Of a stretch of DNA of 64,000 nt, positions 1 through 64,000 are shown in pieces. Positions within the stretch are counted from its first letter, which is position 1, and the number at the start of each line of letters is the position of its first letter. The notes under the pieces were generated by a model that was not told the DNA's origin, ran no database searches, and saw only the letters and a list, made by a program, of their open reading frames with translations. The stretch covers positions 1,984,001 through 2,048,000 of the forward strand of contig NZ_CP100461.1 in the NCBI RefSeq assembly GCF_024228675.1, in the 5' to 3' direction. Source of the DNA: Salinigranum marinum. GTDB taxonomy: Archaea > Halobacteriota > Halobacteria > Halobacteriales > Haloferacaceae. A program made the translations under genes and the position numbers.

Positions 1-271
1 CGGCCTCCTCGGGGATGACGTCGAGCACCTGCGCCTCGGCCTCCCGCGGCGGAGTGAGCACGTCGGGGTCGGGCCGAACCGTGATGCGTTTCCTGAGCTT
101 GGAGGCCAGTTTGCGGATGAGGTCGCCGTTGCGAGCGAACTGCTTGGGATGTCTGGTGTACACCACCAGCTCCGGTCCCTCGTACTTCACGTCCGAAACC
201 GAGATGTCCGTCGGGAGTTCGGCCTCGATCTCTGCTTGTAGATTTTCGAGCTGTTTGTCTACGGAACTCAT
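1..271 (-). CDS. beta-CASP ribonuclease FttA/aCPSF1, N-terminal part (cut by window edge)
   Basis: The visible 90 codons start at an ATG (bases 271-269) and run off the left edge. The peptide begins MSSVDKQLENLQ and contains SVSDVKYEGPELVVYTR followed by a KLASKLRKRITVRP segment. This is the N-terminal KH-type region of the archaeal CPSF1-like protein. The family comprises metallo-beta-lactamase/beta-CASP ribonucleases that bind U-rich 3' ends and act in transcription termination and RNA 3'-end formation. The catalytic domain lies outside the window, so the assignment rests on the well-conserved N-terminus alone. The gene points leftwards, divergent from the next gene. Confidence 0.8.
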   Translation of the reverse strand, partial: MSSVDKQLENLQAEIEAELPTDISVSDVKYEGPELVVYTRHPKQFARNGDLIRKLASKLRKRITVRPDPDVLTPPREAEAQVLDVIPEEA

Positions 272-498
272 AACTGAGAACGATCCGCCCAGCCTGTGGA
301 CGTATCGGGGTCGGGTTCGTCCACCGCCACCTCACCGCGGTCGTCGGCCTCGCCCGCGACGGCGGTCACTCGGGTGGGAGCGGACCGGTGAGGGGAGAGC
401 CGAGAGTGCATTGTCGACTAGGTCAGTAGTGCAGTGTCGTGACTGCGGTGCGGGAAGAGGCAGTGAGAACCCGCTTAGTCGGTTCTATCACCGCGGAG

Positions 499-507
499 TT
501 ATAAAAG
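499..507 (+). promoter_or_regulatory. TATA box of the gene at 549
   Basis: TTATAAAAG lies about 45 bases before the ATG at 549. That would give a short leader of roughly 20 bases. No convincing Shine-Dalgarno sequence precedes the ATG. Confidence 0.55.
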
Positions 508-548
508 CCTTCGCAAACGCGAAGTGTCCGCTCCCCCTCGGGCGACCC

Positions 549-1037
549 ATGCGACTCACGCCCGACCGGGTCGAAGCCGAGTACGAGTGGACGCGAGCAC
601 GTGCGCCACGGATCGTCACCGTCATCAACGACACCCGGGCGCGACTGGGGGCGGCGTTCGACGTCACGGTCGACCCCGTGACCGAGGCCGACTACCGCAG
701 GGAGGTCGACGCGGTGTTCGCCAATGGGGAACGCGGGGTCAACGTCGCGGCGTACGTCGCGCTCCTCCGCGACCTCGACGTCGACGGCGACTACCCGGGG
801 TTCGTCGTCGACGAGGTCCTCGGGCGGGAGTTGGCGGCGACGATCGCGGGCGGCCAACCGCTCGCGCTCCTGGCGCAGGCGACGTTCCACATCGCGGACG
901 TGTTCACCCACAGCGACGGCGTCGCCGGCGTCGACGACCTCGACGCGGCGCTCGCGGCGGGCTTTCAGACCCGGCTCCCCGGCTGGTCGTGGCGCGACGG
1001 CGACCCCTTTGCGGTGTCGACGCGCGGTGAGGACTGA
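549..1037 (+). CDS. Haloarchaeal hypothetical protein, 162 aa
   Basis: I do not recognise a family. The reading frame opens far upstream, but the ATG at 549 (MRLTPDRVEAEYEW) is the first start after the TATA box at 499-507, and coding character begins there. The product is soluble and acidic with no signal peptide, membrane segment or cysteine motif. It looks mostly helical, with a central stretch FANGERGVNVAAYVALLRD and a FHIADVFTHSDG motif that may hold His/Asp side chains. The codon bias is typical of a chromosomal haloarchaeal gene. It stands alone between the FttA gene and proS, so context gives no clue to function. Confidence 0.72.
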   Translation: MRLTPDRVEAEYEWTRARAPRIVTVINDTRARLGAAFDVTVDPVTEADYRREVDAVFANGERGVNVAAYVALLRDLDVDGDYPGFVVDEVLGRELAATIAGGQPLALLAQATFHIADVFTHSDGVAGVDDLDAALAAGFQTRLPGWSWRDGDPFAVSTRGED

Positions 1038-1049
1038 GCGGGGCTGTCG

Positions 1050-1343
1050 TCAGTCAGTGCCGGCTGTCGCCGCCCCCGGGGGTGGCGACGACCGGATGCC
1101 AGTGCCAACAGACCGTCTGAGCGCCGGCCTCACCGGATGAGCCGCGAGCACCGGGGCGCGTGCTGGACGCCCAGCCTCGACTTCGAGCGCGTCGAGGCGC
1201 TCGGCGACGCACCGCTCGCGGCTCCGACACGGCGTGACGTTCACCAGCACGTCGTGTTCGTACTCCGCGAGGAGCACCGGCGGGACCCGCTGGGTGAGGG
1301 CGGTAATCGGTGGCGAGTAGCTACCCCGACCGGTCGGGGACAC
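1050..1343 (-). pseudogene. Possible small gene or gene remnant in the gap before proS
   Basis: The 449-base gap 1038-1486 contains no clear gene. On the minus strand a 97-codon frame starts with a protein-like stretch (TALTQRVPPVLLAEYEHDV, then VNVTPCRSRERCVAERLDALEVEAG) using GC-rich wobble codons. It then degrades into low-complexity, arginine- and proline-rich sequence up to the stop. This pattern suits a truncated or decaying haloarchaeal small protein, but chance open frames are common at this GC content. I see no promoter specific to it. Confidence 0.25.
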
Positions 1344-1486
1344 ACGACCGGACCCGGTCGGCGTGAGGTGCCGACGAATCGGCGCGGGGGCGACGGAGCG
1401 GGGGCGGCTGTCCCGTGTGGGTCAGGTGGGCGATCGAAACCGACCGTTCGGGGTCTTTAAGACGGCGCTGACGCAACGCCACGGCA

Positions 1487-2962
1487 ATGACCGACGACCA
1501 GGAGCTCGGGATCACCGAGTCGAAGTCACACAGAACGGGCGAGTGGTACGCCGAAGTCGTACAGAAGGCGGGGCTGGCGAACTACGCCCCCGAGGGGATG
1601 AGCGGGTTCATCATCACCCGTCCGCGCGGCTACGCGCTCTGGGAGCGGCTCCAGCGGGCGCTCGACGCGAAGTTCAAGGCCACGGGCGTCCGGAACGCCT
1701 ACTTCCCGCTTTTCATCCCCGAGTCGTACCTCGAACGCGAGAAGGACGTCGTCGAGGGGTTCGACCCCGAGGTGGCGTGGGTCACCCACGGCGGCCACGA
1801 GGAGCTGGAAGAACGCCTCGCCGTCCGGCCTACCTCGGAGTCGATCATCGCGCCGTACATGAGCCAGTGGGTCCGGAGTCACCGCGACCTCCCCCTCAGG
1901 GTGAACCAGTGGGCCTCCGTCGTCCGCTGGGAGGCGACGGAGACGAAGCCGTTCTTCCGGACGAAGGAGTTCCTCTGGCAGGAGGGCCACACCGCCCACG
2001 CGACCCACGACGACGCGTGGGAGGAGACGGTTACCCGGCTGGACCAGTACCAGGAGACGTACGAGGAGGTGCTCGCGATTCCCGTCCTCAGAGGGCAAAA
2101 GCCCGACCACGACAAGTTCCCCGGCGCACACACGACGACGACGGTCGAGGCGCTGATGCCCGACGGCAAGTCGGTGCAGGGCGCGACGAGCCACCACCTC
2201 GGCACCTCCTTCGCCGAGGCGTTCGACATCACCTACACCGACGAGGCCGAAGAGGAGCAGGTCGCCCACACCACCTCCTGGGGACTCTCCTGGCGGGCGC
2301 TCGGCGCGCTCATCATGACGCACTCGGACGACCAGGGACTCGTCCTCCCGCCGGCGATCGCGCCCGAGCAGGTCGTCGTCGTCCCCATCTGGCAGGCCGA
2401 CACCAAGGACGCGGTGCTCGACTACGCCGCGGGCGTCGCCGACGAACTCGCCGACGCCGGTCTCAGGGTCGAACTCGACGACCGCGACGAGCGCAATCCG
2501 GGGTTCAAGTTCAACGAGTGGGAGCTGAAGGGCGTCCCCCTCCGGATCGAGATCGGCCCGAACGAGGTCGACGACGGGGTGCTCACCCTCGCGCACCGCC
2601 CCGACGGCGAGAAACACGAGGTCTCCCGGGAGGGCGTCGTCTCCACGGTCGAAGACCACTTCGACGAGGTGTACGCGAAGCTGTACGCCGCCGCGGAGGA
2701 GACGCTCGAGGGAAGCGTCCGCCACGCGGACAGTCGAGACGAGATCCTGGGCACGCTGGGTCGACACGGCGGCTACGTGAAAGCGCCGTGGTGCGGCAAG
2801 GAGGCCTGCGAGACCGAGATCAAAGACCAGATCGCCGCCGAGATCGTCATGGTGCCGTTCCACGCCGACGACGAACCTGGCGAACTCGTCCACGAGGGCG
2901 AGGCGTGTGCGATCTGTGGCGACGAGGCGGTCGAGACGGCGTACTTCGCGAAGTCGTACTGA
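1487..2962 (+). CDS. proS: Prolyl-tRNA synthetase (archaeal/eukaryote-like type)
   Basis: Charges tRNA-Pro with proline in the cytoplasm. The 491-residue length fits the archaeal ProS without the bacterial editing insert. The class II core is visible: a GFIITRPRGYALWE region near residue 43, motif 2 around RWEATETKPFFRTKEF (near residue 146), and HTTTTVEALMPDGKS. An anticodon-binding domain and a C-terminal domain with CGKEAC and CAICG follow, which look like paired zinc-binding cysteines. The protein ends AYFAKSY, the family's usual aromatic C-terminus. A TATA-like CTTTAAGA about 30 bases upstream of the ATG suggests a leaderless mRNA. The gene converges on the YjiH-type gene. Confidence 0.97.
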   Translation: MTDDQELGITESKSHRTGEWYAEVVQKAGLANYAPEGMSGFIITRPRGYALWERLQRALDAKFKATGVRNAYFPLFIPESYLEREKDVVEGFDPEVAWVTHGGHEELEERLAVRPTSESIIAPYMSQWVRSHRDLPLRVNQWASVVRWEATETKPFFRTKEFLWQEGHTAHATHDDAWEETVTRLDQYQETYEEVLAIPVLRGQKPDHDKFPGAHTTTTVEALMPDGKSVQGATSHHLGTSFAEAFDITYTDEAEEEQVAHTTSWGLSWRALGALIMTHSDDQGLVLPPAIAPEQVVVVPIWQADTKDAVLDYAAGVADELADAGLRVELDDRDERNPGFKFNEWELKGVPLRIEIGPNEVDDGVLTLAHRPDGEKHEVSREGVVSTVEDHFDEVYAKLYAAAEETLEGSVRHADSRDEILGTLGRHGGYVKAPWCGKEACETEIKDQIAAEIVMVPFHADDEPGELVHEGEACAICGDEAVETAYFAKSY

Positions 2963-3058
2963 GCCGGGGCGTCGAGAGACCGGACGCCGAGGGGCGCGGC
3001 GGCGTGTCGCGTTCGGCCGCCGCGATCCCCACGGTCGGCCGGGAGCGACGACGGCCGG

Positions 3059-4483
3059 CTACCCGAGAACGCCGAGGAAGGCGAGAAGGTGGGTGAGCCC
3101 GGCGATCAGCGGGACGAGAACGACCGTCCGCATGACGAACAGCACCACGAGGTCACGGAACCGAACCGGGACGTCGCTGAACATGTCCATCGTCATAGGA
3201 CCGACGCTCGAGAAGAAGATCAGCTGAGAGACGGCCAACACGGCGACGAAGAACTTCGCCTTCAGGGCGGTTTCGGTGACGAGCAACACCGGCACGTACA
3301 TCTCGGTGATGCCGACGATCGTCGCCGGCGCCACGGTCGCCGCGTCGGGGATGCCGAGCGCGGCGATGACGGGGGTGAGTGGCCGGCCGAGGATGTCGAA
3401 GACGGGCGTATTCGCGGACAAAAGCGTCGCCGCGAGACCGACCGCAAGGATGGTCCCGAGGATCAGGCTCGTGAGTTTGAGTCCGTCGACGAACCCGCGC
3501 GTGGCCGCGGCGGTGAAGCTCTCCCCCTCCTCGGCTTTCTTGACGGCCTCCGAGAGGGCGAGTCGGACGTACTCCGTCGGCCCGCCCGAGAAGGCCACTT
3601 CGGGATCCGGCTCGGCGATGTACTCCTCGGGGATCGTCGAGATCGGCGGGATCCGAACCAGGATCACGGCCGTAACGACGACACAGACGAAGTACGCCGC
3701 GAAGACGACCGGGAAGAGGTCGAGGATCTCGAGCGTGGCGGCGACGACGCCGACGAAGCCGATGCTGACGGTCGAGAAACACGTCGCGATGGTGAAGACG
3801 TCACGCTTGTGGTACCCTCCCTGCTCGAAGACGTTCCGCGTCACGTAGAGCCCGACGCTGTACGAGCCGACCCACGAGGCGAGGCTGTCGAGCGCCGCCC
3901 GCCCCGGGATCTTGAACAGCGGTTTCATCACCGGACGGGCGAGCGTCCCGACGAACTCCAACCCACCCAGTTCGACGAAGATGGTGATGAAGATCGCCCC
4001 GATCGGGATGATGACGCCGACGCTGTACACGAGCGTCCCCCACATCAGCCCGCCCGTTCCGGGGGTGTGCAGCCAGGCGGGCCCCAGTTTGAAGAACATC
4101 ACCGGCGCGAGGACGAGCCCCGCCAGTCGGAGCAGCCAGAACGCCGTCGACGTCTCGAAGTACGAGAGGTCGTAGCCCGCGACCGTCGGCGAGCCGAGCC
4201 TCGCGGCGGTCGTCAACACCCCGCCGGCGACGATGATCGCGAGGGAGTAGACGCCGACGGCGTTCGGTGCGCCCTCGGTAATCGTGCTCACGACGATGTC
4301 GAACGGGACGGTGACCTGCCCCTGGTACGGCACGGGGACCAAGAAGAACACCGCACCGATCACGAACGCGGTGACGAACTTGAGCACCGGCCGCCCACGG
4401 ATGTCGTGTAAGTCGAGTTCGTCGATGCTCCGTGCGCTTCGGGTGGAGTCGACCGTCCACGTGCGTTTTCCTTCGGTTGACAT
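3059..4483 (-). CDS. YjiH family membrane protein with nucleoside-recognition (Gate) domains
   Basis: An integral membrane protein of 474 residues when read from the ATG at 4483 (MSTEGKRTWTVDS); an ATG nine codons further upstream is possible but lies closer to the TATA box. There are about ten hydrophobic helices. Two related blocks flank a soluble loop near residues 285-320 (IPEEYIAEPDPEVAF). The family (YjiH, COG3314) contains paired Gate domains of the nucleoside-transporter fold and is thought to act as a transporter with unknown substrate. A TATA box (minus-strand GTATAAAG, about 4537-4545) would start transcription near 4515. The gene is transcribed alone, divergent from gltB. Confidence 0.9.
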   Translation of the reverse strand: MSTEGKRTWTVDSTRSARSIDELDLHDIRGRPVLKFVTAFVIGAVFFLVPVPYQGQVTVPFDIVVSTITEGAPNAVGVYSLAIIVAGGVLTTAARLGSPTVAGYDLSYFETSTAFWLLRLAGLVLAPVMFFKLGPAWLHTPGTGGLMWGTLVYSVGVIIPIGAIFITIFVELGGLEFVGTLARPVMKPLFKIPGRAALDSLASWVGSYSVGLYVTRNVFEQGGYHKRDVFTIATCFSTVSIGFVGVVAATLEILDLFPVVFAAYFVCVVVTAVILVRIPPISTIPEEYIAEPDPEVAFSGGPTEYVRLALSEAVKKAEEGESFTAAATRGFVDGLKLTSLILGTILAVGLAATLLSANTPVFDILGRPLTPVIAALGIPDAATVAPATIVGITEMYVPVLLVTETALKAKFFVAVLAVSQLIFFSSVGPMTMDMFSDVPVRFRDLVVLFVMRTVVLVPLIAGLTHLLAFLGVLG

Positions 4484-4818
4484 ATTCCACAGTGTGTGAC
4501 AGTATAGCATAAACGTACGATTTCCATACGGAGCCGACTTTATACGCGATCGGGAGACCGAACCGACAGACCGGCCACACGACCCCCTCGGCTCCGGCGG
4601 CGCGGCGGTCGGCAGTCGCGGCCCACGCCGTCGTCAGCGTGTGCTCACCGCTGTCGCTTCGTCTCCCCCGGGCGGTCGTACACGATCGTTCGTCTCGTTC
4701 GGCGTGTGTCGACTCCCTCGACGGAAGGATACAGATACCTTAAATTGCCTTATATGTGACTTACACACCCTTATCCCTTTATGAATAGCCTGATAAGGAG
4801 GAAGTGCCAGGTGGACGT
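4484..4818. promoter_or_regulatory. Divergent promoter region between the YjiH-type gene and gltB
   Basis: The 335-base gap is AT-rich at both ends. The YjiH-side TATA box is at about 4537-4545 on the minus strand. On the gltB side, TTAAATTGCCTTATATG (about 4740-4756) and CCTTTATGAATAG (4777-4789) supply TATA-like boxes. An AAGGAGGA sequence at 4795-4802 lies 16 bases before the ATG at 4819, and AGGTGG (4810-4815) lies 3 bases before it. A GTG at 4804 is in frame but abuts the first Shine-Dalgarno-like sequence too closely. The middle (about 4560-4720) shows nothing recognisable. Confidence 0.6.
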
Positions 4819-7800
4819 ATGACCAAGCCACAGAGAGACACCCACGCCGCATCGGCGGGGCTCGCGGATCCGGCCGACGAGCGCTCGAACTGCGGCGTTG
4901 GTGCCGTAATCGACCTCGACGGCGGCTCCTCTCACGACGTCGTCTCGGACGGGCTCGACCTGCTGAAGAACCTCGAACACCGCGGGACCACCGGTGCCGA
5001 GGAGAACACCGGTGACGGGGCCGGCATCCTCATCCAGCGACCGGACGAGTTCTTTGCGGCAGTCGTCGACACCGACCTCCCCGAGACGTACGCGGTCGGG
5101 TCGATCTTCATGCCACAGAACGGTGACGACCGGCGCGCGCTCGAGTCGGTCGTCGAGTCGACGCTCGCCGACCACGGCGTCGACGTGCTCACCTGGCGCG
5201 ACGTCCCCACGGAGAACGCGGATCTCGGACGGACCGCGCTCGAATCCGAGCCGGACGTCAGACAGCTGTTCGTCGCGCCCGCCAACGGGATGTCGACCGA
5301 GGAGTTCGACCGGGCGCTGTACGTCGGCCGGCGCGACCTCGAGAAGGCGGCCGAGTCGACCGAACTCCCCGGCGCGGAGCGTTTTTACGTCTGCTCGCTT
5401 GACCGCAAGACCGTCGTCTACAAGGGACTGCTGAAGAGCGAACAGCTCCCCGCCTACTACCCGGACCTCACCGACGAGCGGATGAAGACGACGCTGACGC
5501 TCGTCCACGCGCGCTTCTCGACGAACACCCTGGGTGCATGGCACCTCGCCCACCCGTACCGAAACATCATCCACAACGGCGAGTTCAACACGATCCAGGG
5601 GAACATCAACTGGATGCGGGCCCGGGAGACGGATCTCGCCCACCCCGACTTCGGGGCGGAGCTCGAGACGCTGATGCCGATCATCAACGACCCGAACCAG
5701 TCCGACACCGCCTCCGTGGACAACGCGATCGAACTCCTGCTCAACACGGGGCGGGAGCTCCCGCACGTCCTCCGGATGCTCATCCCCGAGGCGTTCGAGG
5801 GCGACGAGGAGATGGCTCCCGAGCGGAAGGACTGGTACGACTTCCACGCCTCGCTGATCGAGCCCTGGGACGGGCCAGCGCTCGTCGCCGCCACCGACGG
5901 CGACCGGGTCGCGGCGGTCCTGGACCGAAACGGCCTGCGACCGTGTCGGTACGACATCACCGAGGATAACACGCTCGTCATGGCGAGCGAGGTCGGCGCA
6001 CTCGACACCGAGCCCGCCGACATCAGGGAACGCGGCCGCCTGAAACCCGGACAGCTGTTCATGGCCGACCCCGAGGACGGGCGCGTCATTCCCGACGCCG
6101 AGGTGTTCGACCAGCTCACGGACGAGAAGTACGGCGAGTGGGTCCGCGACCACCAGCTGAACCTCTCGGAGATCTCGGACGGTGACCTCCTGCCCAGGGA
6201 GCGAACCGAACAGCTCCGCGCACAACAGGCGGCGTTCGGCTACACCCACGACCAGCTCAACCACCTCATCAAGCCGATGGCGCAGTCGGGGAAGGACCCC
6301 GTCGGCTCCATGGGCGACGACACCCCGCTGTCCGTTCTGTCGGAGTTCAACCGCCCGCTGTTCACGTACTTCAAACAGCTGTTCGCGCAGGTGACGAACC
6401 CGCCGCTGGACTACATCCGCGAGGAACTCGTCACCTCGCTCGAATCCAGGCTGGGGTTCCAGCGGAACCTCCTGGACGAGACGCCCGAACACGCCCAGCA
6501 GCTCGTCCTCGACTCGCCGGTCCTCACGGACAGCCAGGCGGCCGCGATCAAGGCGCTCGACGGCGACGTCTCGACGGCCGTCGTCGACATCACCTACGAG
6601 ACGGAGAAGACGCTCGAATCGGCGGTCGAACGCGTCCGCGAGGACGTCAAGCGGGTCATCGACGACGGGGCGACCATCGTCGTGCTGTCTGACCGCGACA
6701 TCGGGCCCGAGCGGGTCGCGATCCCGAGTCTCCTCGCGACCGGCGCGGTCCACCACTCGCTCGTCCGGAACGGGCTCCGCAACCACGCCGGGCTCGTCCT
6801 CGAATCGGGCGACCCCCGCGAGGTCCATCACCTCGCGACGCTCGTCGGCTACGGAGCCGACGCGGTCAACCCCTACCTGGCGTACCAGACCATCTGTGAC
6901 GTCGTCGCCGGCCCCGACGGAGCCGACGAGGCCGAAGCCATCGCGGCGTACAAGAAAGCCCTGGAGGACGGCCTCCTGAAGACGATGGCCAAGATGGGCA
7001 TCTCCACCGTGGAGTCGTACCAGGGTGCACAGATCTTCGAGGCCGTCGGGCTCGACTCGTCGTTCATCGCGGAGTACTTCGAGGGGACCGAGATCCGAAC
7101 CGAGGGGATCGGTCTCCCACAGATCGAGGAGGACCTGCTCACTCGGCACGCGGTCGGCTACGGTGCCGACCCCGACCTCGAACGTCAGGGCGAGTACGAG
7201 AACCGCTCGAACGGGCTCCACCACCGCTGGAACCCCCAGACCGTCGGGACGCTCCAGCAGGCCGTCCGCTCCGGGAGCTACGAAAAGTACGGTGACTTCG
7301 CCGAGCTGGTGAACGACCAGACGAAGGAGCTGCAGACGCTCCGGGGGCTCTTGGAGTTCGACTCCGACCGCGACCCCGTCCCGATCGAGGAAGTCGAGGA
7401 GATCGAGGAGATCGTCACCCGGTTTTCGACGGCGGCGATGTCGCTCGGGAGCCTCTCGCCCGAGGCACACGAGAACAACTCCATCGCGATGAACCGCCTC
7501 GGCGGGAAGTCCAACACCGGTGAGGGCGGCGAACCCCCTGAGAGATTTGGCACCGAGAAGGAGTGTAACGTCAAGCAGGTCGCCTCGGGCCGCTTCGGCG
7601 TCACCTCCGATTACCTCACCCACGCCGACGAGATCCAGATCAAGATGGCACAGGGGTCGAAGCCGGGCGAAGGTGGCCACCTCCCCGGCAAGAAGGTCAA
7701 CGAGATGATCGCTCACGTCCGCTACTCCACGCCCGGGGTCGGGCTCATCTCGCCGCCGCCGCTGCACGACATCTACTCCATCGAGGACCTCAAGCAGCTC

Positions 7801-9351
7801 ATCCACGACCTCAAGATCGCCAATCCTGAGGCAGATATCAACGTCAAGCTCGTCTCCGAGGCGGGCATCGGCACCATCGCCGCCGGCGTCGCCAAGGCCA
7901 ACGCGGACGTGGTCCACATCTCGGGTGACTCCGGCGGCACCGGCGCCTCCCCCAAGACGTCGATCAAGAACGCCGGCCTCCCGTGGGAACTCGGTCTCGC
8001 GGAGGCGAACCAGATGCTCCGAGCGACGAACCTCCGCTCGCGCATCAAGGTCACGACCGACGGCGGGATGATGACCGGCCGCGACATCGCCGTCGCCGCC
8101 CTCTTGGGCGCCGAGGAGTATATCTTCGGGACGGCGTCGCTCGTCACGAGCGGCTGCGTGATGGCGCGGCAGTGTCACGAGAACACCTGTCCCGTCGGCG
8201 TCGCGACGCAGAACGAGAAGCTCAGGGAACGGTTCCCCGGCAAGCCCCAGCACGTCATCAACTACATGACGTTCATGGCCCAGGAGCTCCGGGAGATCAT
8301 GGCCGAACTCGGCTTCCGGACGATCGACGAGATGGTCGGCCGCCCCTCCCTGTTGAAACAGCGCGAGACCGACCACCCGAAGGCAAAGCATCTGGATCTC
8401 TCGGCGATCATCGCCGAACCCGCTCCCGGTCCACGGTACAAGACCGAACAACAGCGCCACGCGGACGTCGCCACGCAGTTGGATCACGACCTCATCGAGG
8501 AGGCACAGCCCGCACTCGATGAGGGGCGACGGGTCCGCATCCAGTCGGAGATCTCGAACGTCGACCGCGCGGTCGGGGCGATGCTCTCGAACCGCATCTC
8601 GAAGGCGTACGGCGGGGCGGGCCTGCCGGACGACACGATCAGCGTCGATTTCGACGGCATCGCCGGGCAGTCGTTCGGCGCGTTCCTCGCCAACGGCGTG
8701 ACGATGCGCATCGAGGGTGCGTGCAACGACTACGTCGGCAAGGGCCTGTCCGGTGGAAAAGTCATCGTCCGCACGCCCGAGGACGCGGCGTACGCCGCCG
8801 ACGAGAACGTCCTCATCGGTAACGTCGCGCTGTACGGCGCGACCCAGGGTGAGGCATACATCAACGGCGTCGCCGGCGAGCGCTTCGCCGTCCGCAACTC
8901 GGGCGTGAAGGCCGTCGTCGAGGGCGTCGGAGACCACGGCTGTGAGTACATGACCGGCGGGGTCGTCGCGGTGCTCGGCGAGACCGGGAAGAACTTCGCG
9001 GCCGGGATGTCCGGCGGGGTCGCGTACGTCTACGACCCCGACGGCGAGTTCGAGCGCTTGGCCAACACCGGGATGGTGACGCTCGACGAGACGCTGGAGG
9101 AGTCCGACGAGGCGATGCTCCGCCGCCTCGTCGAGAACCACGCCAAGTACACCGACTCCGACCGGGCGGCGTGGATGCTCGACGACTGGGGACGAGTACG
9201 AGAACAGTTCGTGAAGGTGATGCCCGACGCCTACGCCGAGGTCATCGCCGAGCGCGCCCGCGACGACGTGCGCAACGACCTCCCCGACGAGGCCAGCGCC
9301 ACTGCCGTCGACTCCGACGTCGAGGGCGTCGCGACGACCGGCGACGACTGA
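4819..9351 (+). CDS. gltB: Glutamate synthase large subunit (ferredoxin-type GltB)
   Basis: Makes two glutamates from 2-oxoglutarate and glutamine in the GS-GOGAT nitrogen pathway. The 1510-residue length matches full-size glutamate synthases. A short propeptide precedes Cys25 in SNCGVGAVI, the catalytic nucleophile of the class II amidotransferase domain (residues about 25-440), normally exposed by cleavage. A central linking domain follows. The FMN-binding synthase barrel (about 830-1200) shows GSKPGEGGHLPGKKV, GDSGGTGASP and TDGGMMTGRD. Cys1113, Cys1119 and Cys1124 form the CX5CX4C pattern of the 3Fe-4S cluster. The C-terminal Gly-rich beta-helix occupies about 1260-1510. No GltD-like small subunit lies nearby, so ferredoxin is the likely electron donor. 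Confidence 0.95.
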   Translation: MTKPQRDTHAASAGLADPADERSNCGVGAVIDLDGGSSHDVVSDGLDLLKNLEHRGTTGAEENTGDGAGILIQRPDEFFAAVVDTDLPETYAVGSIFMPQNGDDRRALESVVESTLADHGVDVLTWRDVPTENADLGRTALESEPDVRQLFVAPANGMSTEEFDRALYVGRRDLEKAAESTELPGAERFYVCSLDRKTVVYKGLLKSEQLPAYYPDLTDERMKTTLTLVHARFSTNTLGAWHLAHPYRNIIHNGEFNTIQGNINWMRARETDLAHPDFGAELETLMPIINDPNQSDTASVDNAIELLLNTGRELPHVLRMLIPEAFEGDEEMAPERKDWYDFHASLIEPWDGPALVAATDGDRVAAVLDRNGLRPCRYDITEDNTLVMASEVGALDTEPADIRERGRLKPGQLFMADPEDGRVIPDAEVFDQLTDEKYGEWVRDHQLNLSEISDGDLLPRERTEQLRAQQAAFGYTHDQLNHLIKPMAQSGKDPVGSMGDDTPLSVLSEFNRPLFTYFKQLFAQVTNPPLDYIREELVTSLESRLGFQRNLLDETPEHAQQLVLDSPVLTDSQAAAIKALDGDVSTAVVDITYETEKTLESAVERVREDVKRVIDDGATIVVLSDRDIGPERVAIPSLLATGAVHHSLVRNGLRNHAGLVLESGDPREVHHLATLVGYGADAVNPYLAYQTICDVVAGPDGADEAEAIAAYKKALEDGLLKTMAKMGISTVESYQGAQIFEAVGLDSSFIAEYFEGTEIRTEGIGLPQIEEDLLTRHAVGYGADPDLERQGEYENRSNGLHHRWNPQTVGTLQQAVRSGSYEKYGDFAELVNDQTKELQTLRGLLEFDSDRDPVPIEEVEEIEEIVTRFSTAAMSLGSLSPEAHENNSIAMNRLGGKSNTGEGGEPPERFGTEKECNVKQVASGRFGVTSDYLTHADEIQIKMAQGSKPGEGGHLPGKKVNEMIAHVRYSTPGVGLISPPPLHDIYSIEDLKQLIHDLKIANPEADINVKLVSEAGIGTIAAGVAKANADVVHISGDSGGTGASPKTSIKNAGLPWELGLAEANQMLRATNLRSRIKVTTDGGMMTGRDIAVAALLGAEEYIFGTASLVTSGCVMARQCHENTCPVGVATQNEKLRERFPGKPQHVINYMTFMAQELREIMAELGFRTIDEMVGRPSLLKQRETDHPKAKHLDLSAIIAEPAPGPRYKTEQQRHADVATQLDHDLIEEAQPALDEGRRVRIQSEISNVDRAVGAMLSNRISKAYGGAGLPDDTISVDFDGIAGQSFGAFLANGVTMRIEGACNDYVGKGLSGGKVIVRTPEDAAYAADENVLIGNVALYGATQGEAYINGVAGERFAVRNSGVKAVVEGVGDHGCEYMTGGVVAVLGETGKNFAAGMSGGVAYVYDPDGEFERLANTGMVTLDETLEESDEAMLRRLVENHAKYTDSDRAAWMLDDWGRVREQFVKVMPDAYAEVIAERARDDVRNDLPDEASATAVDSDVEGVATTGDD

Positions 9352-9775
9352 GGTTCGAGGGGCGGAGGTCGACGGTCGAACGCGAGGCGAGTTTTTCCTC
9401 TGGTGCTCTCCGATCGGTGGTGTCCGGTCACGACGTACGATTCTGCCGAACTCGGTTCCGTAGGCGGATGAGCCGACGGAACGGGCGCGATCGTCGAAGC
9501 GGCGAGCTGCCACGTCACCGAAGCACCTGCGGCGTCGAGCCGTTCGGTCGTTCGCCTCCGCGCCCTCGAACACCTCCCCGACCGATTCGCCCCGAACGTT
9601 CATATCCGATCGCGAGGCCACCACACGTCGTGCCCCCGAGCGGGACCACGGAGTGTCAGCGGTCGCGTGGTGCGTCCGCTCCGTGTGCGGCGTGAGAGAC
9701 GCACCGCCAGTCCGCCACCCACGGCCGGCTCCGCACGGGTGGCACGCTTTAGCGTCGACGGTCCGAACCGTCGGT
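9352..9775. other. Intergenic region after gltB, no gene recognised
   Basis: A GTTTTTCC T-run around 9389-9397 just after gltB may serve as an archaeal T-rich terminator. The rest of the 424 bases carries only chance frames rich in arginine and proline. Near the right end CTTTAGCG (9747-9754) sits about 25 bases before the ATG at 9776 and is the likely promoter box of the epimerase gene. Confidence 0.5.
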
Positions 9776-10765
9776 ATGGACACCGCACTCGTCATCGGCG
9801 GGACACGCTTCGTCGGCCGGCACCTCGTCGATCACCTCCTGGATCAGGGCTACGACGTCACGCTGTTCAACCGTGGGAACCACGGCAACCCCTTCGCCGA
9901 TCATGACCGTGTCGATCACGTCGCCGGCGACCGCACGGTGAAGACGGATCTGCAGGCCGCGGCGATGACGACGGCGTACGAGGCGGTCTTCGACGTGGTC
10001 GCGTACCATCCGGGCGATGTCGAGACCGCTGTCGAGGTGTTCGCCGACGCCGACGCGTACGTCTACGTCTCCAGCGGGGCGGCGTACGGGGCCGAGGAGA
10101 TCCCGAAGCGGGAGGGAGAGACCTCGCTGAAGCCGTGCACGCCGAAACAGGCGACCGACGACTCTCGGACGACGTACGGCGCGCGGAAGGCGGCGGGCGA
10201 CCGTGTCGTGTTCGAGGCGGCCGAGGAGGGCGTTCGTGCGATGTCGGTCCGGCCCTGTGTCGTCTACGGGCCACACGACTACACCGAGCGGACGGACTAC
10301 TGGCTCGCACGCGTGCGCGAGAACGACCGCGTGCTCGTCCCGGGCGACGGGACGAACGTCTGGCACCGCGTCTACGCGCCGGACGTGGCGCGGGCGATGC
10401 GGCTCGTCGCCGAGCGAGGGGAGGCGGGAGAGGCCTACAACGTCGGGGACCGCCGGCTCACCACGCTCGCGGAGTACGTCGAACTCGTCGCGGACGCGAT
10501 GGGGCAGGAGGTCGAGGTCGTCACCGCCGGCGGACGGGCGCTGGCGGCCGGCGACCTCTCATCGAACGACTTCCCGCTGTACCGGCCGTACCCACACGTC
10601 ATGTCGACGGCGAGGCTCGCGGCGCTGGGCTGGGAGTCGACACCGTTGGCGACGGCGATGCGCGCGACGGCGGCCGACCACCGCGAGAGCGACCGCGACG
10701 GGAGCGGCCTCGGCCCTGCCCGGATGGCCGAGGAACGCGTTCTTGGGGTGCTGGATACGATGTGA
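9776..10765 (+). CDS. NAD-dependent epimerase/dehydratase family protein
   Basis: An extended short-chain dehydrogenase of 329 residues. The N-terminus has the nucleotide-binding GGTRFVGRHLVDHL glycine motif (residues 8-21). The catalytic Tyr-x3-Lys is visible as TYGARKAAG near residue 138, after an active-site serine in YVSSGAAYG. SVRPCVVYGPHDY follows at about 163-176, as in sugar-nucleotide epimerases. The substrate cannot be named from sequence. The start was placed at the ATG 9776 because it lies just downstream of a promoter-like box and directly precedes the Rossmann strand. The downstream HD gene converges on it with only three bases between the stops. Confidence 0.9.
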   Translation: MDTALVIGGTRFVGRHLVDHLLDQGYDVTLFNRGNHGNPFADHDRVDHVAGDRTVKTDLQAAAMTTAYEAVFDVVAYHPGDVETAVEVFADADAYVYVSSGAAYGAEEIPKREGETSLKPCTPKQATDDSRTTYGARKAAGDRVVFEAAEEGVRAMSVRPCVVYGPHDYTERTDYWLARVRENDRVLVPGDGTNVWHRVYAPDVARAMRLVAERGEAGEAYNVGDRRLTTLAEYVELVADAMGQEVEVVTAGGRALAAGDLSSNDFPLYRPYPHVMSTARLAALGWESTPLATAMRATAADHRESDRDGSGLGPARMAEERVLGVLDTM

Positions 10766-10768
10766 CGC

Positions 10769-11458
10769 TTACCCGCCGAACCCCTCGTGGTCCATGTTCG
10801 GCACCTCGTCTTCGAGCCACTCCTGGAACCACTTCACGCGGGTGAGCCGTTGGTGGACGAGGCTCTCGGCGGTGTCCGACTCGACCCGTCGGGAGGCGTC
10901 CTGTCCGCGCTCGAGGACCCGCTGAACCATCTCGGCGGCGTCCATGTGCGTCCGTGCCTCGTAACCCATCCGCAGGATCATCAGCGCCGTCCCGTTGGCA
11001 CCGACCTTGTCGATGATATCCGCTTCGATGAGACACCGGGTTTCGAGCGAGACGTCGGCGAGCGGCCCCTGGTAGGAGTGCTCCGCGATCACCTGACACA
11101 CCTGCTCGACGAACGACTGCGCGAACTCCCCGTGCGTCGAGAGGTACTCGCGTGCGACGCGTGCGCCTTCCTCCGCGTGGACTTCCTGGTCGGCTTCGAG
11201 TTTCGCGATGTCGTGGAACAGCGCCGCGACTTTGACCACGTCGACGTCGGCACTCTCGCGCGTGGCGATCTCCGCCGCGAGGTCGACGACGTTGAGAATG
11301 TGGTTGTAGCGGTACTCCGCGCTGTGCCACGGATACCAACGCATTCGCCCGCCGTTGTCCTCGTTCTCGACGCTCGCGTCGAGGTAGTCGTAGACGAACG
11401 CCTCCATCTCCTCGAAGGCACTGTCCGGAACGGGCGACTCCTTGATTTCAACGCCCAC
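10769..11458 (-). CDS. HD domain protein (predicted metal-dependent phosphohydrolase)
   Basis: A 229-residue cytoplasmic protein with the HD superfamily metal site: His53 (YNHILNVV), the His82-Asp83 pair in ALFHDIAKLE, and a further Asp in EADIIDKVG. HD enzymes of this size hydrolyse nucleotide phosphates or cyclic nucleotides, but the substrate is not readable here. Translation should begin at GTG 11458, supported by a GGAGGT Shine-Dalgarno sequence six bases upstream; no ATG lies in frame nearby. The gene is divergent from alaX across a 156-base gap. Confidence 0.9.
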   Translation of the reverse strand: MGVEIKESPVPDSAFEEMEAFVYDYLDASVENEDNGGRMRWYPWHSAEYRYNHILNVVDLAAEIATRESADVDVVKVAALFHDIAKLEADQEVHAEEGARVAREYLSTHGEFAQSFVEQVCQVIAEHSYQGPLADVSLETRCLIEADIIDKVGANGTALMILRMGYEARTHMDAAEMVQRVLERGQDASRRVESDTAESLVHQRLTRVKWFQEWLEDEVPNMDHEGFGG

Positions 11459-11464
11459 GGCAAC

Positions 11465-11470
11465 ACCTCC
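11465..11470 (-). promoter_or_regulatory. Shine-Dalgarno site deciding a GTG start
   Basis: GGAGGT on the minus strand ends six bases before the GTG at 11458. Clear Shine-Dalgarno sequences are infrequent in haloarchaea, so this one argues for the GTG start and for a leadered transcript of the HD gene. Confidence 0.65.
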
Positions 11471-11614
11471 CGAGTTCGAATCGTATCTGATAGTTCATTA
11501 CACGGCAAAACGGTTTTTCCGGTCTTAGGCGTTACGACGACACCGGCACACACCACGGCCGTGTGTCGACGTGCGGGCGACGCGCGTAAGTCGTTCCGCC
11601 GCGTCGACGCGGGT

Positions 11615-12340
11615 ATGACGGACGCGATCTATCTCGACGACACGGGTCGCCGAACGTTCGAGGCGACCGTCGAGCGAGCGGTCGACGACCGTGTCGTGCT
11701 CGACCGAACCTGTTTCTACCCGACGGGAGGCGGTCAACCGTCCGACACGGGCGTCCTCCGTGCCGAATCGAGCGATCGGACGTGGACGGTCACGGCAGTC
11801 GAGAAACGGGACACGATCTATCACGTCCTCGACGAACGCCCACCATCGGTGGGGACGTCGCTCACCGGGGACGTCGACTGGGACCGTCGGTTCGCACACA
11901 TGCGGTATCACACCTCCCAGCACCTCCTCTCTGCGCTGCTTCTCGAAGCGTTCGACGCAGAGACGACCGGGAACCAACTGTACACCGATCACGCGCATCT
12001 GGACTGTGCGTACCCGCGCTTTTCGGAGGCGGACCTCGCGGACATCGAAAGCCGGCTGAACGATCTCGTCGCGGCCGACCACACGGTCGAGTGGTACGCC
12101 CTCGACCGCGAGACGGCCGAGGCGACGCTCGACCCACAGCGGACGCGTCTCCACCTCCTCCCCGACTCGATCACCGACGTCCGAATCGTCGAGATCGCCG
12201 GCCCCGATGGCGACCCGTACGACCGGACAGCGTGTGCGGGGACGCACGTCGCCTCGACCGGCGCGATCGGAGCCGTCGAGGTCGTCGGGCGTGAGACCAA
12301 AGGGAGCGAGGAGGAACGGATCGAGTTCGTCCTCTCGTAA
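11615..12340 (+). CDS. alaX: Alanyl-tRNA editing protein AlaX
   Basis: A free-standing editing domain that hydrolyses Ser or Gly wrongly attached to tRNA-Ala. The 241 residues fit the AlaX-M class. The zinc site is complete: His99 and His103 in YHTSQHLL, and Cys207 and His211 in CAGTHV. The N-terminal beta-barrel with FYPTGGGQPSDTG (residues 34-46) is the conserved glycine-rich patch also found in the C-terminal half of AlaRS. The open frame extends far upstream, but the ATG at 11615 directly precedes conserved sequence. It stands alone as a single-gene unit. Confidence 0.92.
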   Translation: MTDAIYLDDTGRRTFEATVERAVDDRVVLDRTCFYPTGGGQPSDTGVLRAESSDRTWTVTAVEKRDTIYHVLDERPPSVGTSLTGDVDWDRRFAHMRYHTSQHLLSALLLEAFDAETTGNQLYTDHAHLDCAYPRFSEADLADIESRLNDLVAADHTVEWYALDRETAEATLDPQRTRLHLLPDSITDVRIVEIAGPDGDPYDRTACAGTHVASTGAIGAVEVVGRETKGSEEERIEFVLS

Positions 12341-12423
12341 CGTCGCCGTCGTGCGGTTTCTGTCGGAGCACAGTCAACAGAGAACCGCACGACTGCGCCG
12401 GGGAGGTCCGTTCCGTCTGGTGG

Positions 12424-12432
12424 TTTTATTAA
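12424..12432 (+). promoter_or_regulatory. TATA box of the MC1 gene
   Basis: TTTTATTAA is centred about 27 bases before the ATG at 12455. This spacing places the transcription start at or next to the start codon, giving a leaderless mRNA. Confidence 0.7.
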
Positions 12433-12454
12433 CCTTGCCGGTGTGATAAGCGGT

Positions 12455-12766
12455 ATGGTTCGTGAAGACGGCAAGCGGAACTTCGTGCTCCGAGAAGACG
12501 ACGGTACCGAAGACAGCGTGTTCAGCGGTCGAACGCCACGACAGGCGGCGCTGAAGGCCGCTCGGCGGCTTCATCCCGCGCCGAGCGAAGACGAGGTGGA
12601 CGACAAAGCGGTGCTCCAACTGCGTGAACGCGGTACGGACAAGGTCCACATCTACCACGGCTGGGCCTGGAAGGAGTCCGCGCCCGACGACGCACCCGAC
12701 TGGATGCCCGAAGTCATCACGAAGGCGAACGTCTCCAAGCAGGGCATCGAACACCTCGACGAGTAG
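12455..12766 (+). CDS. Non-histone chromosomal protein MC1
   Basis: A small DNA-bending chromatin protein of 103 residues. Family hallmarks are visible: KRNFVLREDDGTEDSVFSG at the N-terminus, PRQAALKAARR in the helix, and HIYHGWAWKE, the loop that reaches into DNA. It ends PEVITKANVSKQGIEHLDE. MC1 is known from methanogens and halophiles and binds DNA as a monomer with preference for bent or crossed DNA. The first four in-frame codons upstream of the ATG were left out because the TATA box spacing marks 12455 as the start. Confidence 0.95.
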   Translation: MVREDGKRNFVLREDDGTEDSVFSGRTPRQAALKAARRLHPAPSEDEVDDKAVLQLRERGTDKVHIYHGWAWKESAPDDAPDWMPEVITKANVSKQGIEHLDE

Positions 12767-13039
12767 GCGACGACCCCGAGGTATCGTCACGGCGGGACGT
12801 GGCGCGAGAGCACGCCGACGTGCGGTGTCGAAGAGTCCGGCCGCAGCCGCCACGTCGGCGTACTCGTGAACGCCGACGCCGGTGTCGGTGTGGTGCCGAG
12901 GCCCACCTGCGAAGACTGCCGTCTCTCACACGGCCGATACGACCCGTTCTGCGATCGGTATCGCCACCGAACCGCCCGGCACGAACTGCCGGGAGCCCCA
13001 TCCCATAGCTCCTTGAGGGTGGCCGGCGTCCGTACGAGT

Positions 13040-14059
13040 ATGACGAGCGGGAGTGCTCTCTCCGAGTTCCTCGCCGGGCAGGATTCGCTGGCCGTCGTGT
13101 GTCACAACAACCCCGATCCCGACACGCTGGCCAGCGCGATGGCACTGGAGACCATCGCCTTCGACGCGGACGTCGACGACGTGACCGTACTGTACAGCGG
13201 CACCATCTCCCACCAGCAGAACCGGGCGTTCGTGAACCTCCTCGACCTCGACCTGAAGACGTTCTCCGTCGACGCGCTCGACGCCGCAGACCTCGTCGCG
13301 TTCGTCGACCACTCCGTCCCCGGGGGGAACAACGAGGTGCCCGAGGACGTGACGATCGACATCGTCATCGACCACCACACGACCGAGGGCGTCGAGGCCG
13401 GGTACGTCGACCACCGCGAGGAGATCGGCGCGACGGCGACCATCATGACCGAGTACCTCGCCGACCTCGAGATCGACACCTCCGACGCGCTGGCGACGGC
13501 GCTCATGTTCGCTATCAGACAGGAGACGTTGACGTTCCTCAGAGGGGTGACGAGCGCCGAGTACGCCGCCGCCGAGCGGCTCCACGCCAAACTCGACCTC
13601 GATCTCCTCCGTGACCTGGCTCACCCCGCAGTCAGCGAGTCGACCGTCGACGCGATCGGCGACGCCATCGACAACCGAACCGTCCGCGGGTCGACGCTCA
13701 TCTCCCACACGGGGTGGACGACCGAACGCGACGCCATCCCACAGGCGGCGGACTACCTCGGCGACGTCGAAGGGGTCGAGACGTGCGTCGTCTTCGGACT
13801 CATCGGCGACGCGGTCGAACTCAGCGCGCGGTCGACCGACTCGCGGGTCCACATCGGACGCGTCCTCGAGGACGCCTTCTCCGACGTGGGGAGCGCGGGT
13901 GGGCACCGACAGATGGCCGGCGGTCACATCTCTCTCGGTCTGTTCGCCGATCTCTCGGGCGACGACGACTCGCTGGTCGAGATGGTCGAGGAGATCGTCT
14001 CGCGACGACTGATCAAGCGACTTCGGCTGTCGACGCGCGACTCGAAGGACGAGGAGTAG
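13040..14059 (+). CDS. DHH/DHHA1 phosphoesterase (RecJ/NrnA-like)
   Basis: A predicted manganese-dependent phosphodiesterase of 339 residues. The DHH domain shows CHNNPDPDTLAS (residues 21-32), FVDHSVPGG and IDHHTTEG, the aspartate/histidine metal-binding motifs. A DHHA1 domain ends with GSAGGHRQMAGGHISLG, the Gly-Gly-His motif that recognises substrate. Such proteins degrade short oligonucleotides or cyclic dinucleotides, or hydrolyse pAp. Haloarchaea carry several paralogues and the specific role is not resolved. The ATG at 13040 was chosen because the in-frame sequence upstream has no family similarity. Confidence 0.92.
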   Translation: MTSGSALSEFLAGQDSLAVVCHNNPDPDTLASAMALETIAFDADVDDVTVLYSGTISHQQNRAFVNLLDLDLKTFSVDALDAADLVAFVDHSVPGGNNEVPEDVTIDIVIDHHTTEGVEAGYVDHREEIGATATIMTEYLADLEIDTSDALATALMFAIRQETLTFLRGVTSAEYAAAERLHAKLDLDLLRDLAHPAVSESTVDAIGDAIDNRTVRGSTLISHTGWTTERDAIPQAADYLGDVEGVETCVVFGLIGDAVELSARSTDSRVHIGRVLEDAFSDVGSAGGHRQMAGGHISLGLFADLSGDDDSLVEMVEEIVSRRLIKRLRLSTRDSKDEE

Positions 14060-14132
14060 CCACGGGCGGCGGTGAGCGGACGCGCGTCCGAGTTGGTCAC
14101 CGAGAGAGCCCAGGGAGCAACGGGTCGGTCGC

Positions 14133-14555
14133 TCACCGAATGAGCGTTACCGGGACCGGAATTCGGTCGACGACCCGCTCGGCGACGCTCCCGACGAAGA
14201 ACCGCTCGAGGAGGTCCCGACTGTGGCTCCCGAGGACGACGTGGTCGACGTCGTGATCGTCGACGTAGTCGAGGATCTCCTGCCAGGGACGTCCCTGCTC
14301 GATCGCCGTCGTCAGCGGGGCGTCGTACTCCGCCGCGAGCGCCTCGGCCTCTTCGAGTATCGCCTCCCCTTCGGCCTCGCGCTGCTCGTATATCTCGCCG
14401 AGTTTCACACCCAGGTACTTTTCGGGTTGGTACGTGACGCTCGTGTCGACGACGAACAGCGCCGTCATCTCCGCCTCCGGAAACCGTTCGTAGGCGAATC
14501 GGAGCGCCTCGACCGCGAGCTTCGAGCCATCGAACGGCACGAGAACGTTCGTCAT
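14133..14555 (-). CDS. Universal stress protein (UspA) family
   Basis: A single-domain, 140-residue UspA protein. It begins MTNVLVPFDGSKLAVEAL, the first beta strand and nucleotide-binding loop. The C-terminal ATP-binding signature reads VLGSHSRDLLERFFVGSVAERV followed by PVPVTLIR. An ATG twelve codons upstream is open but lies beyond the likely transcription start, because a TATA box (minus strand, around 14579-14588) sits about 27 bases before ATG 14555. The gene shares a divergent promoter region with the NhaC antiporter gene. Confidence 0.92.
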   Translation of the reverse strand: MTNVLVPFDGSKLAVEALRFAYERFPEAEMTALFVVDTSVTYQPEKYLGVKLGEIYEQREAEGEAILEEAEALAAEYDAPLTTAIEQGRPWQEILDYVDDHDVDHVVLGSHSRDLLERFFVGSVAERVVDRIPVPVTLIR

Positions 14556-14577
14556 ACCGGCCGCTTCGACGGCGACT

Positions 14578-14618
14578 GCATTAAATTCCAACCCGTATCT
14601 CCGAGTGAAATTTTAAGT
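14578..14618. promoter_or_regulatory. Back-to-back TATA boxes for uspA-type and nhaC genes
   Basis: AATTTAATG on the minus strand (about 14579-14588) and ATTTTAAGTA on the plus strand (about 14607-14617) are each about 27-30 bases from the respective ATG. Both mRNAs should be leaderless. The two boxes lie about 30 bases apart and point outwards. Confidence 0.65.
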
Positions 14619-14641
14619 ACTATGTTGTAGTGTGTGCACGC

Positions 14642-16252
14642 ATGTCAGAGTTTGGAGCGTTGTCACTTGCTCCGCCACTGTTGGCCATCGTCCTCGCGAT
14701 CGCCACGCGGAAGGCGGTGCTGTCGCTGTTCGTCGGCATCTGGACCGGCGGCATCATCCTCACGGGCGGGGTCGGCCTGGGCCAGACGTTCGACTGGATC
14801 GCGGCGGCGGTCGGCGAGAGCGTGTTCCACGCACAGATCATCATCTTCACGCTGCTGCTGGGGTCGTCGGTCGCGATGATCTGGCGACTGGGCGGCTCGC
14901 ACGCCGTTCGGAACTTCGCGATCGAACGGATCGACACGAAGCGCAAGGCCGGCGTCGCGGCGTGGATCCTCGGCGTCGTGTTGTTCTTCGACGACTACGC
15001 CAACACGGCCGTCGTCGGGAGTACGATGAAAGACGTCTCGGACCACCTGCACATCTCCCGCGAGAAGCTCTCGTATCTCGTCGACTCGACCGCGGCACCG
15101 GTAGCGACGCTGGCGATCTCCTCGTGGGTCGCGTTCCAGCTGTCGATGATCGAGTCCGGCTACGGCGCGACGAACCTGGCCGACAGCGAGATCCCGGACT
15201 CCTTCGAGGTGTTCCTCTCCTCGATTCCCTACAACATGTACGCGATCTTGGCCATCGTGATGGTCGGCACCATCGTGCTCACCCAGCGTGACTACGGCGA
15301 GATGCTCACCGCCGAGCACCGCGCCTCGGAGACCGGCAAGGTGACCCGAGACGACGCCCGGCCGATGCAGGACGTCGAGGCAGAACTCGGTCAGCCCAAC
15401 ATCGACGACCCCCGACTGATCTCGTTCTTCCTTCCGATCGCCGTGTTGATCGCGGTCACCATCGGGTCGGCGCTGTACACCGGATTCGAACCGGGCGCGT
15501 CGGTGTACGACATGGTCACCGGCGCCGACTACGCCGTGGCGCTGATCTTCGGGTCGTTCGCGATGGTGGTCTCGACCTACGCGCTCGGGTACGTCTACAA
15601 CGTCCTGTCGCTGGGCGAGAGCGTCGACACGACCATCGATGGCTTCGGGATCATGCTCACGGCGGTGACGATCCTCGTCCTCGCGTGGGGGATCGGCAAC
15701 GTCGTCGCGCCCGTCGAGGACGGTGGCCTCGGAACGGGGGCGTACATCGCCGCCCTGGTCGAACAGTTCCTCTCGCCGGAGATTCTGCCGGTCGTCGTGC
15801 TGTTCACGGCGGCCTTTATCGCCTTCTCGACCGGGAGTTCCTGGGGGACGATGGCCATCGTGACCCCCATCGCCGTCCCGGTCGCGTGGGACCTCACCGG
15901 CAACCACACCATGGTCGCGGTCATGGTCGGCATGGTGTTCTCGGGTGCCATCTTCGGCGACCACGCCTCACCGATCTCCGACACGACGGTGCTGTCGTCG
16001 ACGTTCACCGGGGCCGACCTGATCGACCACGTCCGGACGCAGTTCTACTACGCGGCCACCGTCATCGTCGTGGTTGCCGTGCTGATGGTCGTGTGGGGGT
16101 ACACCCGCGTCTCGCCGTTCGTCCTGCTCCCGGTCGGCGCGCTCGCCCTGGTCGGACTCGTCTACGGGCTCTCCGAGTTCGACGCCAAACGCCGCGGGAT
16201 CGACCCGAAGTCCGCCGGCCAGCCGTCCGAGGTGACGCCGGCAGACGACTGA
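14642..16252 (+). CDS. nhaC: Na+/H+ antiporter NhaC family protein
   Basis: A 536-residue integral membrane transporter with about twelve hydrophobic segments. Family motifs include VVLFFDDYANTAVVG (near residue 115), AFSTGSSWGTMAIV (near 397) and SGAIFGDHASPISDTT (near 435); the conserved Asp residues lie in the ion path. NhaC proteins exchange Na+ for H+ and would help hold the low internal sodium required by a salt-in halophile. The start is ATG 14642; four extra upstream codons begin with GTG but the TATA spacing favours the ATG. The C-terminal tail from about residue 515 is short and cytoplasmic. Confidence 0.93.
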   Translation: MSEFGALSLAPPLLAIVLAIATRKAVLSLFVGIWTGGIILTGGVGLGQTFDWIAAAVGESVFHAQIIIFTLLLGSSVAMIWRLGGSHAVRNFAIERIDTKRKAGVAAWILGVVLFFDDYANTAVVGSTMKDVSDHLHISREKLSYLVDSTAAPVATLAISSWVAFQLSMIESGYGATNLADSEIPDSFEVFLSSIPYNMYAILAIVMVGTIVLTQRDYGEMLTAEHRASETGKVTRDDARPMQDVEAELGQPNIDDPRLISFFLPIAVLIAVTIGSALYTGFEPGASVYDMVTGADYAVALIFGSFAMVVSTYALGYVYNVLSLGESVDTTIDGFGIMLTAVTILVLAWGIGNVVAPVEDGGLGTGAYIAALVEQFLSPEILPVVVLFTAAFIAFSTGSSWGTMAIVTPIAVPVAWDLTGNHTMVAVMVGMVFSGAIFGDHASPISDTTVLSSTFTGADLIDHVRTQFYYAATVIVVVAVLMVVWGYTRVSPFVLLPVGALALVGLVYGLSEFDAKRRGIDPKSAGQPSEVTPADD

Positions 16253-16357
16253 CACTCGGGACCGCGCGCTGTCGTGTCGGGCGAACTCACGAGGAGGTCC
16301 GAGGCAGACGAACGCGGACGACCGGACCGGGAGCTGGGTTCGAACCGCAGAAGAAGT

Positions 16358-16429
16358 AGTCCCGGGCGGATTCGAACCGCCGTCAATGGCTCCAAAGGCC
16401 ATTATGATTGGCCACTACACCACGGGACT
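16358..16429 (-). tRNA. tRNA-Gln (anticodon TTG)
   Basis: A 72-base cloverleaf with acceptor arms AGTCCCG and CGGGACT. The anticodon stem ATGGC/GCCAT encloses loop CTTTGGA (anticodon TTG), and the T arm is GGCGG-TTCGAAT-CCGCC. No intron is seen and CCA is not encoded. The D stem is weak but acceptable. It reads leftwards between nhaC and the DtxR-type gene. Confidence 0.95.
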
Positions 16430-16477
16430 GCGCTTCGCTCGTCCCGTGAGTTTCGGAGGTGCATCGCGTCTCCTCAC

Positions 16478-16491
16478 CACCACGGGACTGC
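16478..16491. repeat. Second copy of the tRNA-Gln 5' end (14 bp)
   Basis: CACCACGGGACTGC occurs at 16418-16431, covering the first 12 bases of the tRNA and two bases upstream, and again at 16478-16491. It is a direct repeat 60 bases apart. No integrase gene is seen close by. Confidence 0.6.
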
Positions 16492-16549
16492 AGACGTAGC
16501 TACCAATCTGAAACTTAAGTTTGTAGCGGTCCGAGTCGCCGTGCCCCGA

Positions 16550-16984
16550 TCAGTCCGCGGGTTCTTCGAAGGCGAGTTCGAGGAAGCGACAGGCGTCGGT
16601 CTCGGGGTCGAAACAGTCCGGGCAGTCGGGTTTGCGCTCGATGATCGTGTCGAGTCGTTCGGCGACCGTCTCGTCGATGACGGGTTCGAGCTCCCGGGCC
16701 TCGGCACGGAACTCCTCGACGTCGAGGACGTTGGCGAGGAAGCGCTCGATGATGCAGTACGTCTGCAGCGCGTCGCGCGCGTTGACGATCCCCTCGTCGG
16801 TGAGGGTGACACCCTTGTACTTCTCGTGCTCGGCGAGGCCGCGGCCTTCGAGCTTGCCGATCATCTCGTTGGCGCTCGCGGGGCTCACGTCGAGCATGTC
16901 AGCGAGCGCGCCGGTCGATGCGGGTCCGTTCTCCATCTGCTGGAGCAGGTAGATCGCCTTGACGTACTGGTCTGCGGTGTTCAT
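16550..16984 (-). CDS. DtxR/SirR-type metal-dependent transcription regulator
   Basis: A 144-residue DNA-binding repressor of the DtxR family. The winged-helix domain runs from MNTADQYVKAIYLLQQ through ADMLDVSPASANEMIGKLEGRG (recognition helix around residues 31-45) to YKGVTLTDEG. A helical dimerisation and metal-binding domain follows (residues about 70-120), with glutamates in EEFRAEARELEPVI, and the tail carries CPDCFDPETDAC. There is no SH3-like third domain, as in short archaeal members. Family members respond to Fe2+ or Mn2+. The next gene downstream is a ferritin-like protein in the same direction, 112 bases upstream of this stop... its start precedes this gene, suggesting a joint metal-homeostasis locus. 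Confidence 0.9.
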   Translation of the reverse strand: MNTADQYVKAIYLLQQMENGPASTGALADMLDVSPASANEMIGKLEGRGLAEHEKYKGVTLTDEGIVNARDALQTYCIIERFLANVLDVEEFRAEARELEPVIDETVAERLDTIIERKPDCPDCFDPETDACRFLELAFEEPAD

Positions 16985-17096
16985 CTGATTTCCTCCCGCG
17001 CGCGTCGCTCGGTTCGCACGCGCGATCGCTCGCGTGCGCTCGTGCCCGTGGTTGTGCTGACTGGTCCGTCGGTCCGTGCCGGCCGGGACGACGGGG

Positions 17097-17582
17097 TCAT
17101 TCGCGGCGCTCCATCACTCTCGTCACCGCCTCGACCCCCTCGGCTTCCTCCTCGCGGATGCCGGCGAGCGTGTCGAGGAGCCGGTCGCGGTCGATGCCGA
17201 ACCGGACGTCGCTGGCCCGGATGGCACCGATGAGGTCGTCGTAGAACTTGTAGGCGGTCTCTTCGTTGCAGAGTTGGTCGTACAGCACGCCGTCGAAGTC
17301 CTCGGGCTTGGTCTTGCCGTACTGCGCTTCGACGAGCGCTTCGACCTCCTCGAACGGGACGCTCTCGACGTCGAGTTCGTCGATGACGGCCTCGAGCCGG
17401 GTGCGGTGTTCGGCGGACTCCGCGGCGGCGTCGGCGAGCAGTCGCTCGATCTCCGAGTCGGTCTCGTCGAGCGTTCCCGCGTGGTGCTGGGCCCGTGCCT
17501 CGACGACCTCCTCTAAGACGATGCCGATCTGGAGGAGCCGTGCCAGCTGGTGGTCGGACGTCACGCGGTGTCCGACGCTCAC
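17097..17582 (-). CDS. Ferritin-like (rubrerythrin-like) domain protein
   Basis: A 161-residue four-helix-bundle protein without signal peptide. Likely di-iron carboxylates are the glutamates in GIVLEEVVEARAQHH, AAAESAEHRTRLEAV and QLCNEETAYKFYDDL. It is probably an iron-binding or oxidative-stress protein. The most likely start is GTG 17582 (MSVGHRVTSDHQLARL); no ATG lies in frame before conserved sequence. The DtxR-type gene lies immediately downstream in the same direction with a 112-base gap, so the pair may be co-regulated by metal. The TATA box lies further upstream than expected for this start. Confidence 0.87.
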   Translation of the reverse strand: MSVGHRVTSDHQLARLLQIGIVLEEVVEARAQHHAGTLDETDSEIERLLADAAAESAEHRTRLEAVIDELDVESVPFEEVEALVEAQYGKTKPEDFDGVLYDQLCNEETAYKFYDDLIGAIRASDVRFGIDRDRLLDTLAGIREEEAEGVEAVTRVMERRE

Positions 17583-17620
17583 GGGCGCGACCCCTCGCTG
17601 ACGTGTCCCCTGACGCTCAT
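17579..17620 (-). other. Possible 13-codon upstream reading frame overlapping the ferritin-like start
   Basis: An ATG at 17620 opens a 13-codon frame whose TGA (17581-17579) overlaps the GTG start of the ferritin-like gene in the sequence GTGA. A TATA box GTTTAAGTC (about 17643-17651, minus strand) is centred about 26 bases before this ATG. A leaderless transcript would therefore begin exactly at the small frame. The first codons of both frames read ATGAGCGTC and GTGAGCGTC, as if the start region were duplicated. Confidence 0.4.
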
Positions 17621-17757
17621 ACTCGGGGGTGGAGTGTGACAGACTTAAACGGTTCCCTCGTCGCTGACGCGCGGTCGCGGACAGCCGCGAACACGCCCGT
17701 GTGCCGTCGCCACGGGAGACACCGCGTTCAAGAGCGTCTGGTCCGTCTGTGCCGTCG

Positions 17758-19212
17758 ATGAGACACCGATCCCGGTCGCTGCCCGTCCTGTTCGTCGTCG
17801 GCCTGCTCGTGCTCTCGGGCTGCACCGCCGGGGTGGGGCCCACGACCGGCGGCACCACCGACGCGCCGTCCGAGCCCACGGCGGTCGGCGAGGACGGACG
17901 CGCCGGGACAGCCACCGACGGAGCGTCCGACGCCGGAGGCGCGACGAGTGCGACGAACGGAACCCTCACGGTCCACTTCATCAACGTGGGCCAGGGCGAC
18001 AGCACGCTCGTCGTCGGGCCGACGGGCGAGACGATGCTCGTCGACACCGGCGACTTCCGCGACGACGGCGAGTACGTCGTCGACTACCTCGACTCACGGG
18101 GGATCGACCGGATCGACTACCTGGTCTCGACGCACGCCGACGCCGACCACATCGGCGGGAACGCGGCCGTCATCGAGCGCTTCGAGACCGAGGGCGAAGG
18201 CGTCGGGGCCGTGTACGATCCCGGCGTGACCGCCTCGACCGCGACGTACGACCGCTACCTCGACGCCGTCGAGCAGTACGACGTGCCGCTGTACCGCACG
18301 GAGACCGGCGACGAGATCCCGCTGGCGGGCGCTACGGTCTCCGTGCTCGCCCCGCCGCGGCCGCCGCTGGCCGACGGGGACCGCAACGACAACAGCGTCG
18401 TCCTCAGGCTCTCGTTCGGCGAGACGAGCGTGCTCCTTCCCGGCGACGCCGGGGCGGTGGAGGAGCCGTATCTCGTCGACACGCACGGCCGCGCGCTCGA
18501 CGTCACGCTGTTGAAAGCCGGCCACCACGGCAGCAGTTCGAGCACGAGCGCGGAGGTCCTCGACGCGACCACGCCGAGCGCTGTCGTCGTCTCCTCGGCG
18601 TACGACTCGCGGTACGGTCACCCCCACGAGGAGGTGCTCGGTCGACTCTCCGCGCGCTCGATCCCGACGTACTGGACGGGCACGCACGGAACGATCGTCG
18701 CGACGAGCGACGGCCGGACGGTCACGGTCGCGACGCAGGCGGCCGCGAGCACCCGGCCGCTGGACCTCCGTGCAGACGCACCCGTCGCTCCTGACACACG
18801 GGGTCCCGTCGTCGTCCGCGACGCCTACGCGGCGGCCGATGACGGGCGAGCGGACACGGACGGGCAAGTGGACACGGGGGAGACGGCGGTGGAACTCACC
18901 GAGATACACGCCGACGCGGCCGGCGACGACCGGACGAACCTCGCCGACGAGTACGTCGTGTTGACCAACCGCGGCGACTCCCCCGTCGAGCTCTCGGGGT
19001 GGGTGTTGACCGACGAGAGCGGGGCGCGCTACCGGTTCCCGGACGGCGTCGTGCTCGCACCTGGCGACTCGATCACGGTCCGGACCGGGAGCGGCACCGA
19101 CACCGAGACCGACCGCTACTGGGACGCCGGTCGGCCGGTCTGGAACAACGACGGCGACACCGTTACTTTGCTCCGCGCCGACGGGGGAGTCGTGACGGAG
19201 GTCTCGTACTGA
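17758..19212 (+). CDS. Secreted lipoprotein: metallo-beta-lactamase (ComEC/Rec2-like) domain plus lamin-tail domain
   Basis: A 484-residue exported protein. The N-terminus is a lipoprotein signal with the lipobox LLVLSGC (Cys22), followed by a Ser/Thr/Gly/Asp linker to about residue 70. The metallo-beta-lactamase domain starts at TLTVHFINVGQGDS and carries HADADH (126-131), PGDAG and GHHGSSSS. This is the two-metal hydrolase site typical of the ComEC/Rec2 extracellular-domain group. From about residue 378 a lamin-tail-type beta-sandwich follows (VELTEIHADA, VELSGWVLTDESG, WNNDGDTVTLL). It is probably a surface nuclease or phosphodiesterase. Its stop overlaps the ATG of the DUF3006-like gene. 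Confidence 0.92.
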   Translation: MRHRSRSLPVLFVVGLLVLSGCTAGVGPTTGGTTDAPSEPTAVGEDGRAGTATDGASDAGGATSATNGTLTVHFINVGQGDSTLVVGPTGETMLVDTGDFRDDGEYVVDYLDSRGIDRIDYLVSTHADADHIGGNAAVIERFETEGEGVGAVYDPGVTASTATYDRYLDAVEQYDVPLYRTETGDEIPLAGATVSVLAPPRPPLADGDRNDNSVVLRLSFGETSVLLPGDAGAVEEPYLVDTHGRALDVTLLKAGHHGSSSSTSAEVLDATTPSAVVVSSAYDSRYGHPHEEVLGRLSARSIPTYWTGTHGTIVATSDGRTVTVATQAAASTRPLDLRADAPVAPDTRGPVVVRDAYAAADDGRADTDGQVDTGETAVELTEIHADAAGDDRTNLADEYVVLTNRGDSPVELSGWVLTDESGARYRFPDGVVLAPGDSITVRTGSGTDTETDRYWDAGRPVWNNDGDTVTLLRADGGVVTEVSY

Positions 19213-19502
19213 TGCTCGACCCCGGCGCGTACACGGCGACGCTCGATCGCTTCGAGGAGACACCCGCCGGCGAACTCGCGGTACTGGTCGTCGAACGCGA
19301 CGACGACCCGCTGACACAGCTCGACCTCCCGGTCGAAACGATCCCCGCGGCGGGCCGTCAGGTCGACGCCGTCTTCGACGTCGTCGTCGAGGACCAGCGG
19401 TTCGAGCTCTCGTACCGAACCGACGAGACCGCACGGCGCGCCGCGGACGCACGGACGCGGTTCGATCGCCTCGCCCGGCGACCGCCCTCGACCGAGGAGT
19501 AG
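19212..19502 (+). CDS. DUF3006-like small protein
   Basis: A 96-residue protein starting at ATG 19212, which overlaps the stop of the preceding gene (TGATG), a sign of translational coupling. It begins ATLDRFEETPAGELAVLVVE, the pattern of DUF3006 proteins, which describe a small beta-rich fold. In bacteria DUF3006 genes are commonly adjacent to ComEC-like metallo-beta-lactamase genes, as here. It has no signal peptide. The function is unknown. Confidence 0.83.
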   Translation: MLDPGAYTATLDRFEETPAGELAVLVVERDDDPLTQLDLPVETIPAAGRQVDAVFDVVVEDQRFELSYRTDETARRAADARTRFDRLARRPPSTEE

Positions 19503-19577
19503 CCGCCGCCCGGGCGATCGGGCCGGTTCCCCCACCCGACGGCCCGGAAGCGGATGCGATCCCGCCGAACCCCGTCG

Positions 19578-19587
19578 GTTTATACAA
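19578..19587 (+). promoter_or_regulatory. TATA box of the GH13 gene
   Basis: GGTTTATACAAA is centred about 26 bases before ATG 19608. This indicates a leaderless transcript and fixes the start over the in-frame codons upstream. Confidence 0.65.
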
Positions 19588-19607
19588 ACGCCGTCGGTGA
19601 AGAGGGC

Positions 19608-21281
19608 ATGGCACGCGCTCGACACGGCGATCTGGGGTGGTACCGGAACGCCGTGATCTACTCGCTCGACGTGAAGACGTTCAACGACGCCGACGGCGAC
19701 GGGTGGGGCGACTTCCAGGGCCTCACGGAGCGGCTCGGCTACCTCGAGACCCTCGGCGTCGACTGCCTCTGGCTCCGTCCGTTCTTCCCGAGTCCGCTCG
19801 CGGACAACGGCTACGACGTCGCCGACTACTACGGCGTCGACTCGCGGGTCGGCACGCTCGGCGACTTCGCGGACTTCGTCGAGGCCGCCGACGACCGCGG
19901 CATCCGGGTGCTCTGCGACATGGTGTTCAACCACACCTCGGACCAGCACCGCTGGTTCCAGCGCGCACGCGACGATCCGGGCTCGAAGTACCACGACTAC
20001 TACCTCTGGACGAGCCACCTCGAGTCGGCCCACAAGCGAGGGAACATCTTCCCCGAGTACGAAGACGGCGTCTGGTCGTACGACGAGGCCGCAGGCAAAC
20101 ACTACTTCCACCAGTTCTACGGCTTCCAGCCCGACCTGAACGTCGCGAACCCACAGGTACAGGCGGAGATCAGACGCGTCTTAGAGTTCTGGCTCGACCG
20201 CGGCGTCGACGGCTTCCGAATCGACGCGGCCCACCCGATGACCATGCCGAAGGGGCACAACGCGACGACACTCGAAGAGGGAACCGACTTCTTCAGGCGG
20301 ATGCGCTCGTGGGTCGAGGAGGCCAAGTCGGACGCTATCCTGATCGCCGAAGCCGACGAGGAGCCGGAGCACCTCGACCAGTACTTCGGCGACGGCGACG
20401 GCTTCGACCTCATGTTCAACTTCGTCCTCAACGCGCACCTCACCTACGCCGTCGGCGTCAAGGACACCTGGCCGCTGTACCGCACGTTCGAGGTGCTCCC
20501 CGACGTCTCCGACGTCGGCCAGTGGGCCAACTTCCTCCGGAACCACGACGAGTGGAACCTCCTGAAGCTCCCGTGGGACGCGTTCGAACACGCTCGCGAC
20601 TTCTTCGGCGACGACGAGGGCGACTCGTGGATCTTCGGCCGCGGGCACCGACTCCGACTGGCCGATCTGTACGTCGGAGACCACGACCGCATCGCCTGTG
20701 CGCACTCGCTCATGTTCTCGCTACCCGGGACGCCGGTAGTCCTGTCGGGCGACGAGATCGGGATGGGTGCGGATCTCGACCTGCCCGAGCGCGAGTCGGT
20801 TCGGACCCCGATGCAGTGGTCCGACAACCGCAACGGCGGCTTCTCGACCGCCGACGCGGACGAGCTCTACCACCCAGTCATCGACGAGGGTCGGTACGGC
20901 TACCAGTCGATCAACGTCGCCGACCAGCTCAGAGACCAGGACTCGTTGTTGAACCGGATCCGTCGGCTCGTCGACGCCCGCACGCTCTGTACGGAGCTCT
21001 CCAACGGCGACTTCTCGATCGCCGACGTCGAGCCGAAGGAGGTGTGGGTCCACCGCGTCGACCACGGTCGGACGACGCTTCTGACCGCGCACAACCTCGC
21101 GGCCGAGCCGCGAACAGTGACCGTCGACTTCGACGCCCCCGCCGACGCGACCACGAGAGTCGTCGGCCCCGGCGACTACGAGGTCGACGGCGGGCGCGCG
21201 ACGTTCGACCTCGACGCGACGGAGTACGCCTGGCTCCGCGGCGACCGGCGCGGGGAGCGCGTGCCGCTCGGGTCGCCCTGA
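19608..21281 (+). CDS. treS: Alpha-amylase family (GH13) protein, trehalose-synthase-like
   Basis: A 557-residue cytoplasmic GH13 enzyme. Its order is that of TreS (maltose to trehalose isomerase): NAVIYSLDVKTFNDADGDG at the N-terminus, then DMVFNHTS (His109). The nucleophile is Asp206 in GFRIDAAH, the acid/base Glu248 in LIAEADEE, and the transition-state Asp314 in FLRNHDEW. PGTPVVLSGDEIGMG follows. The C-terminal domain (about 465-557) is a beta-sandwich. There is no signal peptide, so it acts on intracellular sugar, perhaps for the compatible solute trehalose. No maltokinase or glycogen genes are adjacent, and a related hydrolase or transferase activity is possible. Confidence 0.88.
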   Translation: MARARHGDLGWYRNAVIYSLDVKTFNDADGDGWGDFQGLTERLGYLETLGVDCLWLRPFFPSPLADNGYDVADYYGVDSRVGTLGDFADFVEAADDRGIRVLCDMVFNHTSDQHRWFQRARDDPGSKYHDYYLWTSHLESAHKRGNIFPEYEDGVWSYDEAAGKHYFHQFYGFQPDLNVANPQVQAEIRRVLEFWLDRGVDGFRIDAAHPMTMPKGHNATTLEEGTDFFRRMRSWVEEAKSDAILIAEADEEPEHLDQYFGDGDGFDLMFNFVLNAHLTYAVGVKDTWPLYRTFEVLPDVSDVGQWANFLRNHDEWNLLKLPWDAFEHARDFFGDDEGDSWIFGRGHRLRLADLYVGDHDRIACAHSLMFSLPGTPVVLSGDEIGMGADLDLPERESVRTPMQWSDNRNGGFSTADADELYHPVIDEGRYGYQSINVADQLRDQDSLLNRIRRLVDARTLCTELSNGDFSIADVEPKEVWVHRVDHGRTTLLTAHNLAAEPRTVTVDFDAPADATTRVVGPGDYEVDGGRATFDLDATEYAWLRGDRRGERVPLGSP

Positions 21282-21405
21282 GCGCCGGTCGGCCCGCGAC
21301 CACGACGAAGCCGGCCCACAGAACGGTCGGTCGAACCTCGGTCGGCGACCGAGCGGGGAGCACGTCGGGCACAACCGTTGAGTAGTTCGGCCCCCGAGAG
21401 CGTCT

Positions 21406-21654
21406 GTGTCCGACACGTACGTCTGTTCGGCCTGCCGCGGGACCACGGAGCGTTCGTACGGCGTGCGGTTCATCGTGGTGACCTGCCCCGACTGCGGGGA
21501 GCACGGTCGACTGGTCCACGAGTCGCTGGTGTCGCTCCTCGACGCCGTCCCCGAGGGCGAACGACCCGACGACTGGGACGACCGGCCGCTCGACGAGCGG
21601 CTGCTCGCCGCGCTCGACCAGGGGTACATCACGCTCGCCGACACCCAGATCTGA
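21406..21654 (+). CDS. Small zinc-ribbon protein, 82 aa
   Basis: Begins at GTG 21406 (MSDTYVCSACRGTTERSYG). Two CxxC pairs (CSAC, CPDC) make a zinc ribbon in the first 40 residues, and the remainder is an acidic helix ending ADTQI. It fits the many haloarchaeal zinc microproteins; the function is unknown. It converges on the RNA-ligase-like gene with eight bases between the stops. Confidence 0.8.
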   Translation: MSDTYVCSACRGTTERSYGVRFIVVTCPDCGEHGRLVHESLVSLLDAVPEGERPDDWDDRPLDERLLAALDQGYITLADTQI

Positions 21655-21662
21655 GGGCTCGG

Positions 21663-22529
21663 TCAGTCCCGATCGGCGAGGTACGACTGCGTCCGTTCGG
21701 CGACCGCCGACCGGAACGCCCGCAGGTCGACCTCCCCACGCCCCCCGAAGAGGTGGTCGTGGTGTGCGCGGGTGATCGCCGCGACGGTTCGCTCGTACAG
21801 CGTGTCGAACGTCACCGGCCGGCCCTCGGCGCGGACGCGCTCGGCCACCGCCTCGAAGCGGGCGGGCGTGGCGTACCGGCGGGCGAACGCCTCCGCGGGC
21901 GACTCGGCCGCCGGGGCCTCCCCGTCGGAGTCGGCGAGCGCTGTCCGTTCCGAGTCGGTGTCCCCGACGGCCGGGTTGTCGAGGCTGGCGCGGAGTCCCG
22001 TCTTGTTCCGGAGGAGAACGCCAGCGACCGGCCCGTCGTACCAAGCCGACTCCGGGAAGGCGTACGAGTCTGGATCGAAGTCTGCCGCGCGGACCTCGGC
22101 TGCGAGCGTGGGGAGCGGATCGAGCCCGAGCCGGCGGTAGATCTTCTCGACACGATCGGGCAGGAGATACTCCGAGGAGTCCGACCAGACGTCGCTCCCG
22201 AGGAACGAGGGGGTCGTCTCCCAGTCGTAGTCGACGCCGCGTCTGTGCATCGCGTAGCCGAAGAAAACGACCGATTCGACGTCGTCGACCGCCTCGCGGA
22301 GCGCTCCGCGGTCGAACCGCTCGCGGACGTGACGGGCGACGTGGGCGTACGCCGGCGGGACGTCCTCGCCGAACGTCCTGACCGCGTCGCCGAACTGCAG
22401 CCGGCCGTCCGCCCGGGCCTGGAACCGGACCGGTGCGCCGTCGACCAGTTCGTGGAGCCAGAGGTGGCCCCGCTCGAACAGGGCCGACGGGGCCTCGGCC
22501 GCGGACGGACAGGGCAGAAACTCCTTCAT
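21663..22529 (-). CDS. RNA-ligase-fold protein lacking the catalytic residues
   Basis: A 288-residue protein with the layout of the haloarchaeal RNA ligase-like family: GHLWLHELVDGAPVRFQ (residues 21-37), VVFFGYAMHRRGVDYDW (88-103) and PVAGVLLRNKTGLRASL (167-183). In nucleotidyltransferase ligases these correspond to motif I (KxDG), III (FGE), IV (EGxV) and V (KxK). Here Leu28 replaces the lysine nucleophile, Tyr92 the motif III glutamate, Ala169 the motif IV glutamate and Ser182 a motif V lysine. The fold seems kept but adenylylation is unlikely. It is transcribed alone, and the frame is intact with normal codon bias, so this is not a decayed gene. Confidence 0.85.
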   Translation of the reverse strand: MKEFLPCPSAAEAPSALFERGHLWLHELVDGAPVRFQARADGRLQFGDAVRTFGEDVPPAYAHVARHVRERFDRGALREAVDDVESVVFFGYAMHRRGVDYDWETTPSFLGSDVWSDSSEYLLPDRVEKIYRRLGLDPLPTLAAEVRAADFDPDSYAFPESAWYDGPVAGVLLRNKTGLRASLDNPAVGDTDSERTALADSDGEAPAAESPAEAFARRYATPARFEAVAERVRAEGRPVTFDTLYERTVAAITRAHHDHLFGGRGEVDLRAFRSAVAERTQSYLADRD

Positions 22530-22593
22530 CCGGTACCGTCATCTCGACGGCCGGCGGTGAAACGGTTTCGGCTCCGCTTCGCCGCGGCCGACG

Positions 22594-23286
22594 TTACCGC
22601 CGTCGGCGGGCGACGAACGCGGCGACGAGCGTGAGCGCGAGTGCGGTCAGCGCGATCCCGCCAGCCGGGAGGGCGAACGTGGTCGACGTCGTCTCTGCGT
22701 CGGCGGTCGACGCGGTCGATCCCGCGCCGGCGTCCGCGTCTGCGGCGACGGTCGTGCCGTCGTTCGTGGCGGTGGTGCCGGCGGCGGCGACGGTGACGGT
22801 GCCAGCGTCGCTCGCCGGGCTCATCGAGCCCCCGCCGTCGGTGTCGAACTGGACGGGTGTGAGACTGAGCGTCGTCTCGCCGACCCGCTCCCCGCTCAGT
22901 TCGACCGTGGCGAGGACGACCGCAGAGGCCCCGGGCTGGACGTTCTCGCTCAGATCGGCGGCCTCGAGGGTGACCGTCTTGCCGTCGTCGCCGATCGCCG
23001 GCTCGGACGTCAGTCCGAACGCGTCCGGATAGCTCGCGCCCTCGATGGCCGTCCCGTCACCCTCGACGGAGAGGTCGACCGCGTAGCCGGCGAGTCCCTC
23101 GGGTGCCGACGTGAGGACGACGTCGACCGTGGCGCGCTCGCCGGGCTGGACGGTCGTGCTGGAGACGGTGATCGTGGGGCTGTCGGACTGGGCGGCCGCC
23201 GCGCCGGTCAGCGCCGACGCACAAAGTGCGAGGACGACCGCACCGACGGCGGCGAGTCGAACGAAGTCTGTGTCGTTTGGTGTCAT
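22594..23286 (-). CDS. Membrane-anchored surface protein with a cohesin-like domain
   Basis: A 230-residue exported protein. There is an N-terminal signal peptide (hydrophobic AAVGAVVLALCASALTGAAAA), a cohesin-like beta-sandwich at residues about 37-160 (TITVSSTTVQPGERATV, PEGLAGYAVDLSVEG, GASYPDAFGL), and an Ala/Thr linker. One C-terminal transmembrane helix ends in RRRR. No PGF motif precedes the helix, so it is probably held by the helix itself. The cohesin-like domain resembles the one inside the neighbouring PhoX protein (EGASYPDAFGL against QGADYPDAVGL). It lies 83 bases downstream of the PhoX gene in the same direction, so the two are probably one operon. Confidence 0.87.
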   Translation of the reverse strand: MTPNDTDFVRLAAVGAVVLALCASALTGAAAAQSDSPTITVSSTTVQPGERATVDVVLTSAPEGLAGYAVDLSVEGDGTAIEGASYPDAFGLTSEPAIGDDGKTVTLEAADLSENVQPGASAVVLATVELSGERVGETTLSLTPVQFDTDGGGSMSPASDAGTVTVAAAGTTATNDGTTVAADADAGAGSTASTADAETTSTTFALPAGGIALTALALTLVAAFVARRRR

Positions 23287-23369
23287 TGTGTTCGGGTATG
23301 GGGTTCGTGTGTCGTGTATCGAAAGAACGGAGGAGTGGGCGGCGTCTCGCTCGCGTTCGCCCGCTCGGC

Positions 23370-26069
23370 TCAGTTGCCGCGGTTGCTGGCGACGCCGGCG
23401 TCCTCGTAGAGGGCGACGATGTCGGCGTAGTCGAGGCGGTCGTTCTCGTTGAAGTCGAACGCGCGGGCGTTCGACGTGACGCTCTGGCTCTCGAGGTTGT
23501 TGAACAGCAACACGACGTCGTCGTAGTCGACGCGGCCGTTGCCGTTGACGTCCTCGAAGCGGCCGTCGCCGTCGAGGTCCCGCGGCGTGTTGGGGCTGCT
23601 GCCGACGCTGGAGGGACCGGTGAGCGCCAGCCCCGAGCGGTTCTCGACGTCGATCGCCTGGCCGGCGTCGTCGTCGAGTGAGGCCGCGGTGTCGATGTCG
23701 GTCACGCCCGCACCCATGCCGGCGAGAGTGACGGTCCCGACGACGAACTCGGTGCCCTCGGCCTGCATCGCGGCGTTGGTGTCGGCGAAGCGGAACGTTG
23801 CGGTCGAGGCGTCGTCGGAGACGACCGGCTCCTCGGCGAGGCCGACGGCGTCGGGGTAGTCCGCGCCCTGGATCTCGACGACGTTCGTGTCGGCGACGGT
23901 GACGGAGAACTCGCCACCGGCGAGGCCGTCGGGGACGTGCTTCGCCACGATCTGTGCCTCGACGGAGTCGCCCTGACCGACCGCGACCGAACTCACGTCG
24001 ATCTGGACGTTGGGCTGGTAGACGTACAGGCAGTCGTTGGGGTACGACCGCCGGGACTCGTCGAAGCCGTCCTCACAGCAGAGGACGCGGCCGTCGTCCA
24101 TCACGTAGACGTTGTCGATGTTGCGGACGGCGTCGTTGGCGGCCTCGGGGCCGTCGGTGAAGTCCGGACCGACGATGACCGGTTCGAGTTCGGAGACGGT
24201 GTAGTTCGTGTCGAGTTCGCCGCGGTAGATGACGCCGCCGTCGACGCGGTCCATCCGGACGTCGCCCGTCTCGTCGGCGAGGTCGTCGTTGAACTCGGAG
24301 ATGCCGAAGTAGACGTAGTCGCCGGGACCGGCGTCGTCGCGGCTGTCGACGCCCTCGGCCTTGTTGAACTCGATCGAGGCACCGATCTCCTTGGCCGCGG
24401 CGCGGGTCTCGAGGAACGGCACCTTGCGGAGGTCGTCGTCGACGCCGTCGTGACCGTTCTCCTCGTACTGGGCGGCCCACTCGAGGACCTCCTCGTTGGT
24501 GATGTAGTTCTGGTTACCGTTCTCGATGACCTCGAGGTCGGCCTCCTTGAGTGCCGCGCTGAGGTTGCCGACGACGTCGGTGCCGTCGGCGGTGTGGGCT
24601 TCGAGGTAGTCCAGTTGGGTGACGCCGTCGTACTCCGCGATCCACTCTTCGCACTCCGCGTTGGAGGCGTGGCCCAGCGGGATCCACTCGATCTCGAGGT
24701 TGATCTCGGCCGGGGAGGCGCGGGTTCCGGACTCGGCGACGTTGGCCTCGTCGTTGGTGATCTTCGGCGCGTACAGCGTCCCCTCGACGTCCATCGGGTC
24801 GGCGTAGGAGGGGATCTCCTCGTCGGCGACGAACTTGTAGATGCCCTTGGAGTCGCCGTCGGAGCAGCCGTACACCGTCTTGAGGTCGTTCTGGAAGTCC
24901 GGTGCCTCCCAAGAGGCGCGGCCCATCACGTAATATTTGATGGGCGTGGGTTCGTCGGCCGCGGGGTCGCGGATGTCCACATGGTAGCCGTACCGGTAGG
25001 GGTTCGGGTAGACGTCGTCGATCGGGCTGATGGTGTTGTCGTCGCCCGACTGATCGACCTGGCTCGCGCCGAGGTAGTACGCGAGGAACTCGACACCGGA
25101 CAGCGCCCAGTAGCCCTGGACGTACCAGCTGCTGCCGAGGTCGCCATCGGCGGCGTAGTCGTTGACTGCACCCTGCACTTCGGTCGGGTTCGGACGGTTC
25201 CAGAACTGACACGCCCCGACGAGCCCCTCGCCGCCGTTCTCGACGATGTCACCGACGGTGTTCGTCAGGCTCACGCGCGGGTGCGCGTAGTTCTCCTCGG
25301 AGCTGACCATCGTGTTCCACGGAGAGAGGTCACCGTAGCAGTTGATGCGCGTCCCACCGACGGCGCGGAACGCGTCGGTGTTGACGACGTTCATCGCTTC
25401 GTCGAGGTCGGACTCCCACTCGCCGTCTTCGGTCTGGCTGATCGGGATCCGGCTGACGTTCCCCGGGCTGTTCTCCCAGTTCGTGAAGAGGTATCCCTCG
25501 GTTTCCTCCTCGTTGGTGGCGACGAACTCGTTGCAGTCGGGGTTGGTCGCGGCCGCACCGTACTGGGTGCCCGCGAAGTTGTCCATCGTGATGTCGGTGC
25601 CGTCGGGCGTCTGGGTCACGCCGAGGCGCTCCGTGCCACCGTTGATCGAGTCGCGTCCCTTCCCGAGGTACGTGTACGTCCCCGCGCTGGAACGGATCTG
25701 CCGACGCTGTTCTTCGGTCTTCGGGATCGACAGCTCCGAGAAGTCGTCGTTGCTCCCGTTCAGCTCGAACTGGAAGCCGCTGAAATAGCCCACGCCGGGG
25801 CTGCTGAACTCCCCCTGGTTGTTCTCCTCCGGGTGCTGGTTGCTGTACAGGAGCGAACCGTCCGCGAAGACGAACGGACCGGTGACCTCCGCACCGAACG
25901 CGGTGTTCGAAAACCGCTTCAGGCTCCCCTTCACGCTCGGCGCGCCGGGCGTGTCGTCCTCCTCGATCTCGCTCGCACTGGCGCTTGCTACCCCGCTGCC
26001 CGCCACGCTGGCTCCGAGGGCGGCTGCCACCGATGTGGCCATCAGACTCCGTCGATTTAGATCGACCAT
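23370..26069 (-). CDS. PhoX-type alkaline phosphatase (DUF839) fused to cohesin-like and dockerin-like domains
   Basis: An 899-residue Tat-exported protein. The signal has NRRSLMATS with a hydrophobic stretch to about residue 30. The PhoX/DUF839 domain covers about 45-680. RINCYGDLSPWNT with Cys244 and SSEEN (257-260) matches the metal-binding region of PhoX, a Fe/Ca-dependent phosphomonoesterase. The region 687-815 is a cohesin-like sandwich. Residues about 830-890 hold two dockerin-type calcium loops: DVNGNGRVDYDDVVLL and DFNENDRLDYADIVAL. A TATA box (about 26103-26112) and a 550-base gap lie upstream; phosphate control is plausible but no motif is proven. The product probably releases phosphate outside the cell and docks to a surface partner. 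Confidence 0.92.
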   Translation of the reverse strand: MVDLNRRSLMATSVAAALGASVAGSGVASASASEIEEDDTPGAPSVKGSLKRFSNTAFGAEVTGPFVFADGSLLYSNQHPEENNQGEFSSPGVGYFSGFQFELNGSNDDFSELSIPKTEEQRRQIRSSAGTYTYLGKGRDSINGGTERLGVTQTPDGTDITMDNFAGTQYGAAATNPDCNEFVATNEEETEGYLFTNWENSPGNVSRIPISQTEDGEWESDLDEAMNVVNTDAFRAVGGTRINCYGDLSPWNTMVSSEENYAHPRVSLTNTVGDIVENGGEGLVGACQFWNRPNPTEVQGAVNDYAADGDLGSSWYVQGYWALSGVEFLAYYLGASQVDQSGDDNTISPIDDVYPNPYRYGYHVDIRDPAADEPTPIKYYVMGRASWEAPDFQNDLKTVYGCSDGDSKGIYKFVADEEIPSYADPMDVEGTLYAPKITNDEANVAESGTRASPAEINLEIEWIPLGHASNAECEEWIAEYDGVTQLDYLEAHTADGTDVVGNLSAALKEADLEVIENGNQNYITNEEVLEWAAQYEENGHDGVDDDLRKVPFLETRAAAKEIGASIEFNKAEGVDSRDDAGPGDYVYFGISEFNDDLADETGDVRMDRVDGGVIYRGELDTNYTVSELEPVIVGPDFTDGPEAANDAVRNIDNVYVMDDGRVLCCEDGFDESRRSYPNDCLYVYQPNVQIDVSSVAVGQGDSVEAQIVAKHVPDGLAGGEFSVTVADTNVVEIQGADYPDAVGLAEEPVVSDDASTATFRFADTNAAMQAEGTEFVVGTVTLAGMGAGVTDIDTAASLDDDAGQAIDVENRSGLALTGPSSVGSSPNTPRDLDGDGRFEDVNGNGRVDYDDVVLLFNNLESQSVTSNARAFDFNENDRLDYADIVALYEDAGVASNRGN

Positions 26070-26621
26070 GCAGGTGGAGAGGACGAGCCTTCGTTAAAGG
26101 CGTTTTATAATATCTCTCTAAATTACAATTGTTCCGCCGAGAAACCCCGAAGCCGTACCCAGTGCTGTGTGAACTATCAAGTGATATGTATTATCAAATC
26201 GAGTATCTCTAAGCGAAACACTGCCTGGGTCGAAAGTCACGAAAACCGTGGCGTGCCGCGCTCCCTATCGCTGTCTCGCGAGCGCTATCAGGTGACGAAA
26301 TCGGACTCACGCTCGCCACGGGAGGGAGTTACAGCCGGCTCGTGGCCCGGACCGAAGCCAGCTCTCAATCGTTTCAGAAGTACGAAACGATGGGGGAGCG
26401 ATCCCATCAGTCGGAACCGAGCGTGCGCGCGACGGGAGATGGAAACCCCGTCGCGATTCGTTTCAAAGATCGAGTGTGTTCGAAAACCGCACGGGAAACG
26501 TTCAGTAGTCGGACCACCGCGCACGTGGGTCCCGTCCGCCCACTGTCTCGGTCCGCGGAGGTCGACGCGTCCGTTCGGCCGTGGGTCCCGGTCGATGCCC
26601 GTCGCGGTCGTCCGAACGAAG
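26070..26621. other. Long intergenic region upstream of the PhoX-type gene
   Basis: About 550 bases with lower GC near 26100-26220. The TATA box for the PhoX gene is TTTTATAATA (26103-26112). Frames through the rest are short, rich in Arg/Ser/Thr and lack haloarchaeal codon bias, so I see no gene. It may hold regulatory sites or decayed sequence. Confidence 0.5.
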
Positions 26622-27047
26622 CTACTCCATGCCCCGCGCTTCGGCACCGTCCCGGATCTCTTCGGCGCGTCCCCGGACCCACGAGACGTACCGTTCGATC
26701 CGTTCCGGCTTCTTGCCGAAAAACGACGCGACCCAGAGGCGGTCGTGGTGCGGCTGTGTCAGGAGGTACGCGGCCATCACGGCCCGGCCCGCCTGGATGA
26801 TGACCGGTGGGACGCCGCGCTCGCCGGTGCCCGCCTCCTCGAACCCGTTGGCACAGAAGTAGACGTCGGCGTACAGCTCAGCCATCTCGGGGTCCTCGAA
26901 CTCCAGCCCCTGGTGTTTCGGAGCCTCGAACCGGTAGCGGGGCTCGTCGGCGGCGGGGGAGTGCTCGACGATTCGGACGCCCAAGACGTACTGTTCGTGG
27001 ATCGATTCGCGCTCCTCGCCCGCGGGTCGGTGGTCTGGTTTCGACAT
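26622..27047 (-). CDS. Haloarchaeal hypothetical protein, 141 aa
   Basis: I do not recognise the family. It is a soluble acidic protein starting MSKPDHRPAGEERESIHE. Notable stretches are EDPEMAELYADVYFCANGFEEA, a helix ending in a cysteine, and VIIQAGRAVMAAYLLTQPHHDRLW. No signal peptide or obvious catalytic motif is seen. Coding bias is strong. A TATA box on the minus strand around 27138-27148 would leave a leader of about 65 bases. Confidence 0.8.
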   Translation of the reverse strand: MSKPDHRPAGEERESIHEQYVLGVRIVEHSPAADEPRYRFEAPKHQGLEFEDPEMAELYADVYFCANGFEEAGTGERGVPPVIIQAGRAVMAAYLLTQPHHDRLWVASFFGKKPERIERYVSWVRGRAEEIRDGAEARGME

Positions 27048-27270
27048 GTGTGCGACGTCGGTCGTCGTGCCGTCGCGTCGGTCTCGACGCCGACGAACAC
27101 GACCACGTCACGTTCGCTCTGGCGGGAGCGGGGGGAGTACGTTTATAATTCCGGTATATATTAGTGGGGAGCCGTCGGCGACGGTCTCGATGGCTATTGA
27201 CTCCGGCGTCGTCCGCTCGCGGACGCACAGTTAACTCGCTGGGGAGCGAGGTACGGGTTGGCCCAGAGAT

Positions 27271-27681
27271 ATGACCACGATCACACTCGACGACGCGAGA
27301 GCGCTCGTCTCGGCGGCCGAATCGAAAGCCGACGCGGTCGGTGTCCCGATGTGTATCGCCGTGATGGACGACGGGGCGGACCTCGTTGCCTTCCACCGGA
27401 TGGACGGCGCGCTCCTCGCCAGCGTCGACATCGCACAGAACAAGGCGTACACCGCGGTGACGCTGGAGCTGGACTCCGAGACCGTGTGGGAGCTCGCACA
27501 GCCCGGCGAGCCGCTGTACGGCATCGGCGGGACGAACGACGGCCGAATCGTCACGTTCGGCGGCGGGATCCCGCTGGAGGCCGACGGCCAGGTCATCGGC
27601 GGTGTCGGCGTCTCGGGCGGGAGCGTCGAGGAGGACGTCGCGGTCGCGTCGGCCGCCGTCGAGGCGTTCGAGTCGCTGTAA
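27271..27681 (+). CDS. GlcG/HbpS family heme-binding-like protein
   Basis: A 136-residue single-domain protein of the GlcG/HbpS (DUF336) family. It begins ITLDDARALVSAAESKADAVG, then VPMCIAVMDDGADLVAFHRMDG, and ends with GGGIPLEADGQVIGGVGVSGGSVEEDVAVA, the glycine-rich core. Family members include a secreted heme-degrading sensor partner and proteins linked to cofactor use, but no signal peptide is present here. The cob(I)alamin adenosyltransferase gene converges on it from the right. Confidence 0.9.
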   Translation: MTTITLDDARALVSAAESKADAVGVPMCIAVMDDGADLVAFHRMDGALLASVDIAQNKAYTAVTLELDSETVWELAQPGEPLYGIGGTNDGRIVTFGGGIPLEADGQVIGGVGVSGGSVEEDVAVASAAVEAFESL

Positions 27682-27737
27682 CCCGTGCGGTTCCGTCTCG
27701 GGCGGTCGGGCGCGTGGACGTCGCGGCAGGACGACGG

Positions 27738-28271
27738 TCAGTAGGTCGGGTGCTCCTCGGGGACGTCGTCGCGCGCGTTCACGAGTCGCGCGAGCACGAA
27801 GAGGAGGTCGGAGAGCCGGTTGAGGTACGCCACCGCCTCGTGGTTGACGGGTTCGTCCTGCATGAGCACCACCGCCCGCCGTTCGGCGCGGCGGCAGACC
27901 GCCCGGGCGTGGTGGAGGCGGGAACCGGCGTCGCCACCGCCGGGGAGGATGAACGACGTGAGGGGTTCGAGCTGTTCGTCGGCGGTGTCGATCCACGTCT
28001 CCACCTGCGCCGTGTGCTCCTCTCGGAGGACCGGGTCGTCGGGGTCGGGGTCGGGGTTCGCGAAATCGGCCTGGACGATGTGGAGGTGGTTCTGGATCGC
28101 CGCGAGCCACTCGTCGACGTCGTCGTAGCCGGTCGGGCGAACCCGCCCGATCAGGGCGTTCACCTCGTCGACGTTCCCGTACGCCTCGATTCGCGGGCTC
28201 GCTTTCGAGACCCGGGACATGTCCTTGAGATCGGTCTGTCCTTCGTCGCCGCGGCGGGTGTATATCTTCAT
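27738..28271 (-). CDS. Cob(I)alamin adenosyltransferase, PduO type
   Basis: Transfers the adenosyl group of ATP to cob(I)alamin, making coenzyme B12. The protein is 177 residues. MKIYTRRGDEGQTDL is the ATP-binding N-terminus. SPRIEAYGNVDEVNALIG and the C-terminal SRLHHARAVCRRAERR, with YLNRLSDLLFVLAR, are signature segments of the PduO fold. The ATG at 28271 begins directly at the conserved motif. No cobalamin riboswitch sequence (B12 box) was found in its leader region. Confidence 0.93.
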   Translation of the reverse strand: MKIYTRRGDEGQTDLKDMSRVSKASPRIEAYGNVDEVNALIGRVRPTGYDDVDEWLAAIQNHLHIVQADFANPDPDPDDPVLREEHTAQVETWIDTADEQLEPLTSFILPGGGDAGSRLHHARAVCRRAERRAVVLMQDEPVNHEAVAYLNRLSDLLFVLARLVNARDDVPEEHPTY

Positions 28272-28641
28272 GGATTCGTGTGCTCCGTGGGATGGTCGTG
28301 CAGTGTCGGCGGGCCCGACCCGACCTCTCGTCGCGGTCGGCGTCGCTCGCCGTTCGGTAGTCGCCGTCTCGACGGCCCCGTCGACAGTTCTCGACGACTG
28401 CCGTGTCCCGTCAGGGAACGGTTCGACCTTGGGAGCAGCGATGTTAAGTGTACGGTCGGCCACCGTCACGGTGTCACGGACGCCCCGGTCGAGAGCGGGG
28501 AGAGTGGCCCGTCGCGAACCGGACGCGAGAGGCGAGACCGCTCCCGAGACGGTCGGCGGGATCTGAGCTGACCACCTCTCGCTTCCGACGCCGACGCAGT
28601 CGACGGAACACATACATATCCGGCTCACGCGTATGTAGGCC
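28272..28641. other. Divergent intergenic region between PduO-type and phosphatase genes
   Basis: 370 bases with no gene recognised. On the plus side CATACATATCC (28611-28621) is centred about 27 bases before ATG 28642, a leaderless promoter. On the minus side CACTTAACAT (about 28443-28452) is a possible but distant TATA box for the PduO gene, which would leave a leader of roughly 150 bases. Confidence 0.45.
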
Positions 28642-29277
28642 ATGACGCGCGTCCTCTGGCTCGTTCGGCACGGCGAACGCCGAGACGAGGCCGACCCTGG
28701 GTGGGTCGATCAGGCAGACCGCCCACACGACCCGCCGCTCACGGACCACGGCCGCTGGCAGGCCGAGCGCGTGGCGGACCGTCTCGGTGGCCGTGAGATC
28801 GGAGCCGTCTACTCGTCGCCGTTCCTCCGGGCGGCGGAGACCGCACACATCGTCGCACAGCGCCTCGACTGCCCGCTCTTCGTCGACCACGGCCTCTCCG
28901 AACACCTCAACGCCGACTGGTTCGACGTCGCTCCCTCAATCATGGCGCCGCGGACGCTCGCCGAACGGTTCGACACCGTCGACACGAGTCACGCGTCGGT
29001 GCTCCGCCCGAACTACCCCGAGTCTGACGACGAAGCCGCCGACCGGACGGTGCGAGCGGTCCGTCGACTCGCCGCGTCGGCTCCCGACTCGGTCCTCTTC
29101 GTCGGTCACGGCCTCACGGTGGCGAGCGTGGTTTCGGGCTTCACCGGCCGGACCGACGTCGACACCCCACCGTGTGGGATCACCAGACTCACCGCCTACC
29201 CGTGGGGCTGGGACGTCGATCTCCTCGCGGACACGTCGCACCTGTCGGACGACGACACTGCCGGCGAAGACGAGTGA
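28642..29277 (+). CDS. Histidine phosphatase family protein
   Basis: A 211-residue phosphoglycerate-mutase-like phosphatase. The phospho-accepting histidine lies in LVRHGERRDEAD (RHG at residues 9-11), and the second catalytic histidine is in VLFVGHGLTVASVV. Conserved SSPFLRAAETAHIVAQ lies between. Members dephosphorylate small metabolites or proteins; the substrate is not predictable. It has a leaderless promoter and no operon partners. Confidence 0.92.
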   Translation: MTRVLWLVRHGERRDEADPGWVDQADRPHDPPLTDHGRWQAERVADRLGGREIGAVYSSPFLRAAETAHIVAQRLDCPLFVDHGLSEHLNADWFDVAPSIMAPRTLAERFDTVDTSHASVLRPNYPESDDEAADRTVRAVRRLAASAPDSVLFVGHGLTVASVVSGFTGRTDVDTPPCGITRLTAYPWGWDVDLLADTSHLSDDDTAGEDE

Positions 29278-29412
29278 TGCCTGGGTCCACGCACGCCACC
29301 ACCGGGCTCACGGGTCCGTTCGAACGTCCCGGACCGCCAGCGCGTCCCCCGTGTGAGCGGCCACGCGGGGTCGGCTCGGGGCGGGCAGTCGGCTCACCGG
29401 CGGCTGGCCGTC

Positions 29413-29454
29413 GTCGGCCTCGTCGCTGGCCCTGTCGGCCTCGTCGCTGGCCCC
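29413..29454. repeat. 21-bp unit repeated twice in tandem
   Basis: The unit GTCGGCCTCGTCGCTGGCCC plus one variable base occurs at 29413-29433 and 29434-29454, differing only in the last base (T, then C). It lies in the gap before the DedA-type gene. Confidence 0.7.
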
Positions 29455-29497
29455 GTCGACCGGGACGTACGACGGCGTCGCCACGTCACGCCCGCCG

Positions 29498-30115
29498 ATG
29501 GAACTGAGCAGGGTCGCGCTCGGACTCGTGCGACTGTACGGTCCGCTCGCGGTGTGTCTCTTCGTCTTCCTCGAGACGTCGATGCTCTTCCCACTCCTCC
29601 CGAGCGAGGTCGTCGTCCCGGCGGCCGCCGCGGTGCTCGTCACGGACTTCCCGTCGTTTCTCGTGTTCGTCCTGGCGGGCGTCGTCGGCGGCACCGCGGG
29701 CGCGTTCGTCCCGTTCGTCGTGTTCTCCGACCCCCGGATCGGTGCGACCGGCTGGCTCGAAGACCGCATCGCCGTCTCCGAGGAGCAGATCGAACGCGGC
29801 CAGCGGTGGTTCCGGAGATGGGGGGAGCCGTCGGTGCTCTGGGGCCGGTTCCTCCCCGTGTTCCGGTCCGCCATCTCCATCCCGGCCGGCCTCGCACGGA
29901 TGGATCCGACGCGGTTCGGCGTCTTCACGGCGGTCGGAACGGCCGGATTCTACGCGGCGACCGGTGGGCTCGTCTACTACGGCCGCCGACAGTCGCTCGG
30001 CGCGGCCGTCGTCGCCGTCGCCACCGACAGGCCGGGGCTGACCGCAGTCGGGATCCTCGTGCTTCTCGGGATCGCACTCGTGGTCGGTGGGCTGAGCCGT
30101 CGCCTGAACCAGTGA
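29498..30115 (+). CDS. DedA (VTT domain) family membrane protein
   Basis: A 205-residue integral membrane protein. DedA features are FLETSMLFPLLPSEVVVPAAAA near the N-terminus, the GGTAGAFV glycine-rich segment, and WGRFLPVFRSAISIPAGLARM, the conserved F/G-R-x4-R-x3-PAG motif in the VTT domain. DedA proteins act as lipid scramblases or flippases and help maintain the membrane potential. The start ATG at 29498 was chosen because sequence before it is not hydrophobic or conserved. A single-gene unit. Confidence 0.9.
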   Translation: MELSRVALGLVRLYGPLAVCLFVFLETSMLFPLLPSEVVVPAAAAVLVTDFPSFLVFVLAGVVGGTAGAFVPFVVFSDPRIGATGWLEDRIAVSEEQIERGQRWFRRWGEPSVLWGRFLPVFRSAISIPAGLARMDPTRFGVFTAVGTAGFYAATGGLVYYGRRQSLGAAVVAVATDRPGLTAVGILVLLGIALVVGGLSRRLNQ

Positions 30116-30161
30116 GCGAACGTCACAGGCGTCGTCCAGACGTAGGGTCGACGGTCCCGGC

Positions 30162-30467
30162 TCAGTCGAACGTCACCCGAGCGAGCGCGACGAGCGCGAC
30201 CAGTTCGAGGACGTGCAGCGCCAGCATCGCGCGCCACGCGACGACGGGCACCGCCGTGGTGAACCAGGCGGACAGTCTCGGATCCGCCTGGTAGACGTAC
30301 AGCGCGACCGCGTTCTCGGCGAACAGCAACAGGGCGAACACCAGCAGTCCCGCGGCGTGCATCGACCGGAGCGCCAGGTAGTTGCGCGCCCAGACGCTCG
30401 CCAGCCCCGCGAGCAGTAGGAGGTTCACGGCCGCGGCGACGCGCGCGGCGTCGAGCCAGACGCTCAT
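30162..30467 (-). CDS. Hypothetical membrane protein, 101 aa
   Basis: Three or four hydrophobic helices (AAAVNLLLLAGLASVW, AAGLLVFALLLFAENAVAL, MLALHVLELVALVALA) with short charged loops. The histidine-containing helix HAAGLLVFALLLFAEN is reminiscent of haloarchaeal membrane proteins seen near redox or copper genes, but I cannot name a family. Coding bias is good. It lies between DedA and the ferritin-like lipoprotein gene. Confidence 0.75.
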   Translation of the reverse strand: MSVWLDAARVAAAVNLLLLAGLASVWARNYLALRSMHAAGLLVFALLLFAENAVALYVYQADPRLSAWFTTAVPVVAWRAMLALHVLELVALVALARVTFD

Positions 30468-30608
30468 GACGGCGGGCGCGACGGGACCTGCCGCGCGGTC
30501 TGCCCGCGACCGGAGCGACGTCCTGACACCGGCGACGGCGTGGCCGGTCCCGTCTGCGGGGGAGACGATCTCCGACGCGAACCGACGCGAGCAGGGGCGT
30601 GGTGCATC

Positions 30609-31964
30609 TCAGCCGACGATGAACTGGCCGGCGATCTCGCGCACCTCCGCCATCGACATCGCCTCGTCGACGCCAGCGGGGAACGGCGACTCGACGTTGA
30701 GCTCGTTGAGGAAGCCGGCGTGGCGGGCCTCGACGCTGTGGATGCCGATCGCCGCGGCGAAGACGTCGTCGTTCGTCACGGTGGGTGCCGCGCCGGCGTA
30801 GGCGGCGACGCCGGTATTTTCGAGCGCCTGGGCCACGGCCAAAAACTCCGAGGGGGTCTCGTAGCCGAAGTCGTACTCGGCCTCCTCGACGGGCGTCCCA
30901 CCCAGCCGTTCGACGACGTCGGTCAGCGCCGTCACGTGGGCGGCCTCGTGTTCTCCGGCGGTCGCGAGGGACGCCGGCACCTCCATCCGGACCGCCTCGT
31001 CGAACGGCGACAGGACGTCCGCCGTCATCAGTTCCTCGTCGGAGAACTCCGCGAGGCCGTCGCGGTAGAAGGCGTTCTCGAGGTGCTCCAGCGTGAGCGC
31101 GTAGTTGAGCACGTCGACGTCGCTCGTGTCGTTCTCCGCCTTCCGCGCGACGGGCATCGACTCGGTCTCGGGCGTCCCGGCCATCCCACTCGTGTCCGAG
31201 GTGACGAACTGGCCGGCGATCTCGAGCACCTCGGCCATCGACATCGACTCGTCGACGGCGTTGGGGTAGGGACTGTCGCCGTTGACGAGGTTCAGGAAGC
31301 CGGCGTGGCGGGCCTCGACGCTGTGGATGCCGGCGGCGGCCGCGAGCACGTCGTTGCTGTGGACCGACGGGGCGGCACCGGCGTAGGCGGCGACGCCGGT
31401 GTTTTCGAGCGCCTGGGCCACGGCCAAAAACTCCGAGGGGGTCTCGTAGCCGAAGTCGTACTCGGCTTCCTCGGCCGGGGTCCCGCCCAGCCGTTCGACG
31501 GTCGCCGAGATCGCTTCGACGTGGGCCGCCTCGTGCTCGCCGACGGTGGCGAGGGACGCCGGCACCTCCATCCGGACCTGTTCGCCGAAGCCCGAGAGCA
31601 CGCTCGCGTTCATCAGTTCCTCGTCGGAGAACTCCGCGAGGCCGTCGCGGTAGAAGGCGTTCTCGAGGTGCTCCAGCGTGAGCGCGTAGTTGAGCACGGG
31701 AACGTCGGGGGTGACGGACTCCATCTCCTCCGTCTCGGTCGGCTCCTCGGTCGGGGTCGCCGTCTCCGCCGGGGTCGCGGTTGGCGTGTCGGTCGCCGTC
31801 GCGGTGTCGGTTCCACCGCTGCCGGAGCCGTCCCCGCCCATGCAGCCGGCGAGCGCGATAGTGCTCAGCGCGGCCGTCGAGCCGAGGAAGGCGCGGCGCG
31901 AGGCGCGGTCGGGTGCGGTCGTGGTCGGGTCGTCGCGGTCGGACGCGGTCTCGTTCGAGGTCAT
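30609..31964 (-). CDS. Tat lipoprotein with two tandem ferritin-like domains
   Basis: A 451-residue exported protein starting at ATG 31964. It has a twin-arginine signal (SRRAFLGS) with lipobox IALAGC (Cys41) and a Thr/Glu-rich linker. Two ferritin-like (PF13668-type) domains lie at residues 87-256 and 282-451. They are about 82% identical by eye and collinear without gaps. Each contains LNYALTLEHLENAFY, GEHEAAHV and HSVEARHAG, which supply the glutamate and histidine ligands of a di-iron-type helical bundle. The linker between them is 25 residues. It is probably a surface iron-binding or stress protein. The high identity suggests recent duplication or ongoing gene conversion. Confidence 0.92.
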   Translation of the reverse strand: MTSNETASDRDDPTTTAPDRASRRAFLGSTAALSTIALAGCMGGDGSGSGGTDTATATDTPTATPAETATPTEEPTETEEMESVTPDVPVLNYALTLEHLENAFYRDGLAEFSDEELMNASVLSGFGEQVRMEVPASLATVGEHEAAHVEAISATVERLGGTPAEEAEYDFGYETPSEFLAVAQALENTGVAAYAGAAPSVHSNDVLAAAAGIHSVEARHAGFLNLVNGDSPYPNAVDESMSMAEVLEIAGQFVTSDTSGMAGTPETESMPVARKAENDTSDVDVLNYALTLEHLENAFYRDGLAEFSDEELMTADVLSPFDEAVRMEVPASLATAGEHEAAHVTALTDVVERLGGTPVEEAEYDFGYETPSEFLAVAQALENTGVAAYAGAAPTVTNDDVFAAAIGIHSVEARHAGFLNELNVESPFPAGVDEAMSMAEVREIAGQFIVG

Positions 31965-32006
31965 TGGCGTCGACCGTGACTGGGGACAAAACACGGATGA
32001 AGATAC

Positions 32007-32069
32007 TCCGAACTGCCACGCGATTCTTCCCGGAGTCGGACGCGATTGTGTCCGAACTGCCACGCGATT
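32007..32069. repeat. 19-bp direct repeats upstream of the ferritin-like lipoprotein gene
   Basis: TCCGAACTGCCACGCGATT occurs at 32007-32025 and 32051-32069 (44 bases apart), with a partial third copy CCGAACTGCGCG at about 32087-32098. The repeats lie 43-105 bases upstream of ATG 31964, in the right place for an operator or activator site. Confidence 0.6.
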
Positions 32070-32193
32070 GTGACCCAATTCCGACCCCGAACTGCGCGGT
32101 CGACGCCGGGGCGCGCGGTCCCACGCGGTCGTACACTTTCACTTTCACCGCGCTAGGCTGACCTACAAGCCGCTCTGCGCCCGTTCTCTAGCT

Positions 32194-32361
32194 ATGCTCG
32201 CACCGAAAGCCAGCCGTGAGCCACGAACGCGCAGGCGGATCGACATCACCGATCTCCCGGCCGAGACGGTCGACGACTACGTCCGCGCACAGGCCACCGA
32301 CGCCGTCGAACTCTCCCTCGAACGCCGCGGTGCGCGCACGTTCCTCGTCGTCGAATCCTGA
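32194..32361 (+). CDS. Small basic hypothetical protein, 55 aa
   Basis: A short frame from ATG 32194 to TGA 32361. It begins MLAPKASREPRTRRR and continues DITDLPAETVDDYVRAQATDAVELSLERRG, ending RTFLVVES. Codon choice is strongly GC3-biased, and the alternation of a Asp/Glu/Val helix and a terminal beta strand looks protein-like. The family is not recognised. It precedes tRNA-Ser by about 70 bases. Confidence 0.6.
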   Translation: MLAPKASREPRTRRRIDITDLPAETVDDYVRAQATDAVELSLERRGARTFLVVES

Positions 32362-32433
32362 CCCCACCGTGGCCGGCCCGTCGCCTCGGGAAATCGAAAC
32401 CCATTACTTACCCCGCGGTGGAGTAAGAACTGA

Positions 32434-32518
32434 GCCGAGGTAGCCTAGCCTGGCCAAGGCGGTAGATTCGAAATCTACTGTCCATTCGGACACGTGAGTT
32501 CAAATCTCACCCTCGGCG
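32434..32518 (+). tRNA. tRNA-Ser (anticodon CGA)
   Basis: An 85-base type II tRNA. Acceptor GCCGAGG pairs with CCTCGGC, followed by discriminator G. The anticodon stem GTAGA/TCTAC encloses loop TTCGAAA (anticodon CGA, reading UCG). The long variable arm TGTCCATTCGGACAC is typical of serine tRNA. The T arm is GTGAG-TTCAAAT-CTCAC. No intron and no encoded CCA. Confidence 0.97.
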
Positions 32519-32669
32519 CTTCTCCCGACGGCTGTCGACGGGACCAGCATGTGAGCCGTCGCTCGCACACGAGTTCGCCTCTCCGGGGGCGCGTACGTCC
32601 TCACCCGTGAGAGGCTCGTCGAAAAGGTCATAACTGGCGCCGTCATCGGAGCGGTCGACACTGATCGAC

Positions 32670-32798
32670 ATGAAGACCTGTGAGTCCTGTGGGGGCCGAA
32701 TCTACCGGGAACGACCGTCGAACGCCGAGTACGGGGTCGCCGTCGTCGACGGCCGACGGTACCCGGACGCCTGTCCACGCTGTGACGCCTCGCTCTGA
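32670..32798 (+). CDS. Zinc-ribbon microprotein, 42 aa
   Basis: From ATG 32670 to TGA 32798, encoding MKTCESCGGRIYRERP... with a second pair CPRCDAS near the C-terminus. Two CxxC pairs 31 residues apart make a plausible zinc ribbon. Codon bias and the paired cysteines support it as a real gene despite its size. The function is unknown. Confidence 0.62.
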   Translation: MKTCESCGGRIYRERPSNAEYGVAVVDGRRYPDACPRCDASL

Positions 32799-32912
32799 GG
32801 CGACTCGGCCCGGCGTGTCGAGCGCCGTGGTTCCACGTTCGTGTCCATCGTCGCCCAGAAAGCATCGTTCGTCACCTGGTCTCGACCACTCAGCCCAGAC
32901 GGTGGGCCGCAG

Positions 32913-33272
32913 TCAGGAGCGGTCGGTGAGGGCGACAGACCCCGCCTCGCCGGAGCCGGTGAGGTGAGCGAGCTGTACGGGCAGGTGGTCCGCACAGAAG
33001 ACGGGCGTCTCGTCGACGACGGCGTACCCCTCGGTCGCGTACTCATTGCCCGTCTCGATCGAGACGTCGAGTTTGTGCTCCGGGAAGGCAAACACGCCCG
33101 CGTTCGTACACTCGACACAGCCGTCGAGGTGACCGAACGGGCGATCGATCAGCGACCGCCCGAACGCCTCCCGTTCACACGTCGAGCAGAACCCCCCATG
33201 GATCTCCCCGTCTCTCAGGCCGACGACGGCCCGGTTGTACTTCGTTTCGGACCTACATTTGACACAGCGCAT
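32913..33272 (-). CDS. Zinc-binding hypothetical protein, 119 aa
   Basis: Starts MRCVKCRSETKYNRAVVGL. Cysteine pairs at CVKC, CSTC and CVEC, plus CADH near the C-terminus, make two probable zinc sites of treble-clef or ribbon type. The central segment is REAFGRSLIDRPFGHLDG. The family looks haloarchaeal-specific; I do not recognise it more precisely. A TATA-like TTTATTAC (minus strand, around 33330) lies about 60 bases upstream of the start. Confidence 0.83.
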   Translation of the reverse strand: MRCVKCRSETKYNRAVVGLRDGEIHGGFCSTCEREAFGRSLIDRPFGHLDGCVECTNAGVFAFPEHKLDVSIETGNEYATEGYAVVDETPVFCADHLPVQLAHLTGSGEAGSVALTDRS

Positions 33273-33420
33273 GGGTGGGTGACATCGTGATGGTTGGGCA
33301 GGGGTATCAGGGCGTTCTCGGAGTAGGTGTAATAAACCCTGTGTCCAATTTATCGATATAGATAATTTTGCTGGCCGGGCACCCCGACGACCGACCCACG
33401 CGTGCCCGGTCGCCGGCGTC

Positions 33421-33792
33421 TCACTCGGACGCGAGCCAGTCCGTGATCTGCTCGCCCCCGCGGCGCGTCGTGGCCTCGTGGTCGGCCGACTGCTCGTCGG
33501 TGGGAGCCTCGTAGTCGGCGATCCACGCCTGCTCGCCGGGTCGTGTGTCGAGCGTCGGCGCTTTTACCCGGTGGAGCCACCCGATGAGGTAACCGTCGAC
33601 GTCGGACCGGTCGTCGGGGTTCGCGGCGCGTATCCAGACCTGGCCGTCGTCGGCGGCGAGTTCGTCGGCCCACGACTCCGCCTCGTCGCGGGAGTCGAAC
33701 CGATGGCGGACGCCGCGCTGGCAGACGACGGTCCCGACGGCGGCGTTCGACCGCCGGGCCGACCGCTTCACCTCGACGAGGTACTCCGACAC
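33421..33792 (-). CDS. Haloarchaeal hypothetical protein, 123 aa
   Basis: Starts at GTG 33792 (MSEYLVEVKRSARRSNAA). The N-terminal 75 residues look like a small alpha-beta domain (RHRFDSRDEAESWADELAAD, VWIRAANPDD, VDGYLIGWLHRVK), similar in style to short stress or SPOR-like repeats. The C-terminal third is acidic and probably disordered. No signal peptide or motif names a function. Confidence 0.75.
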   Translation of the reverse strand: MSEYLVEVKRSARRSNAAVGTVVCQRGVRHRFDSRDEAESWADELAADDGQVWIRAANPDDRSDVDGYLIGWLHRVKAPTLDTRPGEQAWIADYEAPTDEQSADHEATTRRGGEQITDWLASE

Positions 33793-33906
33793 GCCTCGGG
33801 CTATGGACGCGGCCGACTTTTACACGTCGCTTCGGCGGTGGCTGGTTCGTCCGGGTGATGACCGGCGACGGCCCCGACGCTTCGAAGCGCGAAGCCCGTC
33901 CGAGGA

Positions 33907-35445
33907 TCAGTCGTCCGCGAGCACGCGGTCGCTGTCGGTCGCGAGCAGTCGGTCGAGCGCGTCGACCATCGCTTCGACGCTCGCGCGGGTGATGTCGGCG
34001 TCCGACGCCGCGACGGTGACGGTGCGGTCGCCCCGGGACATCTCGACCTCGACGGTCACCATCGCGTCCGTCCCGCCGGTGATGGCGTCGACGTGGTACG
34101 ACTCGAGTTCGGCGTCGGCCCGGGCCGTGAGCGCGGCGCGCACGGCTTCGACCGCGGCGTCGACCGGGCCGGAGCCGGTGCCGGACGCGACCCGTTCTTC
34201 GCCGTCGACGAGCAGCCGGACGCTCGCGGTCGGCGTCCGTCCCCCGGACGCCGCCGTGAGGTCGACCAGTTCGACCCGGCGGTCGCGCTCGCGGCCCTGG
34301 ACGTCCTCGGCGATGGTCAGGAGGTCGGCGTCGGTGACGCGCTTGCCGCGGTCGCCGAGCTCCTTCACGCGCTGGACGACCTTCTTGAGTTCTTCGCGGG
34401 AGACGTCGACGCCGTGTTCGTCGAGGGCGGCGCGGACGCCGGCGCGCCCCGCGTGCTTGCCGAGCACGAGCCGCCGTTCCCTCCCGACAGTCTCGGGCGC
34501 GTAGGGCTCGTACATCGCGTCGTCCTTCAGGGTGCCGTCGGTGTGGATGCCGCTCTCGTGGGTGAACGCGTTCTGCCCGACGACGGCCTTGTTCGGTGGG
34601 AGTTCGACGCCCGTCTTCCGAGAGACGACCCCCGCGAGGTCGTACAGTTCGTCCAGCTTCACCGTATCGACGCCGTAGACGTGGTGCAGGGCGATCGCGA
34701 CCTCCTCGAGGGCGACGTTGCCCGCGCGCTCGCCGATGCCGTTGACGGTGCAGTGGACGAGGTCCGCACCCGCCTTCAGCGAGGCGTAGACGTTCGTCAT
34801 TCCCAGCCCGAGGTCGTCGTGGGTGTGGGTGCTCGTCGGGCCCAGCTCCGAGAGCCGAGAGACCGCCTCGTAGGCGCGTTCGGGGCCCGCGTGCCCGACC
34901 GTGTCCGCGAAGCAGATGCGGTCCGCGCCCGCGTCGAGGGCGCTCCCGAGCAGTTCCTCGAGGTAGTCGAGGTCCGCACGCGAGCCGTCCTCGCCGATGA
35001 CCTCGACCCAGAGGCCGTGGTCCTTCGCGTACGCGACCAGTTCCTCCGTCGAGGCGACGTTGTCCTCGTACGTGGTGCCAACCTTGTCCTCGATGTGGCG
35101 GTCGCTCGCGGGGACGACGAGATTGATCCCGTCGACGTCGCAGTCGAGCGCCAGGTCGATGTCCGTCTGGATCCCGCGACAGAAGGAGGTCACCGTCGCG
35201 TCGAGGCCGAGCGACGTGACTCGACTGATGGTCTCGCGCTCGCCGGTGCCGGTGCAGGCGCTGCCGGCTTCGACGTACTGGACCTGTGCGCGGTCGAGCG
35301 CGCGGGCGATGTCGGCCTTCTCCGCGGGCGTCAAGGAGATTCCGGGTGCCTGTTCGCCGTCGCGCAGGGTGGTGTCGAGTAGCTGTACCGTCGTGTCGGA
35401 GACGAGGGAGCCGTCGCTACCCTCGAAGAGGTTGATGTCTGTCAA
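33907..35445 (-). CDS. 2-isopropylmalate synthase / (R)-citramalate synthase family protein
   Basis: Condenses acetyl-CoA with a 2-oxo acid (2-oxoisovalerate for leucine, or pyruvate for the citramalate route to isoleucine). The 512 residues include the catalytic HMGL-like barrel with LLDTTLRDGEQAPG (residues 22-35), THTHDDLGLG, NGIGERAGN and AFTHESGIHTDG, and a C-terminal LeuA-type regulatory domain (about 400-512). The absence of neighbouring ilv or leu genes, and recalled gene order in other haloarchaea, tilts toward citramalate synthase; substrate cannot be read directly. The start is awkward: TTG 35445 is the best candidate and no ATG or GTG is in frame back to the TATA box. Confidence 0.93.
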   Translation of the reverse strand: MTDINLFEGSDGSLVSDTTVQLLDTTLRDGEQAPGISLTPAEKADIARALDRAQVQYVEAGSACTGTGERETISRVTSLGLDATVTSFCRGIQTDIDLALDCDVDGINLVVPASDRHIEDKVGTTYEDNVASTEELVAYAKDHGLWVEVIGEDGSRADLDYLEELLGSALDAGADRICFADTVGHAGPERAYEAVSRLSELGPTSTHTHDDLGLGMTNVYASLKAGADLVHCTVNGIGERAGNVALEEVAIALHHVYGVDTVKLDELYDLAGVVSRKTGVELPPNKAVVGQNAFTHESGIHTDGTLKDDAMYEPYAPETVGRERRLVLGKHAGRAGVRAALDEHGVDVSREELKKVVQRVKELGDRGKRVTDADLLTIAEDVQGRERDRRVELVDLTAASGGRTPTASVRLLVDGEERVASGTGSGPVDAAVEAVRAALTARADAELESYHVDAITGGTDAMVTVEVEMSRGDRTVTVAASDADITRASVEAMVDALDRLLATDSDRVLADD

Positions 35446-35461
35446 AATGGGGTCCTGTCGG

Positions 35462-35539
35462 TCAGTCTCGTCGGCGAATTTCGCGGCCAGCCGCCTCGCG
35501 GCGACTTCCTCTATCCTCCGTCGGGGGGTGTTCCGACAT
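35462..35539 (-). other. Possible 25-codon upstream reading frame before the IPMS/citramalate synthase gene
   Basis: An ATG at 35539 opens a 25-codon frame (MSEHPPTEDRGSRREAAG..., seven arginines) ending at TGA 35464-35462, 16 bases before the TTG start of the enzyme and in a different frame. A TATA box at 35564-35573 is centred about 28 bases upstream, so a leaderless mRNA would begin at this ATG. It may be a regulatory leader peptide, or the true N-terminus separated by a frameshift. Confidence 0.4.
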
Positions 35540-35563
35540 TGTACCCGGACGATGCGTCCCCCT

Positions 35564-35573
35564 CCATATAAAT
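35564..35573 (-). promoter_or_regulatory. TATA box of the IPMS/citramalate synthase unit
   Basis: Minus-strand ATTTATATGG lies in an otherwise GC-rich gap. It is about 120 bases before the enzyme's TTG start but only about 28 before the ATG of the upstream frame. Confidence 0.6.
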
Positions 35574-35613
35574 CGGCCGGTTCCGGCGGTCGTGAGACGG
35601 CTCGATGGCCGAC

Positions 35614-35964
35614 TCACGGCCCGACGAGCCGGACCCGGTCGCCGACGCTGACCCCGTCGGCCGCGCCCGCGGGGAGTTCGAGCACGCAGTCCCCCCGGCC
35701 CCAGCCGAGTCCCGTCCACGCCCGCAGACGCTTCGTCTTCGTCACCTCGTCGTCGCGGAGCCAGACGGCGTCGATCGAGAACGGAACGAACAGCATGTGG
35801 AGGCTCCGAACGCCCACGCCGTCGAACGGGAAGACGAGCCCGTACTCCTCGGGGATCGACCGGCGGAACATCAGTCCGCGCGCCTGTGCCACCGTCGACT
35901 CCGCCAGGTCGACCTCCGAGGCGAGCGTGGCCGTGTCGCCGTCCTGTTCGTGTACGAGTCGCAC
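35614..35964 (-). CDS. DUF192 family protein
   Basis: A 116-residue protein when started at GTG 35964 (VRLVHEQDGDTATLASEVDLA). DUF192 hallmarks are AQARGLMFRRSIPEEYGLVFPF (residues about 28-49), SLHMLFVPFSIDAVWL and CVLELPAGAADGVSVGDRVRL near the C-terminus. The small beta-barrel fold has no established function. Sequence upstream of the GTG is not conserved and overlaps the promoter side of the divergent zinc protein gene. Confidence 0.87.
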   Translation of the reverse strand: MRLVHEQDGDTATLASEVDLAESTVAQARGLMFRRSIPEEYGLVFPFDGVGVRSLHMLFVPFSIDAVWLRDDEVTKTKRLRAWTGLGWGRGDCVLELPAGAADGVSVGDRVRLVGP

Positions 35965-36090
35965 ACCCCGGGCCTCGACGCGCGGGGAGAAAAGCCCTCG
36001 CGTCCGGACCGTCACCCCCTGTGATCGCTTCCCACGCCGCTGGAACCCGGCCGACGGTTTTTGTGGTGAGCGAGCGAACACGATCCTGTG

Positions 36091-36237
36091 ATGGCCCACG
36101 ACCCGTACTCCCCACCGAAAACCCGCACGTTCGAGTGCCTCGACTGCGGCCGTCGCGTCGACGCCGAGCACCAACCGGTGACGTGCGCCGACTGCGGCGG
36201 CGACCTGCGGGATATCAGCGTCCCGAGCGAGCAGTGA
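36091..36237 (+). CDS. Rubrerythrin-like zinc/iron-ribbon microprotein, 48 aa
   Basis: From ATG 36091 to TGA 36237. Begins MAHDPYSPPKTRTFECLDCGRR and continues PVTCADCGGDLRDISVPSEQ. The two CxxC pairs form the ribbon annotated in haloarchaea as rubrerythrin-like domain. Size and layout match those small proteins, which lack the ferritin bundle. The function is unknown. Confidence 0.75.
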   Translation: MAHDPYSPPKTRTFECLDCGRRVDAEHQPVTCADCGGDLRDISVPSEQ

Positions 36238-36316
36238 CCGGCCGAACGGTCTCCCCCGGCCGAGTTCCGACCCGCCAGCCCCACAGTTTCAACTACGCTC
36301 CCGGCCTCCACCGAGT

Positions 36317-36850
36317 ATGGAGCGCACGCCCGAGGGAACGTCCGTCGGCGTCGACGACCCCTACGAGTTCGCTAGCCCGTGCGACCACCTGACGGGCGAC
36401 GGTCGGTGCCGCTTCGCCCTCGACCACGCGGGTCACGATCCCGCGTTCGCCGACGAGCGCCGCGCGGCCGACTACGCCTGCGTCGCGGCCGACGGGGAGA
36501 CGCAGTGGCGCGACTGCCCCCACTACCGCTCGACCGCGTCCGACCGGGCCTGCCGTCGCTGTGGCCTCGAAGAGGTGCGGATGGCCCACGAACCCGCCCG
36601 CCCCCTCGTCGAGGAACACCACCTGTCGTACCACGACCGGGGGACGAGCCACGAGATCACCGTGACGCTCTGTCGGTGGTGTCACGCCAAGGTGCACAAC
36701 TCCTTCGCCCGGATCGACGACGATGCGGCCCCGGTTCCGGAGGCGGTCGCCGCGCGCGAGGACCGACGGAGCAAGGAACAGGCGGAGTTCGGCTTCTCCT
36801 CGGCCCGCGAGCGGTACGACGCCTCGTCGCGTTCGGCCGACGAAACGTAG
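36317..36850 (+). CDS. HNH-like zinc protein (haloarchaeal DUF7097-type), 177 aa
   Basis: An N-terminal cysteine-containing region (CDHLTGDGRCRF, then CVAADGETQWRDCPHY) is followed by an HNH-type core: CRRCGLEEVRM, LVEEHHLSYHDRG and VTLCRWCHAKVHNSF. The paired CxxC and His residues fit a zinc-stabilised HNH nuclease fold with the catalytic histidine in EEHHLSY. No restriction or phage genes lie nearby, so it is likely a chromosomal protein of unknown role. The C-terminal 40 residues are acidic and disordered. Confidence 0.83.
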   Translation: MERTPEGTSVGVDDPYEFASPCDHLTGDGRCRFALDHAGHDPAFADERRAADYACVAADGETQWRDCPHYRSTASDRACRRCGLEEVRMAHEPARPLVEEHHLSYHDRGTSHEITVTLCRWCHAKVHNSFARIDDDAAPVPEAVAAREDRRSKEQAEFGFSSARERYDASSRSADET

Positions 36851-36950
36851 TCAGTTTGATATATGGTCGCACGTCAGTCTGCCTGCGGTCCGGGAGAGTA
36901 GCATCACTTTTCACAACATTTAATACCGGCCATAAGTATGGATATGAAGA

Positions 36951-38786
36951 ATGGCGGACCCCCACGCCCGGTCGACCATCCGGATCCTCCACGTCGACGA
37001 CGATCCGGATTTCGTGGCGCTGACGGCCGAGTTCCTGACCCACGAGGACGACCGGTTCGAGGTCCTCACGGAGACCAGCGCGACCGCGGTGCTGGACCGT
37101 CTGCGCGACGAGGGCGAGGAGATCGACTGCGTCGTCAGCGACTACCAGATGCCGGGAATGGACGGGCTCGAACTCCTCCGGGCGATCCGGACTCAACTCC
37201 CCGACCAGTGGTTACCGTTTCTCCTCCTGACCGGCAGGGGATCGGAGGAGATCGCCGCCGACGCGCTCAACGCCGGCGCGTCAAGCTACGTCCGAAAAGG
37301 CGGTCCCGACACCTACGAGTACGTCGCCACGCGCATTCACGAAGACCTCCAGCGCGCCCGCGCCGAGCAGAACAGCGCCCGCTTTTTCACCCTCGCCGAC
37401 GCGCTCGACGACCCCGTGTACGTCCTCGACAACGAGGGACAGTTCACCTACGTCAACGACGCGCTCACCGCGCTCGTCGGCTACGGCCGCGGCGAACTGC
37501 TCGGGAGCGACCCGTCGGTCATCAAGGACGAGAAGGCGCGGGCCGCCGGCGAACGGCACCTCGCCCGCATCCTGTCCGACGACGGTCCCGACAGCGTCAC
37601 GTTCGAGGTGGAGATCCAGCCGAAGTCCGGCGATCCGATCCCCTGTGAGGACCACATGGGCGTGCTCCCGTACGAGGGCACGGATTTCCAGGGCTCGGTC
37701 GGCGTCCTGCGGGACATCTCCGAACGGAAGGCGCGCGAGCGCGCGCTCACGGAGGCCAAGGAGCACTACCGCGTCCTCGTCGAACAGAACCTCATCGGCC
37801 TCTACATCACCCGTGGGACCGAACTCGTCTACCACAACGAACGCTTCGCGGAGCTGTTCGGCTACCCCGCCGAGTCGAACGTGCTCGCGGGCGAGTCGTT
37901 CCTGCCGCTGGTCGAGGCGGCCGACCGCGAGCGACTCGAAGAGAACCTCACTGGCGTCGAGGCCGACCACGGCGAGTCGCTCCGCGAACCGTACATCGGG
38001 GTCCGCCACGGCGGGGAGACGGTCAACGTCGAACTCCTCGCCCGGGGGATCGACCTCGACGACGAACCTGCGGTGATCGGCACCGTCGTCGACGTGAACG
38101 ACGACGACGAACGGCTCTGGCAACTTCGCCGGGAGCGCGACCGCCTCGAGGAGTCCACCAGCATCGTTAGCCACGACCTCCGGGGCCCGCTGAGTGTCGC
38201 CCGGGGACATGTCGAACTGGCCCGCACCGGCGACGACGCCGCGAGTGGCGACGCGCTGTCGACGGTCGCGGACGCGCTCGACAGAATGGACGAGTTGCTG
38301 GCCGAACTGCTGACGCTCGCCAAACAGGGCGAGGTCGTCAGCGACCGCGAGGCGGTCGACCTTCCGGGCGTCGCAGAGTCGACGTGGCGGAACGTCGCCA
38401 CGGCCGGGACGACGCTCGAGGTGACCGCGGACGGGGAGATAGACGCGGACCCCGGCAGGATCAAGGCCGTCTTCGAGAACCTCTACAGGAACAGTATCGA
38501 CCACACCGACGGCGACGTGACCGTCACCGTCGGCGACCTCGACGCGGACGGCGGAGCCCGTGGGTTCTACGTGGCGGACGACGGCCCCGGGATCCCCGCC
38601 GACGAGCGCACGGCCGTCTTCGAGTCCGGCTACACCACGGCCGACGACGGGACGGGGTTCGGCCTGGCCATCGTCGCGGAGATAGTCGAGGCGCACGGCT
38701 GGCGGATCAAGGTGTGTGAGGGTCGCGACGGCGGAGCGCGGTTCGAGATCCGGGACCGCGAGTACCCAATTCGACCCCGCTCGTGA
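36951..38786 (+). CDS. Receiver-PAS-PAS hybrid sensor histidine kinase
   Basis: A 611-residue cytoplasmic signalling protein without membrane segments. An N-terminal receiver domain (residues 10-130) has phospho-acceptor Asp64 in VVSDYQMPGMDG and Lys in YVRKGG. Two PAS domains follow at about 140-265 and 270-390. The histidine kinase core has His408 in SIVSHDLRGPLS, an N box NLYRNSIDHT, and G boxes VADDGPGIP and GTGFGLAIV. The receiver-first layout is common in haloarchaea. A TATA box (ATTTAATACC, about 36918-36927) 28 bases before the ATG indicates leaderless expression. The partner response regulator is not adjacent. Confidence 0.93.
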   Translation: MADPHARSTIRILHVDDDPDFVALTAEFLTHEDDRFEVLTETSATAVLDRLRDEGEEIDCVVSDYQMPGMDGLELLRAIRTQLPDQWLPFLLLTGRGSEEIAADALNAGASSYVRKGGPDTYEYVATRIHEDLQRARAEQNSARFFTLADALDDPVYVLDNEGQFTYVNDALTALVGYGRGELLGSDPSVIKDEKARAAGERHLARILSDDGPDSVTFEVEIQPKSGDPIPCEDHMGVLPYEGTDFQGSVGVLRDISERKARERALTEAKEHYRVLVEQNLIGLYITRGTELVYHNERFAELFGYPAESNVLAGESFLPLVEAADRERLEENLTGVEADHGESLREPYIGVRHGGETVNVELLARGIDLDDEPAVIGTVVDVNDDDERLWQLRRERDRLEESTSIVSHDLRGPLSVARGHVELARTGDDAASGDALSTVADALDRMDELLAELLTLAKQGEVVSDREAVDLPGVAESTWRNVATAGTTLEVTADGEIDADPGRIKAVFENLYRNSIDHTDGDVTVTVGDLDADGGARGFYVADDGPGIPADERTAVFESGYTTADDGTGFGLAIVAEIVEAHGWRIKVCEGRDGGARFEIRDREYPIRPRS

Positions 38787-38935
38787 TGACTGCCGCGGGT
38801 CGCCACGTCCGCAGACCCGGTGGAGCCGGGCCGTGCCGGACCGTGTGACCGGGTGGGAGCGACCGGCGGCTGGCGAGCGGCAGAGAGCCGTGCGTTCCGA
38901 TTCGCTTTTAGGAACGTCCCGACTATCCTCTCGCA

Positions 38936-39505
38936 ATGACTCGTATCGTCGTCATCGACAACCACGGGCAGTTCACCCACCTGGAGCAGCGCGCGCTCCG
39001 CGACCTCGGGGTGGACGCCGATCTCGTCGACAACGACACCCCACCCGAGGAGGTCGCCGCGGACGCCGACGGCGTCGTCCTCTCCGGTGGCCCCTCGATC
39101 GACCGAATCGGCCGCTCGCGCGACTACCTCGACCCCGACCTCGACCTCGACGTCCCGGTGTTCGGGATCTGTCTCGGCATGCAGCTCATCGCGGACGAAC
39201 TCGGCGGCTCCATCGGGAGTGGCGACTACGGCGGCTACGCCGACGTCGACGTCGACATCGTCGACGACACCGACCCTCTCGTCGGCTCGCTCGCGCCCAC
39301 GACCCGGGTCTGGGCGAGCCACGCCGACGAGGTGAAGGAACTCCCGCCGGGCTTTACGCTCACGGCGAAGAGCGACGTCTGTGCCGTCGAGGCGATGAGC
39401 GACGCCGACCGCGACCTCTACGGCGTCCAGTGGCACCCCGAAGTGGCCCACACCGAGCGCGGCGAGGAAGTGTTCGAGAACTTCGTCGCCCGGTGTCGCC
39501 GCTGA
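38936..39505 (+). CDS. guaAA: GMP synthase glutamine amidotransferase subunit (GuaAa)
   Basis: Supplies ammonia from glutamine to the separate GuaAb ATP-pyrophosphatase subunit, converting XMP to GMP. In archaea the two halves are separate proteins, and the 189 residues fit the class I amidotransferase half. The catalytic triad is complete: Cys79 in FGICLGMQL, His167 and Glu169 in GVQWHPEV. An SGGPSIDR oxyanion region is at 50-57. TATA-like CTTTTAGG lies about 27 bases before ATG 38936. The GuaAb gene is not in this window. Confidence 0.95.
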   Translation: MTRIVVIDNHGQFTHLEQRALRDLGVDADLVDNDTPPEEVAADADGVVLSGGPSIDRIGRSRDYLDPDLDLDVPVFGICLGMQLIADELGGSIGSGDYGGYADVDVDIVDDTDPLVGSLAPTTRVWASHADEVKELPPGFTLTAKSDVCAVEAMSDADRDLYGVQWHPEVAHTERGEEVFENFVARCRR

Positions 39506-39625
39506 GGGTGGCGTTCGGCACGCGGAGCGGTCACGGACACGGGGAACCTCGGACGTGAGCGCGTCCGCCAGCCGTCTGACGACGAACGAGGGGGTTTTAC
39601 CCTCACCGGGGGATAGGGAGGCACG

Positions 39626-41527
39626 ATGACGGCGACACAGAGCGACCTCGCCGGGCTGTCGCGGTTCATCTTCCGCGCGCCGAACTGGTACACCAGTCTC
39701 GGCTTCGCCCTGCTCCTCGCCGCCATGGCCGGGATCGCGGCGTTCGACTCCGGAACCGCGACCGAGTCGTGGCGACGGGTGTTCATCCTCGGTCAGGACG
39801 CGTGGGAGGGCATCTTCTACATCGGCATCCCAACCGTGATCGCGTCCGTGGGAACCGCCGGCGTCGACCGTTTCCTCGGCGGGAAGCTCACGCCGAACCG
39901 CTCGTCGCTCCTGGCGCTGGTCTGTGAGGTCATCGTCGTGGTCGCCCTGACCGTCGCGGCGGTCATCAGCGTCCTCACGCCGCTCGGGCAGACGTTCGTC
40001 TTCGACGTGCTCGTCGTCGCGCTCTCGTCGATCTTCGCCTTCCGGCTGCTCGTGGTGATGGCCGTCTCGCGATCGTCGCTCCCCGTCGCGGCGGTCCCCG
40101 CGAGCATCCAGACCGTCGCTTCCGCCGTCCTGTTGTTCGTCTACAGCGGCACCGTTCGCTTTCTCGAGGTCGGTGGACCGCTCCTGCAGGCGTACATGAT
40201 GCCGTACCTCGCCCGCGCGGACCGCGCGCCGCCGGAGCTGCTCGTCGTCGGCCCGAACCACTTCACCCTCCTCGCGATCACCTCGCTCATCTACGCCACC
40301 GCCGTCTACGTCTTCGTCCGCGTCATCGACCGGCCGTGGGAGCGCTCGCTCGGCGTCTCGATGCTTGACTTCCTTCGCGGCTTCATCGGCCACATCGCCG
40401 AGGGCTCCCGCGAGCTGGAGGACTTCTTCGAACAGCTGGGCCAGGAAGCGATCGTCCCCGTCACCGTCCTCTCGTTCAAGCGGTTCGACGGCACCGAGAA
40501 GGCGCGCTGGATCCTCCCGATGATCCACCCGGGACCGATGGGCGAGATCGGCGGCGGCAACTTCCCCGAACGCGTCGCCTCTCGGACGGAGGGGCTCGCG
40601 TTCCCGCCGCACGCGACCGCCGGCCACGACTTCAACCTCGTCACCGAGCGCGAGGTAGACACCATCCTCGACGCCGCCGACCGCGCCTACCGGAAGATCA
40701 CCTACAGCCGCGAGGCGACCCCGAGCGTGCGCGTCCAGTCGGGGGAGGCGAAGCTGCTCGCACAGGGGTTCGACGACGACGCGCTCCTCGTCTCGACGTA
40801 CGCCCCCGGCTTCGCCGACGACGTCGAGTACGCCGTCGGGCTCTCCGCCGCGGCCGAAGCGCGGACCGCGGGCCTCGACGACGTCCTGCTCGTCGACGCG
40901 CACAACTCCAACAACGGACTGGACGGGGCCGACCTCGGTCACGTCACCCCCGGCTCGAAACGCTCGTTCGACATGATCGCCGCGGCGGGCGACGCGGGGA
41001 CCCACCTCGTCACTGCGCCGCGCGGCGAACTGGAACTCGGGACCGCGTGGGACGCGACGCCGTGGACGCCTCGGGATGGGATCGGCCCGCTCGGGGTCCG
41101 CGTCACGGTCACGGCCGTCAGCGACCAGACGACCGCCTACGTCCTCGTCGACGGCAACAACATGGAGCCAGGACTTCGCGACCGCGTCGTCGAACGCCTG
41201 GACAGGGTCGTCGACGTGAGCGAGGTGATGACGACCGACACCCACATCGTCAACACCGTCGAGGCGGACAACCAGGTCGGCGCGGCCATCGACCACGACG
41301 AGTTCGTCGCGCTCGTCGCCGACCTCGTCGACGCGGCGCTCGTGGACCGCGAACCCGTCTCCGCGGGGATGGCGATGGAGCGCGCCGAGGTGACGGTGTT
41401 CGGGAACGACCGGACGGAGACGCTCGCCAGCCACGCGAACGCCGTCGTCTCGATGGGCGGTGCGCTCGCCGCGGCGGTCATCCTCGCGGCGATGGCCGTC
41501 AGCGTCCTCATCTTCTTCCTCGCCTGA
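39626..41527 (+). CDS. DUF2070 family membrane protein
   Basis: A 633-residue archaeal-specific membrane protein. About six transmembrane helices lie in the first 240 residues, and one or two at the extreme C-terminus (ALAAAVILAAMAVSVLIFF). Between them is a large soluble domain with MIHPGPMGEIGGGNFPERV, LLVDAHNSNNGL and TTDTHIVNTVEADNQVG, conserved His/Asp-containing motifs that could bind metal. The biochemical role of DUF2070 is not established. It follows guaAa in the same direction with a 120-base gap. Confidence 0.92.
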   Translation: MTATQSDLAGLSRFIFRAPNWYTSLGFALLLAAMAGIAAFDSGTATESWRRVFILGQDAWEGIFYIGIPTVIASVGTAGVDRFLGGKLTPNRSSLLALVCEVIVVVALTVAAVISVLTPLGQTFVFDVLVVALSSIFAFRLLVVMAVSRSSLPVAAVPASIQTVASAVLLFVYSGTVRFLEVGGPLLQAYMMPYLARADRAPPELLVVGPNHFTLLAITSLIYATAVYVFVRVIDRPWERSLGVSMLDFLRGFIGHIAEGSRELEDFFEQLGQEAIVPVTVLSFKRFDGTEKARWILPMIHPGPMGEIGGGNFPERVASRTEGLAFPPHATAGHDFNLVTEREVDTILDAADRAYRKITYSREATPSVRVQSGEAKLLAQGFDDDALLVSTYAPGFADDVEYAVGLSAAAEARTAGLDDVLLVDAHNSNNGLDGADLGHVTPGSKRSFDMIAAAGDAGTHLVTAPRGELELGTAWDATPWTPRDGIGPLGVRVTVTAVSDQTTAYVLVDGNNMEPGLRDRVVERLDRVVDVSEVMTTDTHIVNTVEADNQVGAAIDHDEFVALVADLVDAALVDREPVSAGMAMERAEVTVFGNDRTETLASHANAVVSMGGALAAAVILAAMAVSVLIFFLA

Positions 41528-41688
41528 GCCGCCGCTCCGTCGGTGAAAGCCGCGCGCCCTCCCCCATCCCGCTTGACGGTCGCCGTTCGTCCCGCGGTCG
41601 GGAACTCACAGGGGCTGTGGCGACTGTGTACCGGTGCCTCGTCACCCCGGTCCAGCGGGACACCGGTGATGACTCACAACAGTCCCGA

Positions 41689-41892
41689 TCAGTCCGTCAG
41701 TCTGAGCGTCCGGGTCTCGATCGCGCCGCAACTCGGACAGACGTGACGGTAGCTGACCCGGTCGCCGGTCGTCCGGGCCTGCCACGCACCGACCGTGTCC
41801 TCGAAGCCGCACTCGCGACAGCGAAGGTCCCGATCGTACTGCGCTTTCAGCCGATCCAACGGCGTCGTCCCCCAGTCGCGCCGTAGAGACAT
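41689..41892 (-). CDS. Zinc-finger microprotein of the HVO_0649 type, 67 aa
   Basis: Starts MSLRRDWGTTPLDRLKAQYDR. Cysteine pairs CRECG and CPSCG frame WQARTTGDRVSYRHV, the conserved ribbon of this haloarchaeal family, and it ends TRTLRLTD. The protein consists of nearly nothing but the zinc ribbon. It lies downstream of the DUF3194 gene in the same direction, in the place remembered for this gene in other haloarchaea. Confidence 0.82.
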   Translation of the reverse strand: MSLRRDWGTTPLDRLKAQYDRDLRCRECGFEDTVGAWQARTTGDRVSYRHVCPSCGAIETRTLRLTD

Positions 41893-41963
41893 GTGTTACC
41901 ATACATCACGGACAGTCATATCTCCTGTGGTGGGCGCTCGGGAACGTCGAAAAGAGCGGGTGG

Positions 41964-42221
41964 TTACTGGTCCGACCCGGCCGCGTCCTCGGCGGCGAAG
42001 AGGTCGTCGACGGCGTCCTGCGCCGCGCGCGCGGCCTCGTCGGCGACCCGCTGGGCCTTCTCGTCGTCGGGCGCGTTCAGGTAGATATCCACGTCGAGGA
42101 CGCCCTCCTCGAAGGTGACCGTGACGTCGACGTCACGCACCGCGCTCTGCTTGTACCGGTCGAAGATGAGGCCCTCGGCGGCCTCCGCGGCCGTCTGAAC
42201 GACCTCCTCGTCGGTCGGCAT
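41964..42221 (-). CDS. DUF3194 family protein
   Basis: An 85-residue archaeal protein of unknown role, starting MPTDEEVVQTAAEAAEGLIFDRYKQ. The family pattern is a helix, then DVDVTVTFEEGVLDVDIYLNAP, then a long helix RVADEAARAAQDAVDDLF. DUF3194 genes commonly follow the prefoldin beta gene in archaea, and here the start lies six bases after the pfdB stop, indicating one operon. Confidence 0.9.
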   Translation of the reverse strand: MPTDEEVVQTAAEAAEGLIFDRYKQSAVRDVDVTVTFEEGVLDVDIYLNAPDDEKAQRVADEAARAAQDAVDDLFAAEDAAGSDQ

Positions 42222-42227
42222 CCGCGA

Positions 42228-42617
42228 TCAGTCGCCGCCGGCGCCGCCGGGACCCATCGGGCCGCCACCGGCACCGCCCTGGAGCATCTGCTGGAGTTCC
42301 TGCTGGAGGCTCTCGAACTGCTCCTGGACGCGCTCTTCCTGTTTGGTCAGCTGTTCGACACGGATCTCCAGGGAGTCGACGCGGTCTTCGAGGTCGTCGT
42401 ACGCCTCGTCGTACTCCGTCTCGACGAGCAGTTCGCCGACCTCGCGGTACATGACGGTCTCCTCGTCCATCTCGTCGAGCGCCTCGAGGGCGGTCTTCGA
42501 GTCGTTGAGCGTCGACTCGGCGGACTGCTTCTGGGCGGCGACCTGCTGGGCGGTCTCCTGGAGGTCCTGCAGTTCTTCGAGTTTCTCCTGCGCTTCCGGC
42601 GGTAGGCTTCCCTGCAT
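42228..42617 (-). CDS. pfdB: Prefoldin subunit beta
   Basis: Part of the archaeal prefoldin hexamer (alpha2 beta4) that holds unfolded proteins for the thermosome. The 129 residues start [17 protein letters not shown]. Two long coiled-coil helices (about 8-45 and 75-112) flank the beta-hairpin [20 protein letters not shown] Gly-rich tail ([12 protein letters not shown]) is an unusual C-terminal extension. It belongs to the L37Ae-RpoP-Pcc1-Pfd-DUF3194 cluster. Confidence 0.95.
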
Positions 42618-42729
42618 ACGCTGGGGGAAGGTATCCACCCTGAAAAAGCCCCGTATTCGCGCTCGTCGGCGTCCTCGCTCCCCGACTCGTTTCAGTCGTG
42701 CGGTTTCCCGCCGGCCGCGACGGTGTCTG

Positions 42730-42993
42730 TTATCCGGCCAGCGCGCACGTGTCTTCGGCGGTCTCGACCAACCGGATCCACGTATTCACGCCCGCGCGCA
42801 ACGCGACGAGGTCGTGGGCGAACACGTCCACCTGGAGGGCCCGCCCGTCGCGGTCGACGGTCGCAGTCGAGCGGTCGTCGTCGATCTCGCCGACCTCGAC
42901 GGCCACGGCGTCGGCGACGATCCGGGCGCGGCGCTCGTCGTCGTAGTCGAACGACAGAGAGACAGCGTGTGCGTACTCGAGAGTCGCGTGCAC
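42730..42993 (-). CDS. pcc1: KEOPS complex subunit Pcc1
   Basis: An 87-residue subunit of the KEOPS complex, which makes the t6A base of ANN-decoding tRNAs; Pcc1 dimers provide tRNA binding. It starts at GTG 42993 ([15 protein letters not shown]). [25 protein letters not shown] and [19 protein letters not shown] match the family. The start lies 12 bases after the rpoP stop, so the genes are co-transcribed. Confidence 0.9.
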
Positions 42994-43005
42994 CGCCCCG
43001 GCCGC

Positions 43006-43140
43006 TCACTCGACGGGGACTTCCTTGATTGTCGGGGCGCGCTCCTTCAGGAGGACGCGGTGTCCGCAGAACGGACAGCGGACGCCGCCGTACTCGTCGA
43101 GTTCGACGTCACGCTTGCAGCGGGAGCACTTGTAGCTCAT
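43006..43140 (-). CDS. rpoP: DNA-directed RNA polymerase subunit P (Rpo12)
   Basis: A 44-residue zinc-ribbon subunit that helps assemble the Rpo3-Rpo10-Rpo11 platform. It reads [14 protein letters not shown] with a second pair CPFCGHRV, the four zinc cysteines. The ATG at 43140 lies one base after the L37Ae stop codon, so the two are translationally adjacent. Confidence 0.96.
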
Positions 43141-43141
43141 C

Positions 43142-43414
43142 TTACTCTTCGCCGTCGGTGCTGAGCGCCGCGCGGATCGACCGGCTGACCTGTTTGCCAC
43201 CGGGCGTCTGCGGGCGGTACGCGCCGCCGGTGAACAGTTCGCCCGTGCGCTCGTTCTCCCAGATCCCCGTGCCGACGCGCGTGACGTCGTCGCCGTCGAC
43301 TGTCGAACTCCGCATCTCGCCTTCGATCTCCTTGACGCGTCGTCGGGCCACGCGACCGTACCGGGCCCCGAACCGGCCGGCGCTCCCGACCTTACTCGTC
43401 TTCTTGTCGGCCAT
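43142..43414 (-). CDS. rpl37ae: 50S ribosomal protein L37Ae lacking the zinc-ribbon cysteines
   Basis: A 90-residue ribosomal protein starting [21 protein letters not shown]. The N-terminal arm [13 protein letters not shown] and C-terminal [12 protein letters not shown] with RSIRAALS are clearly L37Ae. The middle, [25 protein letters not shown], occupies the place where the family normally has two CxxC pairs; no cysteine occurs anywhere in this protein. The loop is about four residues shorter than in the remembered Haloarcula protein. The reading frame is intact and codon bias normal. First gene of the operon with rpoP. Confidence 0.95.
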
Positions 43415-43560
43415 AGTACCCCGAATTACCCCGAGCGGAGGCATAAACCCTACGAGTCGCGGCGGGGTCACCCCACAGGGGTGCGCCCGGACCCCACCGG
43501 GTCCGCCCTCGCGAGCGCGGGCGAACACAGGGTTATGCCCATGCCGCTCGTCTCTCCGCT

Positions 43561-44511
43561 ATGACAGTACGACCGCTCCACGTCGTCGTCGGTACCGGTC
43601 CGGTCGGTCTCAGCGTCGTCCGCGAACTCCGGGTACGCGAGCACGCGGTCCGGGTGGTGAACCGCCGCGGCGTCGCCGAGGTTCACGCGGACGTCGAGGT
43701 CGTCGCGGCAGACGTCACGGACCACGACGCCGCCCGGCGCGCCTGTGACGGTGCCGCCGTCGTCTACAACTGCACGAACGCGCCTTACACCGACTGGCCG
43801 ACGGCGTTCCCGCCGATCTGGGAGGGCGTGCTCGCGGGGGCCGCGGCGGCCGACGCGGTGCTCGTTTGCGCGGACAACGTCTACTGTTACGGCGCGGTCG
43901 ACGGCCCCGTCACCGAGGACCTGCCGTGGGACGCCGACTCGCGGAAAGGGCGCACCCGCGCGGAGATGGCCCGCCGCGTCCTCGACGCACACGACGCCGG
44001 CGTCGTCCGCGCGGCAATCGGCCGCGCGTCGGACTTCTACGGCCCCGGCGTCCACGACTCCGTCGTCGGCGAGCGCGTCTTCGGGAACCTCCTCCAGGGG
44101 AGGAAAGCCGAGGTGCTCGGCGACCCCGACAAGCCCCACACCTACACGTACGTCGAGGACTTCGGCCGTGCGCTGGTCACGCTCGGGAGCGACGAGCGGG
44201 CGTGGGGCGAGGTGTGGCACGTGCCGTCGCCACCGACGCTCTCGACGCGGGAGTTCGTCGAACTCGTCGCCGAGGCGATCGGCGTCGAGCCCCGGATGCG
44301 CGTGGCACCCGGCTGGCTGCTCCGACTGGCCGGCGTCGTCTCGCCGACGATGCGCGAACTCGCCGAACTGCGCTATGAGTTCGAGGAGCCGTTCGTCGTC
44401 TCCCACGAGAAGTTCGCCGCGACGTTCGACGTCGAGCCGACCACCCACCGGGCGGCAATCGACGAGACCGTCGCGTGGTACCGGAGCCGAGACGTCACCG
44501 CGACCGTCTAA
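43561..44511 (+). CDS. NAD-dependent epimerase/dehydratase-like protein
   Basis: A 316-residue extended SDR protein. The nucleotide-binding motif reads VVVGTGPVGLSVVREL (residues 9-24), and RASDFYGPGVHDSVVG near 150 matches sugar-epimerase relatives. The usual Tyr-x3-Lys catalytic pair is not visible where expected: the sequence there is GRTRAEMARRVLDAH. The enzyme may therefore be atypical or act only as an NAD(P)-binding protein. It diverges from the L37Ae operon, and its stop overlaps that of the DUF2103 gene by a few bases. Confidence 0.88.
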   Translation: MTVRPLHVVVGTGPVGLSVVRELRVREHAVRVVNRRGVAEVHADVEVVAADVTDHDAARRACDGAAVVYNCTNAPYTDWPTAFPPIWEGVLAGAAAADAVLVCADNVYCYGAVDGPVTEDLPWDADSRKGRTRAEMARRVLDAHDAGVVRAAIGRASDFYGPGVHDSVVGERVFGNLLQGRKAEVLGDPDKPHTYTYVEDFGRALVTLGSDERAWGEVWHVPSPPTLSTREFVELVAEAIGVEPRMRVAPGWLLRLAGVVSPTMRELAELRYEFEEPFVVSHEKFAATFDVEPTTHRAAIDETVAWYRSRDVTATV

Positions 44512-45239
44512 TCCCGGTCCTGGAGCCCGCTTTCCCTGAGCGCCTCGTTGAGGTCCTCCCGGACTCGTTCGCCGGTCTCGCGATCCATCGCCGTCGTCAC
44601 CACCCTGTTCTCCTGGACGCTGGAGCCGTCACGCAGGAGCAGTCGGACGTTGCCGTTGCCGTCCGCGCGCGTGACCTTCGCCCGCAACCCCTTGCGCGAA
44701 CTCATCCCCCCGGCGTCGATCGGGCCGGGAACGACCTTCTTCACGTGGGGGTGCTCGGCGACGACGCCGATCGCTTTCCGTCCCTCGCGGCCCCCGATGA
44801 GCGTCGTGTGGCTCCCGCCGAGCTTCTCGGCGGGTGCGGTCTTGACCACTTCGAGCGTCCGCTCGCCCCGTCGGGCGACGACCGAGCCGACGGGATCGGA
44901 CTCGTCGCGCACCCGGAAGACGTCGTGGTGGGCCTGCGCGCGGATCTCGCGGATCACGGCGTGTTCGCCCGCGACGAACACCTCGTCGGGGCGCTTGCGG
45001 TGGATCTCGTCGGCGACGAGTCCGGCGAAGTTCCGGAGTTCGACCACGCCGCGCTCGTCGTCGTCCTCGGGGACCGTCGTGACGGTGAACTCGCCGACGA
45101 CGTCCTCGTCGGCGAGCATCGTCAGCGTGGCGCGCTCGCGGGCGACGCTGACGACGACCGTGTCGCAGTTGGCGGTGTCACAGGTGAGACAGTAGTCGCC
45201 CGGGCGTTCGAGCGGGGACTCACACCGCCGACAGTTCAT
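44508..45239 (-). CDS. DUF2103 family predicted metal-binding protein
   Basis: A 243-residue protein starting at ATG 45239 (MNCRRCESPLERPGDYCLTC). An N-terminal zinc ribbon with CRRC, CLTC and another Cys is followed by an alpha-beta domain. KLGGSHTTLIGGREGRKAIGVVAEHPHVKKVVPGPI is the DUF2103 core. GNVRLLLRDGSSVQENRVVTT lies near the C-terminus. The family is found in archaea and was proposed to bind metal or RNA; the role is unknown. The stop overlaps the convergent epimerase-like gene. Confidence 0.85.
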   Translation of the reverse strand: MNCRRCESPLERPGDYCLTCDTANCDTVVVSVARERATLTMLADEDVVGEFTVTTVPEDDDERGVVELRNFAGLVADEIHRKRPDEVFVAGEHAVIREIRAQAHHDVFRVRDESDPVGSVVARRGERTLEVVKTAPAEKLGGSHTTLIGGREGRKAIGVVAEHPHVKKVVPGPIDAGGMSSRKGLRAKVTRADGNGNVRLLLRDGSSVQENRVVTTAMDRETGERVREDLNEALRESGLQDRD

Positions 45240-45471
45240 GCCACTGGTTCCGGCGGCGGTGACAAAAGCCCGTCCGTTTCCGGCCACTCGTTCCCCGACC
45301 GCCGGCCGCGACTCCTCCCGGCCGCGAACGACGGGTCAAGTCGGTCGGGCACGTCGTCCCCGCCGGTTGATCGCGAGCGCCACCCGGTGCGCGGCGTGGC
45401 CCGAACGGACCGGCGACGCCGGACGCCGCGACATCCCCGACGCTTATGCCCCCGATCCACCACCCTGGAGT

Positions 45472-46626
45472 ATGCCAACGCCCACCGCCCGCGTCCGCGA
45501 CTGCGAACGCTCCTCCATCCGGGTGATGTTCGACCTCGCCCAGGCCACCGATCGGGACCTCGTCCGCCTCGAAGTGGGCGAACCGGACTTCGACACCCCC
45601 GACCATGTGATCGACGCGGCGGCGACGGCCGCGCGCGAGGGGAAGACACACTACACCTCGAACGCGGGGATTCCCGAACTGCGCCGTGCGATCGCGGCGA
45701 CGCTCGGTCGGGAGCACTCGGTCCGGGTCGACGCCGACGGCGTCCTCGTGACCACCGGCGGCATGGAGGCGCTCCACCTCGCCGTCCTCTCGGTCGTGGG
45801 CCCCGAGGAGGAGCTCCTGATCCCGTCTCCGGGGTGGCCGAACTACTGGACGCAGGCCCGACTGGCCGACGGGCGCGGGAGGGAAGTGCCGATGTCGCCC
45901 GAGACCGGGTTCGACCTCGACGCCGATCGGGTGATCGAGGCGATGGGGCCGGCGACCGCGGGCGTCGTCCTCTGTCGCCCCTCGAACCCCACCGGCCGCG
46001 TCTACGACGCCGACGCGGTACGCGCCGTCGCCGAGGCCGCCGCCGACCACGACGCCTACGTCATCGCCGACGAGGTGTATCTCGGGCTCACGTACGACGG
46101 TGACGCCCGGGGCGTCGCGGCGCTCGTCGACGACGCCGACCACGTCCTCACGGTCGGCTCCTGCTCGAAGCGCCACGCGATGACCGGCTGGCGGCTCGGC
46201 TGGCTCGCCGGCACTGCACCGGTCGTCGACGAGGCGACGAAGATCCGGGAGTCGACGACGGCCTGCGCCTCCAGCGTCGCCCAGCACGCCGCGCTCGCCG
46301 CCCTCACGGGGCCCCAGGAGCCGGCTCACGAGATGTACGAGGCGTTCGAGCAGCGCCGCGACTACGTGGTCGAGCGGGTGGCCGAAACCGATGGAATCGA
46401 CTGCCCGCGCCCCGAGGGAGCGTTTTACGCGTTCCTCGACCTCGACCTGCCCGGGACGAGCCTCGACGTCGCGAAGCGCCTCCTGACGGAGTACGGCGTC
46501 GTCCTCGCGCCTGGCGGCGGCTTCGGCGACGCGGGCGAGGGGTGGCTCCGGCTGAGCTTCGCGAACAGCCTCGACCGCCTTGAGACGGGGTTCGACCGGA
46601 TCGAGCGGGCGCTCGCCGACGCCTGA
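45472..46626 (+). CDS. Class I/II pyridoxal-phosphate aminotransferase
   Basis: A 384-residue fold-type I aminotransferase of the aspartate-aminotransferase group. Features include LEVGEPDFDTPDHV near residue 33, THYTSNAGIPELRRAIA, SNPTGRVY near 171, and the PLP lysine Lys233 in GSCSKRHAMTGWRLGW. The substrate is not certain; aspartate, aromatic or branched-chain amino acids are all possible. The frame is open upstream, but ATG 45472 follows a TATA-like CTTATG at 45443-45448 and precedes family sequence. Confidence 0.93.
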   Translation: MPTPTARVRDCERSSIRVMFDLAQATDRDLVRLEVGEPDFDTPDHVIDAAATAAREGKTHYTSNAGIPELRRAIAATLGREHSVRVDADGVLVTTGGMEALHLAVLSVVGPEEELLIPSPGWPNYWTQARLADGRGREVPMSPETGFDLDADRVIEAMGPATAGVVLCRPSNPTGRVYDADAVRAVAEAAADHDAYVIADEVYLGLTYDGDARGVAALVDDADHVLTVGSCSKRHAMTGWRLGWLAGTAPVVDEATKIRESTTACASSVAQHAALAALTGPQEPAHEMYEAFEQRRDYVVERVAETDGIDCPRPEGAFYAFLDLDLPGTSLDVAKRLLTEYGVVLAPGGGFGDAGEGWLRLSFANSLDRLETGFDRIERALADA

Positions 46627-46662
46627 CGCCGCCGGTCGCACGGCGCGTCGGGTCGCCGCGCG

Positions 46663-47391
46663 TCAGCGCATCAGTTCGCCGCCGTTGACGTTCAGGGTCT
46701 CTCCCGTCACGAACGTCGCATCACGCAGGTACGCGACGGCGTCGGCGATCTCCGCCGGCCGTCCGAACCGGCCGAGCGGGATCCCAGCCCGCTCCTCCCG
46801 TTTCTCCTCGTCGCTGCGGTCCGCGGTCATGTCCGTCTCGACGTGACCGGGCGCGACGGCGTTGACTCGGACGTCGGGCGCGAAGTCCGCCGCGTGGCTC
46901 TTCGTCAGCGACAACAGCGCCCCCTTCGAGGAGGCGTAGTGACACTCGACGGGTGCGCCGGTGTACGCCAGGATCGAGGAGACGTTGGTGACCGACGGGT
47001 CGTCGTCGGACTCCCGGAGAGACGACAGCGCCGCCTTGGTCACGTTGAACGCGCCGTTGACGTTCACGTCCATCACGTGGTCGAAGTCCGCCGGCGACAG
47101 GTCGTCGGTGAAGACGTGCTGGTCGATGCCGGCGTTGTTGACGACGTGGTCGACGCCCCCGAGCGTCTCCGCGGTCGCCTCGACGAGCCGCGCCGCCGCG
47201 TCGGGGTCGCTCACGTCCGCACCGACGACCGTCGCCCGCCGGCCGTGGTCGCGGACGGTCTCTGCGACCGCTTCGGCGGCGGCCTCGCTGGTGTGGTAGT
47301 TCACGGCCACGTCGTAACCGTCCCGTGCGAGACGGACGGCGATGGCCCGGCCGATCCCCCGTGACGACCCGGTGACGAGCGCTGTCGGCAT
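46663..47391 (-). CDS. SDR family oxidoreductase (FabG-like)
   Basis: A 242-residue classical short-chain dehydrogenase. TGSSRGIGRAIAVRL (residues 7-21) binds NAD(P), VNNAGIDQ follows at about 90, and Ser-Tyr-Lys are seen in NVSSILAYTG and HYASSKGALL. NAVAPGHVETDM and TFVTGETLNVNGGELMR close the fold. It resembles 3-oxoacyl-ACP or acetoacetyl-CoA reductases, but SDR substrates cannot be read from sequence. Start ATG 47391 is preferred over one ten codons upstream. It diverges from the molybdopterin protein gene. Confidence 0.92.
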   Translation of the reverse strand: MPTALVTGSSRGIGRAIAVRLARDGYDVAVNYHTSEAAAEAVAETVRDHGRRATVVGADVSDPDAAARLVEATAETLGGVDHVVNNAGIDQHVFTDDLSPADFDHVMDVNVNGAFNVTKAALSSLRESDDDPSVTNVSSILAYTGAPVECHYASSKGALLSLTKSHAADFAPDVRVNAVAPGHVETDMTADRSDEEKREERAGIPLGRFGRPAEIADAVAYLRDATFVTGETLNVNGGELMR

Positions 47392-47476
47392 GGTGTGTCT
47401 CCGGTCTCGGTGCGGCCGCACTTGAGGGTCCCGTCCCGGCCGACGAGTTCATTCGGGTTCGGCCGTAACCTCCGGT

Positions 47477-48541
47477 ATGGACGGGCCGTCACCGTCGCGC
47501 TCCGCGCTCGAGCCTCGCCCCCGTCTGGTCGACTGGTCGATCCTCGCCTGTGTCCTCCTCGAGACCCTCACCGGGATCGTCTCGCTCGGTGCCGGTGTGG
47601 CCGAACAGTGGCCGCTCTTCTGGGTCCACCGCGTCGTCGGCCTGACGCTCGTCGTCCTCCTTTTTTTCAAACTTCGAAGAGTGAAGCCGAGGCTCTCGCG
47701 GGGTCGATGGGACCGTGCGACGCCGCTGTCGGTTCTCACCGCCGTCGTCGCGATCGCCGCACTCGCGAGCGGGGCCGCGTGGGTGCTCGGCGTCGACGTC
47801 GATCTCGGGTTCTGGACGCTCCTCAACCTCCACATCGGCCTCGGACTGCTCGTCGTCCCGCTCGTGTTGCTCCATCTCCGCTCCCGCTTCCGGTGGGTTC
47901 AACGCGCCGACTTCGAGGAACGACGGACCGCGCTCCAGTACGGCACGTTCCTGGTGGGCGGGGCGCTCGCGCTCCGCGCGCAGGAAGTCGTGAACGGACT
48001 GACGGAGTCGGAGGGTGCGACGCGCCGGTTCACCGGGTCGAAACCGGTCGACGGTCCGGGGTTCCCCGTCACCTCGTGGGTCGCCGACGACCCAGACCCG
48101 GTCGGCACGGACGCGTGGCGGCTTCGGGTCGGCGGGCTATCGGCTTCGGATATCGAACTCTCCTACGACGAACTCGAAGCCGGCGACGGCGTGCGTGCGC
48201 TCCTCGACTGTACCAGCGGCTGGTACACGGTCGAAGACTGGCGCGGGGTTCGCCTCGGGGCGCTCTTGGACGAGGTCGACGCCGACCCGGCGGCCCGCTG
48301 GGTGACGGTTCACTCGGTCACGGGCTACCGGTGGAGCTTTCCGATCAACGAGGCGCGTGGGTTCGTCCTCGCCACGCACGTCGGCGGCGAGCGACTGACG
48401 CACGGCCACGGTTTTCCGCTCCGACTGGTCGCGCCCGACAGGCGTGGGTTCCAGTGGGTCAAGTGGGTGACCGAGATCGAGGTCCGGCGGCGGCGCGACG
48501 CCTCGCAGTACATCGCGACGCTCGTCAGCGGTCTGGACTAG
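47477..48541 (+). CDS. Membrane oxidoreductase: cytochrome b-like helices fused to a sulfite-oxidase-type molybdopterin domain
   Basis: A 354-residue protein with four transmembrane helices in residues 17-135. Helical histidines His51, His119 and His133 are candidate b-heme ligands. The molybdopterin domain (about 185-354) has FTGSKPVDGPGFPVTSW and LLDCTSGWYT, where Cys245 is the expected molybdenum ligand. It ends with GFQWVKWVTEIEV. It thus resembles a one-chain version of the MsrPQ (YedY/YedZ) type system, with heme and Moco on one polypeptide. No twin-arginine signal is seen, so the location of the Moco domain depends on topology. Confidence 0.9.
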   Translation: MDGPSPSRSALEPRPRLVDWSILACVLLETLTGIVSLGAGVAEQWPLFWVHRVVGLTLVVLLFFKLRRVKPRLSRGRWDRATPLSVLTAVVAIAALASGAAWVLGVDVDLGFWTLLNLHIGLGLLVVPLVLLHLRSRFRWVQRADFEERRTALQYGTFLVGGALALRAQEVVNGLTESEGATRRFTGSKPVDGPGFPVTSWVADDPDPVGTDAWRLRVGGLSASDIELSYDELEAGDGVRALLDCTSGWYTVEDWRGVRLGALLDEVDADPAARWVTVHSVTGYRWSFPINEARGFVLATHVGGERLTHGHGFPLRLVAPDRRGFQWVKWVTEIEVRRRRDASQYIATLVSGLD

Positions 48542-48578
48542 ACCCGGCGGTGTCACACCGACGGTCCCCGCGGGCCGC

Positions 48579-49364
48579 TCAGTCGTGTTTCGCGTGACCG
48601 TCCGTCGCGGCACGCGGTCCGGACCGGCCCTCGCGGATCGCCATCTCGGCCGCCCGCAGCGCGGCCTCGGGATCGAAGCCATTGACGATCGCTTCGAGTT
48701 CCGCCGGCGAGGCCTCCGCGAGGTCGCGGGCGTGAGCGGTGATGTTCGGCACGGCGCGGACGATGTTGTCGACGATCGGTACGGCGGCCGTCTCTGCCGA
48801 CCGCGACAGGGGGTTGAGGTCGACGACGATCTCGGTCTTCCCCAGGGCCGACAGCGCCTCCGCGCGGTCGCCGTCTTCGAGCGGGACGAGGACGACATCG
48901 GCGTCGGCGATGCCGTCGGCGTCGACCGCCGCGCGGGCGTGATCGAGCCCCGGAATCCGGGCGTCGCCAGCGAGCCCTTTCACCTCCTCGGCGCCGTGGT
49001 CACGCAGGTGGTTGGCGATGGCGCGCATTCGCTCGTCGGTGCGGTTGAACAGGTTGACCTCGAGGTCGGCACCGACGACGGTCGCGAGTTCGACGACCTC
49101 GTCGGGCACCAGCGCGGCGACGTTGCCGTTGACGGAGACGACGGGGTGGCGGGCGAGCAGGAGGTGCGCGGCGGCGACTCGCTCGGCGGCGTCGGCCGAC
49201 GGCAGCGTCCGCTCGCCGAGCAGGTAGTCGAACGCCTCGCCGCGGCCTTCGGCGATGAGTCCCTGTTTCGAGGTGATCCCGTTCTCGACGCCCGCCTCGA
49301 TGCGGTGCCGGGTGCGCAGTGAGTCGTACCGTGGATGCGACTCCGGTACCTCCACGTCAGTCAT
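48579..49364 (-). CDS. 4-phosphopantoate--beta-alanine ligase (phosphopantothenate synthetase)
   Basis: Joins 4-phosphopantoate and beta-alanine using ATP in the archaeal route to CoA. The 261 residues match COG1701 along the whole length: SHPRYDSLRTRHRIEAGVENGITSK at the N-terminus, VSVNGNVAALVPDEVVELA at about 77-95, FNRTDERMRAI, and VVDLNPLSRSAETA near 180. It lies 46 bases downstream of the pantoate kinase gene in the same direction, and together they replace the bacterial PanC/PanK pair. Confidence 0.93.
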   Translation of the reverse strand: MTDVEVPESHPRYDSLRTRHRIEAGVENGITSKQGLIAEGRGEAFDYLLGERTLPSADAAERVAAAHLLLARHPVVSVNGNVAALVPDEVVELATVVGADLEVNLFNRTDERMRAIANHLRDHGAEEVKGLAGDARIPGLDHARAAVDADGIADADVVLVPLEDGDRAEALSALGKTEIVVDLNPLSRSAETAAVPIVDNIVRAVPNITAHARDLAEASPAELEAIVNGFDPEAALRAAEMAIREGRSGPRAATDGHAKHD

Positions 49365-49409
49365 GCTCGCGGATGGTCGCCGGGTGGATAAAAATCGGCC
49401 GTCTCGTCT

Positions 49410-50246
49410 CTATCGATAGAGGTGTGCCCCCGAAGGGTACGTCTCGCAGACGTTCGGGTCGTACCCCGCGTCGGAGAGCCCATCGTCGAGAGCGAACACC
49501 GAGCGCCCGAGCATCGCCATCGCGGCCTCCCCGCCGGCGTCGGTCACGGCCTCGATCGCCTCCTCGACCTCGGGGACGAGCAGGCCAGCCTCGCGCGCGA
49601 ACCGTCGGGAGAGCTGGATGAGGTGTGGAAGCGTCGGCCGCTCGCGCAGCGCCGCGAGCGCTCGTTCGCCCGCCCGCGTGAGCCGGGTCGTGTCGCCCTC
49701 GATGACGTCGGCGGTCGACAGTTCGCCGAACGTCACGTACTCGACCCGCGCGCTCGTCGGGACGCCATCGAGGACGCCGTGACCGGGCGCGCCCGGCTCG
49801 ATCCGGATCGGAACCCCGCCGCGCGCCTGCGAGACGACGTCACCCAGGCCCGTGCCGGCGTCGACCTCGGCCACGTGCGCGAGTTCGACGAGGTCGTTCT
49901 CCGACTGGTCGCCGTCGAACACCGTGTTGCTCGCCAGCGCCGTTCCGAGGGCGGCCGCCCCGGAGACGCCGAAGCCCGCACCGACCGGAAGCTCGCTGTC
50001 GATGGCGACCCGCGCCGTCGCCCCGAACGCGTCGAGGACGCCCTCAACCGGCGACATCTCGACGCGCAGGCCGTCGAGGTCGACCCGCGTCGTCGTGGCG
50101 GGGGTGACCGTCACGCGAACACCGTCCGAGAGCGTCAATCCCCCGCCCCGCGAGCCGGTCGTCACCGGATCGTCGGTCCGGTGGGCACTGAAGAAGCCGG
50201 TGACGTGCCCGGGAACGAACGCGGTCGCCGTCGACTGCTCGGTCAT
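49410..50246 (-). CDS. Pantoate kinase (GHMP superfamily)
   Basis: Phosphorylates pantoate with ATP in archaeal CoA synthesis. The 278 residues begin MTEQSTATAFVPGHVTGFFS. The GHMP phosphate-binding loop reads PVGAGFGVSGAAALG (around residues 86-100). VDAGTGLGDVVSQARGG follows, and the C-terminal domain has AMAMLGRSVFAL. A TATA box on the minus strand (about 50270-50278, GTTATACAG) is 27 bases before ATG 50246, giving a leaderless mRNA. It heads a two-gene unit with phosphopantothenate synthetase. Confidence 0.93.
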   Translation of the reverse strand: MTEQSTATAFVPGHVTGFFSAHRTDDPVTTGSRGGGLTLSDGVRVTVTPATTTRVDLDGLRVEMSPVEGVLDAFGATARVAIDSELPVGAGFGVSGAAALGTALASNTVFDGDQSENDLVELAHVAEVDAGTGLGDVVSQARGGVPIRIEPGAPGHGVLDGVPTSARVEYVTFGELSTADVIEGDTTRLTRAGERALAALRERPTLPHLIQLSRRFAREAGLLVPEVEEAIEAVTDAGGEAAMAMLGRSVFALDDGLSDAGYDPNVCETYPSGAHLYR

Positions 50247-50542
50247 CTACCTCTCCCTTCCCCGCGAACCCTGTATAACGCTTCAGATTTCGTCTCCCCC
50301 GACCTGCTCCCCGGATGGTCACCGGCTTCGGCGTTTTCTGACGTTCCGTTCGGTTTGAACTATCGAAACTGATGATCGAGGCGACAAGTTAACCTACGCG
50401 TCACGTCTCGTCAGAACTGTCGTCGACCCGCAGCGGATGGGACGACCAGCCGGTAGCAACCACCCCATACCCCTACCCGCGTTTTCCGAGACTCGATCGG
50501 TGAGTCGTGACGTCACTGTCTTCTCCGAGATACACTTGTGAG

Positions 50543-51608
50543 AGGGTGTCATAGAAGAGTTCTCACACCGTGATCACGGTACTTCCCGGATTGTCTCCAC
50601 GTTCGTAGTTGGTGATTGCGACGACGAGGCGAAGGCACAGGGCGAGAAATACCTGCGCCCGTGCGTGGACGCGGCCTCGGGCGTGCGTTCGCCCGAGGCC
50701 GCAGTCCTTCACTGATTCGTTGGTTCGTTCGACTCCACTACGGCGGTTGTACGTCTCATCCAACGTGGACTGCTTCAACTGAACGTCCTCGCCGTGTTCG
50801 GTGATGCGGTCTTCGACCCTGTACTCAATGTCTTTCGGGTCATCAGCGTTCCGGGCGTTGTATGGAGCGACTGGCACGACCCCTGCGGTCAGCAGGTGGT
50901 CGTGCCAGTCGAGCGTGTCGTAGGCGCTGTCACCGACCATCCAGATCGGTGTGGCGACGGCGAGCGCGTCACGCGTGACGCGCATCGCCGTCTCTTCTGG
51001 CGCTTGCTTACTCTCGGTGAACTCCGCTCCGATCGGGATCTTTTGCCCGGTCGAGACGATCGTACAGCCGTAGCCGTAGTAGTACTCGTCGTCGGTTGGA
51101 TCGTAGCACTTTGAGGCGTCTGGATCGGCGGGCATCGCCCTCACGTCTGTTGAATCGATACAGTAGGTCAAGTCGAGCAGGCCGCGCCGGGCGGCCTGCT
51201 CGACGAGGTGGTCGAACACCTTGTCAACGACGTGTTCAAGATCGGTGAGAAAGCGATCGACCGCGTCTCTCGACGGCGGTCGATCGAATCCACAGCTCAG
51301 CCAGACGACCGTGTTCCGAAGCTCTCGTTCAACGGGACGAATGCCGTAGATGTCCTTGTAGTAGCAGTGGAGAAAGCCACGCATCAGTTCTGGTGGTTCG
51401 TGGTCTCGTGTTCGCCCCGTCTTCGCCGGGGCGAACACGTCGAACTCTTCGAGAAACTCGAAAGAGAGGTGCTCGAACAGCGCTAGCGTCTCTGTCTCCA
51501 CGGCATTGAAGAACGAGTCTACCGAAGGATCATCTTGCAGGGTCGCTGAACTCATCCACCTCAGCGTTCACCCTGCTCTTTGGTGTGCTAATCGTTCTAT
51601 GACACCCT
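50543..51608. mobile_element. Complete IS5-type insertion sequence (1066 bp)
   Basis: Terminal inverted repeats begin AGGGTGTCATAGAA at 50543-50556 and 51595-51608 (14 of 14 identical), with weaker matching further in, including a shared CACACC. Both sides carry the 8-bp direct repeat CTTGTGAG (50535-50542 and 51609-51616), the target duplication. One intact transposase fills the element on the minus strand. The 8-bp duplication and size are like ISH1-type members of the IS5 family. Perfect ends and duplication suggest a fairly recent insertion. Confidence 0.93.
50563..51555 (-). CDS. IS5-family DDE transposase
   Basis: A 330-residue transposase from ATG 51555 to a stop near the left inverted repeat. 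The DDE residues can be seen in YCIDSTDVRAMP, MVGDSAYDTLDW and GVERTNESVKDCGLG (DxD, Asp and Glu with the Y/R-x-E pattern). An N-terminal DUF772-like helical region has MRGFLHCYYKDIYGIRPVERELR. The frame is full length without frameshift, so the element may be active. Confidence 0.95.
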   Translation of the reverse strand: MSSATLQDDPSVDSFFNAVETETLALFEHLSFEFLEEFDVFAPAKTGRTRDHEPPELMRGFLHCYYKDIYGIRPVERELRNTVVWLSCGFDRPPSRDAVDRFLTDLEHVVDKVFDHLVEQAARRGLLDLTYCIDSTDVRAMPADPDASKCYDPTDDEYYYGYGCTIVSTGQKIPIGAEFTESKQAPEETAMRVTRDALAVATPIWMVGDSAYDTLDWHDHLLTAGVVPVAPYNARNADDPKDIEYRVEDRITEHGEDVQLKQSTLDETYNRRSGVERTNESVKDCGLGRTHARGRVHARAQVFLALCLRLVVAITNYERGDNPGSTVITV

Positions 51609-51642
51609 CTTGTGAGTGTATTCGATTTATCACCACGTATAT

Positions 51643-51945
51643 ATGCCCTCGATAAGCGCCCGCATCCCCGACGACGAGCGAGAGGCGCTCAACGAAGTCA
51701 CCGAACTCCTCGGTGAGGACCGAAGCACGACGATTCGGAAGGCGATCCGTGAAGGATTGCACGACCTCCGCGTTCGTGTCGCCGTCGAACGCTACCAGTC
51801 CGGCGAGGTATCGGTGAAGCAGGCCGCGCGTATCGCTGGTGTGAGTCTCGGTGAGTGGTTGGAGCTTGCCCGTGAGCGGAATCTCGCGTCGCAGCTGACT
51901 CCCGAGGACTTGGAGTCGGACGCCGACGCAGCGCGTGACCTTTGA
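51643..51945 (+). CDS. UPF0175 family (VapB-like antitoxin)
   Basis: A 100-residue protein. The N-terminal part MPSISARIPDDEREALNEVTELLGEDRSTTIRKAI looks like a ribbon-helix-helix DNA-binding domain. The rest, VAVERYQSGEVSVKQAARIAGVSLGEWLELAR, is the UPF0175 helical segment that usually binds a PIN toxin. ATG 51643 was preferred over an upstream in-frame TTG/ATG because it begins the ribbon-helix-helix. Its stop overlaps the ATG of the PIN-like gene (TGATG). It probably represses its own operon and neutralises the toxin. Confidence 0.85.
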   Translation: MPSISARIPDDEREALNEVTELLGEDRSTTIRKAIREGLHDLRVRVAVERYQSGEVSVKQAARIAGVSLGEWLELARERNLASQLTPEDLESDADAARDL

Positions 51946-52406
51946 TGCACATCTACGTCGACGCGACGACGCTCATCGCGCTGGGACAGGTCGGGGAGTT
52001 GGACCTATTGACTGTGTTCGACAGTTCGGTTATAGTTCCGGCCGGCGTCATAGGAGGGGTCTCTACCGAACCGGCGGAGTCTCAGGTCAAATCCCGAGTG
52101 CGCCAAAGCGATGATTTCATCGGCGTCGGGATACATGGAGAGTACGTCGACAGGGCTCGGTCAATACTGAACGAGACAGGTGATAGGGGTGACATATGGA
52201 CTATTGCTGCCGTCCTCTCTTACAGTGAATCCGATGAACCAGTCGCTGTTGTCTCTAATGACCGTCGCGTCCGCACAGTCGCCCGTGGTCTCGGTGCGAC
52301 CGTCACCGGTATCGGTGTTGTCGTCCGCAACGTGGCCGAGCGCGAACTCGCTACCAACGAAGCAAAGATCTCGTCCGCCGTCTCGACAGCCACGGCCTCC
52401 ACATGA
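51945..52406 (+). CDS. PIN-domain protein (VapC-like toxin)
   Basis: A 153-residue PIN-like RNase partner. It starts MHIYVDATTLIALGQVGELDLL with the first acidic residue at Asp6. GDIWTIAAVLSYSE and VVSNDRRVRTVARGLG supply later acidic residues near positions 80-110. Wobble GC and overall GC are lower than in neighbouring genes, which suggests horizontal transfer. The ATG overlaps the antitoxin stop, indicating coupled translation. Activity is inferred only from family and pairing. Confidence 0.85.
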   Translation: MHIYVDATTLIALGQVGELDLLTVFDSSVIVPAGVIGGVSTEPAESQVKSRVRQSDDFIGVGIHGEYVDRARSILNETGDRGDIWTIAAVLSYSESDEPVAVVSNDRRVRTVARGLGATVTGIGVVVRNVAERELATNEAKISSAVSTATAST

Positions 52407-52482
52407 CCGGCGAACTTCGGGAAAAAGCGGACGCACTTAATCGACGAGACGGCCGTAGAGGTCGGCTGACGACGTCGCTGTA

Positions 52483-52518
52483 CGGTGACACCCGCTGTCT
52501 ATCACGCAGGAACAGCGT
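52483..52518 (-). pseudogene. Degenerate second copy of the aspS 3' end
   Basis: On the minus strand, 36 bases encode TLFLRDRQRVSP, while true aspS ends [12 protein letters not shown] just before its stop (52601-52566). Nine of twelve residues and about 21 of 36 bases agree. It lies 47 bases beyond the aspS stop and is not continued by any other aspS-like sequence. This looks like a displaced gene end at the border of the island. Confidence 0.5.
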
Positions 52519-52594
52519 GGAATCAGAGATTCCACGGGCTCCCACGGGACCTGACGGCTTCGTCAGGGACTCAGCCGTTGGCGGTCCCGTGGGA
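52517..52594. repeat. Nested hairpins spanning the aspS stop codon
   Basis: GTGGAATC-AGA-GATTCCAC forms an 8-bp stem at 52517-52535. A larger structure has outer 12-bp arms TCCCACGGGACC (52540-52551) and GGTCCCGTGGGA (52583-52594), perfect complements. Within it lies CTGACG-GCTT-CGTCAG (52551-52566). The aspS TGA (52565-52563) falls inside. It may be a terminator in either direction, or a mobile-element end. Confidence 0.6.
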
Positions 52595-53867
52595 ACAACA
52601 CGCCCTCACGGATGTTCGGCAGGCCGAGCATGGTCATGACGAGGCGCTCGCCGCCGAGGCCCCAGCCGGCGTGCGGGGGCATCCCGTACTTGAACATCTT
52701 GGTGTAGTACTCGAACGCCTCGGGGTCGAGCCCCTGCTGTTCGAAGCCGGCGACGAGGTGGTCGTAGCGGTGTTCACGCTGGCCGCCCGAGACGAGTTCC
52801 ATCCGCGGGTGCATCATGTCGAAGCCGGTCGAGAGCTGCTCGTCGTCGTCGTGGTCCTTGATGTAGAACGGCTTGATCTCCGAGGGCCAGTCGGTGATGA
52901 AGTAGTGGCTGCCCACGTCCTCGCCGAGGGCCTTCTCGCCCTCCGTCGGGAGGTCGTCGCCCCACACCAACTGCTCGTCGAGTTCGCCCGTCGCGTTGAT
53001 GCGTTCGATGGCCTCCTCGTAGGTGAGCCGGGGGAACGCCTCGTCGGGTACCTCGAAGGAGTCGGCGAGGTCGAGCGCTTCTAACTGCGCCTGGCAGTTC
53101 TCGGCGACGCCCTCGTAGGCGGCCCTGACGACGGTCTCACAGGCGTCCATCGCCTCGCTCGCGTCGACGAACGCCGACTCGAAGTCGATCGAGGTTGCCT
53201 CGTTGAGATGCCGGGGTGTGTTGTGCTCTTCGGCGCGGAAGATCGGGCCGATCTCGAACACCCGTTCGAGGCCGGAACCGACCATCAGCTGCTTGAACAG
53301 CTGCGGCGACTGGTTCATGAACGCCTCGCGGCCAAAGTACGTGATGGGGAACAGCTCCGTGCCGCCCTCGGTCCCGGTGGCGACGATCTTCGGCGTGTTG
53401 ATCTCCGTACACCCGAGCGAGCGGAACGCCTCGCGAACCGAGCGGAGGATCTCGGCGCGGATCTCGAACACCGCCTTCACCTCCTCCTTGCGGAGGTCGA
53501 GCGTGCGGTTGTCCAGCCGGGTCGAGAGCTCGGCGTCGACCTTCCCCGACGGGTCGAGTGGGAGCTGTGGGTCGGCCTCCGCGAGCACCTCGACCGAGGT
53601 GGGGGTGACCTCGACGCCCGTCGGCGCGCGCGGCTCCTCCTCGACGTCGCCGGTGACGACGATGACGCTCTCGCGGTGGACGCCCAGCCCCGTCTCGACG
53701 AGCGCGTCGTCCATCTCGTCCTTCTCGAACTTGACCTGGATCTTCCCCGTCTTGTCCCGAAGGATGAGGAAGGCGATTCCGCCGAGATCCCGGATCTCGT
53801 GGACCCAGCCGGCGACCGTGACCGTGTCGCCGGGCGCGGCGTCGGCCGTGTAGGTTCGGTCCTGCAT
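52563..53867 (-). CDS. aspS: Aspartate--tRNA ligase (archaeal, probably non-discriminating)
   Basis: A class IIb synthetase of 434 residues starting [14 protein letters not shown] at ATG 53867. The anticodon-binding OB fold covers about 14-105 ([21 protein letters not shown]). The catalytic domain has [34 protein letters not shown] (motif 2, residues about 208-241) and [16 protein letters not shown] (motif 3). It ends [12 protein letters not shown]. Archaeal enzymes of this type charge tRNA-Asp and often tRNA-Asn, with GatCAB completing Asn-tRNA formation. Its 3' end borders the accessory island. Confidence 0.95.
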
Positions 53868-53991
53868 GCTCCGTTCTTCCGGTGGCCCGGTCTTAAACGC
53901 GGTCATTCCGTCTCGTTCCGCCCCGGCCCTCGTACGCTCGCCACGGCTCCCCGGATTTATGTACGACGCCGAGGCCACCCCCGCTCGGACC

Positions 53992-54774
53992 ATGGACAGC
54001 CTCGATCCGCGTCCGGACGACGAACCGACACACGAACTCCTCGACACCGCGTTCCCGGTGGCTCTCCTCGTCGCCGTCGCCTCGTGGCTCCCCGCGAGCG
54101 TGCTCCTCCTCGGCTACGCCGTCCGCGTCCTCCGGGCCGAACTGGTCGGCGACGACGACCTACCGCCGCTCGACGACGTGCGCTCGCTCGCCCGGACGGG
54201 GATCTCCGCGGCGACCGTCGTCGTCGCGTACCAGCTTCCGGCCCTGCTCGTCACCGCCGCCGCGTTCGCGTCGATGTCCAGTGCCGGTCTGCTCCCCGGC
54301 GGGGACCCGTTCGCGCCGTCGGCCTCCGAGCCGGCCGCCGTCGTCAGCTACTACGTCCTCGACCCCGGCGTGTCGGTCGTGACGGCCGTCGGGTTCGTTC
54401 TCGCGGCCGTTGCGTTCTGTCTCACGAGCTACGCGGGGACGGTCGCGCTCGTCGTGTACGCCGCGAGGGACCGACTCGGGGCCGCGTTCGACACCGACAC
54501 CGTCCGCGCGGGCGTCCGCTCGTCGTCGTTCCGGCGGGGATATCTCCTCGCGCTGCTCGCCGGCTTCGTCGGCTCCGGCGTCGCCTGGGTCGTCGCGGTC
54601 GTCCCCGTCGTCGGGCCGTTCGCCGCGGCGTTCGTCGAACTGTTCGTCCTCGTCGGCGCGCTCCGACTCGTCGCGGACGGGTACGACGGGCGGGTAACCC
54701 GGGGAGAGCGCTCGTCGCCACCGCACGAAGCGGGCGGAGCGGACGCCACGGGCGGGGTCGACGCGGCCGCGTGA
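53992..54774 (+). CDS. DUF4013-like multi-pass membrane protein
   Basis: A 260-residue membrane protein with about five hydrophobic helices: [61 protein letters not shown] and [26 protein letters not shown], then [35 protein letters not shown] matches the helix-loop of DUF4013 proteins. ATG 53992 follows the TATA-like GATTTATG by about 33 bases; the ATG at 53959 overlaps that box and is unlikely. The last 30 residues are acidic and Gly-rich. The function is unknown. Confidence 0.8.
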
Positions 54775-54783
54775 GCCGACCGC

Positions 54784-55269
54784 TCACTCGTACGCCGCCG
54801 AGAGTAGTCCCCGGAGCGCGATCGCGACCTCCTCGATCCGGTCGACGTCGAGGTCGTCGGCGGTCAGCAACAGCCCGTGGTCGTCGACGAGGATCCGGCA
54901 GACGAACCCTTCGGCGAACACTCGGATCGTGAACTCGTAGTCGCCGTGGACGGGGTCGCTCCCCGCGCCGGCCGCGTGCGGTTCATACCGCTCGTACGGG
55001 ACGAAGCTGACGCGCTCGTTCTCGATGAGCGACGCCTTCGCTTCGAGCGCGCGCCGACGGTCGTTCCCGTACAGATCCGCCCGGAGGTACAGCAACTCGG
55101 CGTCGTCCCGCGTGAAGTGGATGACGCTCCGGAGCGAGTCACCGACGGCCGTCCGGCAGAGGCTCACCAACTCCTCGATGGGTGCGGCCGCCGTCGCACC
55201 GTTCGGCTCGCTCGCGCCGCGACGGGGGTCGCGGCCGGTCCGTGTCGGGGTATCGGTGTGGTGACTCAT
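54784..55269 (-). CDS. Haloarchaeal hypothetical protein (DUF7522-like), 161 aa
   Basis: The first 30 residues are disordered. The core begins IEELVSLCRTAVGDSLRSVIHFTRDDAELLYLRADL and continues ASLIENERVSFVPYERYE and EFTIRVFAEGFVCRILVDDHGLLLTAD. This arrangement is like haloarchaeal sensor-domain proteins of the DUF7522 type, in which a short N-terminal helix precedes an alpha-beta domain; I recall that family only loosely. The genome context (between a membrane protein and GGGP synthase) gives no clue. A TATA box at about 55291-55300 (ATAAATATT) lies 25 bases before the start. Confidence 0.75.
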   Translation of the reverse strand: MSHHTDTPTRTGRDPRRGASEPNGATAAAPIEELVSLCRTAVGDSLRSVIHFTRDDAELLYLRADLYGNDRRRALEAKASLIENERVSFVPYERYEPHAAGAGSDPVHGDYEFTIRVFAEGFVCRILVDDHGLLLTADDLDVDRIEEVAIALRGLLSAAYE

Positions 55270-55355
55270 ACCGCTATCACGTCTCGTGACGGGATAAATA
55301 TTGCCACTAAATTACCGGTCTGTGATTAAATCGGAGTCAGAATACCGATTCGGGA

Positions 55356-56081
55356 TCAGTCTGCCTCGGTGACCTCTGCGTGGGCGTCCTTCACGCCCTC
55401 GACGGTTTCGCGGACGGCGTCACAGCCCTCGTCGTGGAGTAGGTCGCCGACGACGACGGTGTCGGCGTTCTGCCCCATCTCGTACGCGGATTCGTAGTCG
55501 TGGATCCCGCCGCCGTAGAACAGGGTCGCGTCTTCGAGGATCTCCTGGGCGGCGGCGACTTTCTCGGTGTCACCGAACGTCCCCGAGTACTCGATGTAGA
55601 CGATGTCCTGGCCGAACATCTTCTCGGCGATTCGGGCGTACGAGGCGACGTCTTCGGCCGACTGATCGCAGTCGGCGTCAGTGTACTCCGCCACCGCCGA
55701 GTCGGGGTTGAGGACGATGTACGCCTCGGTGTGGGTACGCTCCCAGTCGAGGCCGTCGGCGATGCGGACCCACTCCTTGTGCGCGCCGGTAACCCAGAAG
55801 ACGTCGCCCGCGTTGAACACCGTCGGGATGAGATAGCCGTCGAGCGCGTCCGAGTCGATGACGACGCCCGGGTTCGACGGCTCCTGGTAGAGCGGGACGC
55901 CGTACTCCGAACACGCGTCGATCACGGCGCTCATGTTGTTCTTTGTCATGCCCGTCGTCCCGCCGATCTCGATCGCGTCCGTCCCCGTCTCACAGACGTC
56001 CGCGAACGTCTCGTCACCGACGAGTTCCTTGTCGGGGTCCACCTTCAGGATGTGGTCCCACGATTCCCACGGCCCGGTCAT
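55356..56081 (-). CDS. Geranylgeranylglyceryl phosphate synthase family protein
   Basis: Forms the first ether bond of archaeal lipids, from sn-glycerol 1-phosphate and geranylgeranyl diphosphate. The 241-residue TIM barrel shows [18 protein letters not shown] near residue 32, [22 protein letters not shown] near 165 and [13 protein letters not shown], together forming the phosphate and prenyl binding sites of the PcrB/GGGP synthase family. The group without extra N-terminal extension is usual in haloarchaea. It stands alone. Confidence 0.92.
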
Positions 56082-56254
56082 TACCCCGTCTTCGATTGTG
56101 CACTACTAAAAAGAGCGTGGATTCCGGGAGTCCGACCGATCGCCGCAGTGCGGTGCTCCGACGAAGGGTCGGACGCGCCGGACGGTCGCTTCCGGGCCGA
56201 ATGCGGTCACTGGAGAACAGTAGACATTTGCCGTCAAGGCCGGATCGTCCGGAC

Positions 56255-57445
56255 GTGCCCTCCAGACGACAGGTTCTTGCCGGTGCCGGCCTCGGAGCCG
56301 TCGCCCTCGGCGTCGCGGCCGCCGAGGGTGGCCTCGGCGGCTCCGAACCATACTACGACGGACAGGACGAACCGGACACCCGGTGGTGGCCACAGCCGGG
56401 GTTCGACCGTCTCGGCTCGTGTTACAACCCCCGTCCGGTCGGGCCCCGCGAGGCCGTCACCGAACGCTGGGCGATCGAGATCCCCGGTCCGTCCACGCGG
56501 CCCGTCGTCGTCGACGGCCGCGCGTACCTGCCGACGGCGTCGGCCCTGCTCGCGGTCGACGCGGCGACCGGCGAGGAACTGTGGCGCACGGACGGCGGTG
56601 ACGCGCCGATGTGGCCGCGGTCGGTCGTCGTCCACGACGAGACCGTCTACGTCACACAGGTGCGCGAGCCACACCTGCTCGCACTCGATCCCGCGACCGG
56701 TGACAGCCAGTGGACGTTCTCCGGTGCGGGACACGGGCTGTACCCGCTGCTCGTCGACCCCGACCGGCCGACACTGTTCACCGGCGACGGCGAGGGCGCG
56801 GTGTATGCGCTCGACCCCGCGACCGGCGAGCGTCGGTGGCGGGCGGAGGTGTTCGGGGCGGTGTCGGCACTGGCGGGTGGAATCCCCGAACTCGTGGTCG
56901 GAACCGAGGCCGGAGAGGTGTACGGACTGTCGTACGACGACGGTCGGGGGCGCTGGCGACAGGACATCCCCGGTCCGGTCAGCGCGCTCGCCACCCCCAA
57001 CGGCCGCGGCGCGTTCGTCAGCACGTTCGGCGGGCCGACGATGGAACTCGACGCCGGACGAGGTGGCGCGCCCGTGTGGTCGGCCGACGTCTGGGCCGCC
57101 GACTCCTTCGTCGTCGCGGGCCGGAACCTCTTCGCCACGGGCCATCGTCTCGTCGACCTCGACGTTCGCGGCGGTGACAAACAGTGGACCGGCGGCGAGA
57201 CAACGCAGTGCGGGCCGGCGGCGGCGGCCGACACCGTCTACGCGGCCTCCGAGAGCCACGTCACCGGCTACGGGATCCGTGGCGGTGTCGGCGTCGGGGG
57301 GCTCCGCGCCGGGGCCCGTCGGTGGTCCCATCCCGTCGAGGGACGCCCCGAGCAGGGGCTCGTCGTCGCCGACGGCGCGGTGTTCGTCCTCACCGAGGGC
57401 GGGAACGGCGAGCGCTCGATGGCGTACGCGCTGGCGGAGGCGTAG
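56255..57445 (+). CDS. Tat-exported PQQ-like beta-propeller repeat protein
   Basis: A 396-residue protein. The N-terminus has the twin-arginine motif PSRRQVLAGAGLGAVALG. The rest consists of beta-propeller blades with repeated GxxYALDxATGExxW motifs: LLAVDAATGEELWR, LLALDPATGDSQW and VYALDPATGERRW. Such proteins may bind quinone cofactors or act as assembly scaffolds, and these repeats alone do not show enzyme activity. GTG 56255 places the Arg pair near the N-terminus as usual; an ATG 18 codons upstream (56201) is possible. It converges on topA with 35 bases between the stops. Confidence 0.87.
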   Translation: MPSRRQVLAGAGLGAVALGVAAAEGGLGGSEPYYDGQDEPDTRWWPQPGFDRLGSCYNPRPVGPREAVTERWAIEIPGPSTRPVVVDGRAYLPTASALLAVDAATGEELWRTDGGDAPMWPRSVVVHDETVYVTQVREPHLLALDPATGDSQWTFSGAGHGLYPLLVDPDRPTLFTGDGEGAVYALDPATGERRWRAEVFGAVSALAGGIPELVVGTEAGEVYGLSYDDGRGRWRQDIPGPVSALATPNGRGAFVSTFGGPTMELDAGRGGAPVWSADVWAADSFVVAGRNLFATGHRLVDLDVRGGDKQWTGGETTQCGPAAAADTVYAASESHVTGYGIRGGVGVGGLRAGARRWSHPVEGRPEQGLVVADGAVFVLTEGGNGERSMAYALAEA

Positions 57446-57480
57446 GCCGTCGGAGAGCGCGGCGCCGGAGTGGTAACTGC

Positions 57481-59994
57481 TCAGTCCGCCTTCGCCTGCC
57501 AGTCGCGCACCCGGTCGGCACCCACGCCGTCGACCCGGGCGGCGATCTCGTCGGGGTCGGCCTGCTTCAACGACTCGACGTCGGTGATCTCGGCCATCTT
57601 CAGCTTCTCGGCGGTCTTCTCGCCGATCCCCTCGATGGTCTCCAGTTCGGAGCCGTTCTGTCGCGCCTGGTACTCCCGGTAGTTGCAGATCGGACAGCCG
57701 AGTTCCCACGGCTCACGGTCGCTGTCGGGGTACCGGATGGTGAGTTCGGGCAACGCGTGCTCCTCGCAACGGTCGTCCGTCACCTCGACGTCGCCGCGGC
57801 GGGGCAGCGGCAGCGAGTAGTCGCAGTCGGGATAGCGCGTACACCCGACGAGCCGCGACCCCGACCGGAGGCGTTTGATCGCCAACTCGCCGTCGTGCTC
57901 CTCGCCGCACTGCGGGCAGACCCCGATGACGAGGTCTTCTTCCTCGTCGGCCGCGTCGGCCTTGCACTGTGGACAGCCGTGGACGAACGTCTTCCGCCCG
58001 GCGAGCATCTTCACCTCGTGGAGGCCGTGCTCCGCACACTCCGCTTCGAGGATGAGCGGCCGCCCCGTCGAGGGGAGCGGGAGCGTGTACGTGCAGTCGG
58101 GGTAGCCGTTACAGCCGACGAAGTACGAGCCGTGGCGGGACTTTCGGACGAGGAGGTCGTCGCCACACTCCGGGCAGGGCCCGAGCGTCTTGTCCGCCTT
58201 CATCGACTTCTGGAGGTGGTCCCCCAGCGCCTCGCGGTTCTCCATCAGCCCCTCGAACACGTGCCGGAGGTACTCGCGAGACTCGGCGGTGACGTCGTCG
58301 AGCGTCGCCTCGCCCCGGGCGATCGCACGCATGTCCGCTTCGAGTTGGGCGGTCATCTCCTCGCTCACGATCAGGTCGGCGAACTCCTCGGACGCCTCGA
58401 CGACCGCCCGCGCCAGCCGCGTGGGCCGCGGCGGGTCGCCCTCGATGTAACCGCGGTCGTACAGCTTCTGGATGACGTCGTGTCTGGTGGCTTTGGTCCC
58501 GATCCCCATCGACTCCATCGTCTCGATGAGCCGCGACTGGCCGTATCGCCGTGGGGGCTGGGTCTGTTTCGCCGCCAGTTCGAGGTCCGAGACGGCGAGC
58601 TCCTGGCCCACCTCGACGTTCGGCACGATGTTCTCCGAGGAGTTGTAGTACGGATAGACGGCGTGGTAGCCCGGTTCGACGAGCCGTTTGCCGTTGGCCT
58701 TCAGCGACTCACCGCCGGCTTCGGTGACGACGCGGAGGTGCTCCCACTCCGCCGGCGGCGCGACCGTCGCGAAGAAGCGTCGGACGACCAGTTCGTACAC
58801 CTCCCACTCGTCGTCGGAGAGGTCGCTCACGGAGGGGAGCTCTCCCGTGGGGTGGATCGGGGGGTGATCCGTCGTCTCCTCGTCGCCGGCGGTCGGCTCG
58901 ATCTCCGACTGTTCGAGCAGCGAGTCGGCGTCGTCGGCGAACGTCGAGGCCGAGAACGCCTCCAGCAGCTCCCGCGGATCGAGGTCTTCGGGGTAGACCG
59001 TGTTGTCCGTCCGCGGGTAGGTGACGTACCCGGCAGTATAGAGGTCCTCTGCGATGCTCATCGCGCGCTGGGCGGAGTAGCCGACGCTTCCCGCGGCGCG
59101 GATGAACTGCGTCGTGTTGAACGGTGCCGGCGGCGTGTCCGTGCGCGTGCGCCGGCTGACGTCCTCGACGACGGCCACCTGCGAGGACGCCAGCGCCATG
59201 TGCGCCGTCTCCGCGGCGGTCTGGTCCCAGACGCGTTCGGCCTCGGTGCCGTCGTCGTCGATGTAGAAGTACTGCGCCTCGAAGGTCTCCGCGTCGCCGT
59301 TGCCCGCGGTCGTGAGGTCGGCGTACAGCTCCCAGTAGTCCTCTGGGTCGAACGCGTCGATCTCGCGCTCGCGGTCGACGATCAGTTTCAGCGTCGGTCC
59401 CTGCACCCGGCCGACGGAGATGAAGTCCTCCCCCAGCTGCCTGGCCGACAGCGAGAGAAACCGCGTCAGCGCCGCGCCCCACACGAGGTCGACGATCTGC
59501 CGCGCCTCGCCCGCCGCCGCGAGGTCGAAGTCGAGGTCGTCCGGGTTCGCGAACGCCTCCGTGACCTCCCGGTCCGTGATCGAGGAGAAGCGAACGCGGT
59601 TGACCGGGACCGACTCGTTCACCTCGCGGACGAGTTCGTACGCCTCTTTCCCGATGAGCTCCCCCTCGCGGTCGTAGTCGGTCGCGATCACGACCGTGCC
59701 AGCCTTGCGTGCCAGCCGTCGGAGCGCCCGAACGATGTTCTCTTGCGTGGGGCGCTTTTCCACCTCGGCGTCGATCAGTTCGACGGGCTCGACGTCCCGC
59801 CAGTCCTCGTACTCGGGGGGGAAGTCGACGCCGACGACGTGCCCCGACAGCCCGACGACGCGCGTCCCACCCCAGGTGTAGACGTTGACGCCGTTCATCC
59901 GCTCGGTCTCGGCGGTCTCACCGCTGAGAATGTCCGCGATCCGACGGGCGGCGTTGTCTTTCTCCGTGATGATCAGTTCCGGGCCGCTGCTCAT
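57481..59994 (-). CDS. topA: DNA topoisomerase I (type IA) with zinc ribbons and helix-hairpin-helix tail
   Basis: Relaxes negative supercoils. The 837 residues start MSSGPELIITEKDNAARRIA at ATG 59994. A toprim domain (about 5-150) has TDYDREGELIG. The active-site tyrosine is Tyr326 in YVTYPRTDNT. After about residue 590 there are several zinc ribbons, with CPECG, CNGYPDC, CPQC, CTRYPDC and CPIC motifs. The extreme C-terminus, LETIEGIGEKTAEKLKMAEITDVESL, is a helix-hairpin-helix. This architecture is usual in halophilic and euryarchaeal TopA. It diverges from the MCM-N-like gene. Confidence 0.96.
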   Translation of the reverse strand: MSSGPELIITEKDNAARRIADILSGETAETERMNGVNVYTWGGTRVVGLSGHVVGVDFPPEYEDWRDVEPVELIDAEVEKRPTQENIVRALRRLARKAGTVVIATDYDREGELIGKEAYELVREVNESVPVNRVRFSSITDREVTEAFANPDDLDFDLAAAGEARQIVDLVWGAALTRFLSLSARQLGEDFISVGRVQGPTLKLIVDREREIDAFDPEDYWELYADLTTAGNGDAETFEAQYFYIDDDGTEAERVWDQTAAETAHMALASSQVAVVEDVSRRTRTDTPPAPFNTTQFIRAAGSVGYSAQRAMSIAEDLYTAGYVTYPRTDNTVYPEDLDPRELLEAFSASTFADDADSLLEQSEIEPTAGDEETTDHPPIHPTGELPSVSDLSDDEWEVYELVVRRFFATVAPPAEWEHLRVVTEAGGESLKANGKRLVEPGYHAVYPYYNSSENIVPNVEVGQELAVSDLELAAKQTQPPRRYGQSRLIETMESMGIGTKATRHDVIQKLYDRGYIEGDPPRPTRLARAVVEASEEFADLIVSEEMTAQLEADMRAIARGEATLDDVTAESREYLRHVFEGLMENREALGDHLQKSMKADKTLGPCPECGDDLLVRKSRHGSYFVGCNGYPDCTYTLPLPSTGRPLILEAECAEHGLHEVKMLAGRKTFVHGCPQCKADAADEEEDLVIGVCPQCGEEHDGELAIKRLRSGSRLVGCTRYPDCDYSLPLPRRGDVEVTDDRCEEHALPELTIRYPDSDREPWELGCPICNYREYQARQNGSELETIEGIGEKTAEKLKMAEITDVESLKQADPDEIAARVDGVGADRVRDWQAKAD

Positions 59995-60197
59995 TGTCTG
60001 GCGGTATGCGAAGCGGCGGGGTAAAGGTTTCGTGGCATCGAACCGCAAGACAGCACGGGGACAAAGCGCGCGCGTGAACGACGATGGCGGGGAGAAAAAC
60101 GCCATCGTCGGCCACGCGGACGACCGCCGTTCAGGCCGCGACGACAGTCACGGCGAGCGTGTGTGCGTTCTTTGTGAGCTCGTCGCATGCCTCTACC

Positions 60198-60947
60198 ATG
60201 CAGTCCGAAACCGAACTGCGTGCGGTCTGGGAGGCGTACTGGGACGCCCACTACGAGGACGGCCGACAGGCCCGCCGGGTTCGGGCGGTCGCGACAGACT
60301 ACCCGGTGAAGCGCGGCGTCGTGGTGTCGTACCCGGAGCTGCTCGACGCCGGGGTGAGCGAGCGCGAACTCCGCACACGGCCCGACCGGACCCTCGGGAT
60401 GGGAGTCGAGACGTTCGGGTCGTTCGTCCGGGACCTCGATCTCGACGACGTGTGGCGGCGCTCCTTCGACGTGATGATCCTCCACGTCGACGACCTCCCC
60501 GGCGGGTTCAAGATGTTCGATACGAACCTGATGGCGCACCTGAACGAACTCGTCCAGGCCGAGGTGACGTTCGACGGGGCGACGGAGCGCATCTCCGATC
60601 TGATGGAGGCGGCGTTCGTCTGCACGACCGGGCACGTCACGCGTGTCCACCAGCCCGGCCGTCGCCGACGCGATATCGATCACTGTCCCGACTGTGGTGA
60701 CCCGGTGTTTCTGGAAGAACGCGAGAGCCTCTTCGCGGAGATCCAGCGCGCTCCCGTCAGTGGCCCCGGATTCGACCGTATCACGGCGATCCTCGGCGGG
60801 CGTCGGTGGAAGGGACTCTCCATCACCGAGGGCGACACGGCGGTCGTCAACGGGATTCCACGCGCGGACTTCCGCGAGGACTCGACCCACGGCTCGGCGT
60901 ACTTCGACGTCCTCCACGTCGAAGTCGAGGAGGACCTCCCGTTCTGA
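60198..60947 (+). CDS. Orphan protein resembling the MCM N-terminal domain
   Basis: A 249-residue protein. The order matches the MCM N-terminal region: a helical part (AVWEAYWDAHYEDGRQARR to about residue 70), an OB-like stretch DVMILHVDDLPGG with FDTNLMAHLNELVQAEV, and a zinc site DLMEAAFVCTTGHV plus CPDCGDPVF (Cys and His ligands about 40 residues apart), followed by beta strands. No AAA+ ATPase domain follows. It could bind DNA or modulate replication factors, but the similarity is by eye only. ATG 60198 was chosen because conserved sequence starts there. Confidence 0.78.
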   Translation: MQSETELRAVWEAYWDAHYEDGRQARRVRAVATDYPVKRGVVVSYPELLDAGVSERELRTRPDRTLGMGVETFGSFVRDLDLDDVWRRSFDVMILHVDDLPGGFKMFDTNLMAHLNELVQAEVTFDGATERISDLMEAAFVCTTGHVTRVHQPGRRRRDIDHCPDCGDPVFLEERESLFAEIQRAPVSGPGFDRITAILGGRRWKGLSITEGDTAVVNGIPRADFREDSTHGSAYFDVLHVEVEEDLPF

Positions 60948-61038
60948 GCGGTGCCCGACGACCGCGGTGGGATCACGGGCTCGCGCCCGTCTCGGGAGCC
61001 GTCGAAACGTACTTGTCATTAGGACAATAATAGATCGT

Positions 61039-61233
61039 ATGGCACACGCGATCGAGCGGCCAGAACAGTACGTCTGTCTGAACTGTCAGGTGATCTACGC
61101 CGCGTCGGTGACCGGAGAGGAGGAGAAACACCACTTCCACCCACCGAGCGGCTGTGCCGTCTGTGGCGATCCCGAGTTCGTCCAGATAGAGAGCTACATC
61201 CCACGGGCGCTCAACCGGGGCGAATCCGAGTAA
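61039..61233 (+). CDS. Zinc-binding microprotein, 64 aa
   Basis: Starts MAHAIERPEQYVCLNCQVIYA. CLNC and CAVCG pairs with HHFHPP between them form a zinc ribbon or treble clef. It ends ESYIPRALNRGESE. It is a haloarchaeal small zinc protein of unknown role. It lies between the MCM-N-like gene and the surface protein gene, converging on the latter with 26 bases between stops. Confidence 0.8.
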   Translation: MAHAIERPEQYVCLNCQVIYAASVTGEEEKHHFHPPSGCAVCGDPEFVQIESYIPRALNRGESE

Positions 61234-61259
61234 CGCGCGGGACGACGAACCGACGGGGT

Positions 61260-64000
<2,741 letters not shown>

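Follow-up and report, generated by a model that had tools for sequence, protein, structure and literature searches.

A probable pseudo-RNA ligase of Salinigranum in a haloarchaeal family that most likely lost its catalytic lysine several times

Results

An intact gene for an RNA-ligase-like protein

The window is the whole stretch of DNA that was analyzed, 64,000 nucleotides in length, and the genome around the gene described here is that of a Salinigranum-type haloarchaeon (4.9 Mb). The gene lies on the minus strand and encodes a protein that we call P0002 (Table 1). Its frame runs unbroken from ATG to stop over 288 codons, and the opposite strand of the same interval also gives a long open frame. 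We favor the minus-strand gene because its GC content at the three codon positions (0.75/0.51/0.90) and its codon-adaptation score (0.72) are similar to those of nine neighboring genes. The intact frame and the normal codon bias of the sequence-only reading of this DNA are thus both upheld. Residue numbers were checked against the translation (28 = L, 92 = Y, 169 = A, 182 = S), which contains three lysines, at positions 2, 129 and 176.

Table 1. Positions in the window of the P0002 gene, its predicted domains and the codons of substituted residues
Feature	Position	Strand	Basis or remark
Putative pseudo-RNA-ligase gene, P0002	21663..22529	minus	ATG 22529, stop 21663-21665, 288 aa
Predicted nucleotidyltransferase (adenylyltransferase-fold) domain, residues 1-194	21948..22529	minus	AlphaFold2 model and structure matches
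Predicted helical C-terminal domain, residues 195-288	21666..21947	minus	Model and T4 Rnl2 alignment
Leu28 codon, motif I catalytic Lys (T4 Rnl2 K35)	22446..22448	minus	Alignments
Ala49 codon, motif Ia region	22383..22385	minus	Arg in 47/52 Lys-bearing members
Tyr92 codon, motif III Glu (T4 Rnl2 E99)	22254..22256	minus	Alignments
Ser112 codon, motif IIIa adenine-stacking Phe (T4 Rnl2 F119)	22194..22196	minus	Alignments
Ala169 codon, motif IV Glu (T4 Rnl2 E204)	22023..22025	minus	Family alignment; T4 match by hand
Ser182 codon, motif V Lys (T4 Rnl2 K225)	21984..21986	minus	Family alignment; T4 match by hand
Ala251 codon, T4 Rnl2 D292 position, C domain	21777..21779	minus	Alignment

Predicted fold and family assignment

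AlphaFold2 gave a model of P0002 with a mean pLDDT of 93.0 and a pTM of 0.88, in which a linker around residues 190-200 is weakly predicted and is followed by helices at 211-287. In VIA comparisons, residues 1-194 of the model matched the Naegleria gruberi RNA ligase (6vt1_A; Z 17.3, 185 residues, rmsd 2.9), and residues 1-190 matched the nucleotidyltransferase domain of T4 Rnl2, gp24.1 (1s68; Z 17.1, 183 residues, rmsd 2.8). Full-length T4 Rnl2 (2hvq; Z 16.9, 252 residues) matched over a span of 1..288 despite an rmsd of 6.5, its helical C domain aligning to the end of P0002, and T4 Rnl2 R266 is retained as R224 in a MAFFT alignment. The model of an intact relative had the same top structure matches. 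As modeled, P0002 is a full T4 Rnl2-like RNA ligase fold, with a nucleotidyltransferase domain and a helical C-terminal domain, so that the ligase-like layout proposed from sequence is borne out. The nucleotidyltransferase fold is also shared with Rnl3 of the Pyrococcus abyssi Pab1020 type (2vug_A, Z 12.0; 5d1o_B, Z 14.5), which differs from P0002 in length and in its N-terminal part; the Rnl3 Lig_C domain was not found in P0002, which matches no Pfam family.

By sequence, P0002 itself is nearly silent. A Pfam search at E up to 10 returned no family, hence no RNA_ligase (PF09414) match; searches of NCBIfam, PADLOC (E up to 10) and PDB sequences gave no matches, and PHROGs gave weak ones only, among them RNA ligase phrog_548 at E 0.017. 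The assignment to the RNA ligase family is made through its relatives: Pfam RNA_ligase was above the cut-off in all five intact or nearly intact relatives tried, and of 93 aligned members (P0002 plus 92 ATG-started proteins of 250-310 aa), 59 gave a match with E no higher than 0.01, P0002 not being among the 59. PF18043 was found in one of these 93 only. When the family profile was aligned by hhalign to the single T4 Rnl2 sequence, the C domain alone aligned, without significance.

Substitution of the adenylate-binding site

The sequence-only reading had placed Leu28, Tyr92, Ala169 and Ser182 at the catalytic sites of motifs I, III, IV and V. An alignment of 30 family members confirms this placement, with K, E, E and K in these columns of the intact relatives. 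For motifs I and III, it holds against T4 Rnl2 as well; for motifs IV and V, where MAFFT placed gaps, the T4 Rnl2 residues were paired with P0002 by hand. P0002 therefore has no lysine at the KxDG position of motif I, and we found three substitutions beyond those listed before, namely F112S in motif IIIa, R49A and A251. In the set of 121 family proteins described below, phenylalanine occupies column 112 in 50 of the 52 members that carry the motif I lysine versus 8 of the 69 that do not; the corresponding counts are 44/52 versus 0/69 for glutamate at column 169 and 43/52 versus 14/69 for aspartate at column 251. The description of every catalytic motif as substituted stands for motifs I, III, IIIa, IV and V. 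Retained, on the other hand, are Glu27, Asp30-Gly31, Arg51, Asp113, Arg174, Lys176 and Arg180.

None of the three lysines of P0002 takes the place of the missing one. K176 is present in all 52 lysine-bearing members, which argues against its being a replacement nucleophile, and with K2 and K129 as the only others, a relocated catalytic lysine is ruled out. P0002 would consequently be unable to form the ligase-AMP intermediate.

We take TbREL1 E159 to be the motif III glutamate and TbREL1 R111 to be a motif Ia arginine. In TbREL1, the motif IIIa phenylalanine sandwiches the adenine, and E159 and R111 are among the ribose-binding residues (available text of PMC4599027). Since the equivalents of these adenine and ribose contacts are substituted in P0002, the ATP pocket, and not the nucleophile alone, appears to be lost. 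It had been suggested that the protein may bind ATP; with the adenine-stacking phenylalanine, the ribose-binding glutamate, the motif Ia arginine and the motif V lysine all gone, P0002 probably binds neither ATP nor AMP.

Distribution of the family and recurrent loss of the motif I lysine

Homologues of P0002 occur in 53 of 99 relatives, and a search of 391 haloarchaeal genomes with an intact member as the query found the family in 206. Counting identical proteins once, we aligned 121 distinct family members, 52 with the motif I lysine and 69 without it. The larger pattern, which goes beyond the single protein first noticed, is a mixed family of intact and lysine-less members across haloarchaea. 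The complete K, E, E, K set is present in 31 of the 52 lysine-bearing members, and all four sites are substituted in 54 of the 69 lysine-less ones, which keep the motif III glutamate in 8 cases, the motif IV glutamate in none and the motif V lysine in 8. Ala169 (52/69) is the only new residue at the pocket sites that is common among them.

On a 121-row tree, built without columns 28, 92, 169 and 182 and without the sequences L130 and L131 (truncated) and L153 (another subfamily), the lysine label changes 12 times (12-14 across bootstrap trees), at least 5 of these changes falling on well-supported branches. A single lysine-less clade lowers the log-likelihood by 325 and is rejected (p-AU 0.000151). 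A second tree of 105 rows, which also omitted T4 Rnl2, 18 family rows that were long or divergent, and the IIIa column, was rooted with gp217 of halovirus HGTV-1 and with L153; it requires 14 label changes, again at least 5 of them forced. The bootstrap had not converged for either tree. One ancient lysine-less clade is thus ruled out by the likelihood test together with the changes on the rooted tree. Loss and gain look alike as label changes; we read them as losses, since the lysine is present in T4 Rnl2 and in the outgroups and a catalytic site is unlikely to be regained. The motif I lysine was most likely lost separately several times in this family, the label changing no fewer than 5 times and most probably 12-14 times.

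Three well-supported groups contain close relatives in both states. At columns 28/92/169/182, L016 reads KEEM versus HEAV in L007/L013; L065 reads KEEA versus QVAV in L088 and REAV in L123; and L095 (KEET) and L107 (KVES) contrast with L096 (QVAT). Independent-pair tests of coupled loss had 5 supported pairs, too few to reach 0.05. Within Salinigranum, the gene is carried by all four genomes examined, each with Leu28 and Ala169, so that these substitutions are beyond chance; the four proteins form one clade in both trees. Whether the substitutions were unique or clade-wide, a question raised by the sequence-only reading, is answered by neither alternative alone: they extend across the genus Salinigranum and recur separately in other lineages.

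Seven proteins (L137, L138, L140-L143 and L145) form a very divergent clade in which every member is lysine-less and the frames are intact; two of its copies are in genome G007. Family copies that are broken (G058:C1:1485284-1486138, in three pieces; G168:C1:78790-79323, with two stops) or truncated (L130, L131) indicate that outright loss also occurs.

Selection on lysine-less members

NG86 estimates of dN/dS were below 1 in 9/9 lysine-less groups (core 0.12-0.39, C domain 0.15-0.54; Salinigranum core 0.28), compared with 0.09-0.19 and 0.10-0.31 in 5 lysine-bearing groups, the groups being hand-chosen and covering 47 of the 121 rows. When conservation was compared between lysine-bearing and lysine-less members, leaving aside the seven proteins of the divergent clade, the four largest drops among 274 columns were at 28 (by construction), 92, 112 and 169. 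By contrast, 31 of the 60 columns conserved in lysine-bearing members keep a value of at least 0.85 in lysine-less ones, including H22, W24, E27, R35, Y101, E145, S161, D165, G166, K176 and R254.

P0002 thus combines an enzyme fold, the loss of catalytic residues and a gene under selection, as in a pseudoenzyme. The selection on lysine-less groups and the neighbor-like codon use agree with the earlier suggestion of a maintained pseudo-enzyme, and we regard it as very likely, judging from these sequence comparisons, that P0002 is catalytically dead and nonetheless selected. The adenylate pocket has been lost selectively, whereas a plain relic would lose pocket and remainder alike, which favors a change of role.

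Other RNA ligases and the gene neighborhood

In the window genome, the family profile (E up to 10) found this gene alone, RNA_ligase PF09414 gave nothing over the cut-off (one weak match, E 0.0167, to a protein other than P0002), and the best match of Lig_C PF18330, located elsewhere, was below the cut-off at E 0.161. RtcB is the one RNA ligase found there. The proposal that P0002 may bind an active partner, and the suggested look for a second active ligase paralogue, therefore end without such a paralogue over the cut-off in these searches.

Other Salinigranum genomes hold further ligase-like genes. L153:2455-3528 (genome G002) encodes a second Rnl2-like ligase of 357 aa with intact EKFDGS, AENL, AEGVVI and RRVKC motifs. 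L177:1258-2394 (G003) and L182:1258-2382 (G001) are Rnl3-like, a label given from length and motifs. Because L153 is missed by PF09414 at E 0.001, absence by this profile is no proof of absence.

Across 94 loci, no neighboring gene cluster recurs in more than 11, and several clusters are apparently antisense frames. Same-strand neighbors look random (upstream 34/72, downstream 37/73), and the immediate neighbors belong to diverse families (123 of 142 listed neighbors scanned). PADLOC at 1e-5, run on these 123 without a background control, matched 35 models, none of the best 25 in more than two proteins. No link of the family to an RNA pathway was found through neighboring genes in the loci examined. 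In Salinigranum, two same-strand genes directly upstream of the ligase-like gene, at 22594-23286 (230 aa) and 23370-26069 (899 aa) on the minus strand of the window, are conserved in all four genomes. TnpB-family genes lie near ligase genes on Natronomonas pharaonis plasmid PL131 (L162:2284-3546) and Haloterrigena plasmid pHTUR01 (L164:2088-3356); this may be chance.

Discussion

Relation to known RNA ligases

P0002 shares both domains with T4 Rnl2 but differs from it in the catalytic lysine and the motif III, IIIa, IV and V residues, and in having no Pfam RNA_ligase match. Within the family, a lysine-bearing Haloterrigena turkmenica protein encoded on pHTUR01 is related to P0002 over its full length at about 50% identity and, unlike P0002, has intact motifs. 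The closest relative that we found outside cellular haloarchaea is HGTV-1 gp217, annotated as an RNA ligase, which is 27.5% identical to the intact member L050 over 99% and matches the family profile across 279 columns (E 1.1e-26); in contrast to P0002, its EKLDG, FGEA, GFD and AEG motifs are intact. A search of viral contigs gave 9 pattern matches and no relative of P0002.

T4 Rnl2 has a second basic residue in motif V that is absent even from the lysine-bearing members (mostly Leu at 184), which are accordingly putative enzymes. To the extent of our literature search, which had most subscription papers outside its reach, no dead RNA ligase has been described in archaea.

A possible role in binding RNA ends, and its alternatives

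Repeated loss of ligation chemistry with retention of the gene suggests a useful job that does not involve ligation. We propose that P0002 descends from a haloarchaeal family of ATP-dependent RNA ligases of the Rnl2 type and would have retained both domains of the fold while its adenylate site was lost. Through the retained nucleotidyltransferase surface and the C-terminal domain, it may hold structured RNA that is broken or nicked, or else a complex of RNA and protein, and it could shield the RNA ends or pass them on to further factors, RtcB for instance. Taken whole, a recurrently formed pseudo-ligase with a noncatalytic RNA-end-binding role is the explanation that we consider somewhat probable. 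Its weakest step is the role itself: RNA-end binding is our best guess for P0002, with about even chances of being right. In the C domain of T4 Rnl2, a salt bridge links R266 to D292 (available text of PMC4599027). Loss of the D292 equivalent, together with the higher dN/dS of the C domain, speaks against the RNA-end role and suggests that RNA binding may be relaxed too. Among the possible roles, we would place RNA-end binding first, a scaffold second and slow decay third.

As a scaffold or subunit, P0002 would use a dead ligase domain as a protein-protein building block. Precedents are the ligase-like part of poxvirus A20 and NF45-NF90, which are pseudo-nucleotidyltransferases of another superfamily. 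The columns conserved in lysine-less members would fit such a use, as would a weak fold match of the model to a chain of the vaccinia polymerase holoenzyme (8q3r_A, E 0.011) and the binding of a partner protein by the C domain of kinetoplastid ligases (available text of PMC4599027). The lack of a conserved neighboring gene at the 94 loci and the random orientation of neighbors count against it, and we hold a scaffold to be a possible but doubtful role.

It is also conceivable, though we think it unlikely, that the ligase is dispensable in many haloarchaea and that its genes are drifting to loss. Slow decay could account for the patchy presence of the family, the broken copies and the often longer branches of lysine-less members, and their weaker core selection relative to lysine-bearing members is what it would produce. 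Against it stand dN/dS values below 1 in every lysine-less group tried, the retention of conserved columns while those of the pocket go first, and divergent lysine-less clades with intact frames.

The RNA-end-binding reading can be widened to the whole family: selection would keep not ligation but a noncatalytic RNA-end binding common to haloarchaea, and the chemistry would have been dropped repeatedly. In a bolder form, the protein would act as a host decoy on cleaved tRNA or other nicked RNA that blocks repair by viral Rnl2 ligases of the HGTV-1 type. We name this boldest reading because gp217, the nearest outside relative that we found, comes from a virus that is reported to encode 36 tRNA genes as well as two ligases of the Rnl2 family (available text of PMC8651126). 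The evidence presented here favors the decoy over no other reading, and we consider the widened reading, the decoy included, improbable.

Two further explanations have very little probability. In a rewired enzyme, another residue would take the AMP, or P0002 would seal pre-adenylated ends only. Such rewiring was proposed for Diplonema DpRNL, with the motif V lysine as the candidate nucleophile (available text of PMC4599027); in hand alignment, L050:1501-2337 and other lysine-bearing members have R-x-K-x-Leu in motif V, like R173-x-K175-x-V177 of DpRNL (R-x-K-x-hydrophobic), and K182 is retained in the 8 lysine-less members counted above, but P0002 has Ser182, no lysine in the domain besides 2, 129 and the shared 176, and has also lost the motif III and IV glutamates and the IIIa phenylalanine. 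A role as the regulatory partner of a second, active ligase paralogue of the cell would fit the 15 of 42 relatives with a fetched lysine-less copy (53 homologue-bearing genomes less 6 with unfetched copies and 5 with the lysine) that by hand count have another RNA_ligase match over the cut-off, for example the Rnl3-like genes of two Salinigranum genomes, but the window genome has no paralogue over the cut-off, nor do the other 27 by the same search, which misses some (G002, among the 27, carries L153), and as a general rule an active paralogue partner is ruled out by these profile searches.

Whichever role applies, an enzyme that became a nonenzyme several separate times, with intact sister species at hand, provides a natural series for the nonligation roles of a ligase. 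The sister pairs (L016 versus L007/L013, L065 versus L088/L123 and L095 versus L096) make the question testable by complementation. There is also a consequence for annotation, in that annotation as RNA ligases is inappropriate for 69 of the 121 distinct family members, P0002 among them. At NCBI, lysine-bearing members are named 'RNA ligase family protein' and the Haloferax members are hypothetical.

Follow-up and report, generated by a model that had tools for sequence, protein, structure and literature searches.

A putative surface-anchored docking system for phosphatases in haloarchaea, pairing the dockerin of a PhoX enzyme with a membrane-bound cohesin

To our knowledge, cohesin–dockerin docking is known almost solely from polysaccharide degradation. 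Non-cellulosomal cohesin–dockerin proteins of Archaeoglobus fulgidus are said to have been described by Bayer (1999), Haimovitz (2008) and Voronov-Goldman (2011), and neighbouring genes of this archaeon reportedly encode one cohesin alone and one cohesin together with a dockerin. Within the Archaea, cohesins and dockerins have been described in Archaeoglobus and in ANME archaea (PMC9012536, PMC9705933). Like those considered here, the ANME proteins (PMC9012536) are surface proteins of archaea that carry cohesins and dockerins and whose function has been inferred; most of them are binding proteins of ABC transporters or proteins with several cohesins, whereas the present system consists of phosphatases and one anchor. 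Relative to Archaeoglobus, the dockerin is here borne by an identified enzyme, in most cases a phosphatase, the solitary cohesin is membrane-anchored, and the pair is widespread and has repeatedly been lost together. Bacterial anchoring scaffoldins (SdbA, OlpA and ScaE) likewise provide a secreted, envelope-fixed cohesin able to receive a dockerin-bearing enzyme; in contrast to these, the haloarchaeal anchor (CohM) has a single cohesin and, where the bacterial proteins use SLH or sortase signals, a C-terminal membrane helix or a PGF-CTERM-like tail, and the system is without cellulose binding and would carry phosphatases as its cargo. A search of mostly open-access literature returned no paper linking cohesins to haloarchaea or phosphatases in this way, and the priority of the phosphatase-docking finding is not certain. 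We propose, with a probability of about 0.77, that the locus encodes a surface-anchored phosphatase docking system in which the dockerin of PhoX docks on the cohesin of CohM.

The two genes lie within the window (that is, the whole stretch of 64,000 nucleotides of Salinigranum marinum DNA that was analysed), with cohM downstream of phoX-CohDoc on the same strand and 83 nt between them; CohDoc denotes the cohesin and dockerin that form the tail of the enzyme. An earlier sequence-only reading had delimited the same two open reading frames, and both these and its domain order (Tat signal, PhoX, cohesin and dockerin in the first protein; signal, cohesin and membrane helix in CohM) hold. The features are as follows.

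26103..26110, minus strand: TATA-box-like TTATAAAA, about 34 nt before the phoX start (sequence)
23370..26069, minus strand: phoX-CohDoc gene, open reading frame of 899 amino acids, coordinates as in the earlier reading
25974..26069, minus strand: Tat signal region of PhoX (NRRSLMATSVAAALG...), Tat motif visible in the sequence
24048..25391, minus strand: PhoX catalytic domain, Pfam-matched part (residues 227–674; PF05787, 76.3 bits)
23607..24011, minus strand: enzyme-borne cohesin (residues about 687–821; AlphaFold2 and VIA-align, Z 15.9 to type I cohesins)
23400..23561, minus strand: dockerin with two calcium-loop repeats, DVNGNGRVDYDD and DFNENDRLDYAD (residues 837–890; PF00404 fragment match and alignments)
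22594..23286, minus strand: cohM gene, open reading frame of 230 amino acids, coordinates as in the earlier reading
23191..23286, minus strand: signal peptide region of CohM (sequence, Sec-type signal)
22777..23181, minus strand: cohesin domain of CohM (residues 36–170; AlphaFold2 pLDDT about 93–98, Z 15.9 to cohesins)
22663..22776, minus strand: Ala/Thr/Asp-rich linker of CohM (sequence; low pLDDT)
22597..22662, minus strand: C-terminal membrane helix and RRRR of CohM (sequence; helix 211–229 in the model)

Given the TATA-box-like TTATAAAA ahead of phoX and an 83-nt gap in which an AT-rich promoter element was looked for in the sequence and none was seen, a single transcript for both genes is likely, that is, phoX and cohM are probably co-transcribed. 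Both show haloarchaeal codon use (GC3 of 0.92 for phoX-CohDoc and 0.89 for cohM). The possibility that cohM is a portion of phoX read wrongly is ruled out by its separate start, signal and stop; among congeners, moreover, dN (0.24–0.30) is lower than dS (0.48–0.56; loose linker included), which also speaks against it.

Judged from its sequence, the upstream protein is a PhoX-family alkaline phosphatase. PF05787 scores 76.3 bits against a Pfam cut-off of 24, likeness to orthologues spans residues 1–687, and a profile built from the orthologues picks up the crystal structures of Pseudomonas PhoX (3zwu/4amf; E 3.6e-11), with the NC...PW.T..S.EE motif kept. These bacterial enzymes are of the same phosphatase family, yet their crystallised chains (588–592 residues) are without the CohDoc tail that the window PhoX possesses; the tail is also absent from 70 of the 150 PhoX genes listed from haloarchaea.

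Searching the PDB with the single sequences of PhoX-CohDoc or CohM gave no match, and a profile search by sequence with CohM found no cohesin, so that structure prediction was needed to recognize this domain. In AlphaFold2 models built from alignments of 26 relatives, residues 36–170 of CohM form a block with pLDDT of about 93–98, flanked by helices 9–23 and 211–229. The top structure-search rows for both cohesin models were nearly all cohesins (Z 15.9 each), and the CohM model aligns with the A. fulgidus cohesin 2xdh at Z 15.6 and an rmsd of 2.6 over 134 residues, an archaeal type I-like cohesin fold being common to the two. As modelled, both window domains have the type I cohesin fold. The sequence-only reading had called them cohesin-like, which stands for the fold and fails for the Pfam profile: PF00963 gives 9.3 and 9.9 bits on the window proteins, far below the cut-off of 24.1. 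This sub-cut-off score is a detection limit and not a property of the fold; the same profile reaches E ≤ 0.01 in 4 of the 26 relatives (best 5.3e-6). On a cohesin tree, the CohM cohesins and the PhoX-borne cohesins lie on two sides (SH-aLRT 93), a split that for a short domain with several long rows amounts to support and not proof.

The two dockerin-type calcium loops proposed earlier were likewise borne out, by a profile match: PF00404 at residues 839–887 scores 21.9 bits when the whole protein is scanned and 25.2 bits as a fragment, against a cut-off of 22.9, and is matched by 23 of the 26 relatives (E ≤ 0.01). In the AlphaFold2 model, this part has low pLDDT (58–71) and helices after both loops, and the cohesin filled the structure search. 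On profile and alignment evidence, then, the PhoX C-terminus is a dockerin with two calcium-loop repeats. CohM for its part unites a signal peptide, a cohesin and an envelope anchor in one protein (sequence and model), the combination expected of an anchoring scaffoldin. The window CohM has no match to TIGR04126 (PGF-CTERM) and no recognizable PGF motif; many of its orthologues carry PGF-CTERM-like tails, with TIGR04126 matches that are weak and, in the relative L139, above the cut-off.

The same two-gene order, which the earlier reading had suggested looking for in other haloarchaea, recurs in many genera. Searching named genomes with a CohM alignment yielded 25 loci from many genera within the Halobacteria (Salinigranum, Halorubrum, Haloplanus, Haloarcula, Natrinema, Natrialba, Halobiforma, Halopiger and others), and in all 25 the gene immediately before CohM, in the same orientation, encodes an enzyme with a CohDoc tail (24 PhoX and 1 GDPD). 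In a control survey of 392 genomes of the order, 80 of the 150 PhoX genes listed extend into the cohesin/dockerin and 70 stop before it; among the matches listed, 68 of the 80 tailed genes are followed by CohM within 1.5 kb and none of the 70 tail-less ones has it nearby, with the proviso that weak CohM genes in tail-less genomes may be missing among these matches. The corresponding Fisher value (1.3e-30) takes no account of relatedness, and we do not treat it as a probability. The 12 tailed PhoX genes without a downstream CohM comprise five first genes of tandem PhoX–PhoX–CohM arrangements, one at a contig end, one without a dockerin and five that truly have no neighbouring CohM (G297, G271, G091, G074 and G316); a sixth such case, G021, comes from the first survey.

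This genetic linkage bears on the published view of haloarchaeal dockerins: those described from mannanases and from a glycosaminoglycan lyase were interpreted as binding substrate (PMC10963439, PMC13260240). If that proposal for glycosidases extended to PhoX, the partner of the dockerin would be substrate or some other ligand, not a cohesin. We consider this very unlikely: those two reports make no mention of cohesins, dockerin and membrane cohesin are here genetically linked, and the Archaeoglobus proteins are reported to show cohesin–dockerin binding (PMC9012536, PMC9705933).

On a tree restricted to the catalytic domain of PhoX (86 sequences), the CohDoc tail changes state at least 11 times, and in 7 independent, well-supported contrasts almost every pairing has CohM moving with the tail (median two-sided p of 0.016). 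These contrasts argue against shared ancestry alone as the source of the co-occurrence. The patchiness of the tail on this tree could also suit a mobile cassette, in which tail and cohM travel together without working together, the more so as the tail adjoins CohM and a single transfer could move both. Such a cassette is highly improbable in our estimation, however, because CohM-like genes also follow CohDoc proteins of very different kinds (GDPD, nuclease, 5'-nucleotidase and PKD proteins) and because, in the absence of CohM, the dockerin is altered at a single recognition site. That site is the following.

23523..23525, minus strand: Tyr849, position 10 of dockerin repeat 1, which tracks the presence of CohM (41 of 41 with CohM, 0 of 6 without)

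Positions 10 and 11 are known specificity positions of bacterial dockerins, and we take Tyr849 to occupy a classical cohesin-recognition position. It emerged from an unbiased scan of 875 alignment columns that compared 41 non-redundant PhoX-CohDoc proteins with CohM to 6 without: Tyr849 was the best discriminator, being Tyr in every protein of the first group and R, H or D in all 6 of the second, a pattern found post hoc that rests on about two independent losses, given that 5 of the 6 cases without CohM belong to one clade. Tyr also occupies this position in 52 of 52 further CohM-linked PhoX dockerins, which lie outside the pattern-finding set though some come from strains already sampled. 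Against the rule, a PhoD-CohDoc gene in the draft genome G222 keeps the Tyr, and no CohM was found in that genome. Repeat 2 of the dockerin keeps Tyr or Phe at the equivalent position even without CohM.

As cohesin and dockerin are adjacent in one chain, the tail might be self-contained, with the dockerin packing on its own cohesin and merely stabilizing the enzyme, and with CohM as a paralogue that has another task; the six genomes with CohDoc and no CohM would fit this. We nevertheless regard it as improbable, since it leaves unexplained the 68 of 80 against 0 of 70 (among the matches listed), the repeated co-loss on the PhoX tree and the loss of Tyr849 exactly where CohM is absent. By these same three observations the pairing of the two proteins, conjectural in the sequence-only reading, is well supported, and the idea that a cohesin–dockerin contact holds the phosphatase on the cell surface gains from the folds, the dockerin profile and the conserved gene pair.

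In the surface-docking model that we favour, PhoX would be exported folded via the Tat route and CohM separately, with the C-terminal helix fixing CohM to the membrane. We infer that the C-terminal dockerin of PhoX then binds the CohM cohesin, presumably with calcium, and that the phosphatase would thereby be kept at the cell surface and not lost to the brine. Besides its one CohM, the genome to which the window belongs encodes three CohDoc proteins, namely PhoX, PhoD and a choice-of-anchor I protein, of which the latter two probably dock on this same CohM. As CohDoc persists without CohM in a five-genome clade and in G316, it must have other value there. The enzyme-borne cohesin may bind the dockerin of another enzyme (which would give chains), the enzyme's own dockerin or something else.

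The first of these options, which the earlier reading had raised as polymerisation of the phosphatase through its own cohesin, would extend the docking model and is compatible with it. The dockerin of one enzyme would bind the cohesin of another and so link PhoX, PhoD and others into polymers, with CohM serving solely as their membrane-bound starting point. Every enzyme bears both a cohesin and a dockerin, tandem PhoX-CohDoc genes exist and, where CohM is missing, the Tyr of repeat 1 is lost while the Tyr or Phe of repeat 2 and the enzyme cohesin are kept, as if a second contact were needed. An intra-chain contact would leave the same trace, however, and we view chain growth as possible though rather doubtful. 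Its fullest form, a 'phosphatasome' in which phosphate-releasing enzymes are chained head to tail from one membrane cohesin, repeat 1 being anchor-specific and repeat 2 serving the enzyme cohesins, we consider unlikely.

Taken with the docking model, the locus suggests that a cohesin–dockerin plug and socket organizes phosphate scavenging at an archaeal surface. Haloarchaeal dockerins would thereby gain a concrete partner, a predicted recognition residue and natural loss variants, which together make the role of non-cellulosomal archaeal cohesins and dockerins, an old question, directly testable; salt-tolerant docking pairs may also be on offer for protein engineering.

Elsewhere, the nearest CohDoc modules occur on PhoD, 5'-nucleotidase, GDPD, staphylococcal-nuclease-type and choice-of-anchor I proteins, and the carriers of the module mostly hydrolyse phosphoesters, with exceptions. 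A membrane cohesin also lies directly downstream of the nuclease and GDPD CohDoc proteins, as it does of a 5'-nucleotidase and of PKD proteins whose modules are more distant. Neither tandem cohesins nor a multi-cohesin scaffoldin of the cellulosome kind was found in the window's genome, which has the one single-cohesin CohM. Haloarchaeal scaffoldins with three to five cohesins do exist, and one of them adjoins dockerin-tailed cellulases.

In one genome (G280), a group of adjoining genes on the same strand can be described as a cellulosome-like cluster in a haloarchaeon:

L142:2102-5224, L159:108-4570 and L142:5401-6126, all reverse strand, adjoining genes of the G280 cluster

The cluster includes a scaffoldin-like protein of 1040 aa, predicted to be Tat-exported, in which an additional N-terminal domain is followed by five tandem cohesins and a dockerin, together with two GH5 cellulases (each dockerin-bearing) and a membrane-anchored cohesin. 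A shorter multi-cohesin protein is encoded in genome G191:

L140:10140-11849, reverse strand, 569 aa, three cohesins plus a dockerin

Around it lie dockerin-tailed proteins that resemble sugar dehydrogenases, malectin and 3-keto-disaccharide hydrolases, and close by are lone anchored cohesins, one of which has a PGF-CTERM tail (model TIGR04126) scoring above the cut-off. In genome G038 (2.7 Mb, one contig; for example, loci L094 and L095), 56 dockerin hits reach E ≤ 0.001 and several proteins carry more than one cohesin. Contig C23 of G197 ends in an open frame with approximately five tandem cohesins.

The arrangement of PhoX, the Tat-exported phosphatase, and CohM, the membrane-anchored single-cohesin protein, also varies. 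Tandem PhoX copies occur in genomes G270, G214, G388, G343 and G258 and at loci L098 and L106, either as two PhoX genes with the cohesin–dockerin tail (CohDoc) followed by one CohM, or as a tailed PhoX near a tail-less one. In G003, CohM is broken beside an intact PhoX–CohDoc gene:

L068:7400-8330, reverse strand, CohM frame interrupted by a frameshift

This may reflect either sequencing error or decay.

Two other genes of the window are noted:

26622-27047, reverse strand, conserved 141-aa protein kept beside PhoX in many haloarchaea
30609-32078, reverse strand, tandem ferritin-like protein

The former adjoins PhoX in these haloarchaea irrespective of the CohDoc tail, has no Pfam match and no evident signal peptide. 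The latter combines a signal-like N terminus with two tandem ferritin-like domains (PF13668).
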